From a virus, in the IMG/VR virus record IMGVR_UViG_3300025282_000076, positions 1 through 43,683 of that record: a stretch of DNA of 43,683 nt, one strand, 5' to 3'. A model generated the notes under the pieces. It saw only the letters and a list, made by a program, of their open reading frames with translations. It ran no database searches and had not been told where the DNA came from. A program made the translations under genes and the position numbers. Positions 1 through 43,683 of this stretch are shown in pieces (the stretch's first letter is position 1; each line of letters starts with the position of its first letter).

Positions 1-351
1 GAGTACGGCACAGGAACAGTGATAGCCCCTCGCGGCCGCCAAACCACGAAGATCAATGTTCCTTTAGATAAGACCGTGCGCACTCCTAAGCGCGCCCGCC
101 CCACGGATCAGTCTAAGCGCATCACACCGCCTCTTCCTGGCGAAGAGCAAGAGATCGGTGCACGCGAGACGCTCCGCACCGGACATTGGTATGTGGGTAG
201 CGACATGGGTGTTGATAAGGTTTCAAAAGCTGATGCTAAGACTCCAGAGGAAGCGTTGGCAAAAGTTGCGAAAGATATCGGCACTTCCGGCCGCGTCAAT
301 GTGTATGACGGTAGCCCCGTTGATAACCCGAAGCCAGTGCTCTCTAAATAA
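1..351 (+). CDS. Unknown protein, 3' part only (5' end outside window)
   Basis: The reading frame is open from base 1, so the true start probably lies upstream. An internal GTG at position 19 is possible but has only a badly spaced AGGAA before it. The first half is basic and proline-rich and looks disordered. The last ~55 residues (from HWYVGSDMG to the end) look like a small alpha/beta fold with an EEALAKVAKDI helix followed by a VNVYDG strand, loosely like small DUF2188-type domains. That resemblance is weak. The gene ends 65 nt before the next start, and this gap carries a promoter. I do not recognise a function. Confidence 0.6.
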   Translation, partial: EYGTGTVIAPRGRQTTKINVPLDKTVRTPKRARPTDQSKRITPPLPGEEQEIGARETLRTGHWYVGSDMGVDKVSKADAKTPEEALAKVAKDIGTSGRVNVYDGSPVDNPKPVLSK

Positions 352-363
352 TAAAAATAACAC

Positions 364-391
364 TTGACACCACCTACACATCCTGTATACT
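364..391 (+). promoter_or_regulatory. Sigma70-type promoter upstream of the Mre11-Rad50 fusion
   Basis: A perfect -35 hexamer TTGACA (364-369) and a -10 TATACT (386-391) are separated by 16 bp. The predicted start is near 398, about 20 nt before the TTG start codon. The leader contains TAGGGGATAA (404-413), which includes the ribosome-binding site. The same 10-mer follows the promoter at 43611. Confidence 0.8.
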
Positions 392-416
392 AGTATCATA
401 GACTAGGGGATAAGTT

Positions 417-3400
417 TTGAGTTATAAGGTAGCGCACATTGCGGACACGCACATCAAAAATCTTAAGTTTCACTACGAGTATAAGATCGTATTCGATCGA
501 TTATATGAAGCACTACGAAAAGAAAACGTAGACTACATCGTACACTGCGGCGACATCGCCCACACCAAGACACAGATTTCACCAGAGTTCGTTGAGCTTT
601 GCTCCGACTTCTTTTCGAATCTAGCGAAAATCGCACCAACCTACATCATTCTGGGGAACCACGACGGCAACCTAAAGAACAGTACCCGTCAGGACGCGCT
701 GTCGCCCATTGTGAAGGCTCTGGACCTACCAGACCTACATCTACTCAAGAACGCAGGTGAAACCGTCCTAGAGCCCGATCTCGCGCTCAACGTGCTATCG
801 GTCTTTGATGAGGACAACTGGGTGGCACCTAGTGATGACTCGCGTATTAATATTGCTCTGTATCATGGCGCCGTCTCTGGCGTCAAGACTGACACTGGCT
901 GGGTGATGGATCATGGCGACCATGACATTGGCGTCTTCGCCGGTCACGACTTCGCAATGCTCGGGGACATTCACAAGACTAATCAGATTCTTGATACAGA
1001 AGGACGGGTACGCTACTGTGGCTCAACTGTACAACAGAATCATGGTGAGACTAATGACAAGGGCTTCTTGATATGGGACATTGAAGACAAGAATACTTTT
1101 ACAGTAAAACATCACGTTCTTTTGAACCCCAAGCCGTTTGTGACTATAGAACTTACTCCTAAGGGTAGGATGCCTAAGGGTACCAGTATCCCCGCAGGAG
1201 CGCGCTTGCGTCTTGTAAGTAATAACAATCTGCCCCTTGACGTTATGCGTAAGGCTGTGGAAGTGGCCAAGCATCGCTTTAAGCCTGAGAGTATTACATT
1301 TCTTAATCGTGCATCTGGTGAAACGGGCACCGTTGAGATTGGCTCTGGATTTAAGGTGGAGAATCTCCGCGACAAGGGCGTGCAAGAGGACCTTATTCGC
1401 GAGTACCTAACTGACTATCAGCCCACTGAGGAAACATTGTCTCGTGTTTTTGAACTCAATCGGAAGTATAACTCTAAGATTGAAGAGACTGAAGAGATCG
1501 CTCGCAACGTTAATTGGAATATCAACAGCTTTGAATGGGACAATCTCTTCAACTACGGAGAAGGAAACTCCCTAAACTTTAATGAACTTAATGGTATTGT
1601 TGGTATTTTCGGCAAGAACTATTCGGGCAAGTCTAGTGTTATTGATGGCTTGCTTTACACTATGTTCAATACGACCTCTAAGAACGAGCGCAAGAACTAT
1701 AACATTATTAATCAGCACAAGCCAGATTGCCGCGGCACAGTAGAGTTGCAGGTGGGCGATAAAGTCTATACGATTGAGCGCACATCCGAGAAGTATGTTA
1801 AGAAGCTCAAGGGTGAGGTTACAAATGAAGCACGAACGTTCCTAGACTTCAGGGGTTCAGACCCCGTTTTAGGCGAAGGTGCAAGCCTTAATGGTACTAC
1901 TCGCACTGAGACCGATGCGCATATTCGGAAAAGATTTGGTACAGTAGAGGACTTCCTGCTTACATCGATGGCAAGTCAGCTAGATAGTTTATCCTTCATT
2001 AAGGAAGGTTCTACAAAACGCAAGGAAATCTTAGCTAAGTTCTTAGATTTAGACATCTTTGAGAAAAAGTTTAATCTTGCAAAAGAAGACTCTTCGGACT
2101 TAAAGGGCGTCCTGCGACGCCTCGGAGAGACGGACTACAAGATTGACATCGCTGTTGCAGAAGTTCAGCTAGATGAAGCTACTGCCGAGCTAGCAAGCGA
2201 GACAAAGGCTACCGACGTCCTCCGACAAAAGCTACAGACATCAGAAGAAGAGTATGCCACCCTTACAACAAAGATTGATTCTATACCCGCAGAGCGCCTA
2301 GATATCAAAAAGATGGTTGAAAGCCGTAATACACTAGAAAAGAAAATACAAAACTCCTATACCAACATCAGCGAACTGAAGGATGAGAATGCAGAGTTTG
2401 AAGCCCAGCTCACAGAGTATGATGAATTTTTGATGGGAATGGATATTGAAGATCTTCTTTCACAAAAGAAAGAGTATGACGAGTTTAAGCAGAAGTACGA
2501 TGACACAGTAAATCGTGCCCGAGTCATGGACACTGAGTATAAGTCAATGAGTAAGAAACTCCGACTCTTAGACGAGGTTCCGTGCGGAGATAACTATCCT
2601 ACCTGTCGTTTTATTAGTGATGCTCACTTGGCCACCGTTGAGCTACCCTCGTTAGAGATGGACATTATCACCGAGATTGAGGACGCCAAGACATATAAAA
2701 CCAAGATTGCTTCTGTTGATACAGTTGAAATGATTGAGTTAATCAACCGATACAACGAGACCATAGTTAAAAAGAATAATGTGGAACTTGAAAAGAGGGA
2801 CAACAAGGTTTCTATTGAGGTTCTCTACGGAAAGATTAAGAATCTTAAGACTGACCTAGCCGCAACCCAAGAAAAGATAGACCTCTATGAAGAGAAGAAA
2901 GAACTCATTCAGAATATTGAAAAGCTCTTAAACTCTCGTGATCAGGTCGGTGCAACTATTGGTAAGATCAAGAAGGCTATTGAAAAAGGCGATGAAACCC
3001 TTAATCGCTCCAATCGCCTTCTTGGCTCTCTTGAGCAAAAGCTCACAGACCTTAGGGAGAAAGAGCAGGAAGTTTTAGACATTCGTGCTGAGTATGCGGC
3101 TTATGATTTGTTTATGCGATGTATGCATTCAAACGGTATTGCTTACGATATTATCAAAAAGAGACTCCCCGTCATTAATGCAGAGATTGCCAAGGTCTTA
3201 TCAAATCTTGTAGACTTTGAGGTATTTTTCCAAGAAGACGGTAGGAAACTGAATGTCCTACTTAAGCACCCCAAGCACGAAGAACGCCCCATTGAGATGG
3301 GCTCTGGTGCAGAAAAGACCATAGCCTCTATGGGTATTCGCCTCGCACTATTGTCTATATCATCACTACCTAAGGGTAACATCTTTATTCTAGACGAGCC

Positions 3401-3572
3401 CGGAACTGCCTTGGACGCGGAGAACATGGAAGGATTCATTCGCATGCTTCAATTGATCAAGATGTATTTTAAGACTGTGATTCTTATTTCTCACCTAGAC
3501 TCGCTCAAGGATATCGTTGATATGGAAATTACTATTGATAAAGTTAAGGGCTATGCCTCAGTTAGTCAATAG
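417..3572 (+). CDS. Mre11/gp47-type nuclease fused to Rad50/gp46-type ATPase (SbcDC-like recombination endonuclease)
   Basis: One 1051-residue polypeptide carries both subunits of the T4 gp46/gp47 recombination nuclease, which resects DNA ends for recombination-dependent replication. Residues 1 to ~330 are a calcineurin-like phosphoesterase with DTH (10-12), GD (45-46), GNHD (80-83), YHG (149-151) and GDIH (183-186). The Rad50 part has Walker A GKNYSGKS (399-406) and a long coiled coil. It is interrupted by CGDNYPTC (723-730), which takes the place of the zinc hook. An ABC signature with GSGAEKT begins near 962, Walker B is FILDEP (D993, E994), and the H-loop is H1026. The start is TTG, since an in-frame stop lies two codons upstream; AGGGGAT precedes it. 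T4 makes these as separate 339- and 560-residue proteins. Its 3' end overlaps the convergent J-domain gene by 11 nt. Confidence 0.93.
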   Translation: MSYKVAHIADTHIKNLKFHYEYKIVFDRLYEALRKENVDYIVHCGDIAHTKTQISPEFVELCSDFFSNLAKIAPTYIILGNHDGNLKNSTRQDALSPIVKALDLPDLHLLKNAGETVLEPDLALNVLSVFDEDNWVAPSDDSRINIALYHGAVSGVKTDTGWVMDHGDHDIGVFAGHDFAMLGDIHKTNQILDTEGRVRYCGSTVQQNHGETNDKGFLIWDIEDKNTFTVKHHVLLNPKPFVTIELTPKGRMPKGTSIPAGARLRLVSNNNLPLDVMRKAVEVAKHRFKPESITFLNRASGETGTVEIGSGFKVENLRDKGVQEDLIREYLTDYQPTEETLSRVFELNRKYNSKIEETEEIARNVNWNINSFEWDNLFNYGEGNSLNFNELNGIVGIFGKNYSGKSSVIDGLLYTMFNTTSKNERKNYNIINQHKPDCRGTVELQVGDKVYTIERTSEKYVKKLKGEVTNEARTFLDFRGSDPVLGEGASLNGTTRTETDAHIRKRFGTVEDFLLTSMASQLDSLSFIKEGSTKRKEILAKFLDLDIFEKKFNLAKEDSSDLKGVLRRLGETDYKIDIAVAEVQLDEATAELASETKATDVLRQKLQTSEEEYATLTTKIDSIPAERLDIKKMVESRNTLEKKIQNSYTNISELKDENAEFEAQLTEYDEFLMGMDIEDLLSQKKEYDEFKQKYDDTVNRARVMDTEYKSMSKKLRLLDEVPCGDNYPTCRFISDAHLATVELPSLEMDIITEIEDAKTYKTKIASVDTVEMIELINRYNETIVKKNNVELEKRDNKVSIEVLYGKIKNLKTDLAATQEKIDLYEEKKELIQNIEKLLNSRDQVGATIGKIKKAIEKGDETLNRSNRLLGSLEQKLTDLREKEQEVLDIRAEYAAYDLFMRCMHSNGIAYDIIKKRLPVINAEIAKVLSNLVDFEVFFQEDGRKLNVLLKHPKHEERPIEMGSGAEKTIASMGIRLALLSISSLPKGNIFILDEPGTALDAENMEGFIRMLQLIKMYFKTVILISHLDSLKDIVDMEITIDKVKGYASVSQ

Positions 3573-4281
3573 ATGTGCTTTCAAGCCTATAGTCATAAGC
3601 TTGGAGGAAATAACTTTTGATGGCGTGATCCTTCACATCTTCATTGCCAACATACCATGACCAAGTGATAAGAGAGGCAATGTGTGAGATTTTACCCATT
3701 GTTCCTTTAATGTCCTCCTCTAGCCAATGAAGTGTTTCTTTCGTAGGATCAGCAACTTCAATATCTAGATCCATGGCGAGAGAGTACAAGATATACCAGT
3801 TCGCATCCTTATAAGCTGCCTGAGCTGACATAAACATTTTCTCTAGACGTTTGGCTTCAGTCGCCGAAGCACCTCTGGCTAGCACCTTATCGGGATGAGT
3901 TTTATCGGCCACTTTATAATAGAGCTTTTTTAGCTCGGAACCCTTCACCGGACTAACGTCAGGGTTTTCTATTTCTGGAAGATCATCGATTTCATCACCT
4001 TTATCTGGCGTATGAGAGATCTCTGTCTCCTCCTCGGACTCTTCTTCTGGATCTGTAGACTCTTGCGCAAGTCTTTCGGTTTCTTCTCTTAGTCTTTGCT
4101 CACGTAGTTCATTAATCTTCTTTTTTTCTTCAATTGGTAGTCTCTGAAATATTTCATTGACAATCGCCATGAATTCTTGTTTTGCTTCTGGTATTAACTC
4201 CTCGTGATATTCTAAGTCAGCATGAACGAACTCTGCTTTTTTTAACAATTTTTTAAATTTAAGCTTAACTTGTTTCGACAT
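3562..4281 (-). CDS. J-domain (DnaJ-like) protein
   Basis: This is the only minus-strand gene. It encodes 239 residues. The N-terminal ~85 residues are charged and helical, followed by a very acidic linker (~85-110). A J-domain-like segment then begins near 112: the helix ELKKLYYKVADKTHPDK contains the HPD tripeptide (129-131) that in DnaJ proteins stimulates Hsp70 ATPase. A further helical pair (AKRLEKMFMSAQAAYKDAN) matches helix III. The ~65-residue C-terminal tail is unrecognised. AGGAG precedes the ATG. No Gly/Phe region or zinc-finger domain is present, so it is not a full DnaJ. It probably recruits host DnaK to a specific client, but the client cannot be read from the sequence. Its 3' end overlaps the nuclease gene by 11 nt. 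Confidence 0.75.
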   Translation of the reverse strand: MSKQVKLKFKKLLKKAEFVHADLEYHEELIPEAKQEFMAIVNEIFQRLPIEEKKKINELREQRLREETERLAQESTDPEEESEEETEISHTPDKGDEIDDLPEIENPDVSPVKGSELKKLYYKVADKTHPDKVLARGASATEAKRLEKMFMSAQAAYKDANWYILYSLAMDLDIEVADPTKETLHWLEEDIKGTMGKISHIASLITWSWYVGNEDVKDHAIKSYFLQAYDYRLESTSID

Positions 4282-4322
4282 ACATTACTCCTGGGGCTAA
4301 TTAGTGAGAGAGGAAGGTAGTG

Positions 4323-4508
4323 ATGAGACATATTATTGATAAAGGACTGAATAAACTTATTTCCCGAAAACTAATGGCCTGGGGAACAGCTACGTGTCTG
4401 TTGATGTTCGCTGATTTGGCATCCAGCGATTGGGTTATAATCACTTGTGTATATATTGGTGGTCAGACTGTGGTGGACACAGTGGCACGCCTGAAGGGGC
4501 TGGAATGA
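4323..4508 (+). CDS. Small membrane protein, holin-like candidate
   Basis: The product is 61 residues from the ATG at 4323. A GTG three bases upstream is in frame, but AGGAAGG (4311-4317) is better spaced for the ATG. A short basic N-terminus (KLISRK) is followed by two hydrophobic stretches, LMAWGTATCLLMFADLA and WVIITCVYIGGQTVV, consistent with two membrane helices and a short charged tail. This resembles small class II-type holins in size and layout, but no signature residue proves it. The stop overlaps the next gene's ATG (ATGA), so the two are translationally coupled. The next two genes are also membrane or exported proteins, which suggests an envelope or lysis cassette. Confidence 0.6.
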   Translation: MRHIIDKGLNKLISRKLMAWGTATCLLMFADLASSDWVIITCVYIGGQTVVDTVARLKGLE

Positions 4509-4924
4509 TAACTTTATTGCGCCTACGAACTTTATCTAAGAAGATCTGGCTCGCCGCTAAGAAGTTTTGGTGGGTACTCGTCCTTGGGTTTGGGCTAATT
4601 ATTGCGTTTCTTATATATCTTCTTACTCGCAACGGCGCGTTTGTAGCTGGACTCCTGGACCTTATGGAGTCTCGGAGAGACCAGCACGATCAAGAGATGG
4701 AAACTCTTGCACATATTCACAATACCGAAATAGCGGAAAAGAATGCACGGTTACAAGAACACCTCAAGCGACGAGCCGAAATTGAAGAAGAATTTAAGAA
4801 ACGAGGCGAGTCGCTCGACAAAGAAAAAGAAGCAGAACTTAAAAGAATCGTAGATGAAAGCTATAATAATCCTGAAAAGCTTGCTAGAGAACTAGCTGAA
4901 GCGTTTGGGATACAAAATGGTTAA
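4505..4924 (+). CDS. Single-pass membrane protein with cytoplasmic or periplasmic coiled coil
   Basis: The product is 139 residues from the ATG at 4505, which overlaps the previous stop. A basic N-terminus precedes one long hydrophobic segment (FWWVLVLGFGLIIAFLIYLL, about residues 23-42). A highly charged heptad-like helix rich in E, K and R (~60-125) follows. An N-terminal anchor plus a long coiled coil is the architecture of inner-membrane spanin subunits (Rz-type), and the following gene encodes an exported protein. The resemblance is architectural only; I recognise no family motif. The open frame extends further upstream into the previous gene, but the coupled ATG is the natural start. 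Confidence 0.65.
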   Translation: MITLLRLRTLSKKIWLAAKKFWWVLVLGFGLIIAFLIYLLTRNGAFVAGLLDLMESRRDQHDQEMETLAHIHNTEIAEKNARLQEHLKRRAEIEEEFKKRGESLDKEKEAELKRIVDESYNNPEKLARELAEAFGIQNG

Positions 4925-5384
4925 AAAATTAATAGCACTCTATCTAGCCCTTTGGCTTGCCGCACCTGCTGTGGTGATGGCTGAAGAGGTTGAGACATTT
5001 CCAGACTATGTGGTCCTGCCAGTTGAAGCAGGAGACACGGTACCGTTTGAGGGAATACTCCTCTCATTGGACGCAGCCGCCAAGATCCTTACAGAGAAGA
5101 AGTACGAGGACGTTGAATGTGATCTGCGCCTAGAATATGAACTCCAGATTCAGAAAGACAACTATGAGCTGCTTCTGTCTTATAAAGATATTGAGATTGC
5201 CTCATGGACCGACAAGTACGAGGCTATGATGATTCTAAAGACGACAGAGAATGAGAGGTTATATGACCTCGTAACTAAGACAAAGCCTGGAAGCGAGCCT
5301 TTTATGGTGGCTTTAGGATTTGGAATTGGAACGCTTACATCGCTAGGAATCTTTGCTCTGTCAACGGAGATAGTCAAGCCGTGA
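4917..5384 (+). CDS. Exported protein with signal peptide and C-terminal membrane segment
   Basis: The product is 155 residues. The ATG at 4917 gives a textbook signal peptide, MVKKLIALYLALWLAAPAVV followed by MAEE. A TTG four codons upstream would only add residues before the KK. The mature part begins with an acidic segment containing PVEAGDTVPFEGILLSLDAA. A charged, probably helical region (~65-125) and a C-terminal hydrophobic stretch (FMVALGFGIGTLTSLGIFAL) follow. It overlaps the previous gene by 8 nt and the next by GTGA. An exported protein anchored at its C-terminus could span the periplasm with its coiled-coil neighbour, as spanins do. It lacks an obvious lipobox cysteine, so it is not a classical o-spanin. 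Confidence 0.65.
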   Translation: MVKKLIALYLALWLAAPAVVMAEEVETFPDYVVLPVEAGDTVPFEGILLSLDAAAKILTEKKYEDVECDLRLEYELQIQKDNYELLLSYKDIEIASWTDKYEAMMILKTTENERLYDLVTKTKPGSEPFMVALGFGIGTLTSLGIFALSTEIVKP

Positions 5385-5923
5385 GCATACCAGAGGTTAG
5401 CTCTAGAAACCGCCTCCTATCTTTCCTGCAGAAGAATCTGCGAAAGATTGATTCGCTACTTATAAGAGGGTTCTTCCGCGCCCCCTCACAGCCGGGATTC
5501 TTATATTACCTTGCGACGGACCAGTCTTTGAGTGCAGATAGTTGGACTACGGTACAATTTGATACTGCAGATTTTGATAATAATAGTGATTTTGCAAGTT
5601 ATGTGTTCACGGCACCCCAAGCAGGGACGTATGTTTTTACAGCGAACCTCCGAATGGATAGTATTGATAGTTCAGCAACGCAGTACTCATGGGGTCAGTT
5701 CCGGAATATCACTCAGTCAAAGAATTATCGTGTAGGGATCTATGAGCTAGACAATCAGACTGTGGATTATTGGACAGTGGGCGGCTCTGTAATACTCTCT
5801 CTGGCTGCCAGTGATCAAGTAGATTTTCAGGCTTTTGTTAAGGCTGGAACTGCAAAGATGGAGGTAGGCAGCTCCCCAGCAACTACAAGATATAATTTTT
5901 TTAGTGGATATATGTTAGGATGA
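5381..5923 (+). CDS. C1q/TNF-like domain protein, probable fibre tip or receptor-binding protein
   Basis: The product is 180 residues from a GTG start overlapping the previous stop. Residues ~1-40 are basic. From ~45 to the end there is a beta-rich domain with C1q-family hallmarks: an early W.TV.FDT strand, the core segment FTAPQAGTYVFTANLRM near residues 73-89, and a final strand YNFFSGYML matching the family's closing 'tFSGyll' pattern. C1q-like jelly-roll domains occur at trimeric tips of phage fibres, where they bind cell-surface ligands. Its place in the virion is inferred. It lies between the putative envelope genes and the packaging genes, away from the baseplate genes. There is no visible signal peptide. 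Confidence 0.65.
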   Translation: MSIPEVSSRNRLLSFLQKNLRKIDSLLIRGFFRAPSQPGFLYYLATDQSLSADSWTTVQFDTADFDNNSDFASYVFTAPQAGTYVFTANLRMDSIDSSATQYSWGQFRNITQSKNYRVGIYELDNQTVDYWTVGGSVILSLAASDQVDFQAFVKAGTAKMEVGSSPATTRYNFFSGYMLG

Positions 5924-6303
5924 GCGACAACCAAGAATACATAGCCAATTTAGAGAAAGCCATATCTCAAAAGTATGGCACCGAAGCAATCAACAATCCG
6001 AAGAGATTTTGGGATGATGAGAAAGAAAAGAACTACATTGCTCAGTCACAAGAAGAGCAACGCAAGTTTGCTAAACTGGCCGAATCCCAAGACAAAGTAG
6101 AACAAGACGGATTTTTAATAAACAAAAAACTACTTACTAGAGATCATAATAGGACTTGTCCTGTTTGTTCGCGATATTCTTTTCACCCTCGGGATGATTT
6201 GTATATGAATAAATTCGAAGCATGCTTCGGGTGCTATATACAATACATTCAGCACAGAGAAGAAAGATGGGCAACAGGCTGGCGACCTAACGAGGAAGAA
6301 TAA
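5920..6303 (+). CDS. Zinc-ribbon protein of unknown function
   Basis: The product is 127 residues, coupled to the previous gene by ATGA. The N-terminal ~75 residues are helical and charged. The C-terminal part has two CxxC pairs, CPVC (near residue 81) and CFGC (near residue 105), separated by about 20 residues, which should form one zinc site. The position directly before the packaging genes is suggestive of a role in packaging or in regulating late genes, but nothing in the sequence specifies it. I do not recognise the family. Confidence 0.7.
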   Translation: MSDNQEYIANLEKAISQKYGTEAINNPKRFWDDEKEKNYIAQSQEEQRKFAKLAESQDKVEQDGFLINKKLLTRDHNRTCPVCSRYSFHPRDDLYMNKFEACFGCYIQYIQHREERWATGWRPNEEE

Positions 6304-6304
6304 C

Positions 6305-6850
6305 ATGGCAACAGTATACGAAATCATCCAGGGAATTAACCAAGCAGCCGCTAATGGCGCATGGGATGGCGCCCACTCCGCAGACTTAGCTGCCGATGGC
6401 AAAGCCCGCGACGCTGGTCTTAAGCGAGCAAACGGACACTTTATTAATGACCGTCGAGTTATTGATGGTTTTGGCGTCAAGTTCCATGGACCCATCCTCC
6501 GGGTTACATACCAGTCCGAAATAAGAATCAAAGAAGTCCAAGACAAAGGTTTTGAAGGTGACATCGAAAACCAGATTCAGGAAATCGTAAAGTTCCTGAA
6601 GAAAGAATACAAAGCTATCACGGGCAACACACTTACACTAACGAAAGAGGGAGACTCCTCCATCCTAGTTCAGCGTATGTCTAACTACCGCACTGACGTT
6701 CAGGCGCACTGTGACTACCGCATCGGTGGTCTCACAGACGTTCTTGAAGTTAATGGCGGAACTGATGAGGAACGACTTGATTCCTCCATTCGTGATTTTC
6801 TTTCAATGGGGAGAGACAAAGCCAAAAAGCCTTCTAATGTGAAGATCTAA
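6305..6850 (+). CDS. Unknown protein immediately upstream of terminase
   Basis: The product is 181 residues and starts 1 nt after the previous stop. It is mixed alpha/beta and soluble, with an N-terminal helix (TVYEIIQGINQAAANGAW) and a central segment that may pair strands around LRVTYQSEIRIKEV. There are no cysteines except one near residue 137 and no membrane segment. The gene directly before the large terminase is often the small terminase in phages, but I see neither a helix-turn-helix nor a gp16-like pattern. The strand-rich middle also does not favour it. The name small terminase is therefore not assigned. Confidence 0.65.
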   Translation: MATVYEIIQGINQAAANGAWDGAHSADLAADGKARDAGLKRANGHFINDRRVIDGFGVKFHGPILRVTYQSEIRIKEVQDKGFEGDIENQIQEIVKFLKKEYKAITGNTLTLTKEGDSSILVQRMSNYRTDVQAHCDYRIGGLTDVLEVNGGTDEERLDSSIRDFLSMGRDKAKKPSNVKI

Positions 6851-6852
6851 TA

Positions 6853-8436
6853 ATGGCCGCTCTTACCAAGAAAGAGATATTAAAGGAAGTTGTTAAAGCC
6901 GGCAAAGACCCGGTATATTTTACCATAAACTACTGTCGCATCTCCCATCCGCAAAAGGGTCTTATTCCTTTCAAGGCGTATGATTATCAGAAAGAACTCC
7001 TTAAAGATTTCCGAGATTATCGCTTCAATATTATTCTCAAGGCGCGGCAGCTGGGTATTTCCACCATTAGCGCGGCTTATGTAGCATGGCTAATGCTCTT
7101 TCACAAGGATAAGAATATCCTCGTAGTTGCGACCAAACTGCAGACAGCCACTAACCTTGTTAAAAAAGTAAAAGCGATTATCAAGAATCTGCCACCCTGG
7201 ATGCAGATTTCCGACATCACAGTGGATAATCGTACCTCCTTCGAACTTGGCAATGGCTCACAAATTAAGGGCTCCTCGACATCAGGAGACGCTGGTCGTT
7301 CCGAAGCTCTCTCGCTTCTCATTATCGATGAGGCTGCTCATGTGGAGCGCCTAGATGAACTCTGGACTGCTCTCTATCCTACTCTATCAACAGGCGGTCG
7401 ATGTATTGCTTTGTCCACCCCTAATGGTGTAGGTAATTGGTTCCACCAGAACTGCGTAGAAGCGGAGACCGGAACAAACGATTTCCACATGACCACATTG
7501 ATGTGGGATGCCCACCCCGACAGAGATAAGAAATGGTTTGAAAAAGAAACCAGGAATATGTCCAAGCGGCAAATTGCCCAAGAGCTTGAATGCAACTTTA
7601 ATGTTTCAGGAGAGACAGTAATCCATCCTGAGGATCTAGAGTGGTTTCTGGAGCGGATCACAAGCCCCGAATACAGAACAGGATTTGATCGCAACTACTG
7701 GATCTGGGAAAAGTATGACCCCGAGAAATCCTATCTGATTGTGGCTGATGTTGCACGCGGCGATGGTAAAGATAACAGCGCCTTTCATATTATTCAGTTG
7801 GACGACATGAAACAAGTTGGGGAATACATCGGCAAGCCGACACCTGATGACTTTGCTGATATACTCTATAGTATAGCCGCAGAGTACAATAATCCTATGT
7901 TAGTAATAGAAAACAACAATATTGGCTTCGCGGTACTTAAAAAACTCCAGGATAAAGAGTATCCTAACCTATACTATTCTACTAAGGGAGATCACCAGTA
8001 TATCGACCCAGTAACCGCGCAATGGCAATCCAATGCGATACCTGGATTCACCACATCTTCTAAAACAAGACCACTGATTGTTGCGAAGATGGAAGAGTTT
8101 ATGAGAAACAAACTAATTACTATCAACTCTAATCGCCTGTTATCAGAAATGAAAACCTTTATCTGGCATCATGGCCGACCTCAAGCGATGAGAAGTTATA
8201 ATGACGACTTGGTAATGTCGTTTGCAATTGGTTGTTGGGTGAGAGATACTGTGATCATCGAAAGTCAAAAGAATGTTGAATATAGTAAGAGCTTTATTGC
8301 CGGCATCAGTACAGCTTCTACAACTATTTCTACCACTATTCCGGGTATGTCCGGACACAAAATCACAAAGGAAAACCAAAGGGTCGGAGAAGCAACTAGC
8401 TTCAATGACAAATACTTAGGTTTAATCAAGGGCTAA
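6853..8436 (+). CDS. Terminase large subunit (T4 gp17-like)
   Basis: The product is 527 residues (T4 gp17 is 610). The N-terminal ATPase has a phage-type Walker A, ARQLGIST (64-71), and Walker B LLIIDEA with D159 and E160. A coupling-type segment ALSTPNG follows. The C-terminal RNase H-like nuclease has the acidic residues expected for two-metal catalysis: D299 in LIVADVARGDGKDNS, E353 in LVIENNN, and D451/D452 in SYNDDLVMS. The protein would pump DNA into proheads through the portal encoded just downstream and cut the concatemer. The start is 2 nt after the upstream stop, and the portal gene begins 3 nt after this stop. I am confident of the family. Confidence 0.95.
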   Translation: MAALTKKEILKEVVKAGKDPVYFTINYCRISHPQKGLIPFKAYDYQKELLKDFRDYRFNIILKARQLGISTISAAYVAWLMLFHKDKNILVVATKLQTATNLVKKVKAIIKNLPPWMQISDITVDNRTSFELGNGSQIKGSSTSGDAGRSEALSLLIIDEAAHVERLDELWTALYPTLSTGGRCIALSTPNGVGNWFHQNCVEAETGTNDFHMTTLMWDAHPDRDKKWFEKETRNMSKRQIAQELECNFNVSGETVIHPEDLEWFLERITSPEYRTGFDRNYWIWEKYDPEKSYLIVADVARGDGKDNSAFHIIQLDDMKQVGEYIGKPTPDDFADILYSIAAEYNNPMLVIENNNIGFAVLKKLQDKEYPNLYYSTKGDHQYIDPVTAQWQSNAIPGFTTSSKTRPLIVAKMEEFMRNKLITINSNRLLSEMKTFIWHHGRPQAMRSYNDDLVMSFAIGCWVRDTVIIESQKNVEYSKSFIAGISTASTTISTTIPGMSGHKITKENQRVGEATSFNDKYLGLIKG

Positions 8437-8439
8437 CAA

Positions 8440-10392
8440 ATGGCTAAGAAAGACAACACAAGAAACCCGGCATCCCCATTATTCAAGCGACTCACACGCC
8501 TCTTGTCGGGTCCGATTGTTAACTACCGAACACAGGTCGCCCGCCAGGACCGACGCAATAACCTAGATAAGTATCGATTCCGATTCCGTTCAATGAGCGG
8601 ACAAGAGTTCAAGCGCTCCGATAGCCAGTACTCGCAGAACTATAACATGATGACCTCGGCCGCGTTCCGTAACCAGAACCGCGCCGAACGTTATGTAGAT
8701 TTTGAGCAGATGGAGTATATGCCAGAGATTGCCTCGGCACTTGATATTTATGCAGATGAGATGACGACTTCCAATGAGTTTGATCGTCTCCTTAATATTG
8801 ACTGCCTGAACCACGAGATCAAAACTATCCTTGAGTCCTTGTTCTACGACGCACTTAACATTGAGTTCAACTGCTTTGGTTGGGCACGGTCCATGTGCAA
8901 GTACGGAGACTTCTTCTTGTACCTGGATATTGATGAGAAGCTGGGAATCACCTCGGTAATTGGAATGCCCAACAACGAGGTTGAGCGCCTTGAAGGACAG
9001 GACGCCTCCAACCCCAACTATGTTCAGTATCAGTGGAATGGCGCCGGAATGACTTTTGAGAACTGGCAGGTTGCCCATTTCCGTATTCTTGGTAACGACA
9101 AATACAGTCCTTATGGGACATCGGTCCTAGACCCAGCCCGCCGTATTTGGCGTCAGCTTGTGTTGCTTGAGGATGCCATGATTGCTTATCGCGTTGTGCG
9201 TGCACCTGAGCGACGCATGTTTAAGATTGACGTCGGCAACATTCCGCCTCAAGATGTAGCTCAGTATATGGAGAAGGTGAAGACAGAGATGAAACGAAAC
9301 TCTCTGGTTGATGCCAACACCGGTCGCGTGGATCTGCGCTACAACCCACTCTCTCTAGAAGAGGACTACTTCATTCCAATGCGCGGAGGAGTCGGGTCAG
9401 ACATCCAGTCTCTCCCGGGTGCAGCTAGTCTTAACGATATTGAAGATGTTAAGTACCTGAGAGACAAACTCTTTGCAGCAATCAAGATCCCCCAGGCATA
9501 TTTGACAAACCTAGAGGGCGGAAGTGAAGACAAAACCACATTAGCCCAGAAGGACATTCGTTTTGCGCGCACCATTCACCGACTCCAGCGATCCATTATC
9601 GCAGAGCTTGAGAAGATGGCCATTGTTCACCTTTATACTCTAGGCTACCGCGGTCAGGATCTTCTTTCCTTTAAAATTACACTCAACAATCCATCCCGAC
9701 TTGCAGAACTGCAGCAGCTTGAATATATGAAGACTAAGTTCGATACAGCAACGGGAGTCCCTGAGGGAGTATATAGCAAACGCTGGGTCGCCCGGAACAT
9801 TCTGGGAATGACAGACACAGAGTTCTTGCGTAATCAGCGCGAGACATTCTATGATCGCAAGTACCAACAGGATCTAGAATCCTTGGCAGAACAGGGCGCG
9901 ATGGAAGAAGCCGGCGGCGAAGGCTTGGGCGACCTAGGCGGCGACATGGGCGGACTAGATGATCTAGGCGGCGACGATCTCGGCGGAGACCTGGACCTCG
10001 GCGGAGACCTCGGAGGCGAGGAAGCAGCTGGCGATGAGTCTGCGCTTCTGGCAACACCCGGGCGCCGAGAAGACAATCCGACAAGACACCAGGGCGCCCC
10101 CCATACGCCGGTAGCAGTTGATATGCGCCGGGGCAGTGCCACACAACACTCCGCAGGACCAATGCGCCGAGAAATGAAGAGAATGATTAAGGGACCTGAG
10201 ATGGGAACCACCGCCCGAACCAAACATCCGGGTAAGGTGACAATAGCATCCCTTCGCAGCAACATAGGTCTAGAGGAATCTAAGCGACCTACTTATACTA
10301 ATGACGAGTCGGTTTTGTTTGAGAACACTACGAAGGTCAGACGCTTAGTAGAAGAGATGGAGCGCAAAGAGGTAAAGAAAGATGAAACATAA
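8440..10392 (+). CDS. Portal vertex protein (T4 gp20-like)
   Basis: The product is 650 residues (T4 gp20 is 524). The long portal core carries the family's early segment YVDFEQMEYMPEIASALDIY and later PERRMFKIDVGNIPP, followed by PQAYLTNLEGG around residue 350. The C-terminal ~170 residues add a low-complexity tract (~490-530) of Gly, Asp and Leu repeats (GGDLGG-type units). A basic, probably flexible tail follows. Twelve copies would form the head vertex through which the terminase packages DNA. It sits between terminase and an overlapping downstream gene (11 nt). The acidic Gly-rich extension is unlike T4. Confidence 0.92.
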   Translation: MAKKDNTRNPASPLFKRLTRLLSGPIVNYRTQVARQDRRNNLDKYRFRFRSMSGQEFKRSDSQYSQNYNMMTSAAFRNQNRAERYVDFEQMEYMPEIASALDIYADEMTTSNEFDRLLNIDCLNHEIKTILESLFYDALNIEFNCFGWARSMCKYGDFFLYLDIDEKLGITSVIGMPNNEVERLEGQDASNPNYVQYQWNGAGMTFENWQVAHFRILGNDKYSPYGTSVLDPARRIWRQLVLLEDAMIAYRVVRAPERRMFKIDVGNIPPQDVAQYMEKVKTEMKRNSLVDANTGRVDLRYNPLSLEEDYFIPMRGGVGSDIQSLPGAASLNDIEDVKYLRDKLFAAIKIPQAYLTNLEGGSEDKTTLAQKDIRFARTIHRLQRSIIAELEKMAIVHLYTLGYRGQDLLSFKITLNNPSRLAELQQLEYMKTKFDTATGVPEGVYSKRWVARNILGMTDTEFLRNQRETFYDRKYQQDLESLAEQGAMEEAGGEGLGDLGGDMGGLDDLGGDDLGGDLDLGGDLGGEEAAGDESALLATPGRREDNPTRHQGAPHTPVAVDMRRGSATQHSAGPMRREMKRMIKGPEMGTTARTKHPGKVTIASLRSNIGLEESKRPTYTNDESVLFENTTKVRRLVEEMERKEVKKDET

Positions 10393-11188
10393 TAAGAAAA
10401 GAAACACCGCCTTTATTTATGAAACCCTTTCGCGAGAGCTAACGAAGGCTATCGTAGAGAAGGAATCTGAACAAAAGGCATTGGTGATTTCAATTGTGAA
10501 AGAGCACTTCACTCCGGATTCTCCACTTACAGCCGAACTGAATCTTTATAAGGTATTACTTGAGTCGCAGAGTATTCCAGAGAACCTTGCCGACCGCATG
10601 CTTCAGGAAACTAAATTTGCTTACTCTAAGCTTGATGATAAAGCTGTCTTTGATGCACAGTCCCGAATCATTGCCACAATCAACAAGAATCTCGGACAAC
10701 ATGTTTGGTCCAACTTTGTACCTAACTTTAAGTCTCTGGCTTCGGTTAATGCGATCTTCAACACAAAGATGCCTGTTAAGACAAAAGTACTTTTTGAGCA
10801 GCAGATCATCGAGAAGATGACAGCTACCAATGAGTTAAATGAAGATCTCAAAACCATTGACAACATTACATACCACTCGTTCATTAAGAAATTTAATAGC
10901 AAATACACCGATCTGCTTCAGGAGCAAAAAGATCTTCTGAATCGCTACATCACCAGCTTTGCTGATGAGGGGTTTGAGCTTCGCGTCTATCTTAATGAGG
11001 AACTCACCCGGCTGAAATCCCTGGTAGCAGCCGCTAAGAAGACCACAGAAGAAGCCCTAATCGTTCAGAAGCTGGACAGTGTAAACGAATATCTTGAAGA
11101 GTTCCGAAAGAGGGACTTTACAGATAGAGATCTCAACAAGGTCCTCAAAACACAAGAATTAGTTAAGGAGCTTTCAGCACATGATTAA
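10382..11188 (+). CDS. Unknown helical protein, head gene cluster
   Basis: The product is 268 residues. Its start overlaps the portal gene by 11 nt, with AAAGAGG as the ribosome-binding site. It is almost entirely charged helix: the N-terminus NKKRNTAFIYETLSRELTKAI is followed by helical segments with alternating E/K and a C-terminal coiled-coil-like stretch (AAKKTTEEALIVQKLDSVNEYLEEF). There is no cysteine and no membrane segment. In T4 the genes between portal and prohead protease (67, 68) encode prohead core proteins. Placement here suggests a head-assembly or core role, but that is inference from order only. Confidence 0.7.
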   Translation: MKHNKKRNTAFIYETLSRELTKAIVEKESEQKALVISIVKEHFTPDSPLTAELNLYKVLLESQSIPENLADRMLQETKFAYSKLDDKAVFDAQSRIIATINKNLGQHVWSNFVPNFKSLASVNAIFNTKMPVKTKVLFEQQIIEKMTATNELNEDLKTIDNITYHSFIKKFNSKYTDLLQEQKDLLNRYITSFADEGFELRVYLNEELTRLKSLVAAAKKTTEEALIVQKLDSVNEYLEEFRKRDFTDRDLNKVLKTQELVKELSAHD

Positions 11189-11693
11189 GATCCAGATCGG
11201 CGAGCCCGCAGCCCACGCAACAGTAGAACTTAAAGCACGACGAGGACTTGATGGTTCGCTCCTTATCATGGACCATCAGAAGATCGATATCGCTGTTGTT
11301 CCATCTTCCATGAAGATTACTACGTTTCCTAAGACAACAGCAACAGAAGATGTTTATGATTTTCAAAATCGTCTGTTAGAGCTTTTGGCCGACAAAGGAA
11401 TTATTGATCGTGCTACCATCCAGGGCGGTAACGTATTCCGTTCCCTTGAAGCTAAAGTCTTTGAAAATGATCAGGTTAATTCTTTACAAGCAGCTACCTT
11501 TGTGATCGCAGAGTTTATTCAAACTGAATCCGAGCACGAGCGCATTGCTGACGAGTATGAAAAGAACCTGGAAGATATGTTTGTGCATCCTTCCGATCGC
11601 GATTCAACAGAGTTCGGAGAGGTTCCGCAGTATGCCGAGAAGGGATCAATGCGCCCTGGCTACTACTACTATCCATTACGAAACCGGTACTAA
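11181..11693 (+). CDS. Unknown protein, head gene cluster
   Basis: The product is 170 residues, overlapping the previous gene by 8 nt. The first ~50 residues look like beta strands (IKIQIGEPAAHATVELKARR, then DGSLLIMDHQKIDIAVV). A helical middle and an acidic segment (ESEHERIADEYEKNLEDMF) follow. It ends with an aromatic, basic tail containing GYYYYPLRNRY. I do not recognise it. Close coupling to the portal and protease genes suggests a structural or assembly role. Confidence 0.7.
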   Translation: MIKIQIGEPAAHATVELKARRGLDGSLLIMDHQKIDIAVVPSSMKITTFPKTTATEDVYDFQNRLLELLADKGIIDRATIQGGNVFRSLEAKVFENDQVNSLQAATFVIAEFIQTESEHERIADEYEKNLEDMFVHPSDRDSTEFGEVPQYAEKGSMRPGYYYYPLRNRY

Positions 11694-11705
11694 ACAGTGG
11701 GCGAT

Positions 11706-12248
11706 ATGAAACTCATCATGGAGAGTTGGAGAGCCTTCCGCTTGGTAGAGGAAGAAGCCCCTCAGTATAAAGAGGATCCTCAAGACGCTATGGCTTTGCT
11801 GAAGGCACTTGCGAGCGAAACCGATCAGCAGAGAGTAGAGAAGGTTATTCAACAAATCGCCACCGACACTGAGATCGGTCCGCTCATGAGCGCGCTTTCG
11901 GATATGTTTGAAGAAGTCACCGGCGATGAAGAGGTGGAAGTTGATATTGAAGAAGGTCTAGACGACCTGGGGCGCTCAGTGGCAGGACTAGGGCTAGACG
12001 CTAGCGCCAAGATAGAAAAATTTCTAAACTCATCCAATGCCGGGCGCCTCCTGGCAAAAGCTGCCCCAGCAGCTCTAGGGTTGGCACTCGGCACCATAAT
12101 GATTCAGGGAGGCGAAATCACGCCAGGAGCCCTGAAGACAGTGAGCAAACTGGTAAGTGGCGCAGTAACCCCGGAATCCCTTGGCGATGCAATAGCTGAT
12201 ATGGGAACGGAAGCCATCGAGGCTCTCCAAGAAAGAAAAAAGATTTAA
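11706..12248 (+). CDS. Probable internal head protein with N-terminal MKLIMESWRAF motif
   Basis: The product is 180 residues from the ATG at 11706. A GTG three codons upstream is in frame but weaker. The opening MKLIMESWRAF resembles a short N-terminal motif that I recall on several proteins of environmental T4-like phages and is similar in kind to T4's capsid-targeting sequences (MKTYQEFI-type). An acidic middle contains DIEEGLDD, where IEE|G fits the (L/I)xE|(G/A/S) cleavage rule of the gp21 protease. The second half is hydrophobic and alanine-rich (AAPAALGLALGTIMI), possibly one membrane-like helix. I infer an internal or core protein processed in the prohead. The stop overlaps the next ATG (TAATG). 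Confidence 0.55.
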   Translation: MKLIMESWRAFRLVEEEAPQYKEDPQDAMALLKALASETDQQRVEKVIQQIATDTEIGPLMSALSDMFEEVTGDEEVEVDIEEGLDDLGRSVAGLGLDASAKIEKFLNSSNAGRLLAKAAPAALGLALGTIMIQGGEITPGALKTVSKLVSGAVTPESLGDAIADMGTEAIEALQERKKI

Positions 12249-12565
12249 TGGAACTGCTACATTTTATACTTGCCGCTTACGGCATGACGTTTATTATTAT
12301 TCATGGACACATTTTCAATAAGATCCGACCACCCTGTAAATCAATGGGTGGCTTCGGTCGTTTATTTCATTGCCATTTATGCATGGGATTCTGGGTTGGT
12401 GTCTTTCTGTGGGGCATTAGTCCCTATACAGAACTATTTAACTTTGACTATACGCTCGTAGATGCATTTCTATATGGGTGTGTTAGCGCTGGAACATCCT
12501 ACTTTCTTAGTATGTTAGTGGATGATTATGGGATCCGCGTGATCCACAAAGGAGGTGAATCATGA
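12248..12565 (+). CDS. Integral membrane protein with CHxC motif (DUF1360-like)
   Basis: The product is 105 residues with about three hydrophobic segments: LLHFILAAYGMTFIII, GFWVGVFLWGI and FLYGCVSAGTSYFLSMLV. A conserved-looking FHCHLCMGFWVG motif lies at the start of the second helix. The pattern of paired cysteines followed by a W-containing helix is typical of small DUF1360-type membrane proteins found in phages and sporulating bacteria. The function of that family is unknown. It is translationally coupled both to the head protein upstream and to a 28-codon frame downstream. A membrane protein inside the head operon is unusual. Confidence 0.6.
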   Translation: MELLHFILAAYGMTFIIIHGHIFNKIRPPCKSMGGFGRLFHCHLCMGFWVGVFLWGISPYTELFNFDYTLVDAFLYGCVSAGTSYFLSMLVDDYGIRVIHKGGES

Positions 12566-12648
12566 AAAAATGGTTAATCCAGCCTGTCCGACGTTGCTGC
12601 TCGGGTAGCATACTTTATGTGGGGGTGAGGATCCCCACGTTAAAATGA
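12562..12648 (+). CDS. Possible 28-residue peptide
   Basis: A short frame starts at an ATG overlapping the previous stop (ATGA) and is preceded by an excellent Shine-Dalgarno sequence, AAAGGAGGTGA, well spaced. The product begins MKKWLIQPVRRCC and is basic with two adjacent cysteines. The 3' half of the frame lies over the hairpin at 12617-12640. It may be a real small protein, or a leader frame whose translation opens or closes the hairpin before the protease gene. The sequence alone does not distinguish these. Confidence 0.35.
   Translation: MKKWLIQPVRRCCSGSILYVGVRIPTLK
12617..12640 (+). other. RNA hairpin between membrane protein and prohead protease genes
   Basis: ATGTGGGG (12617-12624) pairs with CCCCACGT (12633-12640), with one G-U pair and an 8-nt loop. 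No U-run follows, so a rho-independent terminator is unlikely. It lies 20 nt before the protease ATG and may affect translation or RNA processing. Confidence 0.5.
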
Positions 12649-12659
12649 GAGAATAAACA

Positions 12660-13262
12660 ATGGCACAACTACTACGAGAATTTTATGAACTATGCGAAGG
12701 CGGCGTCTGTCAGGACTTACTGACGGAAGCCGAGAAGCGCTTTGTTAAAGAGGGCGGTATGATTCTAACTGGGAAACTGCAGGAAGCAGATCGCCCCAAT
12801 GGAAACAAGCGCAAGTACCCCATGGGTGTAATGGAGCGCGAAGTCGGCAAGTATAAACAAATCGTAGATGACAATCGTGCCCTCGGTGAGCTTGACCACC
12901 CCGACTCTTCTATTGTTAACCTAGCCAATGTGTCGCATATGGTAGTTGATATTTGGATGGAAGGTCCAAAGGTAATGGGCAAGTGCAAAGTATTGGACAC
13001 CCCCGCAGGACAGATCCTCCGCTCGCTAGTGGATGCTGGCGTTAAGATCGGCATCTCCTCCCGCGGCATGGGATCCGTAAGTGAAAGAATGGGTGAGACA
13101 ATCGTTGAAGATGATTTTCAGCTCATCTGTTTTGATATTGTGTCAGAGCCCTCCACGCCCAATGCATTCATTGCCTTATCTGAAGGTAAGCTAGTAAATG
13201 AGCAAGTCGAGAAGAACAATAAGATTATTACGCTAATGAACGAGATCGTCGGTGAGAAATGA
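12660..13262 (+). CDS. Prohead core protease (T4 gp21-like)
   Basis: The product is 200 residues (T4 gp21 is 212). It carries the serine-protease signatures of the family: ELDHP with catalytic histidine H80, and GISSRGMGSV with catalytic serine at S133 or S134. A downstream acidic segment IVEDDFQLICFDIVSEPS completes the fold. In T4 the protease sits in the prohead core and cleaves scaffold, capsid and internal proteins after (L/I)xE, then itself. Candidate sites of this type are visible in the scaffold, the capsid protein and the protein at 11706. It overlaps the next gene by 4 nt. Confidence 0.9.
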   Translation: MAQLLREFYELCEGGVCQDLLTEAEKRFVKEGGMILTGKLQEADRPNGNKRKYPMGVMEREVGKYKQIVDDNRALGELDHPDSSIVNLANVSHMVVDIWMEGPKVMGKCKVLDTPAGQILRSLVDAGVKIGISSRGMGSVSERMGETIVEDDFQLICFDIVSEPSTPNAFIALSEGKLVNEQVEKNNKIITLMNEIVGEK

Positions 13263-13708
13263 AGAAGTCAGATTTTAAGAAACTAATCAAGCCAATCGTC
13301 AATGAGTGCATCAAAGAGTCTCTTATGGAAGATGGGATGATCTCAGGTATCATTGCTGAGGTCGTAAGAGGGATGGCTACTGTTCAGCCCATAGTAGAAC
13401 AGAGAGTGGAAGCAGCTGACCCCGAACTAGAGCGCCTGAAGAAAAATGCATTTAGTGCGCAGCAAACTTCTAAGCTTCATGAGCATAGGACAAAGCTAAT
13501 GTCTGCAATCGGCGGCAGCGCTTATAATGGAGTTAATCTATTTGAGGGCACTACGCCAGCCCCAGGGCAAACGACGCCAACCCAACAATCAAGCCCTATG
13601 TCTGGACAGAGTCCCACGGACCCAGGTGTAGATATTGGTAATTTGTTTGGAAGTGTCGGTCGTAATTGGGGCGCCCACATGAATAATGTAAAGAAAGAAA
13701 GTAGGTAA
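13259..13708 (+). CDS. Unknown head-cluster protein
   Basis: The product is 149 residues, coupled to the protease gene by ATGA. The N-terminal ~45 residues are helical (DFKKLIKPIVNECIKESLME and GIIAEVVRGMA). The middle is charged. The C-terminal half is rich in Gly, Pro, Ser, Thr and Gln, so probably disordered, and ends WGAHMNNVKKESR. It follows the protease and precedes the bS21 gene. A role in prohead assembly is plausible from position. No domain is recognised. Confidence 0.7.
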   Translation: MKKSDFKKLIKPIVNECIKESLMEDGMISGIIAEVVRGMATVQPIVEQRVEAADPELERLKKNAFSAQQTSKLHEHRTKLMSAIGGSAYNGVNLFEGTTPAPGQTTPTQQSSPMSGQSPTDPGVDIGNLFGSVGRNWGAHMNNVKKESR

Positions 13709-13711
13709 GTT

Positions 13712-13933
13712 GTGCCAGTAAATGTGAAAGTAGATCTACGACGCGGCGAAACATCTGAGAGATTAATCCGCCGCTTTAATCGTAAATGTAAAAAGGAAGG
13801 TATTGTAAAGTTCTATCGCTCTAAAACAGATCATTATATTAAGCCTTCAATAAGTAAAAAACTTAAGTCTGAAGCTGCCCGAAGAGCGCGCCGCAAACTA
13901 GAAAGAAAGAAACAACAAAAATTGTTTAGATAA
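13712..13933 (+). CDS. rpsU: Ribosomal protein bS21 homologue
   Basis: The product is 73 residues from a GTG start 3 nt after the previous stop. It matches bacterial bS21 along its whole length: VNVKVDLRRGETSERLIRRF corresponds to the N-terminal strand and first helix, then RKCKKEGIV, then an aromatic Y..K..HY.KPS segment. The C-terminal helix is very basic (RRARRKLERKKQQKLFR). Host bS21 sits on the 30S platform near the anti-Shine-Dalgarno end of 16S rRNA and aids initiation. Phage-encoded bS21 has been reported in aquatic phages and may replace the host protein on ribosomes to favour phage mRNAs. Here it is unusual in lying inside the head operon, so expression is probably late. Confidence 0.88.
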   Translation: MPVNVKVDLRRGETSERLIRRFNRKCKKEGIVKFYRSKTDHYIKPSISKKLKSEAARRARRKLERKKQQKLFR

Positions 13934-13934
13934 A

Positions 13935-13960
13935 ACGCCCAGGTGGCGTCTATTTATTAG
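13935..13960 (+). promoter_or_regulatory. Short hairpin followed by CTATTTATTAG motif (candidate late promoter)
   Basis: ACGCC (13935-13939) can pair with GGCGT (13945-13949). Immediately after is CTATTTATTAG (13950-13960), 24 nt before the next ATG. The same CTATTTA heptamer recurs at 18836, 21865, 24131, 24141 and 28809, each time between structural genes. Its role as a promoter is inferred from this recurrence. Confidence 0.4.
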
Positions 13961-13973
13961 ACGGAGATAAAGA

Positions 13974-14390
13974 ATGTCAACTTATAATTATAAACCAGGA
14001 TTGGGCAGCGTAGGATCATATCAGGTTTCCGGCATACCCTACGTTAAAGGACCCATCACCAACGCGTCGACAGGCGGCGGTCCGTTTAAGCTTACGTTTC
14101 CACAAGTAACCAAGTTTATATCGGTAACGAACACAGACGCCGCCGACACCGAGTTGCTGTGCGGATTCTCCTCTCTGGGACTTAGTGAGCTAACTAATGT
14201 GTTTGTAGTTCCAGGGGGACAAACTCTCCAACTAGAGCTAAAGGTTACAGAGCTTTATTACACAGGCTCAATCTCTGCCTTTGGTGTCGTAGCCGGCTTA
14301 ACAGGAATCCCCAACACAGCTATCAACAATCCCAATGTTTCTCCTTCCGGCTCCAACTGGTCTGGATCTTTAGGGGCTCTTGTAGGGTAA
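13974..14390 (+). CDS. Small beta-rich virion protein, candidate capsid decoration or collar component
   Basis: The product is 138 residues. The N-terminus YNYKPGLGSVGSYQVSGIPY looks like a conserved attachment motif. The centre is beta-rich and hydrophobic (FPQVTKFISVTNTDAADTEL, LQLELKVTELYY). The C-terminal ~30 residues are Gly, Ser and Asn-rich and end in GSLGALVG. There are no charged coiled coils or signal peptide. The composition and its position between head genes and fibre genes suggest an abundant surface protein of the virion, but this is inference. A good SD (GGAG) precedes the ATG. Confidence 0.55.
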   Translation: MSTYNYKPGLGSVGSYQVSGIPYVKGPITNASTGGGPFKLTFPQVTKFISVTNTDAADTELLCGFSSLGLSELTNVFVVPGGQTLQLELKVTELYYTGSISAFGVVAGLTGIPNTAINNPNVSPSGSNWSGSLGALVG

Positions 14391-14421
14391 GGAGGTAATT
14401 ACTCTATAGGAGGGCTGCGGA

Positions 14422-16023
14422 ATGTCAGATCCAAAAAACAAGTGGAATCAACCGGCGGCTCCCCCAGCCCCGATGTTCTTCGGGAAAAAAGAACGTGATT
14501 TAGTAAAGCAGGTTAATGATGAACTTTCCGAAAGGGTCATCGGACAACCAATTGCTTATTACCCCATAAGCACTGAAGAGTCTAACTTTAACGAAACATA
14601 TGGTGAGGCCATTGAAAAGGTCTCTCTGCCACCGATACGTGTATATGCATACGTTGATGTGGCGAACGAACAAAGTAACGAAAAGTTTGGATATGAATAT
14701 CAGACCAAACTAACTGTATATTTTAGTGAACGGCGGATTACAGAGGATCAGAACCTCTACGTTCGAGTCGGTGACTTCATCCAGTACGGTGAGTTCTTCT
14801 ATGAAATCGTCAAGACCTTTGATGATACTCGATATTACTTTGGACAAGTAGAGCATAAATTCCAGATCGCCGCAGAGTGTGTGCGCGCTCGCAAGGGCAC
14901 ATTCCGTGTTATGCCCGCAGTCGACCGACCGGTTACTCCTGCGGAACAGGCGGGCGAAGTCGACAATCCCGCGCCCCGCCCGGCTCCCTACCCCCCGCTG
15001 GCGGCTAGTTATGTGACAATGACCGCCGAGGGTAAATTGCCCAATGAGCGGATCCTTACGGCGGGTATTGGTATCACCATTACGGATGGCGGTGCCGGCG
15101 GCGCCGTTACTATTGATAATACCGCCAACGCTGCGGTCGGTCCAACGGGCTCAATTCAAATTAATCTCGGTGATATTTCCGGATCCTTTTACGGCGACTC
15201 GACATTTGTTTATTTGACCGCCAGTGATACTCTCTCGCTGAGTGGATATCTTACGGCTTCGGGCCACATATCCTCATCCGCCTTTTTTGGCACCACGGTA
15301 TCCTCTTCGTATTTTAATTTGCTTCCAACTTCCGGTACTGTGGGAGGACCCGGTAGCTTCCTGGCATTAGATTCGAGTAATAATCTTATCATAACCTCAT
15401 CCATTGGTGGCGGAGGCACCGGGGACGGTATCTTTACCGTCATTGATGTTTCCAATGCTTATGTGACAAGTAGTTTAACGATCGGCGGCACAACAACCCC
15501 AGATCATCGAATGTCAATCAGTGGCTCGCTCTCCGCCTCAGTTAATGTATCGGCTTCCGCCTTCTATGGCGATGGGTCCAATCTCACAGGGATTACAGCC
15601 AGCGCTGTCGAGGTGGCGGACGGACCAGTGGGATCCTTGCAATTCCGCATCGACACTCCCGTCTCTGGCGAGATTAGTGGAAGTAGTAAAATACTTTATG
15701 ATATCACCAATAATCGCCTTTCATTTGGAGGAGGGCTTACATTTAATAGAACGGCCATCTCCACCGTACACACAGCGTCCGTGAATAATTATATTTTGGG
15801 CGTCACCGCGGTCCCCACAGAAATTCTGTTTGATGCTACATTATTCTCAGACGGACAAGGGCTCGTAATTAAAGACGAGAGCGGCGCGGCATCCGCTACT
15901 AATTCTATAACTTTGGTCCCCTCCGCATCGCAGACAATAGATGGATTATCAAACGCAATTATTGAATCCCCACATGGCTCAGTATTTCTATACTCAAATG
16001 GTACAAACTGGTTCATTTACTAA
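14422..16023 (+). CDS. Neck (T4 gp14-like) domain fused to a long fibre
   Basis: The product is 533 residues. Residues ~10-165 resemble T4 gp14 in order of features: a YYP segment near 47, YGEAIEK, a strand pair (RVYAYVDVA, KLTVYFSERRI), VRVGDFIQYGEFFYEIVKTF, YYFGQVEHKFQIAAE and RKGTF. A Pro/Ala linker (~170-195) follows. The rest is a fibre with beta-helical, Ser/Gly/Thr-rich repeats, including SGSLSASVNVSASAFYGDGS then NLTGIT. The end, ESPHGSVFLY then NWFIY, resembles the end of the next fibre protein. In T4 the whisker (fibritin) attaches to the gp13/gp14 collar, so this looks like a collar protein carrying its own whisker. The gp14 link rests on pattern likeness only. Confidence 0.6.
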   Translation: MSDPKNKWNQPAAPPAPMFFGKKERDLVKQVNDELSERVIGQPIAYYPISTEESNFNETYGEAIEKVSLPPIRVYAYVDVANEQSNEKFGYEYQTKLTVYFSERRITEDQNLYVRVGDFIQYGEFFYEIVKTFDDTRYYFGQVEHKFQIAAECVRARKGTFRVMPAVDRPVTPAEQAGEVDNPAPRPAPYPPLAASYVTMTAEGKLPNERILTAGIGITITDGGAGGAVTIDNTANAAVGPTGSIQINLGDISGSFYGDSTFVYLTASDTLSLSGYLTASGHISSSAFFGTTVSSSYFNLLPTSGTVGGPGSFLALDSSNNLIITSSIGGGGTGDGIFTVIDVSNAYVTSSLTIGGTTTPDHRMSISGSLSASVNVSASAFYGDGSNLTGITASAVEVADGPVGSLQFRIDTPVSGEISGSSKILYDITNNRLSFGGGLTFNRTAISTVHTASVNNYILGVTAVPTEILFDATLFSDGQGLVIKDESGAASATNSITLVPSASQTIDGLSNAIIESPHGSVFLYSNGTNWFIY

Positions 16024-16203
16024 AGTAAAAAAATATAATAAAATATAAAATATTTCTGTCTTCTTGTCGTCTAAAGACCTATATGTGTATGAGACATATG
16101 TGGGTATAGAATTTTAGCAACTCCTCCCTCCGATAGTGGTACCCCTCAAACAATTTTGGTAAAACACAGTCTCAGTCATTAATCTATAGGAGGATTTTAA
16201 AAA
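16024..16203 (+). other. AT-rich non-coding leader before the long fibre gene
   Basis: This 180-nt gap has no reading frame I would support. It starts with a very AT-rich run (16025-16056) containing repeated ATATAA and ATATAAAAT elements that could be a phage promoter. A small inverted repeat, ATATGT and ACATAT around a 7-nt loop, lies near 16081-16102. It ends in a strong SD, TAGGAGG, before the ATG. No U-rich terminator hairpin is seen. Confidence 0.45.
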
Positions 16204-18708
16204 ATGGCATATAAATATCAATCGGGTCTCGCTCAAATGAGTGGCGCCCTTACACAAGAAGGTGCTTTTAAGCTCCACAACGAAGCGGGAAGCGAAGTCG
16301 CGTCTGTATTACAGTCCGGTATTGTTTCTGGTTCCGCTGCTGGTAAGTTTGAGACACTTCAGATCGACAGTACCGAAGTTATTTCGTCTGCTCGCGCAGT
16401 CGCTAACGTCACGAGTATTGACGGTTCTGGTGACCTTACAATGGGCACAATCACAATGTCCGGTTTCTCTGTTGACGCAGATGGTGATCTCAGCGCTAAG
16501 TCGCTCATATCCACATCCACAGTCAGTGGTTCCGGTGTTGTTTACGGTTCGGCTGTCGAAGCTGACGGAGCTGCCCAGTTCGGCACTTCCGTTACAGCCG
16601 GCACTTCGTTCATCATCGGTTCTGCCGACCTGAACGAAGCCGACATGGAAAAGCTCGACGGTATCACCAATGGTACTGCAGCAGCTTCCAAGGCCGTCGT
16701 TCTCGACGCGTCCAAGGATATTACAGGTATCAATAACCTGACCGCTTCCTACTTCAAGGGCGACGGTTCCGGCATCACCAACATCAATGTTTCTAACCTT
16801 GATGCTGTTGGTTCAGACACCTGGGTCCAGTACAATGATAATGGTGAGTTTGGCGCTAGCGCTGGCTTTACATTTGATGGTACAGGTTCGGTTGCAACTT
16901 CGGTGAAGCTCTCTTCGGCTGCCGTCTCCGCTTCCGCAGCAGTTTCAGCTGCTTCTTTCGCTGCTGATGGCGCTGCCGTCCTCGGCGGTTCTTTAACCGC
17001 TGTAGGCGTTGTTGCTGGCGGAGCGATTAGCTCTGCAACCACCATTGACGGTTCCGGTGACCTTACAATGGGCACCATCACAATGACAGGTTTTGCTGTC
17101 GACGCTGATGGTGACACCAACCTTAAGTCGTTGCGAGTTGACGACGACAGCTATATTGGCTCAGACTCAGTTACTGACCTAATACAGCTTCAAGCTGATG
17201 GTGATATTATCATCAAAGACGGAGCATATGACTTTGATATTGCTTCTCACGATGGCACTAATGGTCTGTTGCTCGGTGGCGTTCTTGTTAATGCATCTGC
17301 TGCAGATCTCAACTTTACTAATGTTGCTGCTGCCGGTACTGCCGAAGCCTCCAAGGCTGTCGTCTTGGATGCATCCAAAGATATCGCTGGTCTCAATGAT
17401 GTCTCGGCTGCTAGTGTAACCTTGAGTGACCTTTCTGACAACCGCATCGCGCTTGTCGGTGCATCTGGTCTACTTCAGGACAATGCTCAGTTTACATATT
17501 CTGATTCCCGCGATGTAAATCTCGGCGGCTACGATGGACTTATCGTTTCGTCATCTGCTAGTGGTAGTAGCTATCTCATGGATGGTTACTTCTCTGTGTA
17601 TGACACTGAATCGGACATGGTCTTTGATGCGTCTGCCGCTTCTGTGCGCTCCCGTGTTAACACCAGCATTTCTGGTGCCTCGAACGTAGGTCTCTCCGTC
17701 GACAGTACGATGACCGGTGGTGCATCGATTACTGCAGTTGGGCACATTAACGTTGGCTCGTCCGGCGATTTTGTTGTCAAGATGGAAAGCAATGGTAACA
17801 TGTCTGGTTCCGGAACTCTCAGCGCCGGCGGCGAAGTTAACTTCGGCGGCGACTTGATGATGTACGGTGACAGCCTGTCGGTCTACTTTGGTCTCGACGA
17901 CGATGTTCGACTCCTGCATATTCCGGATACCGGTCTTCGTTTAAACGAGGGCATGGGACTTAGCTTCCGTGAGGGTGGTATCAACGTCTGCTCGGACGCG
18001 ACTGGCTATCTAGATATTGCCGCTGACACTGCAGTGAGAGTTCATTCGGCTCTCTCGGCTTCGGGTAACTTCTCGATCGGTGGTACTTTGAGTGCTGACA
18101 ACTTGGCTGCGGTTGCAATTGACCTCACGGCTGACTTGATGGTGATTGATGATGGCGCTTCTGGTGCTATCAAGATTTCCAGTCTTGCTGACTATGCAAC
18201 AGCTCTCGCAGCTGGTGCTAACGAAGGTCTTTCTTCCACAGCTGGTCGTCTCGGTCTTGACCTTAACGATCTCGCTGGCGCAGCTGTCAACGTTGCCGCT
18301 GATAGCATTGCTATTGTCGACGCTGATGACAACGGTTCCAAGAAGGAAAGCATTGCTGACCTCGTAACTGCCATGGCAGGTGCTGGTCTCACTGCAACCA
18401 ACGGTGTTCTTTCCGCTGATTCCGCTGCAACTCCAAACGCCATTGGCGATGAAGCTGCAACATTGGCAGAAGGTTTCAACTACGGTAACGCTGATCTCAC
18501 ATCCGCACGGGTCTGGTCTTTGCCAGCTCCATCGGAAGTGGGTGACATCGTTCACGTTAAGGCTCCAGAAAACTGCAGCTCTTCACTAACAATTACTGTC
18601 TCTGGCGGTACAATTGACGGTGCAGGCTCTGTGGTCCTTGAGTCCCCATACGCCGCAGTATCTTTGATCTGCATCAATGTCGCTAGTGATCTTTGGAGAC
18701 TCTACTAA
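16204..18708 (+). CDS. Long repetitive tail or head fibre protein
   Basis: The product is 834 residues, dominated by Ala, Ser, Gly, Asp and Thr with short beta-strand repeats. Two internal duplications are clear: DGSGDLTMGTITM near residues 73 and 282, and ASKAVVLDASKDI near 161 and 382. Other fibre-type units include YFKGDGSGITNI. The C-terminus, VVLESPYAAVSLICINV then LWRLY, resembles that of the protein at 14422, suggesting a shared trimerisation or tip domain. No tail-spike enzymatic motif or intramolecular chaperone is visible. The gene has its own strong SD and ends at a strong terminator, so it is a separate transcription unit. Whether it sits on tail or head cannot be told. Confidence 0.75.
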   Translation: MAYKYQSGLAQMSGALTQEGAFKLHNEAGSEVASVLQSGIVSGSAAGKFETLQIDSTEVISSARAVANVTSIDGSGDLTMGTITMSGFSVDADGDLSAKSLISTSTVSGSGVVYGSAVEADGAAQFGTSVTAGTSFIIGSADLNEADMEKLDGITNGTAAASKAVVLDASKDITGINNLTASYFKGDGSGITNINVSNLDAVGSDTWVQYNDNGEFGASAGFTFDGTGSVATSVKLSSAAVSASAAVSAASFAADGAAVLGGSLTAVGVVAGGAISSATTIDGSGDLTMGTITMTGFAVDADGDTNLKSLRVDDDSYIGSDSVTDLIQLQADGDIIIKDGAYDFDIASHDGTNGLLLGGVLVNASAADLNFTNVAAAGTAEASKAVVLDASKDIAGLNDVSAASVTLSDLSDNRIALVGASGLLQDNAQFTYSDSRDVNLGGYDGLIVSSSASGSSYLMDGYFSVYDTESDMVFDASAASVRSRVNTSISGASNVGLSVDSTMTGGASITAVGHINVGSSGDFVVKMESNGNMSGSGTLSAGGEVNFGGDLMMYGDSLSVYFGLDDDVRLLHIPDTGLRLNEGMGLSFREGGINVCSDATGYLDIAADTAVRVHSALSASGNFSIGGTLSADNLAAVAIDLTADLMVIDDGASGAIKISSLADYATALAAGANEGLSSTAGRLGLDLNDLAGAAVNVAADSIAIVDADDNGSKKESIADLVTAMAGAGLTATNGVLSADSAATPNAIGDEAATLAEGFNYGNADLTSARVWSLPAPSEVGDIVHVKAPENCSSSLTITVSGGTIDGAGSVVLESPYAAVSLICINVASDLWRLY
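16417..16488 (+). repeat. 72-bp repeat within the fibre gene, copy 1
   Basis: This encodes IDGSGDLTMGTITMSGF and VDADGD. A copy of the same length lies at 17044-17115, with most differences silent or conservative. It indicates growth of the fibre by internal duplication. Confidence 0.75.
17044..17115 (+). repeat. 72-bp repeat within the fibre gene, copy 2
   Basis: This is the second copy of the 16417 repeat, encoding IDGSGDLTMGTITMTGF and VDADGD. A second pair of related segments, encoding ASKAVVLDASKDI, lies at 16672-16737 and 17335-17400. The order is the same in both halves, so a block of roughly 600-660 bp was probably duplicated. Confidence 0.75.
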
Positions 18709-18747
18709 GCCGAACCTAGTTTAGCTTGGGATAGTTTCTAACTATCT

Positions 18748-18781
18748 AAGGGTGTCCTCCTTTTGGGGGGCACCCTTTTTA
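18748..18781 (+). terminator. Rho-independent terminator after the fibre gene
   Basis: AAGGGTGTCCTCC (18748-18760) pairs with GGGGGGCACCCTT (18765-18777) around a TTTT loop, with two G-U pairs. A T-run follows. It closes the fibre transcription unit 40 nt after the stop codon. Confidence 0.88.
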
Positions 18782-18835
18782 GTTTGAGAATAAGACGGAA
18801 ATAATCATCTATTAGTCATTTCGGCATCCTAAGCA

Positions 18836-18860
18836 CTATTTATTTCTGATAAGTTATCAG
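18836..18860 (+). promoter_or_regulatory. CTATTTA motif and 15-bp palindrome upstream of scaffold
   Basis: CTATTTATTT starts at 18836, 40 nt before the scaffold ATG. It is followed directly by CTGATAAGTTATCAG (18846-18860), a perfect 7-bp inverted repeat around one base. The heptamer is the recurrent candidate late motif. The palindrome could be an operator or an mRNA hairpin. The ribosome-binding site TGGAG follows. Confidence 0.45.
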
Positions 18861-18875
18861 ATCTGGAGTAATCTT

Positions 18876-19988
18876 ATGTCTTCACTATTAGAAGAAGCAA
18901 TCGTAGACGCTAAAGCCCTCAAGGAAGCCGCATTAAAAAATGCAGAAGATGCTGTCCTAAACAAATACTCAGGAGAAGTCAAGCGAGCACTTGACACTCT
19001 TCTGGAGCAAGATGAGGTGGGATTAGAGGAAGATTCTACGGACGGCGAAGATCTCATGGAGTTCACTGAGGACCTCCCATTTGCTTTTGCAAACGAAGAG
19101 GTCGATGGAATTGCTGAAGAAGAAATCGTAGAGATTGATTTCGATGCTCTTAAAGCTCGTCTAGAAGAGGAAGATGAAGTTGTAGAGGAAGACGCCCTAA
19201 ATGATGCCCTCGGTATGGCCGACGAGCTTGAAGAGGGTAGCATGGAAGTAGACCCTAGCGTTGACGTCGCGTCTGAAGAGGGATCCCCCATGGATCAAGC
19301 GGCAGTGCACGGCAATTCCGTCGACGATCAAGATATTGAAGATGCCGCCGTCGAAGAAGCATGTGAAGATGAAGAGATTAACCTTACAGAAGATATGATC
19401 GCAGACCTTATAGAAGAACTCACTGTTGATATGACGCCACGCCCGCAGGGATGGTCATCCGGCAACTCTGCCTATAACAGTGTACTACAGGCTAATGATC
19501 AAGCCATGGCAGCTGCAGCCGCCAATGCCCTCGATGAAGAAGAGGAAGTAGAGGAAGAGGTACAGACTGTCGATACAGTTTCTGACGCCGCCCTCTTTGA
19601 GACAAAGATCTCAGAACTTACAGATTCTAACAGAGAGCTACGTGCTCTCGTTATGGAAGCCAAGGATCAGCTCATGAAGCTGAACTTGGATAACGCCAAG
19701 CTTGTTTATCAAAACAAGGCTTTGAATAGCGCCTCCTTGAATGAGCGACAAAAAACACAAATTGTCGAAGCTGTTCAATCTGCCAATTCTGTTGAAGAAA
19801 CGGGTATGATTTTTGAAACGATTCAAAACGCAGTGGGGTCCGCGCCAGATCAGCGCACACGACCACAGACACTTCGTGAAGCGGTTCAGAGACCTACATC
19901 CTTATTACTCAACTCCCGAAAAAACAACGAGGCTACTAAAGACCCAAATATGGGTCGTATGCTGCGTTTAGCAGGTTTGAATAAATAA
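18876..19988 (+). CDS. Prohead scaffold protein (T4 gp22-like)
   Basis: The product is 370 residues (T4 gp22 is 269) and sits directly before the major capsid gene, as in T4. It is extremely acidic through residues ~45-235, with many Glu/Asp runs. A helical coiled-coil-like region (SELTDSNRELRALVMEAKDQ) and a basic C-terminal tail (LREAVQRPTSLLL, then MGRMLRLAGLNK) follow. That C-terminal 'R.L.LAGL' ending is common in T4-type scaffolds. The sequence ELEEGS contains a LEE|G site fitting the gp21 cleavage rule, so the core would be degraded on maturation. It is transcribed after the terminator at 18748 and has its own leader. The assignment rests on composition, ending and position. Confidence 0.8.
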   Translation: MSSLLEEAIVDAKALKEAALKNAEDAVLNKYSGEVKRALDTLLEQDEVGLEEDSTDGEDLMEFTEDLPFAFANEEVDGIAEEEIVEIDFDALKARLEEEDEVVEEDALNDALGMADELEEGSMEVDPSVDVASEEGSPMDQAAVHGNSVDDQDIEDAAVEEACEDEEINLTEDMIADLIEELTVDMTPRPQGWSSGNSAYNSVLQANDQAMAAAAANALDEEEEVEEEVQTVDTVSDAALFETKISELTDSNRELRALVMEAKDQLMKLNLDNAKLVYQNKALNSASLNERQKTQIVEAVQSANSVEETGMIFETIQNAVGSAPDQRTRPQTLREAVQRPTSLLLNSRKNNEATKDPNMGRMLRLAGLNK

Positions 19989-20024
19989 TGACATTCATTA
20001 ATAACAATATTAGGAGGTTTTAAT

Positions 20025-21806
20025 ATGTCTATCGTCGAGAAATTGACCGAAGGCATCGTAAATCGTGATCTCTCAGCTGAAGGTGCTGCTCTCATTAATA
20101 AGTGGGAACAGACAGGTCTTCTTGAGGGTCTAGGTGACGATACCGTTCGGAATGGAATGGCGCGTTTGCTTGAGAACCAAGCAAAAGAGCTACTCCGTGA
20201 GTCTTCCAGCATGAGTGCTGGTGACGTCCAGGGTTTTGCAGCAGTTGCATTCCCACTTGTACGCCGAGTATTCGGCAACTTGATCGCTAACGAACTCGTA
20301 AGCGTTCAGCCCATGAGCTTACCTTCTGGCCTCATCTTCTTCCTTGATTTTGAGTTCGGTGGTAACGCTAACAGCACAGCTAATCGTCTTGGTTTCGACA
20401 CCAACACTTCCCTCTATGGTGGTGGTGTGGTCGGTTCCCAGATCACTGGTGGTGTTAATTTGGATGGTAACAATGGCACAGCTGCCCAGGGACCATACAA
20501 CTTACGCAACGGTTACGCGTCGCCAACAGGATCTTTGACCACAGGGGACATTGCTCCAGTTTGCTCCGGTACCCTCGGCGCAGGCGGACAGGTTACATCC
20601 GTATCCACGGTCCCAGGTGCAGCCGGCTCCAACACGGGCTTTGCTGACCTTACTGCCGCAGAGATCAATCAGGTCCTACGCTTCGACCCCGATCTCGTAT
20701 CTGGTTCTAGCTTCTGCATCGGAGAGGTTGATATCTCTACGGCTACTTCCCAGTTTAACCGCATGGATCTTACAGCTATGTCTGCTACTCCAGGCGCCGG
20801 CTACCTCGCTTCCGCGGGTGATCTTATCACTCGTTTGAGCGCTCTCAGCCGATCCTTTGATGATCCAGATACAGTTGATTCCGACCTTGCACGAATTGTT
20901 GTTGTTACAACCGGTTCCGCGATAGAGGCCGAGGAATTCCTCGATAACTTTACCCTCTCGATCGCTATCGATGACGATTTCGTCAACGGTGGTGCACTCG
21001 GTTCGGTTCAGGGTGATCCGGTCTGGGGACTTGAAGGCGCCGCCGGCATCCCAGAGATCGACATCAAGGTCGACTCCGTGGCTGTCACAGCTGTCACCAA
21101 GAAGCTCAAGGCTAAGTGGACCCCAGAATTGGGTCAGGACCTCAACGCATACCACAACTTGGATGCTGAGGTTGAGCTTACTCAGATCCTTTCTGAGCAG
21201 ATCGCTCTTGAGATTGACCGCGAGATCCTTGAGGACCTCGTAGTTGACGCCCGTGCCGGAATCCGGTACTGGTCGCGTTCCCCAGGTAAGTTTGTTAACC
21301 GCGAGACAGGTGCCGAGATCGGTGCTTCTGGCGCTCCAGACTTCACTGGTAACGTGTCCGAGTGGTACGAGACTCTCATTGAGACCATCAATGACGTCTC
21401 TGCACAGATCCACCGCAAGACTCTGCGTGGTGCTGCCAACTTCATCGTCTGCGGACCAGAAGTTGCTAACATCCTTGAGTTCACAGCTGGTTTCCGTGCT
21501 AACGTAACTGCTGATAGCGACCGCGGTGACGCGGGTGCTGTTAAGGTTGGTTCCCTCTCCAAGAAGCTCGACATCTTTGTCGATCCATACTTCATGCGTA
21601 ACGTGATCCTCGTTGGTCGCCGCGGAAGTTCCTTCCTTGAGAGTGGTTATGTGTATGCACCTTATGTGCCGCTGCAGACCACACCTACTATCTTCGGTGT
21701 AGAGGACTTTGTACCTCGTAAGGGTGTCATGACCCGCTATGCCAAGAAGATGGTTCGTCCAGACATGTACGGTCTTGTTATCTGTGGAGACATGGTAACA
21801 GGCTAA
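20025..21806 (+). CDS. Major capsid protein (T4 gp23-like)
   Basis: The product is 593 residues (T4 gp23 is 521). The N-terminal ~60 residues are a helical propeptide. LLRE|SSS places a predicted gp21 cleavage after E59, fitting the (L/I)xE|S rule; T4 cleaves after E65. The mature start is followed by the family segment FAAVAFPLVRRVFGNLIANE and VQPMSLPSGLIFFLDF. The C-terminal part contains KKMVRPDMYGLVICGDM, typical of this family's end. A Gly/Asn/Ser-rich stretch at ~115-215 is the probable insertion domain, larger than in T4. A strong SD (TTAGGAGG) supports high expression, and a strong terminator follows. No separate gp24-type vertex gene is seen in the window. Confidence 0.95.
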   Translation: MSIVEKLTEGIVNRDLSAEGAALINKWEQTGLLEGLGDDTVRNGMARLLENQAKELLRESSSMSAGDVQGFAAVAFPLVRRVFGNLIANELVSVQPMSLPSGLIFFLDFEFGGNANSTANRLGFDTNTSLYGGGVVGSQITGGVNLDGNNGTAAQGPYNLRNGYASPTGSLTTGDIAPVCSGTLGAGGQVTSVSTVPGAAGSNTGFADLTAAEINQVLRFDPDLVSGSSFCIGEVDISTATSQFNRMDLTAMSATPGAGYLASAGDLITRLSALSRSFDDPDTVDSDLARIVVVTTGSAIEAEEFLDNFTLSIAIDDDFVNGGALGSVQGDPVWGLEGAAGIPEIDIKVDSVAVTAVTKKLKAKWTPELGQDLNAYHNLDAEVELTQILSEQIALEIDREILEDLVVDARAGIRYWSRSPGKFVNRETGAEIGASGAPDFTGNVSEWYETLIETINDVSAQIHRKTLRGAANFIVCGPEVANILEFTAGFRANVTADSDRGDAGAVKVGSLSKKLDIFVDPYFMRNVILVGRRGSSFLESGYVYAPYVPLQTTPTIFGVEDFVPRKGVMTRYAKKMVRPDMYGLVICGDMVTG

Positions 21807-21834
21807 TAAAGTCTGACGTAAGGTCAAAATAGTT

Positions 21835-21868
21835 AAAGCCCCGTCTCTTTTGAGGCGGGGCTTTCTAT
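21835..21868 (+). terminator. Rho-independent terminator after the major capsid gene
   Basis: AAAGCCCCGTCTC (21835-21847) pairs with GAGGCGGGGCTTT (21852-21864) around TTTT, with a single T-G wobble. The stem is 13 bp and GC-rich, ending in a short T-tract. It isolates the abundant capsid transcript. Confidence 0.9.
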
Positions 21869-21871
21869 TTA
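21865..21871 (+). promoter_or_regulatory. CTATTTA motif upstream of the neck gene
   Basis: CTATTTA directly follows the terminator stem and lies 33 nt before the ATG at 21898. This terminator-then-heptamer arrangement recurs at 28771-28815 and, more weakly, at 13935. It is a candidate late promoter element by recurrence only. Confidence 0.4.
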
Positions 21872-21897
21872 GTAATGTATTAATAGAGGAACTTTAG

Positions 21898-23166
21898 ATG
21901 GCCATCCCTAATCTTAACCCCGCTTCGACATCGAACACCAATATCTTGCCAGCCACTGGCTCTACCGTTAACGTTGTTGCAACTCTACCATTTGGGGTGT
22001 ATGATGCTTCTCCCTATTTCATTTCCGGCGCCTCAGACCAAGTAGCCTATACATATAAGAAGCTCGGCGGCGACGTCTTAGACATTGAATTAACTGAGGG
22101 GAATGTGTATGCTGCCTACGAGGAAGCCGTACTAGAGTATTCGTATCTTGTTAATCTTCACCAAACAAAGAATAGTCTGTCGTCATATCTAGGATCTAGC
22201 ACAGGATCCTTTGATCAAGACGGACAAATCCAATCCGGCTCTGCGCTCTCTGGTTCGGATATCGCTTTGCGGTACCCTCGATTTGAGTACGGATATGTCC
22301 GGAGAGTCACAGAACAGATGTCCACCGAAGCCGGCATGGGGGGTACTGTGCCGATTTACTCTGCCTCGGTGGATAGAGTGACAGGACAGCAGGATTATGA
22401 CCTTCAATCACTCATTTCAGCATCCTCCGCCAACAGCTCGTCGCTCCCATACTATCAGCAAGTTCAAGATAAACGTATTATTGTACGAAAAGTCTTCTTT
22501 AGAACGCCAAGAGCCATGTGGCGTTTTTATGGCTACTATGGGGGATTCTCAGTTGTAGGGAACCTGCGAACGTATGGGCAGTACGCGGACGATTCAACCT
22601 TTGAGATTGTCCCAACATGGCAGAACAAGCTTCAAGCCATGGCATACGAGGACGCCCTCTATACGCGCGTCTCTCATTACTCCTATGAGATCAAGGACAA
22701 TATGCTCCGTATATATCCTCAGCCTGATCGTACTAGTCCCGACAAATACTGGGTCCAATTTACAATTGAAAACCAGTATGAGCCTTGGGATGAAACCGGC
22801 CGCGGCGAGAATGGTGCTAAAGGGATCAACAATCTTAATACACTTCCTTTTGAGAATATTCCTTATGAAAAGATTAACTCAATTGGTAAACAGTGGATCC
22901 GGCGCTTTGCATTAGCTCTTACTAAAGAGATGCTAGGACAGGTCCGCGGCAAGTTCTCCACTGTGCCGATCCCCGGCGAGAGTGTTACCCTCAATGCTAG
23001 TGAATTGTTGGGGCAAGCCCGAACAGAACAGGACAACTTAAGAACTGAGCTGAAAGCTATTTTGGAGGAGACTACCTACGCCAATTTGGCAATTCTGGAC
23101 GCATCGCTGCAAGACTCCACCAAGAAGATTACTGAAAATGTGCCCACCGGCATCTTTGTAGGGTAA
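21898..23166 (+). CDS. Head-tail connector/neck protein (T4 gp13 position)
   Basis: The product is 422 residues. The N-terminal ~30 residues are low complexity. Then comes a helical, acidic segment (LTEGNVYAAYEEAVLEYSYL), a Ser/Gly-rich loop, and a beta-rich centre with an unusually aromatic stretch (AMWRFYGYYGGF). The C-terminus has WIRRFALALTKEMLGQVRGK and VPIPGESVTLNASELLGQ, followed by a coiled helix. This pattern fits head-completion proteins that join the portal to the tail. Together with the gp14-like protein at 14422 and the gp15-like gene just downstream, gp13 is the best guess. I cannot align it residue by residue with T4 gp13. Confidence 0.55.
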   Translation: MAIPNLNPASTSNTNILPATGSTVNVVATLPFGVYDASPYFISGASDQVAYTYKKLGGDVLDIELTEGNVYAAYEEAVLEYSYLVNLHQTKNSLSSYLGSSTGSFDQDGQIQSGSALSGSDIALRYPRFEYGYVRRVTEQMSTEAGMGGTVPIYSASVDRVTGQQDYDLQSLISASSANSSSLPYYQQVQDKRIIVRKVFFRTPRAMWRFYGYYGGFSVVGNLRTYGQYADDSTFEIVPTWQNKLQAMAYEDALYTRVSHYSYEIKDNMLRIYPQPDRTSPDKYWVQFTIENQYEPWDETGRGENGAKGINNLNTLPFENIPYEKINSIGKQWIRRFALALTKEMLGQVRGKFSTVPIPGESVTLNASELLGQARTEQDNLRTELKAILEETTYANLAILDASLQDSTKKITENVPTGIFVG

Positions 23167-23171
23167 CAATA

Positions 23172-24119
23172 ATGACGCGAAGCAAAAGAACACAGGAAGA
23201 GATCCAAAATACAGAAGCCACAAAGTATGACTACATCGGCGATCCTAAGGTGGAAGCTCACCTGCATGAGATTGAGTTCCCATCCTCCACGCTAGAGACA
23301 ATTGATACAGCAATGCTTCAATTTATTGATGAGACACTTAATATTTCCACGACAACTAACGATGGATTTGAAAAAGTCCCAGTCTTATGGGTAACAGCAG
23401 AACGCGCTTACCAAATTAAGCACAATAAAGACCTGCGAGACAAAGAAGAAACCCTCGTCCTTCCTCTGATTACAGTTAACAGGGCGAGCGTTATTAAAGA
23501 TCCACTCTTTAAAGGTACAGTCTGGGCTAATCTTTATCCCGAACCGGATGCTAAAGGGGGCACGATCACTATAGCCCGACAAATAAATCAGAAGAAGACA
23601 GCAGAATTTCAGAATGCGCAAGCTAATCGTCGACGCGGCGCCGGAGGCAACAAGGTCGCCAGCAAGATGAAGAATACAAACAAACGCAACATGTCTGCTG
23701 CCAAAACAGTCTACGAGACCATTACTATTCCTATTCCTACTTGGGTTAAGATTGTATATGAGATTACTGTGAGATCAGAATATCAGCAGCAACTCAACAC
23801 AATGATTACTCCATTTATGACAATTTCGGGCAACTCCCGAACCCCGCGCCGTATTACCAACGAAGGACACTTCTACGAGATCTTCATCGATGGTAATTTT
23901 ACAGACACCTCTAATCAGGCTAATCTAGGCATGGAGCAACGCAATTACGAAACTACCATCAATATCGAAACGCTGGGTTATTTGATCGGAGACGGCGAAA
24001 ACCAAGAAAAACCCAAGATTGTGAAGCGCGAAAACGCAGTTGATTTTCAGTTTGCTCGCGAAAGAACAATCGTTGGAGATATACCCGACACGATTAAAGA
24101 CGGATTTTATAGAGAATAG
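23172..24119 (+). CDS. Tail completion / sheath stabiliser protein (T4 gp15-like)
   Basis: The product is 315 residues and starts 5 nt after the previous gene. The segment PIPTWVKIVYEITVRSEYQQ then MITPFM resembles T4 gp15's PSPIKMIYELSIFTRYED then ILPYF in order and spacing. The following NYETTINIETLGYLIG corresponds to the strand pair near the gp15 C-terminus. A basic, probably flexible insert lies at ~140-175 (RRRGAGGNKVASKMKNTNKR). In T4, gp15 caps the sheath and tube and joins the tail to the head. The place directly before the sheath gene supports this. The resemblance is by eye and moderate. Confidence 0.6.
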   Translation: MTRSKRTQEEIQNTEATKYDYIGDPKVEAHLHEIEFPSSTLETIDTAMLQFIDETLNISTTTNDGFEKVPVLWVTAERAYQIKHNKDLRDKEETLVLPLITVNRASVIKDPLFKGTVWANLYPEPDAKGGTITIARQINQKKTAEFQNAQANRRRGAGGNKVASKMKNTNKRNMSAAKTVYETITIPIPTWVKIVYEITVRSEYQQQLNTMITPFMTISGNSRTPRRITNEGHFYEIFIDGNFTDTSNQANLGMEQRNYETTINIETLGYLIGDGENQEKPKIVKRENAVDFQFARERTIVGDIPDTIKDGFYRE

Positions 24120-24130
24120 TACCATTCAGA

Positions 24131-24148
24131 CTATTTAACACTATTTAC
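24131..24148 (+). promoter_or_regulatory. Tandem CTATTTA motifs upstream of the sheath gene
   Basis: CTATTTAACA (24131) and CTATTTACTT (24141) stand exactly 10 bp apart, 55 and 45 nt before the sheath ATG. They lie in a 66-nt gap that otherwise holds only a TAGGAG ribosome-binding site. Tandem copies upstream of one of the most abundant virion proteins fit a promoter role. Confidence 0.45.
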
Positions 24149-24185
24149 TTTTGAACATTTCTTAATGTGTAGGAGAACATAACTA

Positions 24186-27110
24186 ATGTCAGTTAAAAAG
24201 TACAGATTCGTATCCCCCGGGGTTTTTGTCAGCGAGATTGATAACTCCCAAGTCCCAGCCTCCCCTGCAGGTCTCGGACCCGTCGTCATCGGAACGGCCG
24301 AGAAAGGACCCTCCCTTCGCCCCACTACAGTTAATTCTTTTGAAGAATTCGTCAATGTATTCGGAACTCCTGCTCCTGGTGGCGCCGGCGACGATGTATG
24401 GCGAGAAGGCACGAACAAATCTGCTCCTACTTATGGCGCATATGCTGCACAAGCATACTTGCGCAACAGCGCCCCTCTAACATATATTCGCCTCCTGGGC
24501 GCCCAGACTACCGCCAACGGTGGTCCTGCTGCCGGCAGCGACGGCGAAGCAGGTTGGAGTAAGACAACGGCTTATGGTCTGTATATCTTTGCAGACGCCT
24601 CGGGCTCCAGCAGCTCGCAGTTGAGCGGCGCGCTTGCAGCCATCTTCTACTGCAACGCTGGCACAGAGGTAATGCTCTCCGGCGCGGTAGCAACATCCGC
24701 CTCATACGCGGGTCTGACCGGCGTCCAACTCAGTGCTTCTAGTTTCCAGGACTCCCGCATTGTGGTCGGCGATACTGGGACAGACTATGAGTTCAAGGTA
24801 GCTATAACGAACGCTAGTGGCAGCGATGACGCCATCACGAGCTATACCTGTAACTTCAATGAGAACTCCTCCCGCTATATCCGCAAGGTATTCAATACGA
24901 ATCCACAGAAGACTAATCCAAACGTTGCAGCCCAGGGCACAGCGCTCCAGTATTTCTTGGGTGAAACATTTGATCGCCACCTCAAGGCTAATGTATCGGC
25001 AGCCGATATTGCTGCATCCGCCACCGGTCGCACCCTAGGCGCCACCTGCCCTATTGCCAACTCCGACGCCGACGGCGGAGATTTCGCAGGACATTCAGCG
25101 CAGTCGGCTCAATCGCCTACTATTATCTCCAGCCGCCTTTCCCCTACGGATGGTCCTACGAGCCTGTTTACAATTCACGCTCTAAACATCCCCGGAGATT
25201 GGACAAACCGCAATATTAAGGTCTCCATTCAGGATATCAAGCGTTCCACCAATAATGAGAATACCTATGGATCCTTCAGTGTTGTCGTTCGCGCCCTGAG
25301 TGACTCTGATAATGTGGTACGTGTCATTGAGCAGTTTGACGAGTGCGATCTCAACCCAGATTCCCTTAACTATGTTGCCCGCAAGATCGGCGACAAGTAT
25401 CAGGACTGGAACGAAGACGAGCGCCGCTACATTGAGAAGGGTGACTACCTTAACAACTCCAAGTACATCCGCGTTGCTATGAACTCTAACGTTGATGCTG
25501 GTCTCACCAACCCCTCCTTGGTGCCTTTCGGCTTCCAAGGAATGGTTAAGTATGATGATGAAGAAACGGTAAAAGCCGACGCTGGCGTAGGCAATTGGGC
25601 AAGTGGTTCCATGGACGCTGGTTTCTTCCCAACACCGCGCCCGGATCTGTCTTGGTCTTCGGGCTCCGTTTTTGCTCTCACTGGCGACGCTGCTTGGCTC
25701 GCAGGCGCCGGAGCACCACAGGTCAAAGCCTTGTATCCTGCTCCTGAACTCCGCGTCAGCGCTTCGGCCGGTAACTTAAGCAACCAAACAGATGCTTACT
25801 TCGGCTATCAGACCACTCAGACTGCTGGCGGCACAGTATTTGATAAGTCAAATATTGACCTTCTGCGTCCACGTGGCGGTATGGTTAGCGATATGTTTGC
25901 CGGCGCATCAGCTGGTCTGCGTGAGGAATCCGTAGAATTCACTCTTGATGATATCTCGGGATCTGACGGTATCTGGATCAGTGGTTCGCACGCCTTGGCT
26001 ATCGGCGGCACCGGTGGCGGCTCACTTACTCGCGCCAATGGCGCCATCAGTGGCGTTCTGGACCAGGGCTTTGACCGCTTTACGGTGCCCGTATACGGTG
26101 GCTTTGACGGTGTTAACATCACCGAGATGGACCCCTTCAACAGCAGCACGCGCACATTGCCAACAGACGCGACGGACAAGAGCAGCTACGCTTTCAATAC
26201 CCTCCGCCGCGCAATTGATGCAGTCGCGGATCCTGAGGTTGTACAGATGAACTTGGCAACAGTCCCAGGATTGCGCCAAGAGAGCCTTACCACGCAGCTG
26301 ATTAATACCTGCGAGGACCGTGCAGATGCTCTGGCAATCATTGACTTGCCACAGGGTTATATCCCACGAGCACAGAGCAACGCGTCCGCTGCATCACGCC
26401 GCGGCAACACGGCTACCTCCGTTACAGAGGCTGTAAACGGTCTCCGTTCGCGAGGACTCAACTCCTCCTACGGTTGCACCTACTACCCATGGGTTCGCGG
26501 ACGCGACACCCTGAACGGCGCTGACGTATGGCTCCCACCATCCATCCCTGCTTTGGGTACTTTCTCTAGCTCCCAGCGTAAGACGCAGGTCTGGTTCGCA
26601 CCAGCCGGCTTCAACCGCGGTGGTCTGACAGAAGGTTCCGCCGGCATCCCAGTCGTAGACGTAGCTCACCAGCTGCGCCGCAAGGACCGTGATGACCTCT
26701 ACACAGCGAACATCAACCCAATCGCCAAGTTCCCAGCAGAGGGTATCGTAATCTTCGGTCAGAAGACCCTGCAGGTTACTCCTTCCGCACTTGACCGTAT
26801 TAACGTTCGCCGCTTGATGATCTTCGTGAAGAAGCGCATTTCCCAGATTGCATCTGGCTTGCTCTTTGATCCAAACGTCAAGCAGACATGGCTGCGCTTT
26901 ACAGCACAGGTCAACCCATTCTTGGCCGATGTGAAAACAAACTTTGGTTTGTCGGACTTCAAGGTTGTCCTTGACAGCTCAACAACCACGCCAGAGTTGG
27001 TAGACAGAAATATCATGTATGCACAGATTTTCTTGAAGCCAACCCGAGCTATTGAGTACATTGCTATTGATTTCAATATCTCCCGTACTGGAGCAGCGTT
27101 CGAGGATTAA
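24186..27110 (+). CDS. Contractile tail sheath protein (T4 gp18-like)
   Basis: The product is 974 residues, much longer than T4 gp18 (659). The N-terminus YRFVSPGVFVSEIDNSQVP and GPVVIGTAEKGP is the classical sheath start, with strand residues that link neighbouring subunits. The C-terminal domain has INPIAKFPAEGIVIFGQKTL, INVRRLMIFVKKRI and WLRFTAQVNPFL, followed by the IEYIAIDFNISRTG ending, all typical of the family. The extra length lies in the middle (about 130-680), which is rich in Ala, Ser and Gly and probably forms surface-exposed protrusion domains. An SD (TAGGAG) precedes it and a hairpin follows. Its contraction drives the tube through the host envelope. Confidence 0.95.
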   Translation: MSVKKYRFVSPGVFVSEIDNSQVPASPAGLGPVVIGTAEKGPSLRPTTVNSFEEFVNVFGTPAPGGAGDDVWREGTNKSAPTYGAYAAQAYLRNSAPLTYIRLLGAQTTANGGPAAGSDGEAGWSKTTAYGLYIFADASGSSSSQLSGALAAIFYCNAGTEVMLSGAVATSASYAGLTGVQLSASSFQDSRIVVGDTGTDYEFKVAITNASGSDDAITSYTCNFNENSSRYIRKVFNTNPQKTNPNVAAQGTALQYFLGETFDRHLKANVSAADIAASATGRTLGATCPIANSDADGGDFAGHSAQSAQSPTIISSRLSPTDGPTSLFTIHALNIPGDWTNRNIKVSIQDIKRSTNNENTYGSFSVVVRALSDSDNVVRVIEQFDECDLNPDSLNYVARKIGDKYQDWNEDERRYIEKGDYLNNSKYIRVAMNSNVDAGLTNPSLVPFGFQGMVKYDDEETVKADAGVGNWASGSMDAGFFPTPRPDLSWSSGSVFALTGDAAWLAGAGAPQVKALYPAPELRVSASAGNLSNQTDAYFGYQTTQTAGGTVFDKSNIDLLRPRGGMVSDMFAGASAGLREESVEFTLDDISGSDGIWISGSHALAIGGTGGGSLTRANGAISGVLDQGFDRFTVPVYGGFDGVNITEMDPFNSSTRTLPTDATDKSSYAFNTLRRAIDAVADPEVVQMNLATVPGLRQESLTTQLINTCEDRADALAIIDLPQGYIPRAQSNASAASRRGNTATSVTEAVNGLRSRGLNSSYGCTYYPWVRGRDTLNGADVWLPPSIPALGTFSSSQRKTQVWFAPAGFNRGGLTEGSAGIPVVDVAHQLRRKDRDDLYTANINPIAKFPAEGIVIFGQKTLQVTPSALDRINVRRLMIFVKKRISQIASGLLFDPNVKQTWLRFTAQVNPFLADVKTNFGLSDFKVVLDSSTTTPELVDRNIMYAQIFLKPTRAIEYIAIDFNISRTGAAFED

Positions 27111-27115
27111 GAAAA

Positions 27116-27139
27116 TGAGGGAGGTTTACGCCTCCCTCA
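27116..27139 (+). terminator. Hairpin after the sheath gene (partial terminator or processing site)
   Basis: TGAGGGAGG (27116-27124) pairs perfectly with CCTCCCTCA (27131-27139) around a 6-nt loop. The tail CTATATAATATAAG has few U residues in a row, so termination may be partial. The same tail contains TATAAT and may serve as a promoter for the tube gene. Confidence 0.6.
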
Positions 27140-27173
27140 CTATATAATATAAGATCATTAGGAGATTACTTAA

Positions 27174-27749
27174 ATGCCATTTTGGACAAGCGCACTATCA
27201 GAACCACGGAGATCGCATCGCTTTTTGCTTTCTCTTCCAAACCTAACCTCAGCCGACCAGAGTCAGGCATACGAGCAGTATCTCGCCAAGTCGGTTACCA
27301 AGCCTTCTTTCCAGGTGAGTGACAAGGACCACAAGTTCCTTGGTAACACATATTACTATCCAGGTATTGTTACATGGCAGACAGTTTCGGCTGTGATTGT
27401 TAATGCAGTCAATCCAGATGGTAATAAGGTTATCTATGATGCTCTAGAGAAGTCAGGATATCTCATGCCCACCACCCAGCAGGAAGTCTTTGACAACGCT
27501 GCTCAGGCTCCCGGTACCGTTAACAAGGCAGATGCAGTGCGTGCACTTGGTAACGTGATTATTGAAGAGCTAAATGGTGACGGCGGACTCATTGGTACCT
27601 GGACCCTGCAGAACGCATTCATCACAGACGCAAAGTTTGGCGATCTTAACTATGATAATGATGATTTACTTAACATTGATCTGACTTTCCGGTATGATTG
27701 GGCTGAGTATGTCTCTGGTCCTGCAGTTGCAGCAGCTACGGAACTCTAA
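27174..27749 (+). CDS. Tail tube protein (T4 gp19-like)
   Basis: The product is 191 residues (T4 gp19 is 163). The N-terminus PFWTSALSEPRRSHRFLLSL leads into a beta-rich core (YYPGIVTWQTVSAVIVN). The C-terminal LIGTWTLQNAFITDAKFGDL then LLNIDLTFRYDWAEY is the typical end of contractile-tail tube proteins. The order sheath then tube matches T4. It would stack in hexameric rings around the tape measure to form the DNA channel. The SD is TTAGGAG. Confidence 0.9.
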   Translation: MPFWTSALSEPRRSHRFLLSLPNLTSADQSQAYEQYLAKSVTKPSFQVSDKDHKFLGNTYYYPGIVTWQTVSAVIVNAVNPDGNKVIYDALEKSGYLMPTTQQEVFDNAAQAPGTVNKADAVRALGNVIIEELNGDGGLIGTWTLQNAFITDAKFGDLNYDNDDLLNIDLTFRYDWAEYVSGPAVAAATEL

Positions 27750-27768
27750 GATCGAAAGAAGGTGACTT

Positions 27769-28614
27769 TTGTCCAGAAGAAATAATGATGAGCGGCTTGG
27801 CGCACCGCACCCCGACGCGCCAACACCCCCAACACAGACCACTGGCGGAGATCTCTTTTCCTTTGTTAATCCCACAGAGTTTGTGGACCTCCCCAGCGGC
27901 GGCACATTGTATCCTAGTGGGCATCCCCTACATAATGTTGAAACAGTAGAGATTCGCCACATGACAGCCAAGGAGGAGGATATCCTTACTTCGGAGACTC
28001 TGTTGCGCAGAGGACTGGCCATTGATAAATTGGTTGAGTCTGTTTTGGTTGATAAGAGCTTACACCCTTCCACGCTTTTAGTCGGAGATAAGAACGCTAT
28101 CTTGGTTGCTTCACGAATCACTGGCTTTGGCACTATTTACGACGCCACTGTAGGATGCCCTGAGTGCCTGGAGCAACAGACAGAGACGTTTGATCTTGGA
28201 GCAATCCAAAATAAGACTGTTGATACCACCGGAGCAGAGGTTACGCCCGAAGGTACCTATATCTTCCCACTTCCCGTGACGGGAGTCGATATTGAGATTA
28301 AGCTCTTGACTTCCGGAGACGAGACAAGGATTACTCAGACCGTTGCAAACCGTAAGAAGAATAACCTTCCAGAGACCAATAGTACACTTTTACTTAAAGC
28401 TCTGGTTGTTTCGGCTAACGGCGTCACAGATCCCTCTCAGCTTACGCGCTTTGCCGATGTGATGCCTTTGCAAGATGCACAACACATTCGTGGCATGTAT
28501 CAGCAGCTCCGCCCAGATGTGGATATGTCCCTACCCTTTAACTGCTCTAAGTGCTCCTATGACGGGGAGGTGACGATGCCCTTGACGGCAGACTTTTTTT
28601 GGCCTAAGCGATAG
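27769..28614 (+). CDS. gp26/gp51-type baseplate or tail assembly protein (T4_baseplate family), zero-frame product
   Basis: The product is 281 residues from a TTG start with GAAAGAAGGTG upstream. Early residues FVDLPSGGTLYPSGHPL and RHMTAKEEDILTSETLLRRG are the hallmark of T4 gp26-type proteins (T4 gp26 is 208). Two CxxC pairs, CPEC near residue 129 and CSKC near 261, probably bind one zinc. The zero-frame end is DFFWPKR. The gene lies between tube and tape measure, where many tailed phages have a tail-assembly chaperone with a frameshifted extension. Just before the stop are seven T residues (28594-28600), and an unused frame continues downstream; see the next entry. It probably acts in assembly of the baseplate hub or tail. 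Confidence 0.75.
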   Translation: MSRRNNDERLGAPHPDAPTPPTQTTGGDLFSFVNPTEFVDLPSGGTLYPSGHPLHNVETVEIRHMTAKEEDILTSETLLRRGLAIDKLVESVLVDKSLHPSTLLVGDKNAILVASRITGFGTIYDATVGCPECLEQQTETFDLGAIQNKTVDTTGAEVTPEGTYIFPLPVTGVDIEIKLLTSGDETRITQTVANRKKNNLPETNSTLLLKALVVSANGVTDPSQLTRFADVMPLQDAQHIRGMYQQLRPDVDMSLPFNCSKCSYDGEVTMPLTADFFWPKR

Positions 28615-28786
28615 TTATCAAGCAGGCGTTTACGAAGAGTTCTTTACGCTTAAACACTATGGTGGATGGTCATTTGTAGAGGCATATAATTTGCCCGTCC
28701 CCCTAAGACGCTGGTTTGTTGAGAGAATCGTAAAAGAGTATAAGAAACAAAATGAAGAATTAGAAAGAGCAAGCCGCGGCAGTTAG
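28601..28786 (+). CDS. Out-of-frame C-terminal extension of the gp26-like gene (+1 or -2 frameshift, or homopolymer error)
   Basis: This is a 61-codon frame in the +1 frame relative to the gp26-like gene. It reads GLSDSYQAGVYEEFFTLKHY, then GGWSFVEAYNLPVPLRRWFV and a charged helix, which looks like real protein. It contains no ATG, GTG or TTG until TTG at 28691, already within the conserved-looking part, and its upstream end is closed by a stop at 28583-28585. It can therefore hardly be translated alone. Slippage on TTT TTT T (28594-28600) would give a 338-339-residue fusion. Alternatively the genome really has six T residues and the two parts are one gene. The stop codon lies in the loop of the downstream hairpin. 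Confidence 0.6.
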   Translation, partial: GLSDSYQAGVYEEFFTLKHYGGWSFVEAYNLPVPLRRWFVERIVKEYKKQNEELERASRGS

Positions 28787-28800
28787 TTGCGGCTTTTGCT
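28771..28800 (+). terminator. Hairpin terminator between the frameshift extension and the next gene
   Basis: AAGCCGC (28771-28777) pairs with GCGGCTT (28789-28795) around an 11-nt loop, followed by TTGCT. The stem overlaps the last codons of the extension frame. A CTATTTA motif follows at 28809. Confidence 0.6.
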
Positions 28801-28808
28801 ATAACAGA

Positions 28809-28817
28809 CTATTTATA
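28809..28817 (+). promoter_or_regulatory. CTATTTATA motif upstream of the 28838 gene
   Basis: CTATTTATA lies 29 nt before the ATG, just downstream of a terminator hairpin. Its reverse complement, TATAAATAG, contains the T4 late -10 octamer TATAAATA, but on the opposite strand. It is the closest of the set to that sequence. Confidence 0.4.
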
Positions 28818-28837
28818 TTGCTGGCAGAGGATATCCC

Positions 28838-29167
28838 ATGGACGAAAAGAAGATTCACCTTAAACTAAACCAAAAGAACGACGCACTTCTTAAGGAAGAT
28901 GCATACACTGATTTTGCTGTGGACGTTAACTGGATTATGAGATCCCTATATATGGGACCAGCAGCTAGCGCTAAGATTCAACTCTCGGGAAGCCCCGATC
29001 AAATCATGGCATTCTTTAAGGCACTGCAGAGTGAGAAGCGCTATATGGATTCCTATATGCGTCATGGCTTGGATAGTGCAGGTGCTATGACATCCAAATA
29101 TGATCTAGACCGATCCGTCCGCAACTTTGAAATGGAAACTGGCTTAAAGTGGCCATTTAAAAACTAG
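28838..29167 (+). CDS. Unknown small protein before the tape measure
   Basis: The product is 109 residues. It appears alpha/beta: LNQKNDALLKEDAYTDFAVD, then a helix with WIMRSLYMG, then IQLSGSPDQIMAFFKALQSE and a C-terminal charged helix ending GLKWPFKN. There is no cysteine or membrane segment. Position between the gp26-like gene and the tape measure, 13 nt before the latter, suggests a tail assembly factor such as a tape-measure chaperone. No family is recognised. Confidence 0.65.
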   Translation: MDEKKIHLKLNQKNDALLKEDAYTDFAVDVNWIMRSLYMGPAASAKIQLSGSPDQIMAFFKALQSEKRYMDSYMRHGLDSAGAMTSKYDLDRSVRNFEMETGLKWPFKN

Positions 29168-29180
29168 AGGTCGTTAGCTA

Positions 29181-31163
29181 ATGGACGCAGCCACACTCAA
29201 CAAGCTCATAGCAGCCTTAGAAGCCAATACCGCCGCGCAATCTGGGGGTTCTGGTGGTGATGGAGCTTCCGGCTCCGGCGCCGCTCAGAGACGCAGCGCT
29301 GGTCTGGAAGGGATGGACGCCGCTGAAGCCCGCCTCGAAGCCGCAAAATTAGAGGAAGAACTTAAGTCACTCAAAAGCTCCTATGACGGACTCTACAGAA
29401 GTATCAGTCAGGGTAATGACATTCGTGAAAAGGAAATAGAATTAGCCATAGCCAAAGCGACTGCCGACGGCAAGAGCGCCGCCGAAATTAAAAAACTAAC
29501 TGATCGATATAAGGCACTGGAAGCCCAAACATCTGCAGCGTCACAACTAACCCAGACAGCCCAGAAGGCAACTGGATTAACTCTTGACTCAACAAGTGAG
29601 AAATTTGTAAAGCTTGGTCAAGATATGGCAAACGTTCGTTCATCCGGCGGCAGTCTTGTTAAAACCTTTGGAGGCGTAGCTAAATCCCTCGGCGCCCGGG
29701 CTCTTATGAAGCCATTCGAACTATTGGTTTCGCAAACCATAGCTCTCGCCGTAGCCCAAGATGAGGTAATTTCTCAGTTCCGCAAAGCAACCGGCGCCAC
29801 AAAAGAATATAATTACGAGATAACACAGCTGGAGCGCAGAAACTTTGCAGCCGGTGTCTCTATCCAGGAATCCGGAAAAGCCTTTGGGGATCTCTTTACC
29901 TCATTCTCAGCCTTTACGGAACTGAATCAAAGCGAACGAGCAGCAATTGGCGACACAGTTGCTGTACTGGGGGAGCTTGGCGTTAGCGCTCAGGTAAGCG
30001 GCAAGATCCTGGACCAGATGTACCGCGGATTAGGTATGTCCGCCAAGGATGCCAATGATGTTCTCCTAGATCTCGCGGGCTCTGCGCAAGCTCTCGGGGT
30101 GCCGATGTCCAAGATGTCAGCAGACTTCTCCTCTGCCTTTGGTGAGCTGTCAAAATATGGAGACGAAGCCATTGACGTCTTCAAGGAACTCTCAGTTATA
30201 TCCAAGAGTACAGGTATGGAAGTTAACCGTCTCATTCAGATTACTCAGCAGTTTGAGACCTTTGATGGCGCCGCAACATCTGTTGGCAAGCTCAACGCCA
30301 TCCTAGGCGGACCGTACTTGAACTCCATTGATATGTTAAACGCATCTGAAGAAGAGAGAGTTAGAATCCTCCGAGATCAGGTGGCGGTGTCAGGTCTGCA
30401 GTTTGAGCAACTTGGCCGGTATGAAAAGAAAACCATCGCTTCCGCCCTTGGCGTTAGTGTTGACGAAGCACAGCGTCTCCTGGGACTCTCTGAGGAGCAA
30501 TATAAACTGGACGCCCTCAGTCAACAACAGGCTGCAGACCTTGCTAAAGAAGCAATGTCCATAAAAGACGAACTGAAGTCTGCTATTATGGGTCTTGCTG
30601 TAGATTTACGCCCCCTCATAGATGGCGTAATAGTGCCTTTGATTAGGGGCTTTGGACAGATAGCGATAAAAATCGGTCAGGGCATTAATGCTGTCGGTCA
30701 GTTTAGTAAAGCAGCCCTCCTCGCGGCAGGTATAGCGTCTTTGATTGCTGCGCCCTTCACTGGTGGAGCCTCTCTCCTCGCTTTTGCTAAATTAGCAGCC
30801 ATCGGGGGTGCTACATTTGGAGTGATGAAGATGGGCATGCATAGGGGCGGCGGTCTTGTCGGCGCCAAAGACACCGGTCCCATCACACCCGGGTTTGCCG
30901 CGGGCGGAACAATCACAACCCAGCAGGCAGCCGTCCACCCAGGCGAAATGATCGTCACCGGCGGACAAGGCTCCGATGTTCTCAATAAAGAGCAGATTGC
31001 AGATATGATTTCTAAGGCTGTTGTAGCCGCCACAACAGCAGTGCAAGCACCCCCTCAGCAAATAGCTGTCTATGTTGGCCAAGAAAAGATTGACGAGCTA
31101 GTAGTTAAAGGTATAAACTCTCCTGCAGGGCAGGCAGCGTTCGCACCCTTCGGGAATGGATAA
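29181..31163 (+). CDS. Tail tape measure protein
   Basis: The product is 660 residues (T4 gp29 is 590). A Gly/Ser-rich N-terminal linker (~20-45) precedes a long coiled coil (~45-125). A helical central part contains segments such as GVSIQESGKAFGDLFTSFSA and LGELGVSAQVSGKILDQMYR that recur in tape measures of environmental myoviruses. A hydrophobic segment (LLAAGIASLIAAPFTGGASL, about 520-540) could insert into the host membrane. The C-terminus has GLVGAKDTGPITPGFAAGGT and VHPGEMIVT, typical of tape-measure ends. It would set tail length inside the tube and be released on infection. No peptidase or lysozyme motif is visible. Confidence 0.82.
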   Translation: MDAATLNKLIAALEANTAAQSGGSGGDGASGSGAAQRRSAGLEGMDAAEARLEAAKLEEELKSLKSSYDGLYRSISQGNDIREKEIELAIAKATADGKSAAEIKKLTDRYKALEAQTSAASQLTQTAQKATGLTLDSTSEKFVKLGQDMANVRSSGGSLVKTFGGVAKSLGARALMKPFELLVSQTIALAVAQDEVISQFRKATGATKEYNYEITQLERRNFAAGVSIQESGKAFGDLFTSFSAFTELNQSERAAIGDTVAVLGELGVSAQVSGKILDQMYRGLGMSAKDANDVLLDLAGSAQALGVPMSKMSADFSSAFGELSKYGDEAIDVFKELSVISKSTGMEVNRLIQITQQFETFDGAATSVGKLNAILGGPYLNSIDMLNASEEERVRILRDQVAVSGLQFEQLGRYEKKTIASALGVSVDEAQRLLGLSEEQYKLDALSQQQAADLAKEAMSIKDELKSAIMGLAVDLRPLIDGVIVPLIRGFGQIAIKIGQGINAVGQFSKAALLAAGIASLIAAPFTGGASLLAFAKLAAIGGATFGVMKMGMHRGGGLVGAKDTGPITPGFAAGGTITTQQAAVHPGEMIVTGGQGSDVLNKEQIADMISKAVVAATTAVQAPPQQIAVYVGQEKIDELVVKGINSPAGQAAFAPFGNG

Positions 31164-31170
31164 TTAGACT

Positions 31171-32019
31171 ATGCTAGCACCAACAAACGATACATTCTTT
31201 GGAATTCAAATCTTTCACCTTCCAACATCACGACCCGCTCAGAGCAAATATAATGCAGTAAGGTTCAGGGGATGGGTAACAAGCTTTTCAGATAAGTTTG
31301 ACTCAAATTGGAACGAAGAGCAAGTTTATGGACGCATGGATCCTTTAGCCACTTTCCAAAACACGAAGAGGACCATCTCTATGGCATTTGATGTGGTCTC
31401 GGAAGATGCCGCCATGGCGCGCCAAAACTTAGTAGACGTTAACAAGCTGATTACGTTCCTGTATCCTGTATATGAGGTTCACAACAAATCCCGGGGTCCG
31501 AGGGCATCATCAACTACCTTGAACGCCGCCCCCCTTCTGGGTCTGCGATGGACTAATCTGGTATCGGACGCCGCCACAGGTGATTATTTGGTGGGATATC
31601 TAAAGGGTGTAGATTACGCGCCAAAGATTGATGAAGGTGGATTTATTAACCAAGATAGGACCCTGATAGACGGCACGACGAGTATCATTACTACCAGCGG
31701 CGCCCCCGGAACCGAAGGGCAGACGATCAAGAAAGAGAAAGGAACCCAACGCGAGGCCAAAAACTATATCCCCAAGACCTTAAGCATCAATCTTAACTTC
31801 ACAGTCCTTCACACCCACCTCCCCGGCTGGACGAAATCTGGCAACGAAGGGCACTTTGTCTTCGGCGACGATAAGACCAATGGCAAGTTCCCGAACGCAT
31901 TCGGAGTTGTAGACGTCCAAAAGAAAATCCAAGTTCTTACAACAGATGAGAACGGCAAGCCGAAGTTTAAGGTGGAAACTGTTGGAGACTCCCTAGCCAC
32001 TAGTGTATTGAAGAAATAA
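31171..32019 (+). CDS. Baseplate or tail-tube-initiator protein
   Basis: The product is 282 residues and starts 7 nt after the tape measure stop. The N-terminal part has AVRFRGWVTSFSDKFDSNWN and EEQVYGRMDPLATFQNTKRT, then ISMAFDVVSED. The middle contains APLLGLRWTNLV and YLVGYLKGVDYAP, and the end of the fold is LSINLNFTVLHTHLPGW. This order of strands and the 'VYGRMDP...F.NT.R...F.V' pattern is seen in proteins that connect tube and baseplate (functional equivalents of T4 gp48/gp54). Direct likeness to either T4 protein is not visible, so the name stays general. The next gene encodes a LysM-type baseplate protein. Confidence 0.6.
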   Translation: MLAPTNDTFFGIQIFHLPTSRPAQSKYNAVRFRGWVTSFSDKFDSNWNEEQVYGRMDPLATFQNTKRTISMAFDVVSEDAAMARQNLVDVNKLITFLYPVYEVHNKSRGPRASSTTLNAAPLLGLRWTNLVSDAATGDYLVGYLKGVDYAPKIDEGGFINQDRTLIDGTTSIITTSGAPGTEGQTIKKEKGTQREAKNYIPKTLSINLNFTVLHTHLPGWTKSGNEGHFVFGDDKTNGKFPNAFGVVDVQKKIQVLTTDENGKPKFKVETVGDSLATSVLKK

Positions 32020-32036
32020 TAAGAGGACAGCCCGAG

Positions 32037-32381
32037 ATGACAAGAAGATATAATAATAGGCGAATCTTTACTAATAGGGACGATATTTATCAGTCTGCCC
32101 TAGAGAGGCGAGACCGCAAGTCTATTCGCCACTACAATACTCCCAAGTTTTCCTATCCCGACGAACTGGACCTAGACTCTATTACAAAACTAGACCATAT
32201 CTGGACAGTCGGGGACCGATTCTATAAATTAGCACATCAGTATTATGGCTCCTCCCGCTATTGGTGGGTAATAGCCTATTTTAACCAAACTCCTACAGAG
32301 GCGGATTTATCACTTGGCCAAGTTATCTTTATTCCTCTTCCCTTGGAGCGAGTACTGCGTGCCTATGAAAGTCGCGACTAA
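32037..32381 (+). CDS. LysM-like baseplate protein (gp53-type)
   Basis: The product is 114 residues. A basic, Arg/Tyr-rich N-terminus (~1-35) precedes a LysM-like domain: DHIWTVGDRFYKLAHQYYGS, SRYWWVIAYFNQ and LGQVIFIPLPLERVL. The core pattern is a 'V..GD....A...YG....W..I...N' helix pair closed by 'G..I.IP'. Small LysM-type proteins are standard in contractile-tail baseplates (T4 gp53 and XkdP-like proteins), where they help join tube and baseplate. It lies between the tube-initiator candidate and the large baseplate gene. Confidence 0.7.
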   Translation: MTRRYNNRRIFTNRDDIYQSALERRDRKSIRHYNTPKFSYPDELDLDSITKLDHIWTVGDRFYKLAHQYYGSSRYWWVIAYFNQTPTEADLSLGQVIFIPLPLERVLRAYESRD

Positions 32382-32386
32382 GAACC

Positions 32387-35300
32387 ATGGCAGCGTCAAC
32401 TACAACAACGAAATTATGGGGCACCGAGGACAGAGACCTAACTCTTCTCCTTAAGCAATATTACCGCGCCTTCGCAGCGGAGGAAGCGTATAAACGCTTC
32501 TTTGGCGAGACCCCGGGCGTCGTCGACCCGGAGTTTACTTATGAGCACTGGAGCCAAAACATCCAGGATAAGACTAAGCACAACCAGTATGTGCGCACAG
32601 ACTCAACAAATGAATCACGACCCGAAGGGGGCGTCGCAGACCGCGGACAAGCCAAGGCGGCAATTGACGGCGCTAACTTTGCCAAAAACAGAAATGAGTT
32701 CCGGAAGGCAGGTGTTCTATCGGGACTGGACGCAGAGTATTTTGAGGAGTTTGCTGTTCGGACGGAGCCAAACAGTATGTGGGAGGAATGGCGACAGAAA
32801 GAAGGGACAGTCACAGAGAACTGGCGCAGAGATAATTTAGAGTATAATACTGGAATTCTCCAGCCCCTCAAGGGAACAGCTCAGCCAATCCCCGTCCTGA
32901 AATTTTGGGAGGACACAGAGCACATCGAAGGCGTTGGTCGCGACGGCAACACAGCGCCAGAACGCGGTCTTCGCGATGGTCTGTATCTTTTTATGTTTCA
33001 GCCATCTATGGTTCAGTCACTCCTAAACCGGGCTTATGTCACGACAGCAACAGGAGCTAGTTCTTACAATACCACTAGTCCCTTCTACACGCTCGCCCTC
33101 AGGGCAATGAGTCATGCTCGCGACTTGGCGCTAGGGCAACAATCCCTTAACACCAATGATGGCCGCACCGCGTCGTGGCAGAAAAGCGTAGATTTTTATC
33201 AGAGCGCTGTAGCCACCCTAACCACGCCTGATGAATCTGCAGGAATCCCTCCCAATGGAATGAAATATACGGTGACCGATCGCGTGTGGTACGTCTTAGA
33301 TGAACCTGCGTCGCAGTATGCTTCCCTGACTCCCGCCATTGGAGGGTGGGTATCTAGCCTTGTCAATGACCTTCCTACTAACTGGGATCCTCTAATCCAG
33401 ACCGTTATGCTAAGTCTTGATACTCCTTTCGGAGAAGGCGGCGACCTTTATACAGGCGCAGAGTGGGAAAAATTAGTCACAGATGAGCGTAATGCTATCC
33501 TTACCTTCTTTGGGGTTAAGATGACGACAACTGCTCTGCCTGATGCACCCGAATTTGATAATTTTGACCAGATTATTACGGATAAAGAAGTTGGAGACGA
33601 CTACACCGACACGGTCATCGCCGCGCGCCAAAATCTCACCCCACGTGACATGCAGTGCTATCTATTAGAGAATATTCGCTCCATTGCAGCCCAGCGCCAG
33701 AGCGGAGGTAGATACGCTTCTAATTATAAGAACGTTAAAAAAATATCCACCGGAGGAAAACCGGCGCTTCTCACCAATATCCTGCGCCATGGCAAAAACA
33801 CCGCCGACATTCAGAAGATATTAGACATATGTCCAGATGTTTATGGGTTACTCCAGCCTTATATTCGGATATTTCGTGTAGATTATGATAATAACGGTAA
33901 TGTAGCTCAGGTCAATATTAAAGTCGATGGAAAGCGGAAAAGAGTAGATGCAGAAGCGGAGCTAATTATTCCTAATTTCCTAAATAGACCGGATGTTGCT
34001 AGCATTTTATTAGGCACCCGCGGGCGCGCAGCGGGGAGTGGGCTCAAATCCTTTTCGTGGAGCCTCGATGGCACACAGCCGGCCGAAGTCGACAACAACA
34101 TTAAAGCTACGATTCAAATATATTTTCAGTCAGTGAGTGATTTCTTCAACGGAGTGTCCCAAGCGGGTAAGCAAGACACAAACGGCATGCCCCTCCCTAA
34201 CTTTCTAGATCTTATTGTAAATTCGCCCGCTATTCGCCAAAACAACTCGGGAACCTCAAAATCAAACAAGACACCGGCAACGATCTTGCATCGTAAGTAT
34301 GAGGGCGCTAATTTTAGGATAAAAGCTGAAGTAGGCTGGGCACGACCGGACCCAAACGCGCTAGCGGGCGTATTAAGGGGAACAGCTGACGCTAAGAAGT
34401 TCGCGAGCCTTATCGAAGCCACCCGTACCACCCTCTTCCTACAGTGCGTTCGTCACAACCTAGATTTCCGTCAAGACGGAACTGTGATGATGGACATTAG
34501 TTATGTTGCCGGATTGGCAGGTATTCTCAGTTCCCCTAAAGCCAACATTTTAGCACCATCAACCGATAGTATCCTAGAGAGCCTATCATCAGTAAAAGCA
34601 GAGCTGGATGAAACAAACAAAGCGCAGAATCTGACCGCCCGCCAGCAAGCCCGCAAAGATGAACTTCTCGAAGAGAGAAATAAGATAATTCAACAAGACC
34701 GCCTTATTAAATATAAGAAACTATTAAGAGGACTCTTTAGTTCCACCGACTCCAAAATATATCAGCTCCCGGTAGATATTAATGATATGCTCCGGGAACC
34801 CTGGAGTAAATTATCCGATGCACAGCGCGCCCAACGAGCTAAGCGCAAGGAAGGCGAAGCTAAGAGCTTCTTAATGACAAATCCCCAGCAGCTGAATCTC
34901 ACATTATTGGGCGCCGTAAGCGACTCTTTGTCCGCCGGCGGCACGGATAACGGAGCCGCTGCCTTCTCGGAAGCAGAACAAAAGCGATATGCGGAAATTC
35001 AATCAAGAAGCAGCCAATTTAAGTTTGTGCCCTTTATGTTTCTTGGGGACCTCATCGACAACGTGATTGAACAAACTACTGTTAACAACAATGGCACCAA
35101 ACTTAACTTTACAACTTTTCTCTCAGACACCGATATGGTAGACCCTCTGAAAGCCCTCCAGCTCAAGGGTATTACGAGCCTTCAGGATATAGATCTCAAA
35201 GATGTTGGTTTCCTAGAGAAACTGAGACAATCCGACCCCATATCCTTCCGCGACGATAACGGAATTGTGCTCAGCATCAATATAGGCGATATCCCCATCT

Positions 35301-36376
35301 CAGTGGATGCCTTTCAGGTTTGGTTTAAAGATAACGTAATTAAAAAAGATCTAGAGAAATTTTATTTGCTGTACTTTATTAAGAAGCTGTGTGCAGATTT
35401 AATTGTGAAGGCTTTTCAGTCCGACTGCTTTGGGGAAGACCTGAGAATTAACCAGCGGTTTGATGCTCATCCTGTTACTTATAAGTCCGCCGGCAGCCCA
35501 ATCCCCGCCTCCATCTCAGCCACCGCCTTTGGAAAAAAGCTGCAAATCAAGACTTCCACACCTACCAGCCAGACGCATAATGCTATTGTGGTATTACCCA
35601 CTGATTCCCGCCCTGGTAATCTGAAGGGAGACTACTGGAAAGACCTTGCAGTAGGTATTCATCACCATCATATCGGCGCGCCCTGCGGACTCCTTAAAAC
35701 GATTAAATTCAATAGAATGGACCAGGAATATCTTAGAGAAGCCAATATTCAGAAAGAGGGCGCCCTAGGTCCGGAGCAACTCCGAGAGTTATATACGGTT
35801 ACAATTGAAATGGTGGGAAATAACCTATATGAGAATGGCATGTATATTTATATTAGTCCCACTCTGATGGATGCCAACAAGGACAACCTGGATTATCTGG
35901 GGCTTCATGGGTATTACTTGATTACGTCTGTTGCTTCTAAAGTCACAAGCGCCGGCTTCACCACCACTATCAAGGCGCTTCATCAGGCTGTCGACTTTAC
36001 GAATAATTCGGATCTGGTACCAGAGATGTATGATCTTCCGCCCGAACCGCCCCTGCCGGGCTCCAATCCAGCCCCTGAGAAGTCTAAGTCTCAGCTTGAG
36101 AGCGAGGCTAATGCAAAAGAAGCGGCTACAGCTGAAGCCACCCGGACTGCTGCAGCAACCAAAGCCCAGGAAAACCCGGACGACATTGAGGCACAGAAGG
36201 CGGCTCTGGGCGCCCAATATGCACTGGATGTGAAATTGCTCTCCCCAACGTCGCGCCCAGACCTCACCAACTCGGAGCGCACCGCAGCCGTGAAGAAGCT
36301 CGCCGACAAGTTCCTGACTGACTCCAAAGCGCTTGAAGCAAAGTTTAAGGGACCCGAGGATCCCCCCAGCGAATGA
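32387..36376 (+). CDS. Very large baseplate protein, probable hub component
   Basis: The product is 1329 residues, the longest in the window. The N-terminal part (1 to ~400) is alpha/beta with WGTEDRDLTLLLKQYYRAFA at the start. A charged helical insert occurs near 735-790 (LSSVKAELDETNKAQNLTAR). The C-terminal ~300 residues include a rare HHHH run (IHHHHIGAP), then ELYTVTIEMVGNNLYENGMY, LGLHGYYLITSVASKV and TTTIKALHQA, resembling the beta-barrel region of gp27/gpD-type hub proteins. A Pro/Ala/Lys-rich low-complexity tail (~1215-1329) ends it. The hub reading rests on C-terminal pattern and position only. The stop overlaps the next start (ATGA). Confidence 0.55.
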   Translation: MAASTTTTKLWGTEDRDLTLLLKQYYRAFAAEEAYKRFFGETPGVVDPEFTYEHWSQNIQDKTKHNQYVRTDSTNESRPEGGVADRGQAKAAIDGANFAKNRNEFRKAGVLSGLDAEYFEEFAVRTEPNSMWEEWRQKEGTVTENWRRDNLEYNTGILQPLKGTAQPIPVLKFWEDTEHIEGVGRDGNTAPERGLRDGLYLFMFQPSMVQSLLNRAYVTTATGASSYNTTSPFYTLALRAMSHARDLALGQQSLNTNDGRTASWQKSVDFYQSAVATLTTPDESAGIPPNGMKYTVTDRVWYVLDEPASQYASLTPAIGGWVSSLVNDLPTNWDPLIQTVMLSLDTPFGEGGDLYTGAEWEKLVTDERNAILTFFGVKMTTTALPDAPEFDNFDQIITDKEVGDDYTDTVIAARQNLTPRDMQCYLLENIRSIAAQRQSGGRYASNYKNVKKISTGGKPALLTNILRHGKNTADIQKILDICPDVYGLLQPYIRIFRVDYDNNGNVAQVNIKVDGKRKRVDAEAELIIPNFLNRPDVASILLGTRGRAAGSGLKSFSWSLDGTQPAEVDNNIKATIQIYFQSVSDFFNGVSQAGKQDTNGMPLPNFLDLIVNSPAIRQNNSGTSKSNKTPATILHRKYEGANFRIKAEVGWARPDPNALAGVLRGTADAKKFASLIEATRTTLFLQCVRHNLDFRQDGTVMMDISYVAGLAGILSSPKANILAPSTDSILESLSSVKAELDETNKAQNLTARQQARKDELLEERNKIIQQDRLIKYKKLLRGLFSSTDSKIYQLPVDINDMLREPWSKLSDAQRAQRAKRKEGEAKSFLMTNPQQLNLTLLGAVSDSLSAGGTDNGAAAFSEAEQKRYAEIQSRSSQFKFVPFMFLGDLIDNVIEQTTVNNNGTKLNFTTFLSDTDMVDPLKALQLKGITSLQDIDLKDVGFLEKLRQSDPISFRDDNGIVLSINIGDIPISVDAFQVWFKDNVIKKDLEKFYLLYFIKKLCADLIVKAFQSDCFGEDLRINQRFDAHPVTYKSAGSPIPASISATAFGKKLQIKTSTPTSQTHNAIVVLPTDSRPGNLKGDYWKDLAVGIHHHHIGAPCGLLKTIKFNRMDQEYLREANIQKEGALGPEQLRELYTVTIEMVGNNLYENGMYIYISPTLMDANKDNLDYLGLHGYYLITSVASKVTSAGFTTTIKALHQAVDFTNNSDLVPEMYDLPPEPPLPGSNPAPEKSKSQLESEANAKEAATAEATRTAAATKAQENPDDIEAQKAALGAQYALDVKLLSPTSRPDLTNSERTAAVKKLADKFLTDSKALEAKFKGPEDPPSE

Positions 36377-37677
36377 CCACTTTTAATTATACCGAAGACG
36401 ACCTCCGCCTGCCCGCGGGAGATAACGGACTTACATCCTATGCGCTCTTTTTCCAGCGTATGCTTTATAAAGAGGTAATATTCCCCTCTTCCCTTGTGGC
36501 CCCTCTAGACACGTGGTATGGCAAACAGCTTTATGGCGTGGTAGATCAAACACAAAACAGTATTATTGCAGCCCCCCAAAATCTAACCGCAATTCCAACC
36601 GCTGTCACTCCTAATCTGGTTGCTCTGAATTTTATGGTTGAGGCGTTTGAAGACTTCGCCGCACACATGCGAAAGGGAGTGGTGATGGGGGTACTCCGAG
36701 CCGACGGCACCCCTCTCCTTAGGGATATGAAGGCTAAGAGAGCCTACATTGACCCTAGCAATATTTACCGACAGTTCCAGCAACAGGTTTACTCTGGATT
36801 CATTAAAAGCCGTAAAGTAGAACAACTCAATCAGATCCGGAGCTTTGAAACATATCTTCCTCAGATGCTCAACTACCTGCGCCTCGTTTCCCAAACGGTT
36901 CCGGTAACCAAAACTGGATTTATGGTGTCGGGAATCTGCAGCGTGGTCAATTCCGGATTAACCATTTCCATTGATAATGGCCCTGCAGACGACGACGCAT
37001 ATAAGTATCAACAATTTATTGATGATCCCAATTTTAGCTTTTATTTGCGCGCAGCTAAGAAATTCGGACTTAGTGTAAACAAGAATATGCCTTGGATGCT
37101 CACAGCTGATCTCTTTTCGGATGCTATTCTAAAATATCTTAATGGTTATATATTACCGGACGGATCTCTGGTCAATGAAACTAATTTCTTTGAGACATAT
37201 TATCAACCTACGCATTTCGCAGATGTGACAATCCTTAAAACCTTCATTATTAATGCATATAAAAACTTTGTGGAACAAAAGCCCCTCTACGAAGTAGAAA
37301 AGTTTAGTAGCACTTGTAACACTACAAGTATCAACACCAAGTATCGCGTGCAATTGCCCCCGGACGCCCATGATCTCTTAACCGACAAGCAGCTTCTGTA
37401 TTTATACTTGGACTTACGAGACAACGAAACAGGCAACAGTCGCCCACCCACCTCAAAGATCAAAAGAGAGATCCAGAGCGTTTATTCTTTGCGCCCGGAC
37501 TCGTCCTTGACTGCTGTCCAGAACGCCGCCGAGTACATCAATCTTTTGTACCGCGATTACATCTATGAGCGTTCCTATTTAATGACCGCAGACGTTTTTA
37601 CGAGATTAGGGCTTGACAATCAGGCTAGATCTGGTAATATTAGTACAGCTGGAGCAGTTACCCAGCAGTTGTACTAG
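36373..37677 (+). CDS. Unknown structural protein at end of baseplate cluster
   Basis: The product is 434 residues, coupled to the giant gene by ATGA. It is mixed alpha/beta. Recognisable stretches are an N-terminal LTSYALFFQRMLYKEVIFPS, a helical AYIDPSNIYRQFQQQVYSGF, and FYLRAAKKFGLSVNKNMPWM. I see no enzyme motif, membrane helix or repeat. Tight coupling with the hub-like gene suggests a baseplate wedge or hub partner. It is the last gene of the structural block; a promoter for the replication genes lies within its 3' end. Confidence 0.65.
   Translation: MTTFNYTEDDLRLPAGDNGLTSYALFFQRMLYKEVIFPSSLVAPLDTWYGKQLYGVVDQTQNSIIAAPQNLTAIPTAVTPNLVALNFMVEAFEDFAAHMRKGVVMGVLRADGTPLLRDMKAKRAYIDPSNIYRQFQQQVYSGFIKSRKVEQLNQIRSFETYLPQMLNYLRLVSQTVPVTKTGFMVSGICSVVNSGLTISIDNGPADDDAYKYQQFIDDPNFSFYLRAAKKFGLSVNKNMPWMLTADLFSDAILKYLNGYILPDGSLVNETNFFETYYQPTHFADVTILKTFIINAYKNFVEQKPLYEVEKFSSTCNTTSINTKYRVQLPPDAHDLLTDKQLLYLYLDLRDNETGNSRPPTSKIKREIQSVYSLRPDSSLTAVQNAAEYINLLYRDYIYERSYLMTADVFTRLGLDNQARSGNISTAGAVTQQLY
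37613..37640 (+). promoter_or_regulatory. Sigma70-type promoter inside the 3' end of the last structural gene
   Basis: TTGACA (37613-37618), a 16-bp spacer ending in TGG (extended -10), and TAATAT (37635-37640, 4 of 6 matches). The predicted start is ~40 nt before the polymerase TTG codon. The position at the switch from structural to replication genes supports it. Confidence 0.6.
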
Positions 37678-37685
37678 GAGAAAAC

Positions 37686-38873
37686 TTGCTTTTTCAGGTT
37701 CTGGATCATAAGAAAGATTGCGTCGGATATTTCGCCGACAACCACATTCACTCAACAGGCAATGTACCCTCCCAAGGGACCACTTGGGAGATGTCCGAGC
37801 ATATGCACGGTGAGACGTACGAGCTAGGACGCATCTACAGCCAAGGAGCGCCTCTTACAGACGTTTGTCCGGAAGATATGAAGGAGGACTGGGAAAAGAT
37901 CAAGAAGACGCTTAAATCGTGTCTGAGAGCCTTCAACACTGCCAAGCTTTCTTTGCACGAAAATTGCCTTTATGACGTATTGCCCGAATACTTCCTTTAT
38001 GAGTACCTAAGTGCCAAAAATAAGATTACCCAACATGTAGTTGAGAATCTTCCGAGACCTAAGAATCATGACGAGATGCTAAATCTCAATAAGATGCTCG
38101 TTGATATCCGCTCCCGGCACTTAAACATTAATATCAACCCTATTAAGCACCTTTTAAGCTCAGTCCGCGGAATGAACTTCCACCGCACCCTCCATAACGT
38201 GCGACACGTATGCGATTATAACCCATGGGGGACGATTACTGGCAGACTCTCTACACATCCTCACACTTTTCCGATTCTGACAATGAACAAAGAGTTCCGA
38301 GCCTGTATTCACCCTGTTAATGATTATTTGGTTGAACTGGACTTTAACGCCGCAGAGCTAAGAGTGCTGTTGGCATTGGCCGGCGTTGAGCAACCCCAAA
38401 ACGACATTCATGACTGGAATGTAAAGAACATTTTTGGAGGTCAGCTAACCCGTGAGGAAGCCAAGACAAAGACTTTTGCATGGCTGTATTCTAGTAAGCA
38501 AAACAAGGACTTAGAGCGACTTTATAACAAGGATTTAGTGCGAAATAAGTATTGGGATGGCTGTAAAATTGAGACAGATTATGGTAGAATAATAGAGAAT
38601 GTGGACGACCATCATGCGCTCAACTACATCATTCAGAGCACCACGATTGATATGGTGCATGAGCAGGCATATAAGGTTTATGAGTTATTGAAGGACAAGA
38701 AGAGCTATATTTCATTTTTGATTCACGATGCGGTCTATATTGATTTGGCCGAAGAAGATCGCTATGATTTATTGAATTTGCTTGACACCTTTAAGAAAAC
38801 ACGTTATGATATGTTCAAGGTCAATGTCGCCGCCGGCAAAAACCTTGGAGATATGAAGGAACTAAGGTTATGA
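37686..38873 (+). CDS. Family A DNA polymerase, polymerase domain only
   Basis: The product is 395 residues from a TTG start behind TAGGAGA. All three family A palm/fingers motifs are present. Motif A is VELDFNAAELRVLLAL with catalytic D219. Motif B (O-helix) has R256, K260, F264 and Y268 at the exact four-residue spacing of Pol I. Motif C is LIHDAVYID with H347 and D348. A TGRLSTHPHTFPIL-type segment before motif A matches the family's 'GR(L/I)S...P..Q' region. There is no room for a 3'-5' exonuclease domain (Pol I Klenow ~605, T7 ~704 residues). T4 uses a family B polymerase, so this is a different replication core. Proofreading may be encoded elsewhere. Confidence 0.88.
   Translation: MLFQVLDHKKDCVGYFADNHIHSTGNVPSQGTTWEMSEHMHGETYELGRIYSQGAPLTDVCPEDMKEDWEKIKKTLKSCLRAFNTAKLSLHENCLYDVLPEYFLYEYLSAKNKITQHVVENLPRPKNHDEMLNLNKMLVDIRSRHLNININPIKHLLSSVRGMNFHRTLHNVRHVCDYNPWGTITGRLSTHPHTFPILTMNKEFRACIHPVNDYLVELDFNAAELRVLLALAGVEQPQNDIHDWNVKNIFGGQLTREEAKTKTFAWLYSSKQNKDLERLYNKDLVRNKYWDGCKIETDYGRIIENVDDHHALNYIIQSTTIDMVHEQAYKVYELLKDKKSYISFLIHDAVYIDLAEEDRYDLLNLLDTFKKTRYDMFKVNVAAGKNLGDMKELRL
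38782..38810 (+). promoter_or_regulatory. Sigma70-type promoter inside the polymerase gene
   Basis: TTGACA (38782-38787), 17-bp spacer, TATGAT (38805-38810, 5 of 6 matches). The predicted start is ~50 nt before the MazG-like gene. It would allow the genes downstream to be expressed apart from the polymerase. Confidence 0.65.
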
Positions 38874-39187
38874 AGAAGATTTATCAAAAACTAGTAAGGG
38901 ATCGCATCCCCGGCATCATTGCAGACGCCGGCAAGTCCTTCGCCACGCGGAAGGCGTCACCCGAGGAATTAATGGACTACGCTATGAAGAAGCTTCAAGA
39001 GGAAGTGACAGAATTCATCGAGGATCCCTGTGCAGAGGAGGCCGCCGACATTATGGAGATCTTCCACTTTATTTGCGACCAGTTGGAGATCCGCGACCTT
39101 ACGGTTGTCGCAGAAAAAACCGCAAAACGCGTCAGTCGCGGCGGCTTTGAGCAGGGCATCATCCTAGAGTGGGTTGACGACGAATGA
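38870..39187 (+). CDS. MazG-like nucleotide pyrophosphohydrolase
   Basis: The product is 105 residues, coupled to the polymerase gene by ATGA. The N-terminus YQKLVRDRIPGIIADAG is the signature of the small MazG-like/PRA-PH-like group. The metal-binding helices are KLQEEVTEFIED (E-E-x-x-E) and AEEAADIMEIFHF (E-E-x-x-D). Enzymes of this all-alpha superfamily hydrolyse NTPs or dNTPs to monophosphates and pyrophosphate. In phages they may clean the nucleotide pool or change the stringent response; the substrate cannot be read here. Its place beside the polymerase fits nucleotide metabolism. Confidence 0.85.
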   Translation: MKKIYQKLVRDRIPGIIADAGKSFATRKASPEELMDYAMKKLQEEVTEFIEDPCAEEAADIMEIFHFICDQLEIRDLTVVAEKTAKRVSRGGFEQGIILEWVDDE

Positions 39188-40050
39188 TAGTTGTCGGACT
39201 TGGCAAAGCAGGCTGCAATATCGCCAAAGCATTTTCAAAGTTTCCACAATATGAGACGCTTGGAATTGACACGGACGATTCAGCAGATATTACCATTCGG
39301 AAGAAAACTAATCATGAAGACTATGATGAAAACTTCCCCAACCTGCGAAGAAAGTTAAAATTCAGCAACGAGGACGTTAGTGTAATTATTGCCGGCTCAG
39401 GGCAGATTTCTGGGGGCTCATTACGCCTCCTGGAGCAGCTTAATAAGAATAAACTTACAGTGATTTATATTCAAGGCGATACCGCAATTATGTCGGAGGT
39501 GCAGAAGAAGCAGGAAAAAATTGTTAGAAATGTCTTGCAAGAGTACGCTCGCTCTGGTATTATTGAGAGTATGATTATGGTAAGTAACAGTGCCCTAGAG
39601 CGCAGCATCGGCGACATGTCCATCATCGGATATTACGATACGCTCAATCAGGCAATTGTTAACACTATTCACATGATAAACGTATTTAAGCACACAGAGC
39701 CTGTGATCGGGAACTTCATCCAACCGGCCCAGACCAGCAGGATCGCAACGGTAGGGATCGTCGACATTACAGACGAGGATGAGAGAAATCACACAGAAAA
39801 ATGGTTTTACCCCTTGACAGGAGTTCGAGATGTGGTATACTATTATGGTATCAGCGAGGAAGATTTGAAGAACGACGGCACATTGTTTAGGAAGATTAAT
39901 AGCTTTGTGAAGTCACGCGTCGATGATGCCTTGAATGTTTCTTATGGAGTCTTTAAAACAACATATGAACAAAAATATTGTTATTGCATTCGGTACACCT
40001 CTGTGGTACAATCGTATGCAGAACTACTAGACGATCAAGAGATTAGTTGA
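39184..40050 (+). CDS. Tubulin/FtsZ-superfamily-like protein
   Basis: The product is 288 residues, coupled to the MazG-like gene by ATGA. The N-terminal strand-loop MIVVGLGKAGCNIAKAF (G5, G7, G10, N12) matches the first nucleotide loop of FtsZ/CetZ proteins. It is followed by YETLGIDTDD (27-32), like the FtsZ 'aiNTD' strand. After a charged segment comes VIIAGSGQISGGSLRLLEQL (68-87), in the place of the tubulin GGGTG(T/S)G signature. A helix with NQAIVNTIHMINVF could be H7. The usual T7-loop NxDxxD is not visible: GNFIQPAQTSRIATVGIV stands there, so GTP hydrolysis may be altered or lost. It is shorter than FtsZ. A Rossmann-type NAD-binding fold is the main alternative for the first loop, but the second glycine loop favours tubulin. 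Confidence 0.55.
   Translation: MIVVGLGKAGCNIAKAFSKFPQYETLGIDTDDSADITIRKKTNHEDYDENFPNLRRKLKFSNEDVSVIIAGSGQISGGSLRLLEQLNKNKLTVIYIQGDTAIMSEVQKKQEKIVRNVLQEYARSGIIESMIMVSNSALERSIGDMSIIGYYDTLNQAIVNTIHMINVFKHTEPVIGNFIQPAQTSRIATVGIVDITDEDERNHTEKWFYPLTGVRDVVYYYGISEEDLKNDGTLFRKINSFVKSRVDDALNVSYGVFKTTYEQKYCYCIRYTSVVQSYAELLDDQEIS
39814..39841 (+). promoter_or_regulatory. Sigma70-type promoter inside the tubulin-like gene (distal)
   Basis: TTGACA (39814-39819), 16-bp spacer, TATACT (39836-39841). The two hexamers and spacing are identical to the promoter at 364-391. The predicted start is ~230 nt before the ssDNA-binding protein gene. Confidence 0.6.
39984..40012 (+). promoter_or_regulatory. Extended -10 promoter for the ssDNA-binding protein gene (proximal)
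   Basis: TTGCAT (39984-39989), 17-bp spacer ending TGG, TACAAT (40007-40012, 5 of 6 matches plus TGn). The predicted start is ~60 nt before the ATG at 40080, in the last codons of the upstream gene. Confidence 0.5.
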
Positions 40051-40079
40051 TCGTACTATAACCCAAAAAGGAGATTAAA

Positions 40080-40853
40080 ATGGGTATTAACTTAGATAAG
40101 ATGCGAGAAAAGCTCGCATCCCTTAGAGGAGAGGGCAACTCCTCAGATTCGGTTTTCTGGCGTCCGATTGACGGCGAGCAAGATATCCGCATTGTCCCAA
40201 CAGCTGATGGAGACCCCTTCAAAGAGATGTGGTTCCATTACAACGTAGAGAAGGGTGGATTCCTGTGTCCGAAGCGTAACTTCGGCGACGACTGCCCTGT
40301 TTGCGAGTTTGCTTCACAGCTCTGGCGAGAAGGCGTCGACAACAACGACGACCACTCTAAGAAGACGGCAAAGAGCCTCTTTGTTCGCCAGCGCTTCTTC
40401 AGCCCCGTGATGGTTCGCGGTGAGGAAGAGAAGGGCATCCGCGTCTGGGGCTACGGTAAGACTGCTTACGAGAACCTTTTGACGCTTGTGCTCAACCCTG
40501 AGTATGGTGATATCACCGATACTGAAGCTGGCACTGACTTGACGATGACGTATGGAAAGCCCCCAGGCGCCTCGTTCCCTCAGACCAAGCTTGTTCCACG
40601 GCGCCGCTCGTCTGCACTTTGTGCTGACATGACGCCAGACAAGTGCGCCGAGTTACTTGATAGTATCCCAGAGTTTTCTGGGCTGTTTGATCGTAAGACA
40701 ACGGCAGATGTTCAGGCATCCCTGGACACTTTCGTTAATGGTATGGTCGAGGATCCTGAGTCTGTCAGTTCCGAAACCACGCGATATGGTAACAAGACCG
40801 AGGGCGAAGGAAACGCCGTCGATGCCGCTTTCGCAGAGTTAGGGTCGCTCTAA
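40080..40853 (+). CDS. Single-stranded DNA-binding protein (T4 gp32-like)
   Basis: The product is 257 residues (T4 gp32 is 301). The basic N-terminal helix (INLDKMREKLASLRG) is the cooperative-binding arm. The OB core carries a zinc site of the gp32 type: H53 (WFHYN), C63, C72 and C75 (FLCPKRNFGDDCPVC). T4 uses H64, C77, C87 and C90, so spacing is slightly tighter here. Aromatic strands follow (LFVRQRFFSPVMV, IRVWGYGKTAYENLL). The C-terminus is acidic and ends AFAELGSL. It coats ssDNA for the polymerase and loads UvsX, which is encoded downstream. Two promoter candidates lie in the preceding gene, and the SD is AAGGAG. Confidence 0.9.
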   Translation: MGINLDKMREKLASLRGEGNSSDSVFWRPIDGEQDIRIVPTADGDPFKEMWFHYNVEKGGFLCPKRNFGDDCPVCEFASQLWREGVDNNDDHSKKTAKSLFVRQRFFSPVMVRGEEEKGIRVWGYGKTAYENLLTLVLNPEYGDITDTEAGTDLTMTYGKPPGASFPQTKLVPRRRSSALCADMTPDKCAELLDSIPEFSGLFDRKTTADVQASLDTFVNGMVEDPESVSSETTRYGNKTEGEGNAVDAAFAELGSL

Positions 40854-40865
40854 ATATCCCCCCCA

Positions 40866-40894
40866 CAGGGAGGCACAGGGTTATCAGGTGCCTC
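40866..40894 (+). promoter_or_regulatory. Leader hairpin element, copy 1 (before the histone-like gene)
   Basis: GAGGCAC (40870-40876) pairs with GTGCCTC (40888-40894) around an 11-nt loop; TTATAAG follows. A very similar element stands before the 41174 gene (41119-41146). It may be a weak terminator, attenuator or mRNA-stability element. Confidence 0.5.
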
Positions 40895-40913
40895 TTATAA
40901 GAAAGGAAGAGTT

Positions 40914-41105
40914 ATGACTACTACTACAACGAACCGACTTGAGACGCTGATTACGCTTCTTGAAGAGACTCGCGACGATCATGATAAGTTCTTCACCAGC
41001 GGTAACAACGCTGCAGGAACTCGTGTACGCAAGGCTATGCAGGAAGTTAAGACGCTCGCTCAAGAGCTTCGCGTTGAGGTCCAAGAGACCAAAAACGCAG
41101 GGTAG
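40914..41105 (+). CDS. Histone H1-like (Hc1-type) DNA-binding protein
   Basis: The product is 63 residues with two helices. The segment FFTSGNNAAGTRVRKAMQEV then KTLAQELRVEVQETKN matches the small bacterial histone-H1-like family, whose core is 'F...GN.AAGTR.RK.(M/L)QE.K.LAQE.R.E.Q..K'. Such proteins bind DNA non-specifically and compact it. Unlike Chlamydia Hc1 there is no long Lys/Ala-rich tail. In this phage it could bind phage or host DNA during replication. Its own leader hairpin separates it from the gp32-like gene. Confidence 0.7.
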   Translation: MTTTTTNRLETLITLLEETRDDHDKFFTSGNNAAGTRVRKAMQEVKTLAQELRVEVQETKNAG

Positions 41106-41118
41106 ACTCTACCAGCCG

Positions 41119-41146
41119 CAGGGAGGCCCGGGGATATAGGGGTCTC
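41119..41146 (+). promoter_or_regulatory. Leader hairpin element, copy 2 (before the 41174 gene)
   Basis: GAGGCCC (41122-41128) pairs with GGGTCTC (41140-41146) with one wobble pair. The 9-nt prefix CAGGGAGGC is identical to copy 1 at 40866, and both have a G-rich loop with a central AT and a CTC end. Confidence 0.5.
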
Positions 41147-41173
41147 ACATTATCACAGAATAGGGAGATAAAA

Positions 41174-41704
41174 ATGAGTGATATCGTAAATACATTGAGA
41201 GAACTAAATGTTTCTGAGGACGACCACGTAACCCTCAGTTACGCAGATGGCGCCGAAGTGTGGCACATCAACGAGAGCCACGTGGAAGAAAGCGTTGCCG
41301 AAACTGGAACCGCCAGTATGCTTGCTGGACTTTTAGTTTCGCCAGTGCCGGTTTATAGCACCTGGGGCGAAGTGTCCGAGGGGAATGATATTCTTAACGA
41401 CATGCGCGCCAATGAGTTGCTAGACGACTATGAGCGCGGCGATGAATGTTTTGAGGATTACATCCAGGAGAAGCTAACTGAAACCATTTACGACGGCGAG
41501 TATTCGCTGGAGTATTCCACCGAGCAGTACGATTATAAGCGAGGACGTTGCGAGATCTCAACCGAGGTTCGTGTCCGCGCCGGCGATCTGATTGAAGCAG
41601 ATGAGAGCAAGGAGGGTCGCAATTTCTTTTTCTCGGCTGATTCCTTCGTCTCCGGCTTTAAGGTGTCCGTCCAGACAAAGGCTGGAACCTTAACTCTCAA
41701 CTAA
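41174..41704 (+). CDS. Unknown acidic protein
   Basis: The product is 176 residues and strongly acidic. An N-terminal segment contains VNTLRELNVSEDDHVTLSYA. The middle is helical and rich in Asp/Glu (NDILNDMRANELLDDYERGD, ECFEDYIQEKLTETIYDGEY). The C-terminal third is beta-rich (RGRCEISTEVRVRAGDLIEA, FVSGFKVSVQTKAGTLTLN). No enzymatic motif is visible. Acidic early phage proteins are often DNA mimics or inhibitors of host factors, but nothing here proves that. The SD is AGGGAGA and the next ATG overlaps its stop. Confidence 0.7.
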   Translation: MSDIVNTLRELNVSEDDHVTLSYADGAEVWHINESHVEESVAETGTASMLAGLLVSPVPVYSTWGEVSEGNDILNDMRANELLDDYERGDECFEDYIQEKLTETIYDGEYSLEYSTEQYDYKRGRCEISTEVRVRAGDLIEADESKEGRNFFFSADSFVSGFKVSVQTKAGTLTLN

Positions 41705-41925
41705 TGATGAAAACCTTAGATTTACACGGTGAGAGGCACGAGGGGATCGTTCAAAAGATCCACGCCTTTGTGTATAACAACGAACTGCCCGTTCGTGTCA
41801 TCACCGGTAAATCTGAGATGATGAGAAAAATAGTACTTGACACGGTGTCCCAACTAGGGTATCATAGTCATTACGAACGATTGATCAACGAAGGATGTTT
41901 GGTCATAACAGAACAAGATTTTTAG
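41704..41925 (+). CDS. Small Smr-like domain protein
   Basis: The product is 73 residues; the start is ATG 41704 or the ATG directly after it. The N-terminus TLDLHGERHEGIV matches the LDLHG..H start of Smr domains, and PVRVITGKS matches the second motif (normally 'h(I/V)(I/V)(H/T)G.G'). Smr domains nick DNA or RNA. Here the second motif lacks the usual second glycine (GKSEMMRKIV), and the domain is short, so activity is uncertain. It is translationally coupled to the upstream gene and carries a promoter for downstream genes. Confidence 0.6.
   Translation: MMKTLDLHGERHEGIVQKIHAFVYNNELPVRVITGKSEMMRKIVLDTVSQLGYHSHYERLINEGCLVITEQDF
41837..41865 (+). promoter_or_regulatory. Sigma70-type promoter inside the Smr-like gene
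   Basis: TTGACA (41837-41842), 17-bp spacer, TATCAT (41860-41865, 5 of 6 matches). The predicted start is ~65 nt before the membrane protein gene at 41937; this transcript would also reach uvsX. Confidence 0.65.
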
Positions 41926-41936
41926 AAAGGTAAAAA

Positions 41937-42155
41937 ATGATTGCTCGAATTAACCGAATCGCACTTTTTGCGATTTTTGCCCTTTTGATGGGCTTTACTG
42001 CGGTAACCTTTAGTGAACTGATGGAAGCTCTTACATTTGCAACAATGTATCAGGCGTTTCTAGCAGGCGTACTTGGTTGGACGTTTGCATATACGCTTGT
42101 GATCCGCAGCCGACTAGCTAAGCTGGAGACTCATCTCCACGAGACAGCGGAGTAG
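41937..42155 (+). CDS. Small membrane protein, two helices
   Basis: The product is 72 residues with a basic start (MIARINR) and two hydrophobic segments: IALFAIFALLMGFTAVTF and a second around MYQAFLAGVLGWTFAYTLVI. A charged C-terminal tail (RSRLAKLETHLHETAE) follows and should face the cytoplasm. The SD is AGAAAGG. No known family. It lies in an early-type operon before uvsX, so it more likely modifies the host envelope or excludes other phages than acts as a virion component. Confidence 0.65.
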   Translation: MIARINRIALFAIFALLMGFTAVTFSELMEALTFATMYQAFLAGVLGWTFAYTLVIRSRLAKLETHLHETAE

Positions 42156-42159
42156 GACA

Positions 42160-42315
42160 ATGTTGACGGCGCTGTGCTTTGGTATCATGTTATATTGGAT
42201 GCTGGAGCTACAGCGCCAGATACGTGAAACTCAAGAAGAGGTCTCGCGACTTCACAAAGACTTCCTAGCTGAAGTTTATATAAAATACGGAGAGAGATTC
42301 GATGGCAAAGAGTAA
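42160..42315 (+). CDS. Small membrane-anchored protein, 51 residues
   Basis: The ATG at 42160 is 4 nt after the previous stop, with GGAGTAGG just before it. The product begins MLTALCFGIMLYWMLELQRQ, one short hydrophobic helix, followed by a charged helix (IRETQEEVSRLHKDFLAEVY). The frame runs 14 nt into uvsX. Size, SD, and the same anchor-plus-charged-helix plan as its upstream neighbour support a real gene. Function unknown. Confidence 0.6.
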   Translation: MLTALCFGIMLYWMLELQRQIRETQEEVSRLHKDFLAEVYIKYGERFDGKE

Positions 42316-43423
42316 GTCCAAAGCAGGCAAGATTTCAATTGACGGTCTGCGCACCTTAATTAATAAAACTTCGGGCGTGGAAGTCGCCCACAATCTGAAG
42401 GAAGCAAATCCTACAGAGGTTACAGAATGGATTCCCACTGGCTCGCGCTGGCTGGATTCCATCGTGTGTCGTGGCCAGCTTGCCGGCATCCCCGTTGGCA
42501 AGTTCACAGAGATTGCCGGTCTTGAATCGACGGGTAAATCTTTTATGGCTGCACAGTGCGCCGCAAATGCCCAGAAAATGGGCATGAATGTGGTGTATAT
42601 GGATTCAGAGTCAGCGATTGACCCAGGTTTCCTAGAACGAACCGGATGTGATTTAGAGAATCTGATCTATGTCCAGGCACAATCAGTGGAACATGTTCTA
42701 GAGACTGTCGAGGCTGTATTAGCCTCTGGTGCCGAACGAACCCTGTTCATCTGGGACTCGCTGGCTCTGACTCCTACTGTGTCCGATGTGGAGGGGGACT
42801 TTAATCCCCAATCCACGATGGCAATGAAGGCGCGTATTCTCTCAAAGGGAATGTCTAAACTAACAATCCCGATTGCGAATACAAAGTCCGCCTTCCTGGT
42901 GCTCAACCAGCTAAAGACTAATATTCCGCAGGGACCCAACGCACGTATCGTCGCAATGACGACACCCTATATCACTCCAGGCGGAAAGGCTATGCATTAT
43001 GTATATTCTCTGCGCATCTGGTTGACCGGGCGTAAGGCGAAGTCTGCTTTCATCGAAGATGAGAGTGGTTTCCGCATCGGTTCCGAGGTGAAGGTGAAGC
43101 TTGAGAAGTCTCGCTTCGGCACACAGGGACGCAACTGTGCGTTCAAGATCCTATGGGGCACCGACGAAGTTGGTATTCAGGATGCCGAGAGTTGGCTGGA
43201 AGCCATCAAGGGCTCCGATAATCTCAAGCAAGCCGGCGCATGGTTTGCGCTGGTTTATAAGGATGGCACAGAAGAGAAGTTCCAGACGGCTCATTGGGTG
43301 GAGAAACTCAAGGACGATAAGTTCAGAGGCCGCGTGTTTGAAATCATGGACGAACAGATCATTCGTAAGTTTGATATCCGGGAAGGCAACGCCGAGGATT
43401 TCTACGACGTAGATAAAGAATGA
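42302..43423 (+). CDS. uvsX: UvsX/RecA-family recombinase
   Basis: The product is 373 residues (T4 UvsX is 391). Walker A is GLESTGKS (73-80), in the segment KFTEIAGLESTGKSFMAAQC. Next come NVVYMDSESAIDPGF, and a Walker B-type strand TLFIWDSLALTP with D152. A loop with NPQSTMAMKARILSKGMSKL and the strand AFLVLNQLKTNI (L1/L2 region) follow, then GGKAMHYVYSLRIWL. The acidic C-terminal end contains EGNAEDFYDVDKE. It pairs homologous strands for recombination-dependent replication together with the gp32-like protein and the Mre11-Rad50 fusion. The SD is GGAGAGAG; the start lies within the small preceding frame. Confidence 0.95.
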   Translation: MAKSKSKAGKISIDGLRTLINKTSGVEVAHNLKEANPTEVTEWIPTGSRWLDSIVCRGQLAGIPVGKFTEIAGLESTGKSFMAAQCAANAQKMGMNVVYMDSESAIDPGFLERTGCDLENLIYVQAQSVEHVLETVEAVLASGAERTLFIWDSLALTPTVSDVEGDFNPQSTMAMKARILSKGMSKLTIPIANTKSAFLVLNQLKTNIPQGPNARIVAMTTPYITPGGKAMHYVYSLRIWLTGRKAKSAFIEDESGFRIGSEVKVKLEKSRFGTQGRNCAFKILWGTDEVGIQDAESWLEAIKGSDNLKQAGAWFALVYKDGTEEKFQTAHWVEKLKDDKFRGRVFEIMDEQIIRKFDIREGNAEDFYDVDKE

Positions 43424-43614
43424 AAGAATTTGTAAAGTTCTTCCTAATCTGGTATAGTCAGCAAATGGCTATACCTTTTTGGATTGTGGGACACGTGCAT
43501 TTACACTTTGCCAGCTATCACAGTGCCACCGAGTATGGGGCTTCTTTATTAATGCATGTGATGGTGGCCACCGGCTTCTGGCTCGACTGGAAACAAAATA
43601 AAAAGAAGCCTTGA
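43420..43614 (+). CDS. Small aromatic membrane protein
   Basis: The product is 64 residues, coupled to uvsX by ATGA. It has two hydrophobic, aromatic segments (FFLIWYSQQMAIPFWIVGHV and SLLMHVMVATGFWL) and a basic tail (DWKQNKKKP). Several histidines lie between and within the helices. The C-terminal lysines suggest the tail is cytoplasmic. The function is unknown. A promoter for the next gene begins in its last codons. Confidence 0.6.
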   Translation: MKEFVKFFLIWYSQQMAIPFWIVGHVHLHFASYHSATEYGASLLMHVMVATGFWLDWKQNKKKP

Positions 43615-43639
43615 CAAGAGTCACGCAATAGCGTATACT
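43611..43639 (+). promoter_or_regulatory. Sigma70-type promoter at the right end
   Basis: TTGACA (43611-43616), 17-bp spacer, TATACT (43634-43639). The leader TAGGGGATAA (43649-43658) is shared with the promoter at 364. It drives the gene cut by the window end. Confidence 0.8.
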
Positions 43640-43663
43640 CAATAGTGTTAGGGGATAACACAC

Positions 43664-43683
43664 ATGAAACGAGTCATGATCGT
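43664..43683 (+). CDS. Start of a gene cut by the window end
   Basis: An ATG lies behind AGGGGAT at the end of a clear promoter and leader. Only six complete codons (MKRVMI) are visible, so nothing can be said about the product. Confidence 0.55.

Follow-up and report, generated by a model that had tools for sequence, protein, structure and literature searches.

A divergent tubulin/FtsZ-fold protein encoded in the replication operon of a clade of uncultured phages

The window analysed here is the whole 43,683-nucleotide stretch of IMG/VR virus record IMGVR_UViG_3300025282_000076. An open reading frame on its + strand, starting with ATG at position 39184, encodes a product of 288 amino acids that is predicted to adopt the tubulin/FtsZ fold and is surrounded by replication genes:

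32387-36373 and 36373-37674, two large upstream proteins of 1329 and 434 amino acids, neither with a match in PHROGs or Pfam
37686-38873, + strand, family-A DNA polymerase, short form, 395 amino acids (Pfam DNA_pol_A, 8e-13)
38870-39187, + strand, MazG-like gene, 105 amino acids
39184-40050, + strand, divergent protein with a predicted tubulin/FtsZ fold and no T7 catalytic loop (AlphaFold, Foldseek against the PDB, hhalign against FtsZ)
40080-40853, + strand, gp32-like single-strand DNA-binding protein (Pfam gp32, 1.6e-13)
42302-43423, + strand, UvsX/RecA-type recombinase (PHROG UvsX-like, 2.6e-54; Pfam RecA, 8e-37)

The reading frame at 39184-40050 is a real gene, since it has at least about 590 related stretches in IMG/VR (profile scan, down to ~38% identity), is under strong purifying selection (dN/dS 0.02-0.07, computed against the three relatives with estimable dS), and overlaps the stop of the MazG-like gene with its start by 4 bases. 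A separate IMG/VR scan confirmed 102 stretches as carrying relatives. The window protein has no significant match in Pfam, PHROGs, NCBIfam or the PDB sequences, and tblastn with two family members returned no real match among the INPHARED isolates. Matches of E. coli FtsZ in INPHARED look like bacterial DNA filed as phage, and these were kept only as extra FtsZ sequences.

The order of the locus is constant, from the two large conserved proteins through the family-A polymerase, the MazG-like gene, the tubulin-fold gene and gp32 to the recombinase. The gene for the 434-amino-acid protein was found in 94 of the 94 loci with enough upstream DNA, polA lies upstream of the tubulin-fold gene in 99 of 100 loci, and gp32 and uvsX lie downstream in 121 of 121 and 73 of 73 loci, respectively, strongly supporting the coupling to polymerase and gp32 that had been proposed in the original prediction from the sequence of the window. 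The 4-base overlap with the upstream stop recurs in 90 of 138 loci. The same prediction had called the operon T4-type, which holds for the gp32-like and UvsX/RecA-type genes but not for the polymerase, which belongs to family A (Pol I type) rather than to the family-B type of T4. It had also named a MazG neighbour; a gene is indeed present upstream in 82 of 100 loci, but its MazG label comes from reading of the sequence, with no match in Pfam or NCBIfam. The operon position is evidence of co-expression and does not establish physical contact with the replisome.

The carriers are one clade of uncultured, non-jumbo tailed phages. In the nearest isolates, Microcystis phage Mel-JY01 and Flavobacterium phage immuto, the polymerase, SSB and recombinase stand in matching order without the tubulin-fold gene, and a sensitive profile and motif scan detected no hidden tubulin between polA and SSB of the sister phages. 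None of the 80 loci nearest Mel-JY01 by SSB has the gene, although only some of them reach the polymerase (28 loci without the tubulin-fold gene do). On an SSB tree (FastTree, with some long branches) the carriers cluster, with 2 changes as compared with 41 for shuffled labels. The sister loci without the gene, together with the 2 changes on the tree, indicate that it belongs to the core genes of a single clade. Among the carrier contigs examined, the longest reaches 194 kb (G001, 193.8 kb; loci L341-L350) and encodes PrkA, SpoVR, DUF444, a GroEL-type chaperonin, PhoH, a Clp protease and ribonucleotide reductase; its tRNAs and Pfam content give no clear host indication. A copy in the bacterial WOR-3 MAG CP070664.1 (L147, 7505-12864) sits on a fragment of phage DNA carrying polA, the tubulin-fold gene, gp32 and recA, probably placed there by a scaffolding error. 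Because this fragment stands between runs of N, it is uninformative on the host and was rejected as host evidence.

AlphaFold predicted the structure of the window protein with a pLDDT of 88.8 and a pTM of 0.88 (44 family sequences as input), and that of a 42%-identical relative with a pLDDT of 93.5 and a pTM of 0.91. Both models adopt the two-domain architecture of tubulin with the central helix H7. In Foldseek searches of the PDB with both models, the best 50 matches are FtsZ or TubZ without exception (E ~1e-12; TM by query length 0.59-0.75), the best match of the window protein is the FtsZ structure 1fsz (E 1.1e-12), and the matches extend through both domains over more than 300 columns. 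With fold matches at this level, the motifs from which a tubulin/FtsZ-like protein had been proposed are beyond chance. The expectation of FtsZ, CetZ or TubZ at the top of a fold search was borne out, and the ordinary NAD(P)-binding Rossmann fold, which had been named as the contrary outcome, is not what the best 50 matches returned.

A relation to FtsZ is also detectable at the level of sequence profiles. In hhalign, the family profile A2 aligns with a profile of 16 FtsZ sequences with a score of 40.9 (E 8.8e-5), and a repeat with a second profile gives E 1.6e-4, whereas decoys reach at most 24.3 for 60 shuffled-column profiles and at most 22.3 for 50 single E. coli K-12 proteins. E. coli FtsZ alone, as a single sequence, scores 19.8 and does not stand out, and the FtsZ profile is therefore needed for the signal. 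The suggested comparison with the Pfam Tubulin profile was less productive: PF00091 matches only below its cut-off and in few family members, and when it was run against 12 records it weakly matched the T1 portion of the tubulin-fold gene in two phage records, its sole match above the cut-off being the WOR-3 genome's own FtsZ. The fold matches and the FtsZ profile alignment together argue that the tubulin/FtsZ call is right and disfavour a NAD-type Rossmann protein; by its predicted structure, the window protein belongs to the tubulin/FtsZ fold superfamily.

The following features lie within the gene:

39196-39219, + strand, glycine-rich T1 loop GLGKAGCN at residues 5-12, placed by hhalign on T1 of FtsZ
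39391-39420, + strand, T4-like loop AGSGQISGGS at residues 70-79, shorter than T4 of FtsZ by two residues (hhalign, family alignment)
39586-39588, + strand, codon of N135, aligned with FtsZ N165 (T6, guanine contact)
39646-39648, + strand, codon of N155, which lies in H7 (a helix at 150-169 of the model) and aligns with N186/D187 of FtsZ, where tubulins make a second contact with guanine
39697-39741, + strand, T7/H8-equivalent stretch EPVIGNFIQPAQTSR, residues 172-186, without acids at 176-186, with H8 missing, and variable in the family

The reading frame and its motifs are found where they had been placed, with TLGIDTDD (residues 25-32) between the two glycine-rich loops. The GxGxxG of T1 is present, with G5, G7 and G10 each in ~95% of 153 distinct family members and nearly all of the remainder being gaps. 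N135 and N155 are each asparagine in 95% of the 153, and they align with positions that contact guanine in both FtsZ and tubulin; the guanine-contacting positions in T6 and H7 thus appear to be filled. A counter-sign to the guanine reading is that GxGxxG together with D29, an 89%-conserved residue at the end of strand 2, is also reminiscent of dinucleotide binding. The tubulin T4-loop signature [SAG]GGTG[SAT]G occurs in 0 of the 153 members, as compared with 14 of 16 FtsZ controls, PhuZ also being without it; likewise, the AGSGQISGGS loop of the window protein does not contain the tubulin signature GGGTG[ST]G, and T3 of FtsZ has no counterpart in the family. Judged by its sequences, the family is highly divergent within the tubulin superfamily. 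Near the end of H7, residues H163, M164 and N166 (39670-39681, residues 163-166) are 92-95% conserved, and no known tubulin counterpart explains them.

The absence of the catalytic T7 loop, already noticed in the original prediction, extends to the whole family: the window protein contains no NxDxx[DE], and none of the 153 distinct relatives has it in the T7 region (0/153), as compared with 15 of 16 FtsZ controls that have it, PhuZ failing the strict pattern. No acid is present at positions 176-186 in 28 of the 153 members, the window protein among them, and helix H8 is missing in both AlphaFold models. The T7/H8 stretch has an entropy of 2.19, as compared with 1.74 overall and 1.03 for T1. 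The end of the hhalign alignment puts HMINVF on the T7 loop of FtsZ; this placement was rejected, since helix H7 runs through HMINVF in both models. PhuZ fails the strict T4 and T7 patterns yet forms filaments; the loss of these patterns is therefore a pointer rather than proof, and by itself it does not exclude polymers. At the other end of the protein, a conserved acidic tail, [DG]DQ[DEK]I[SG], closes 68 of the 153 members (40027-40047, residues 282-288) and resembles a short interaction peptide.

The explanation that we consider somewhat probable is that these proteins form a new, compact and divergent family of the tubulin/FtsZ superfamily, encoded by a core replication-operon gene of one clade, which would bind guanine nucleotide, is unlikely to carry out canonical hydrolysis, and may act as a replication-linked switch or scaffold. 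Its functional half is weaker than its fold half. The family is distinct from the PhuZ, TubZ and FtsZ families. From the aligned positions, the conserved face of the protein may bind a guanine nucleotide. GTP hydrolysis by the canonical inter-subunit T7 mechanism would not occur, and the protein would serve the polymerase, SSB and recombinase as a switch or scaffold that senses nucleotide. With its translation coupled to the upstream gene, it is probably made in modest quantity. We favour a switch or scaffold over a dynamic filament because the nucleotide face is conserved, the catalytic loop is lost, the opposite face is variable, the start is coupled and the gene is placed in the operon. That the protein is a fixed, non-hydrolysing and nucleotide-sensing component of the phage replisome, a role not described for any tubulin relative in the papers that we consulted, is a more specific and tentative proposal, which we consider rather doubtful.

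The original prediction had suggested a filament former or an interfering FtsZ mimic. Neither is supported. Canonical head-to-tail filaments are argued against by the missing T7 acids, the missing H8 and the variable sequence of this face. The less probable alternatives rank with filaments through another interface before an FtsZ cap, and the cap before a dinucleotide-binding role. A working cytomotive filament that resembles PhuZ or TubZ functionally and uses a non-canonical interface to position phage DNA or replication foci would fit the tubulin fold of both models and the departure of PhuZ itself from the strict motifs, and Makarova and Koonin (PMC2875224) noted filament formation for every superfamily protein that had been characterised at the time. 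In addition, the acidic tail of the 68 members recalls phage phiKZ TubZ, whose filament contacts use an acidic C-terminal region (PMC3678025). However, the canonical interface of phiKZ TubZ, FtsZ and tubulin includes loop T7 and the base of H8 (PMC3678025), and these elements are altered or gone here in a variable stretch, while the coupled start would suggest only moderate expression; we thus regard such a filament as unlikely.

Phage inhibitors of FtsZ are known as small accessory proteins. A mimic that poisons host division by presenting one tubulin face and missing the other, capping or blocking host FtsZ filaments, would be expected to look much like this family, in which one face is conserved and the opposite T7/H8 face is lost, and the unrelated phage proteins lambda Kil and Rac KilR target FtsZ (PMC11762379, PMC12482147). 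By comparison, the conserved face differs from FtsZ in detail, with T3 and T4 altered, and the tubulin-fold gene is fixed within the replication operon in essentially all loci, unlike small accessory inhibitors, making a mimic improbable. Slightly more improbable still is a Rossmann enzyme binding NAD(P) or another dinucleotide, for which the model would be tubulin-like in appearance only. Besides GxGxxG and D29, weak TrkA_N matches to the first strand-loop-helix in 31 of 44 members (best 1.5e-5), the strongest Pfam lead in the family, point in this direction, but in the window protein TrkA_N extends no further than residue ~33 and stays below its cut-off, and the best 50 fold matches are all FtsZ or TubZ through both domains. 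E. coli TrkA scores 20.9 over a short stretch, as compared with 40.9 for the FtsZ profile, a single sequence and a profile not being strictly comparable.

Most known phage tubulins come from jumbo phages or from partition systems, and in both they act as filaments. Here, hundreds of uncultured phages carry a tubulin-fold protein without filament or catalytic features, with its nucleotide face kept and a fixed place in the replication operon, which suggests that a cytoskeletal fold has taken on a new role beside the phage replication machinery. If the switch or scaffold reading is true, the tubulin fold serves outside the cytoskeleton, and this short protein offers a direct test of such use.

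Our comparison with known systems reveals that the family shares with bacterial and archaeal FtsZ the overall fold, the T1 glycine loop, the T6 asparagine, the central helix H7, a polar residue close to the start of this helix, and the C-terminal sheet domain. By comparison, structural identity to FtsZ is ~17% or less, the family is without T3, the T4 signature, T7 NxDxxD and H8, and it sits in a phage replication operon. PhuZ and phiKZ TubZ, the tubulins of jumbo phages, are likewise phage-encoded tubulin folds of similar length (PhuZ 315 versus 288 amino acids), but the family profile has no similarity to PhuZ in hhalign (E 0.19), whereas the FtsZ profile does detect PhuZ (2.8e-5). PhuZ lies among other genes of a 316-kb nucleus-forming phage, as compared with 194 kb for the longest carrier contig examined here, and the protofilaments of phiKZ TubZ have a competent T7 site (PMC3678025), a motif that the window family is without.

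TubZ of the type III partition systems of plasmids and phages shares the fold, with 2xka and 4ei7 among the top matches, but is larger. TubZ works with TubR and a centromere (PMC7762940), whereas the neighbours of the window family are replication genes. FtsZl1 is, like this family, a strongly diverged superfamily member without canonical filament elements (PMC2875224), and Makarova and Koonin in 2010 met the same functional question for it and left it open (PMC2875224). FtsZl1 is cellular, is linked to vWA-domain genes and has an unidentifiable T6-H7 (PMC2875224), whereas the window family has a clear T6 and H7 and is found in a phage replication context. Among viral proteins, the best fold match is A0A6J5RW92, annotated as 'FtsZ Cell division GTPase' of an uncultured Caudovirales phage, which differs from the window protein in its length of 452 amino acids and has 16% identity to it, and matches its fold with a TM of 0.76 by query length.
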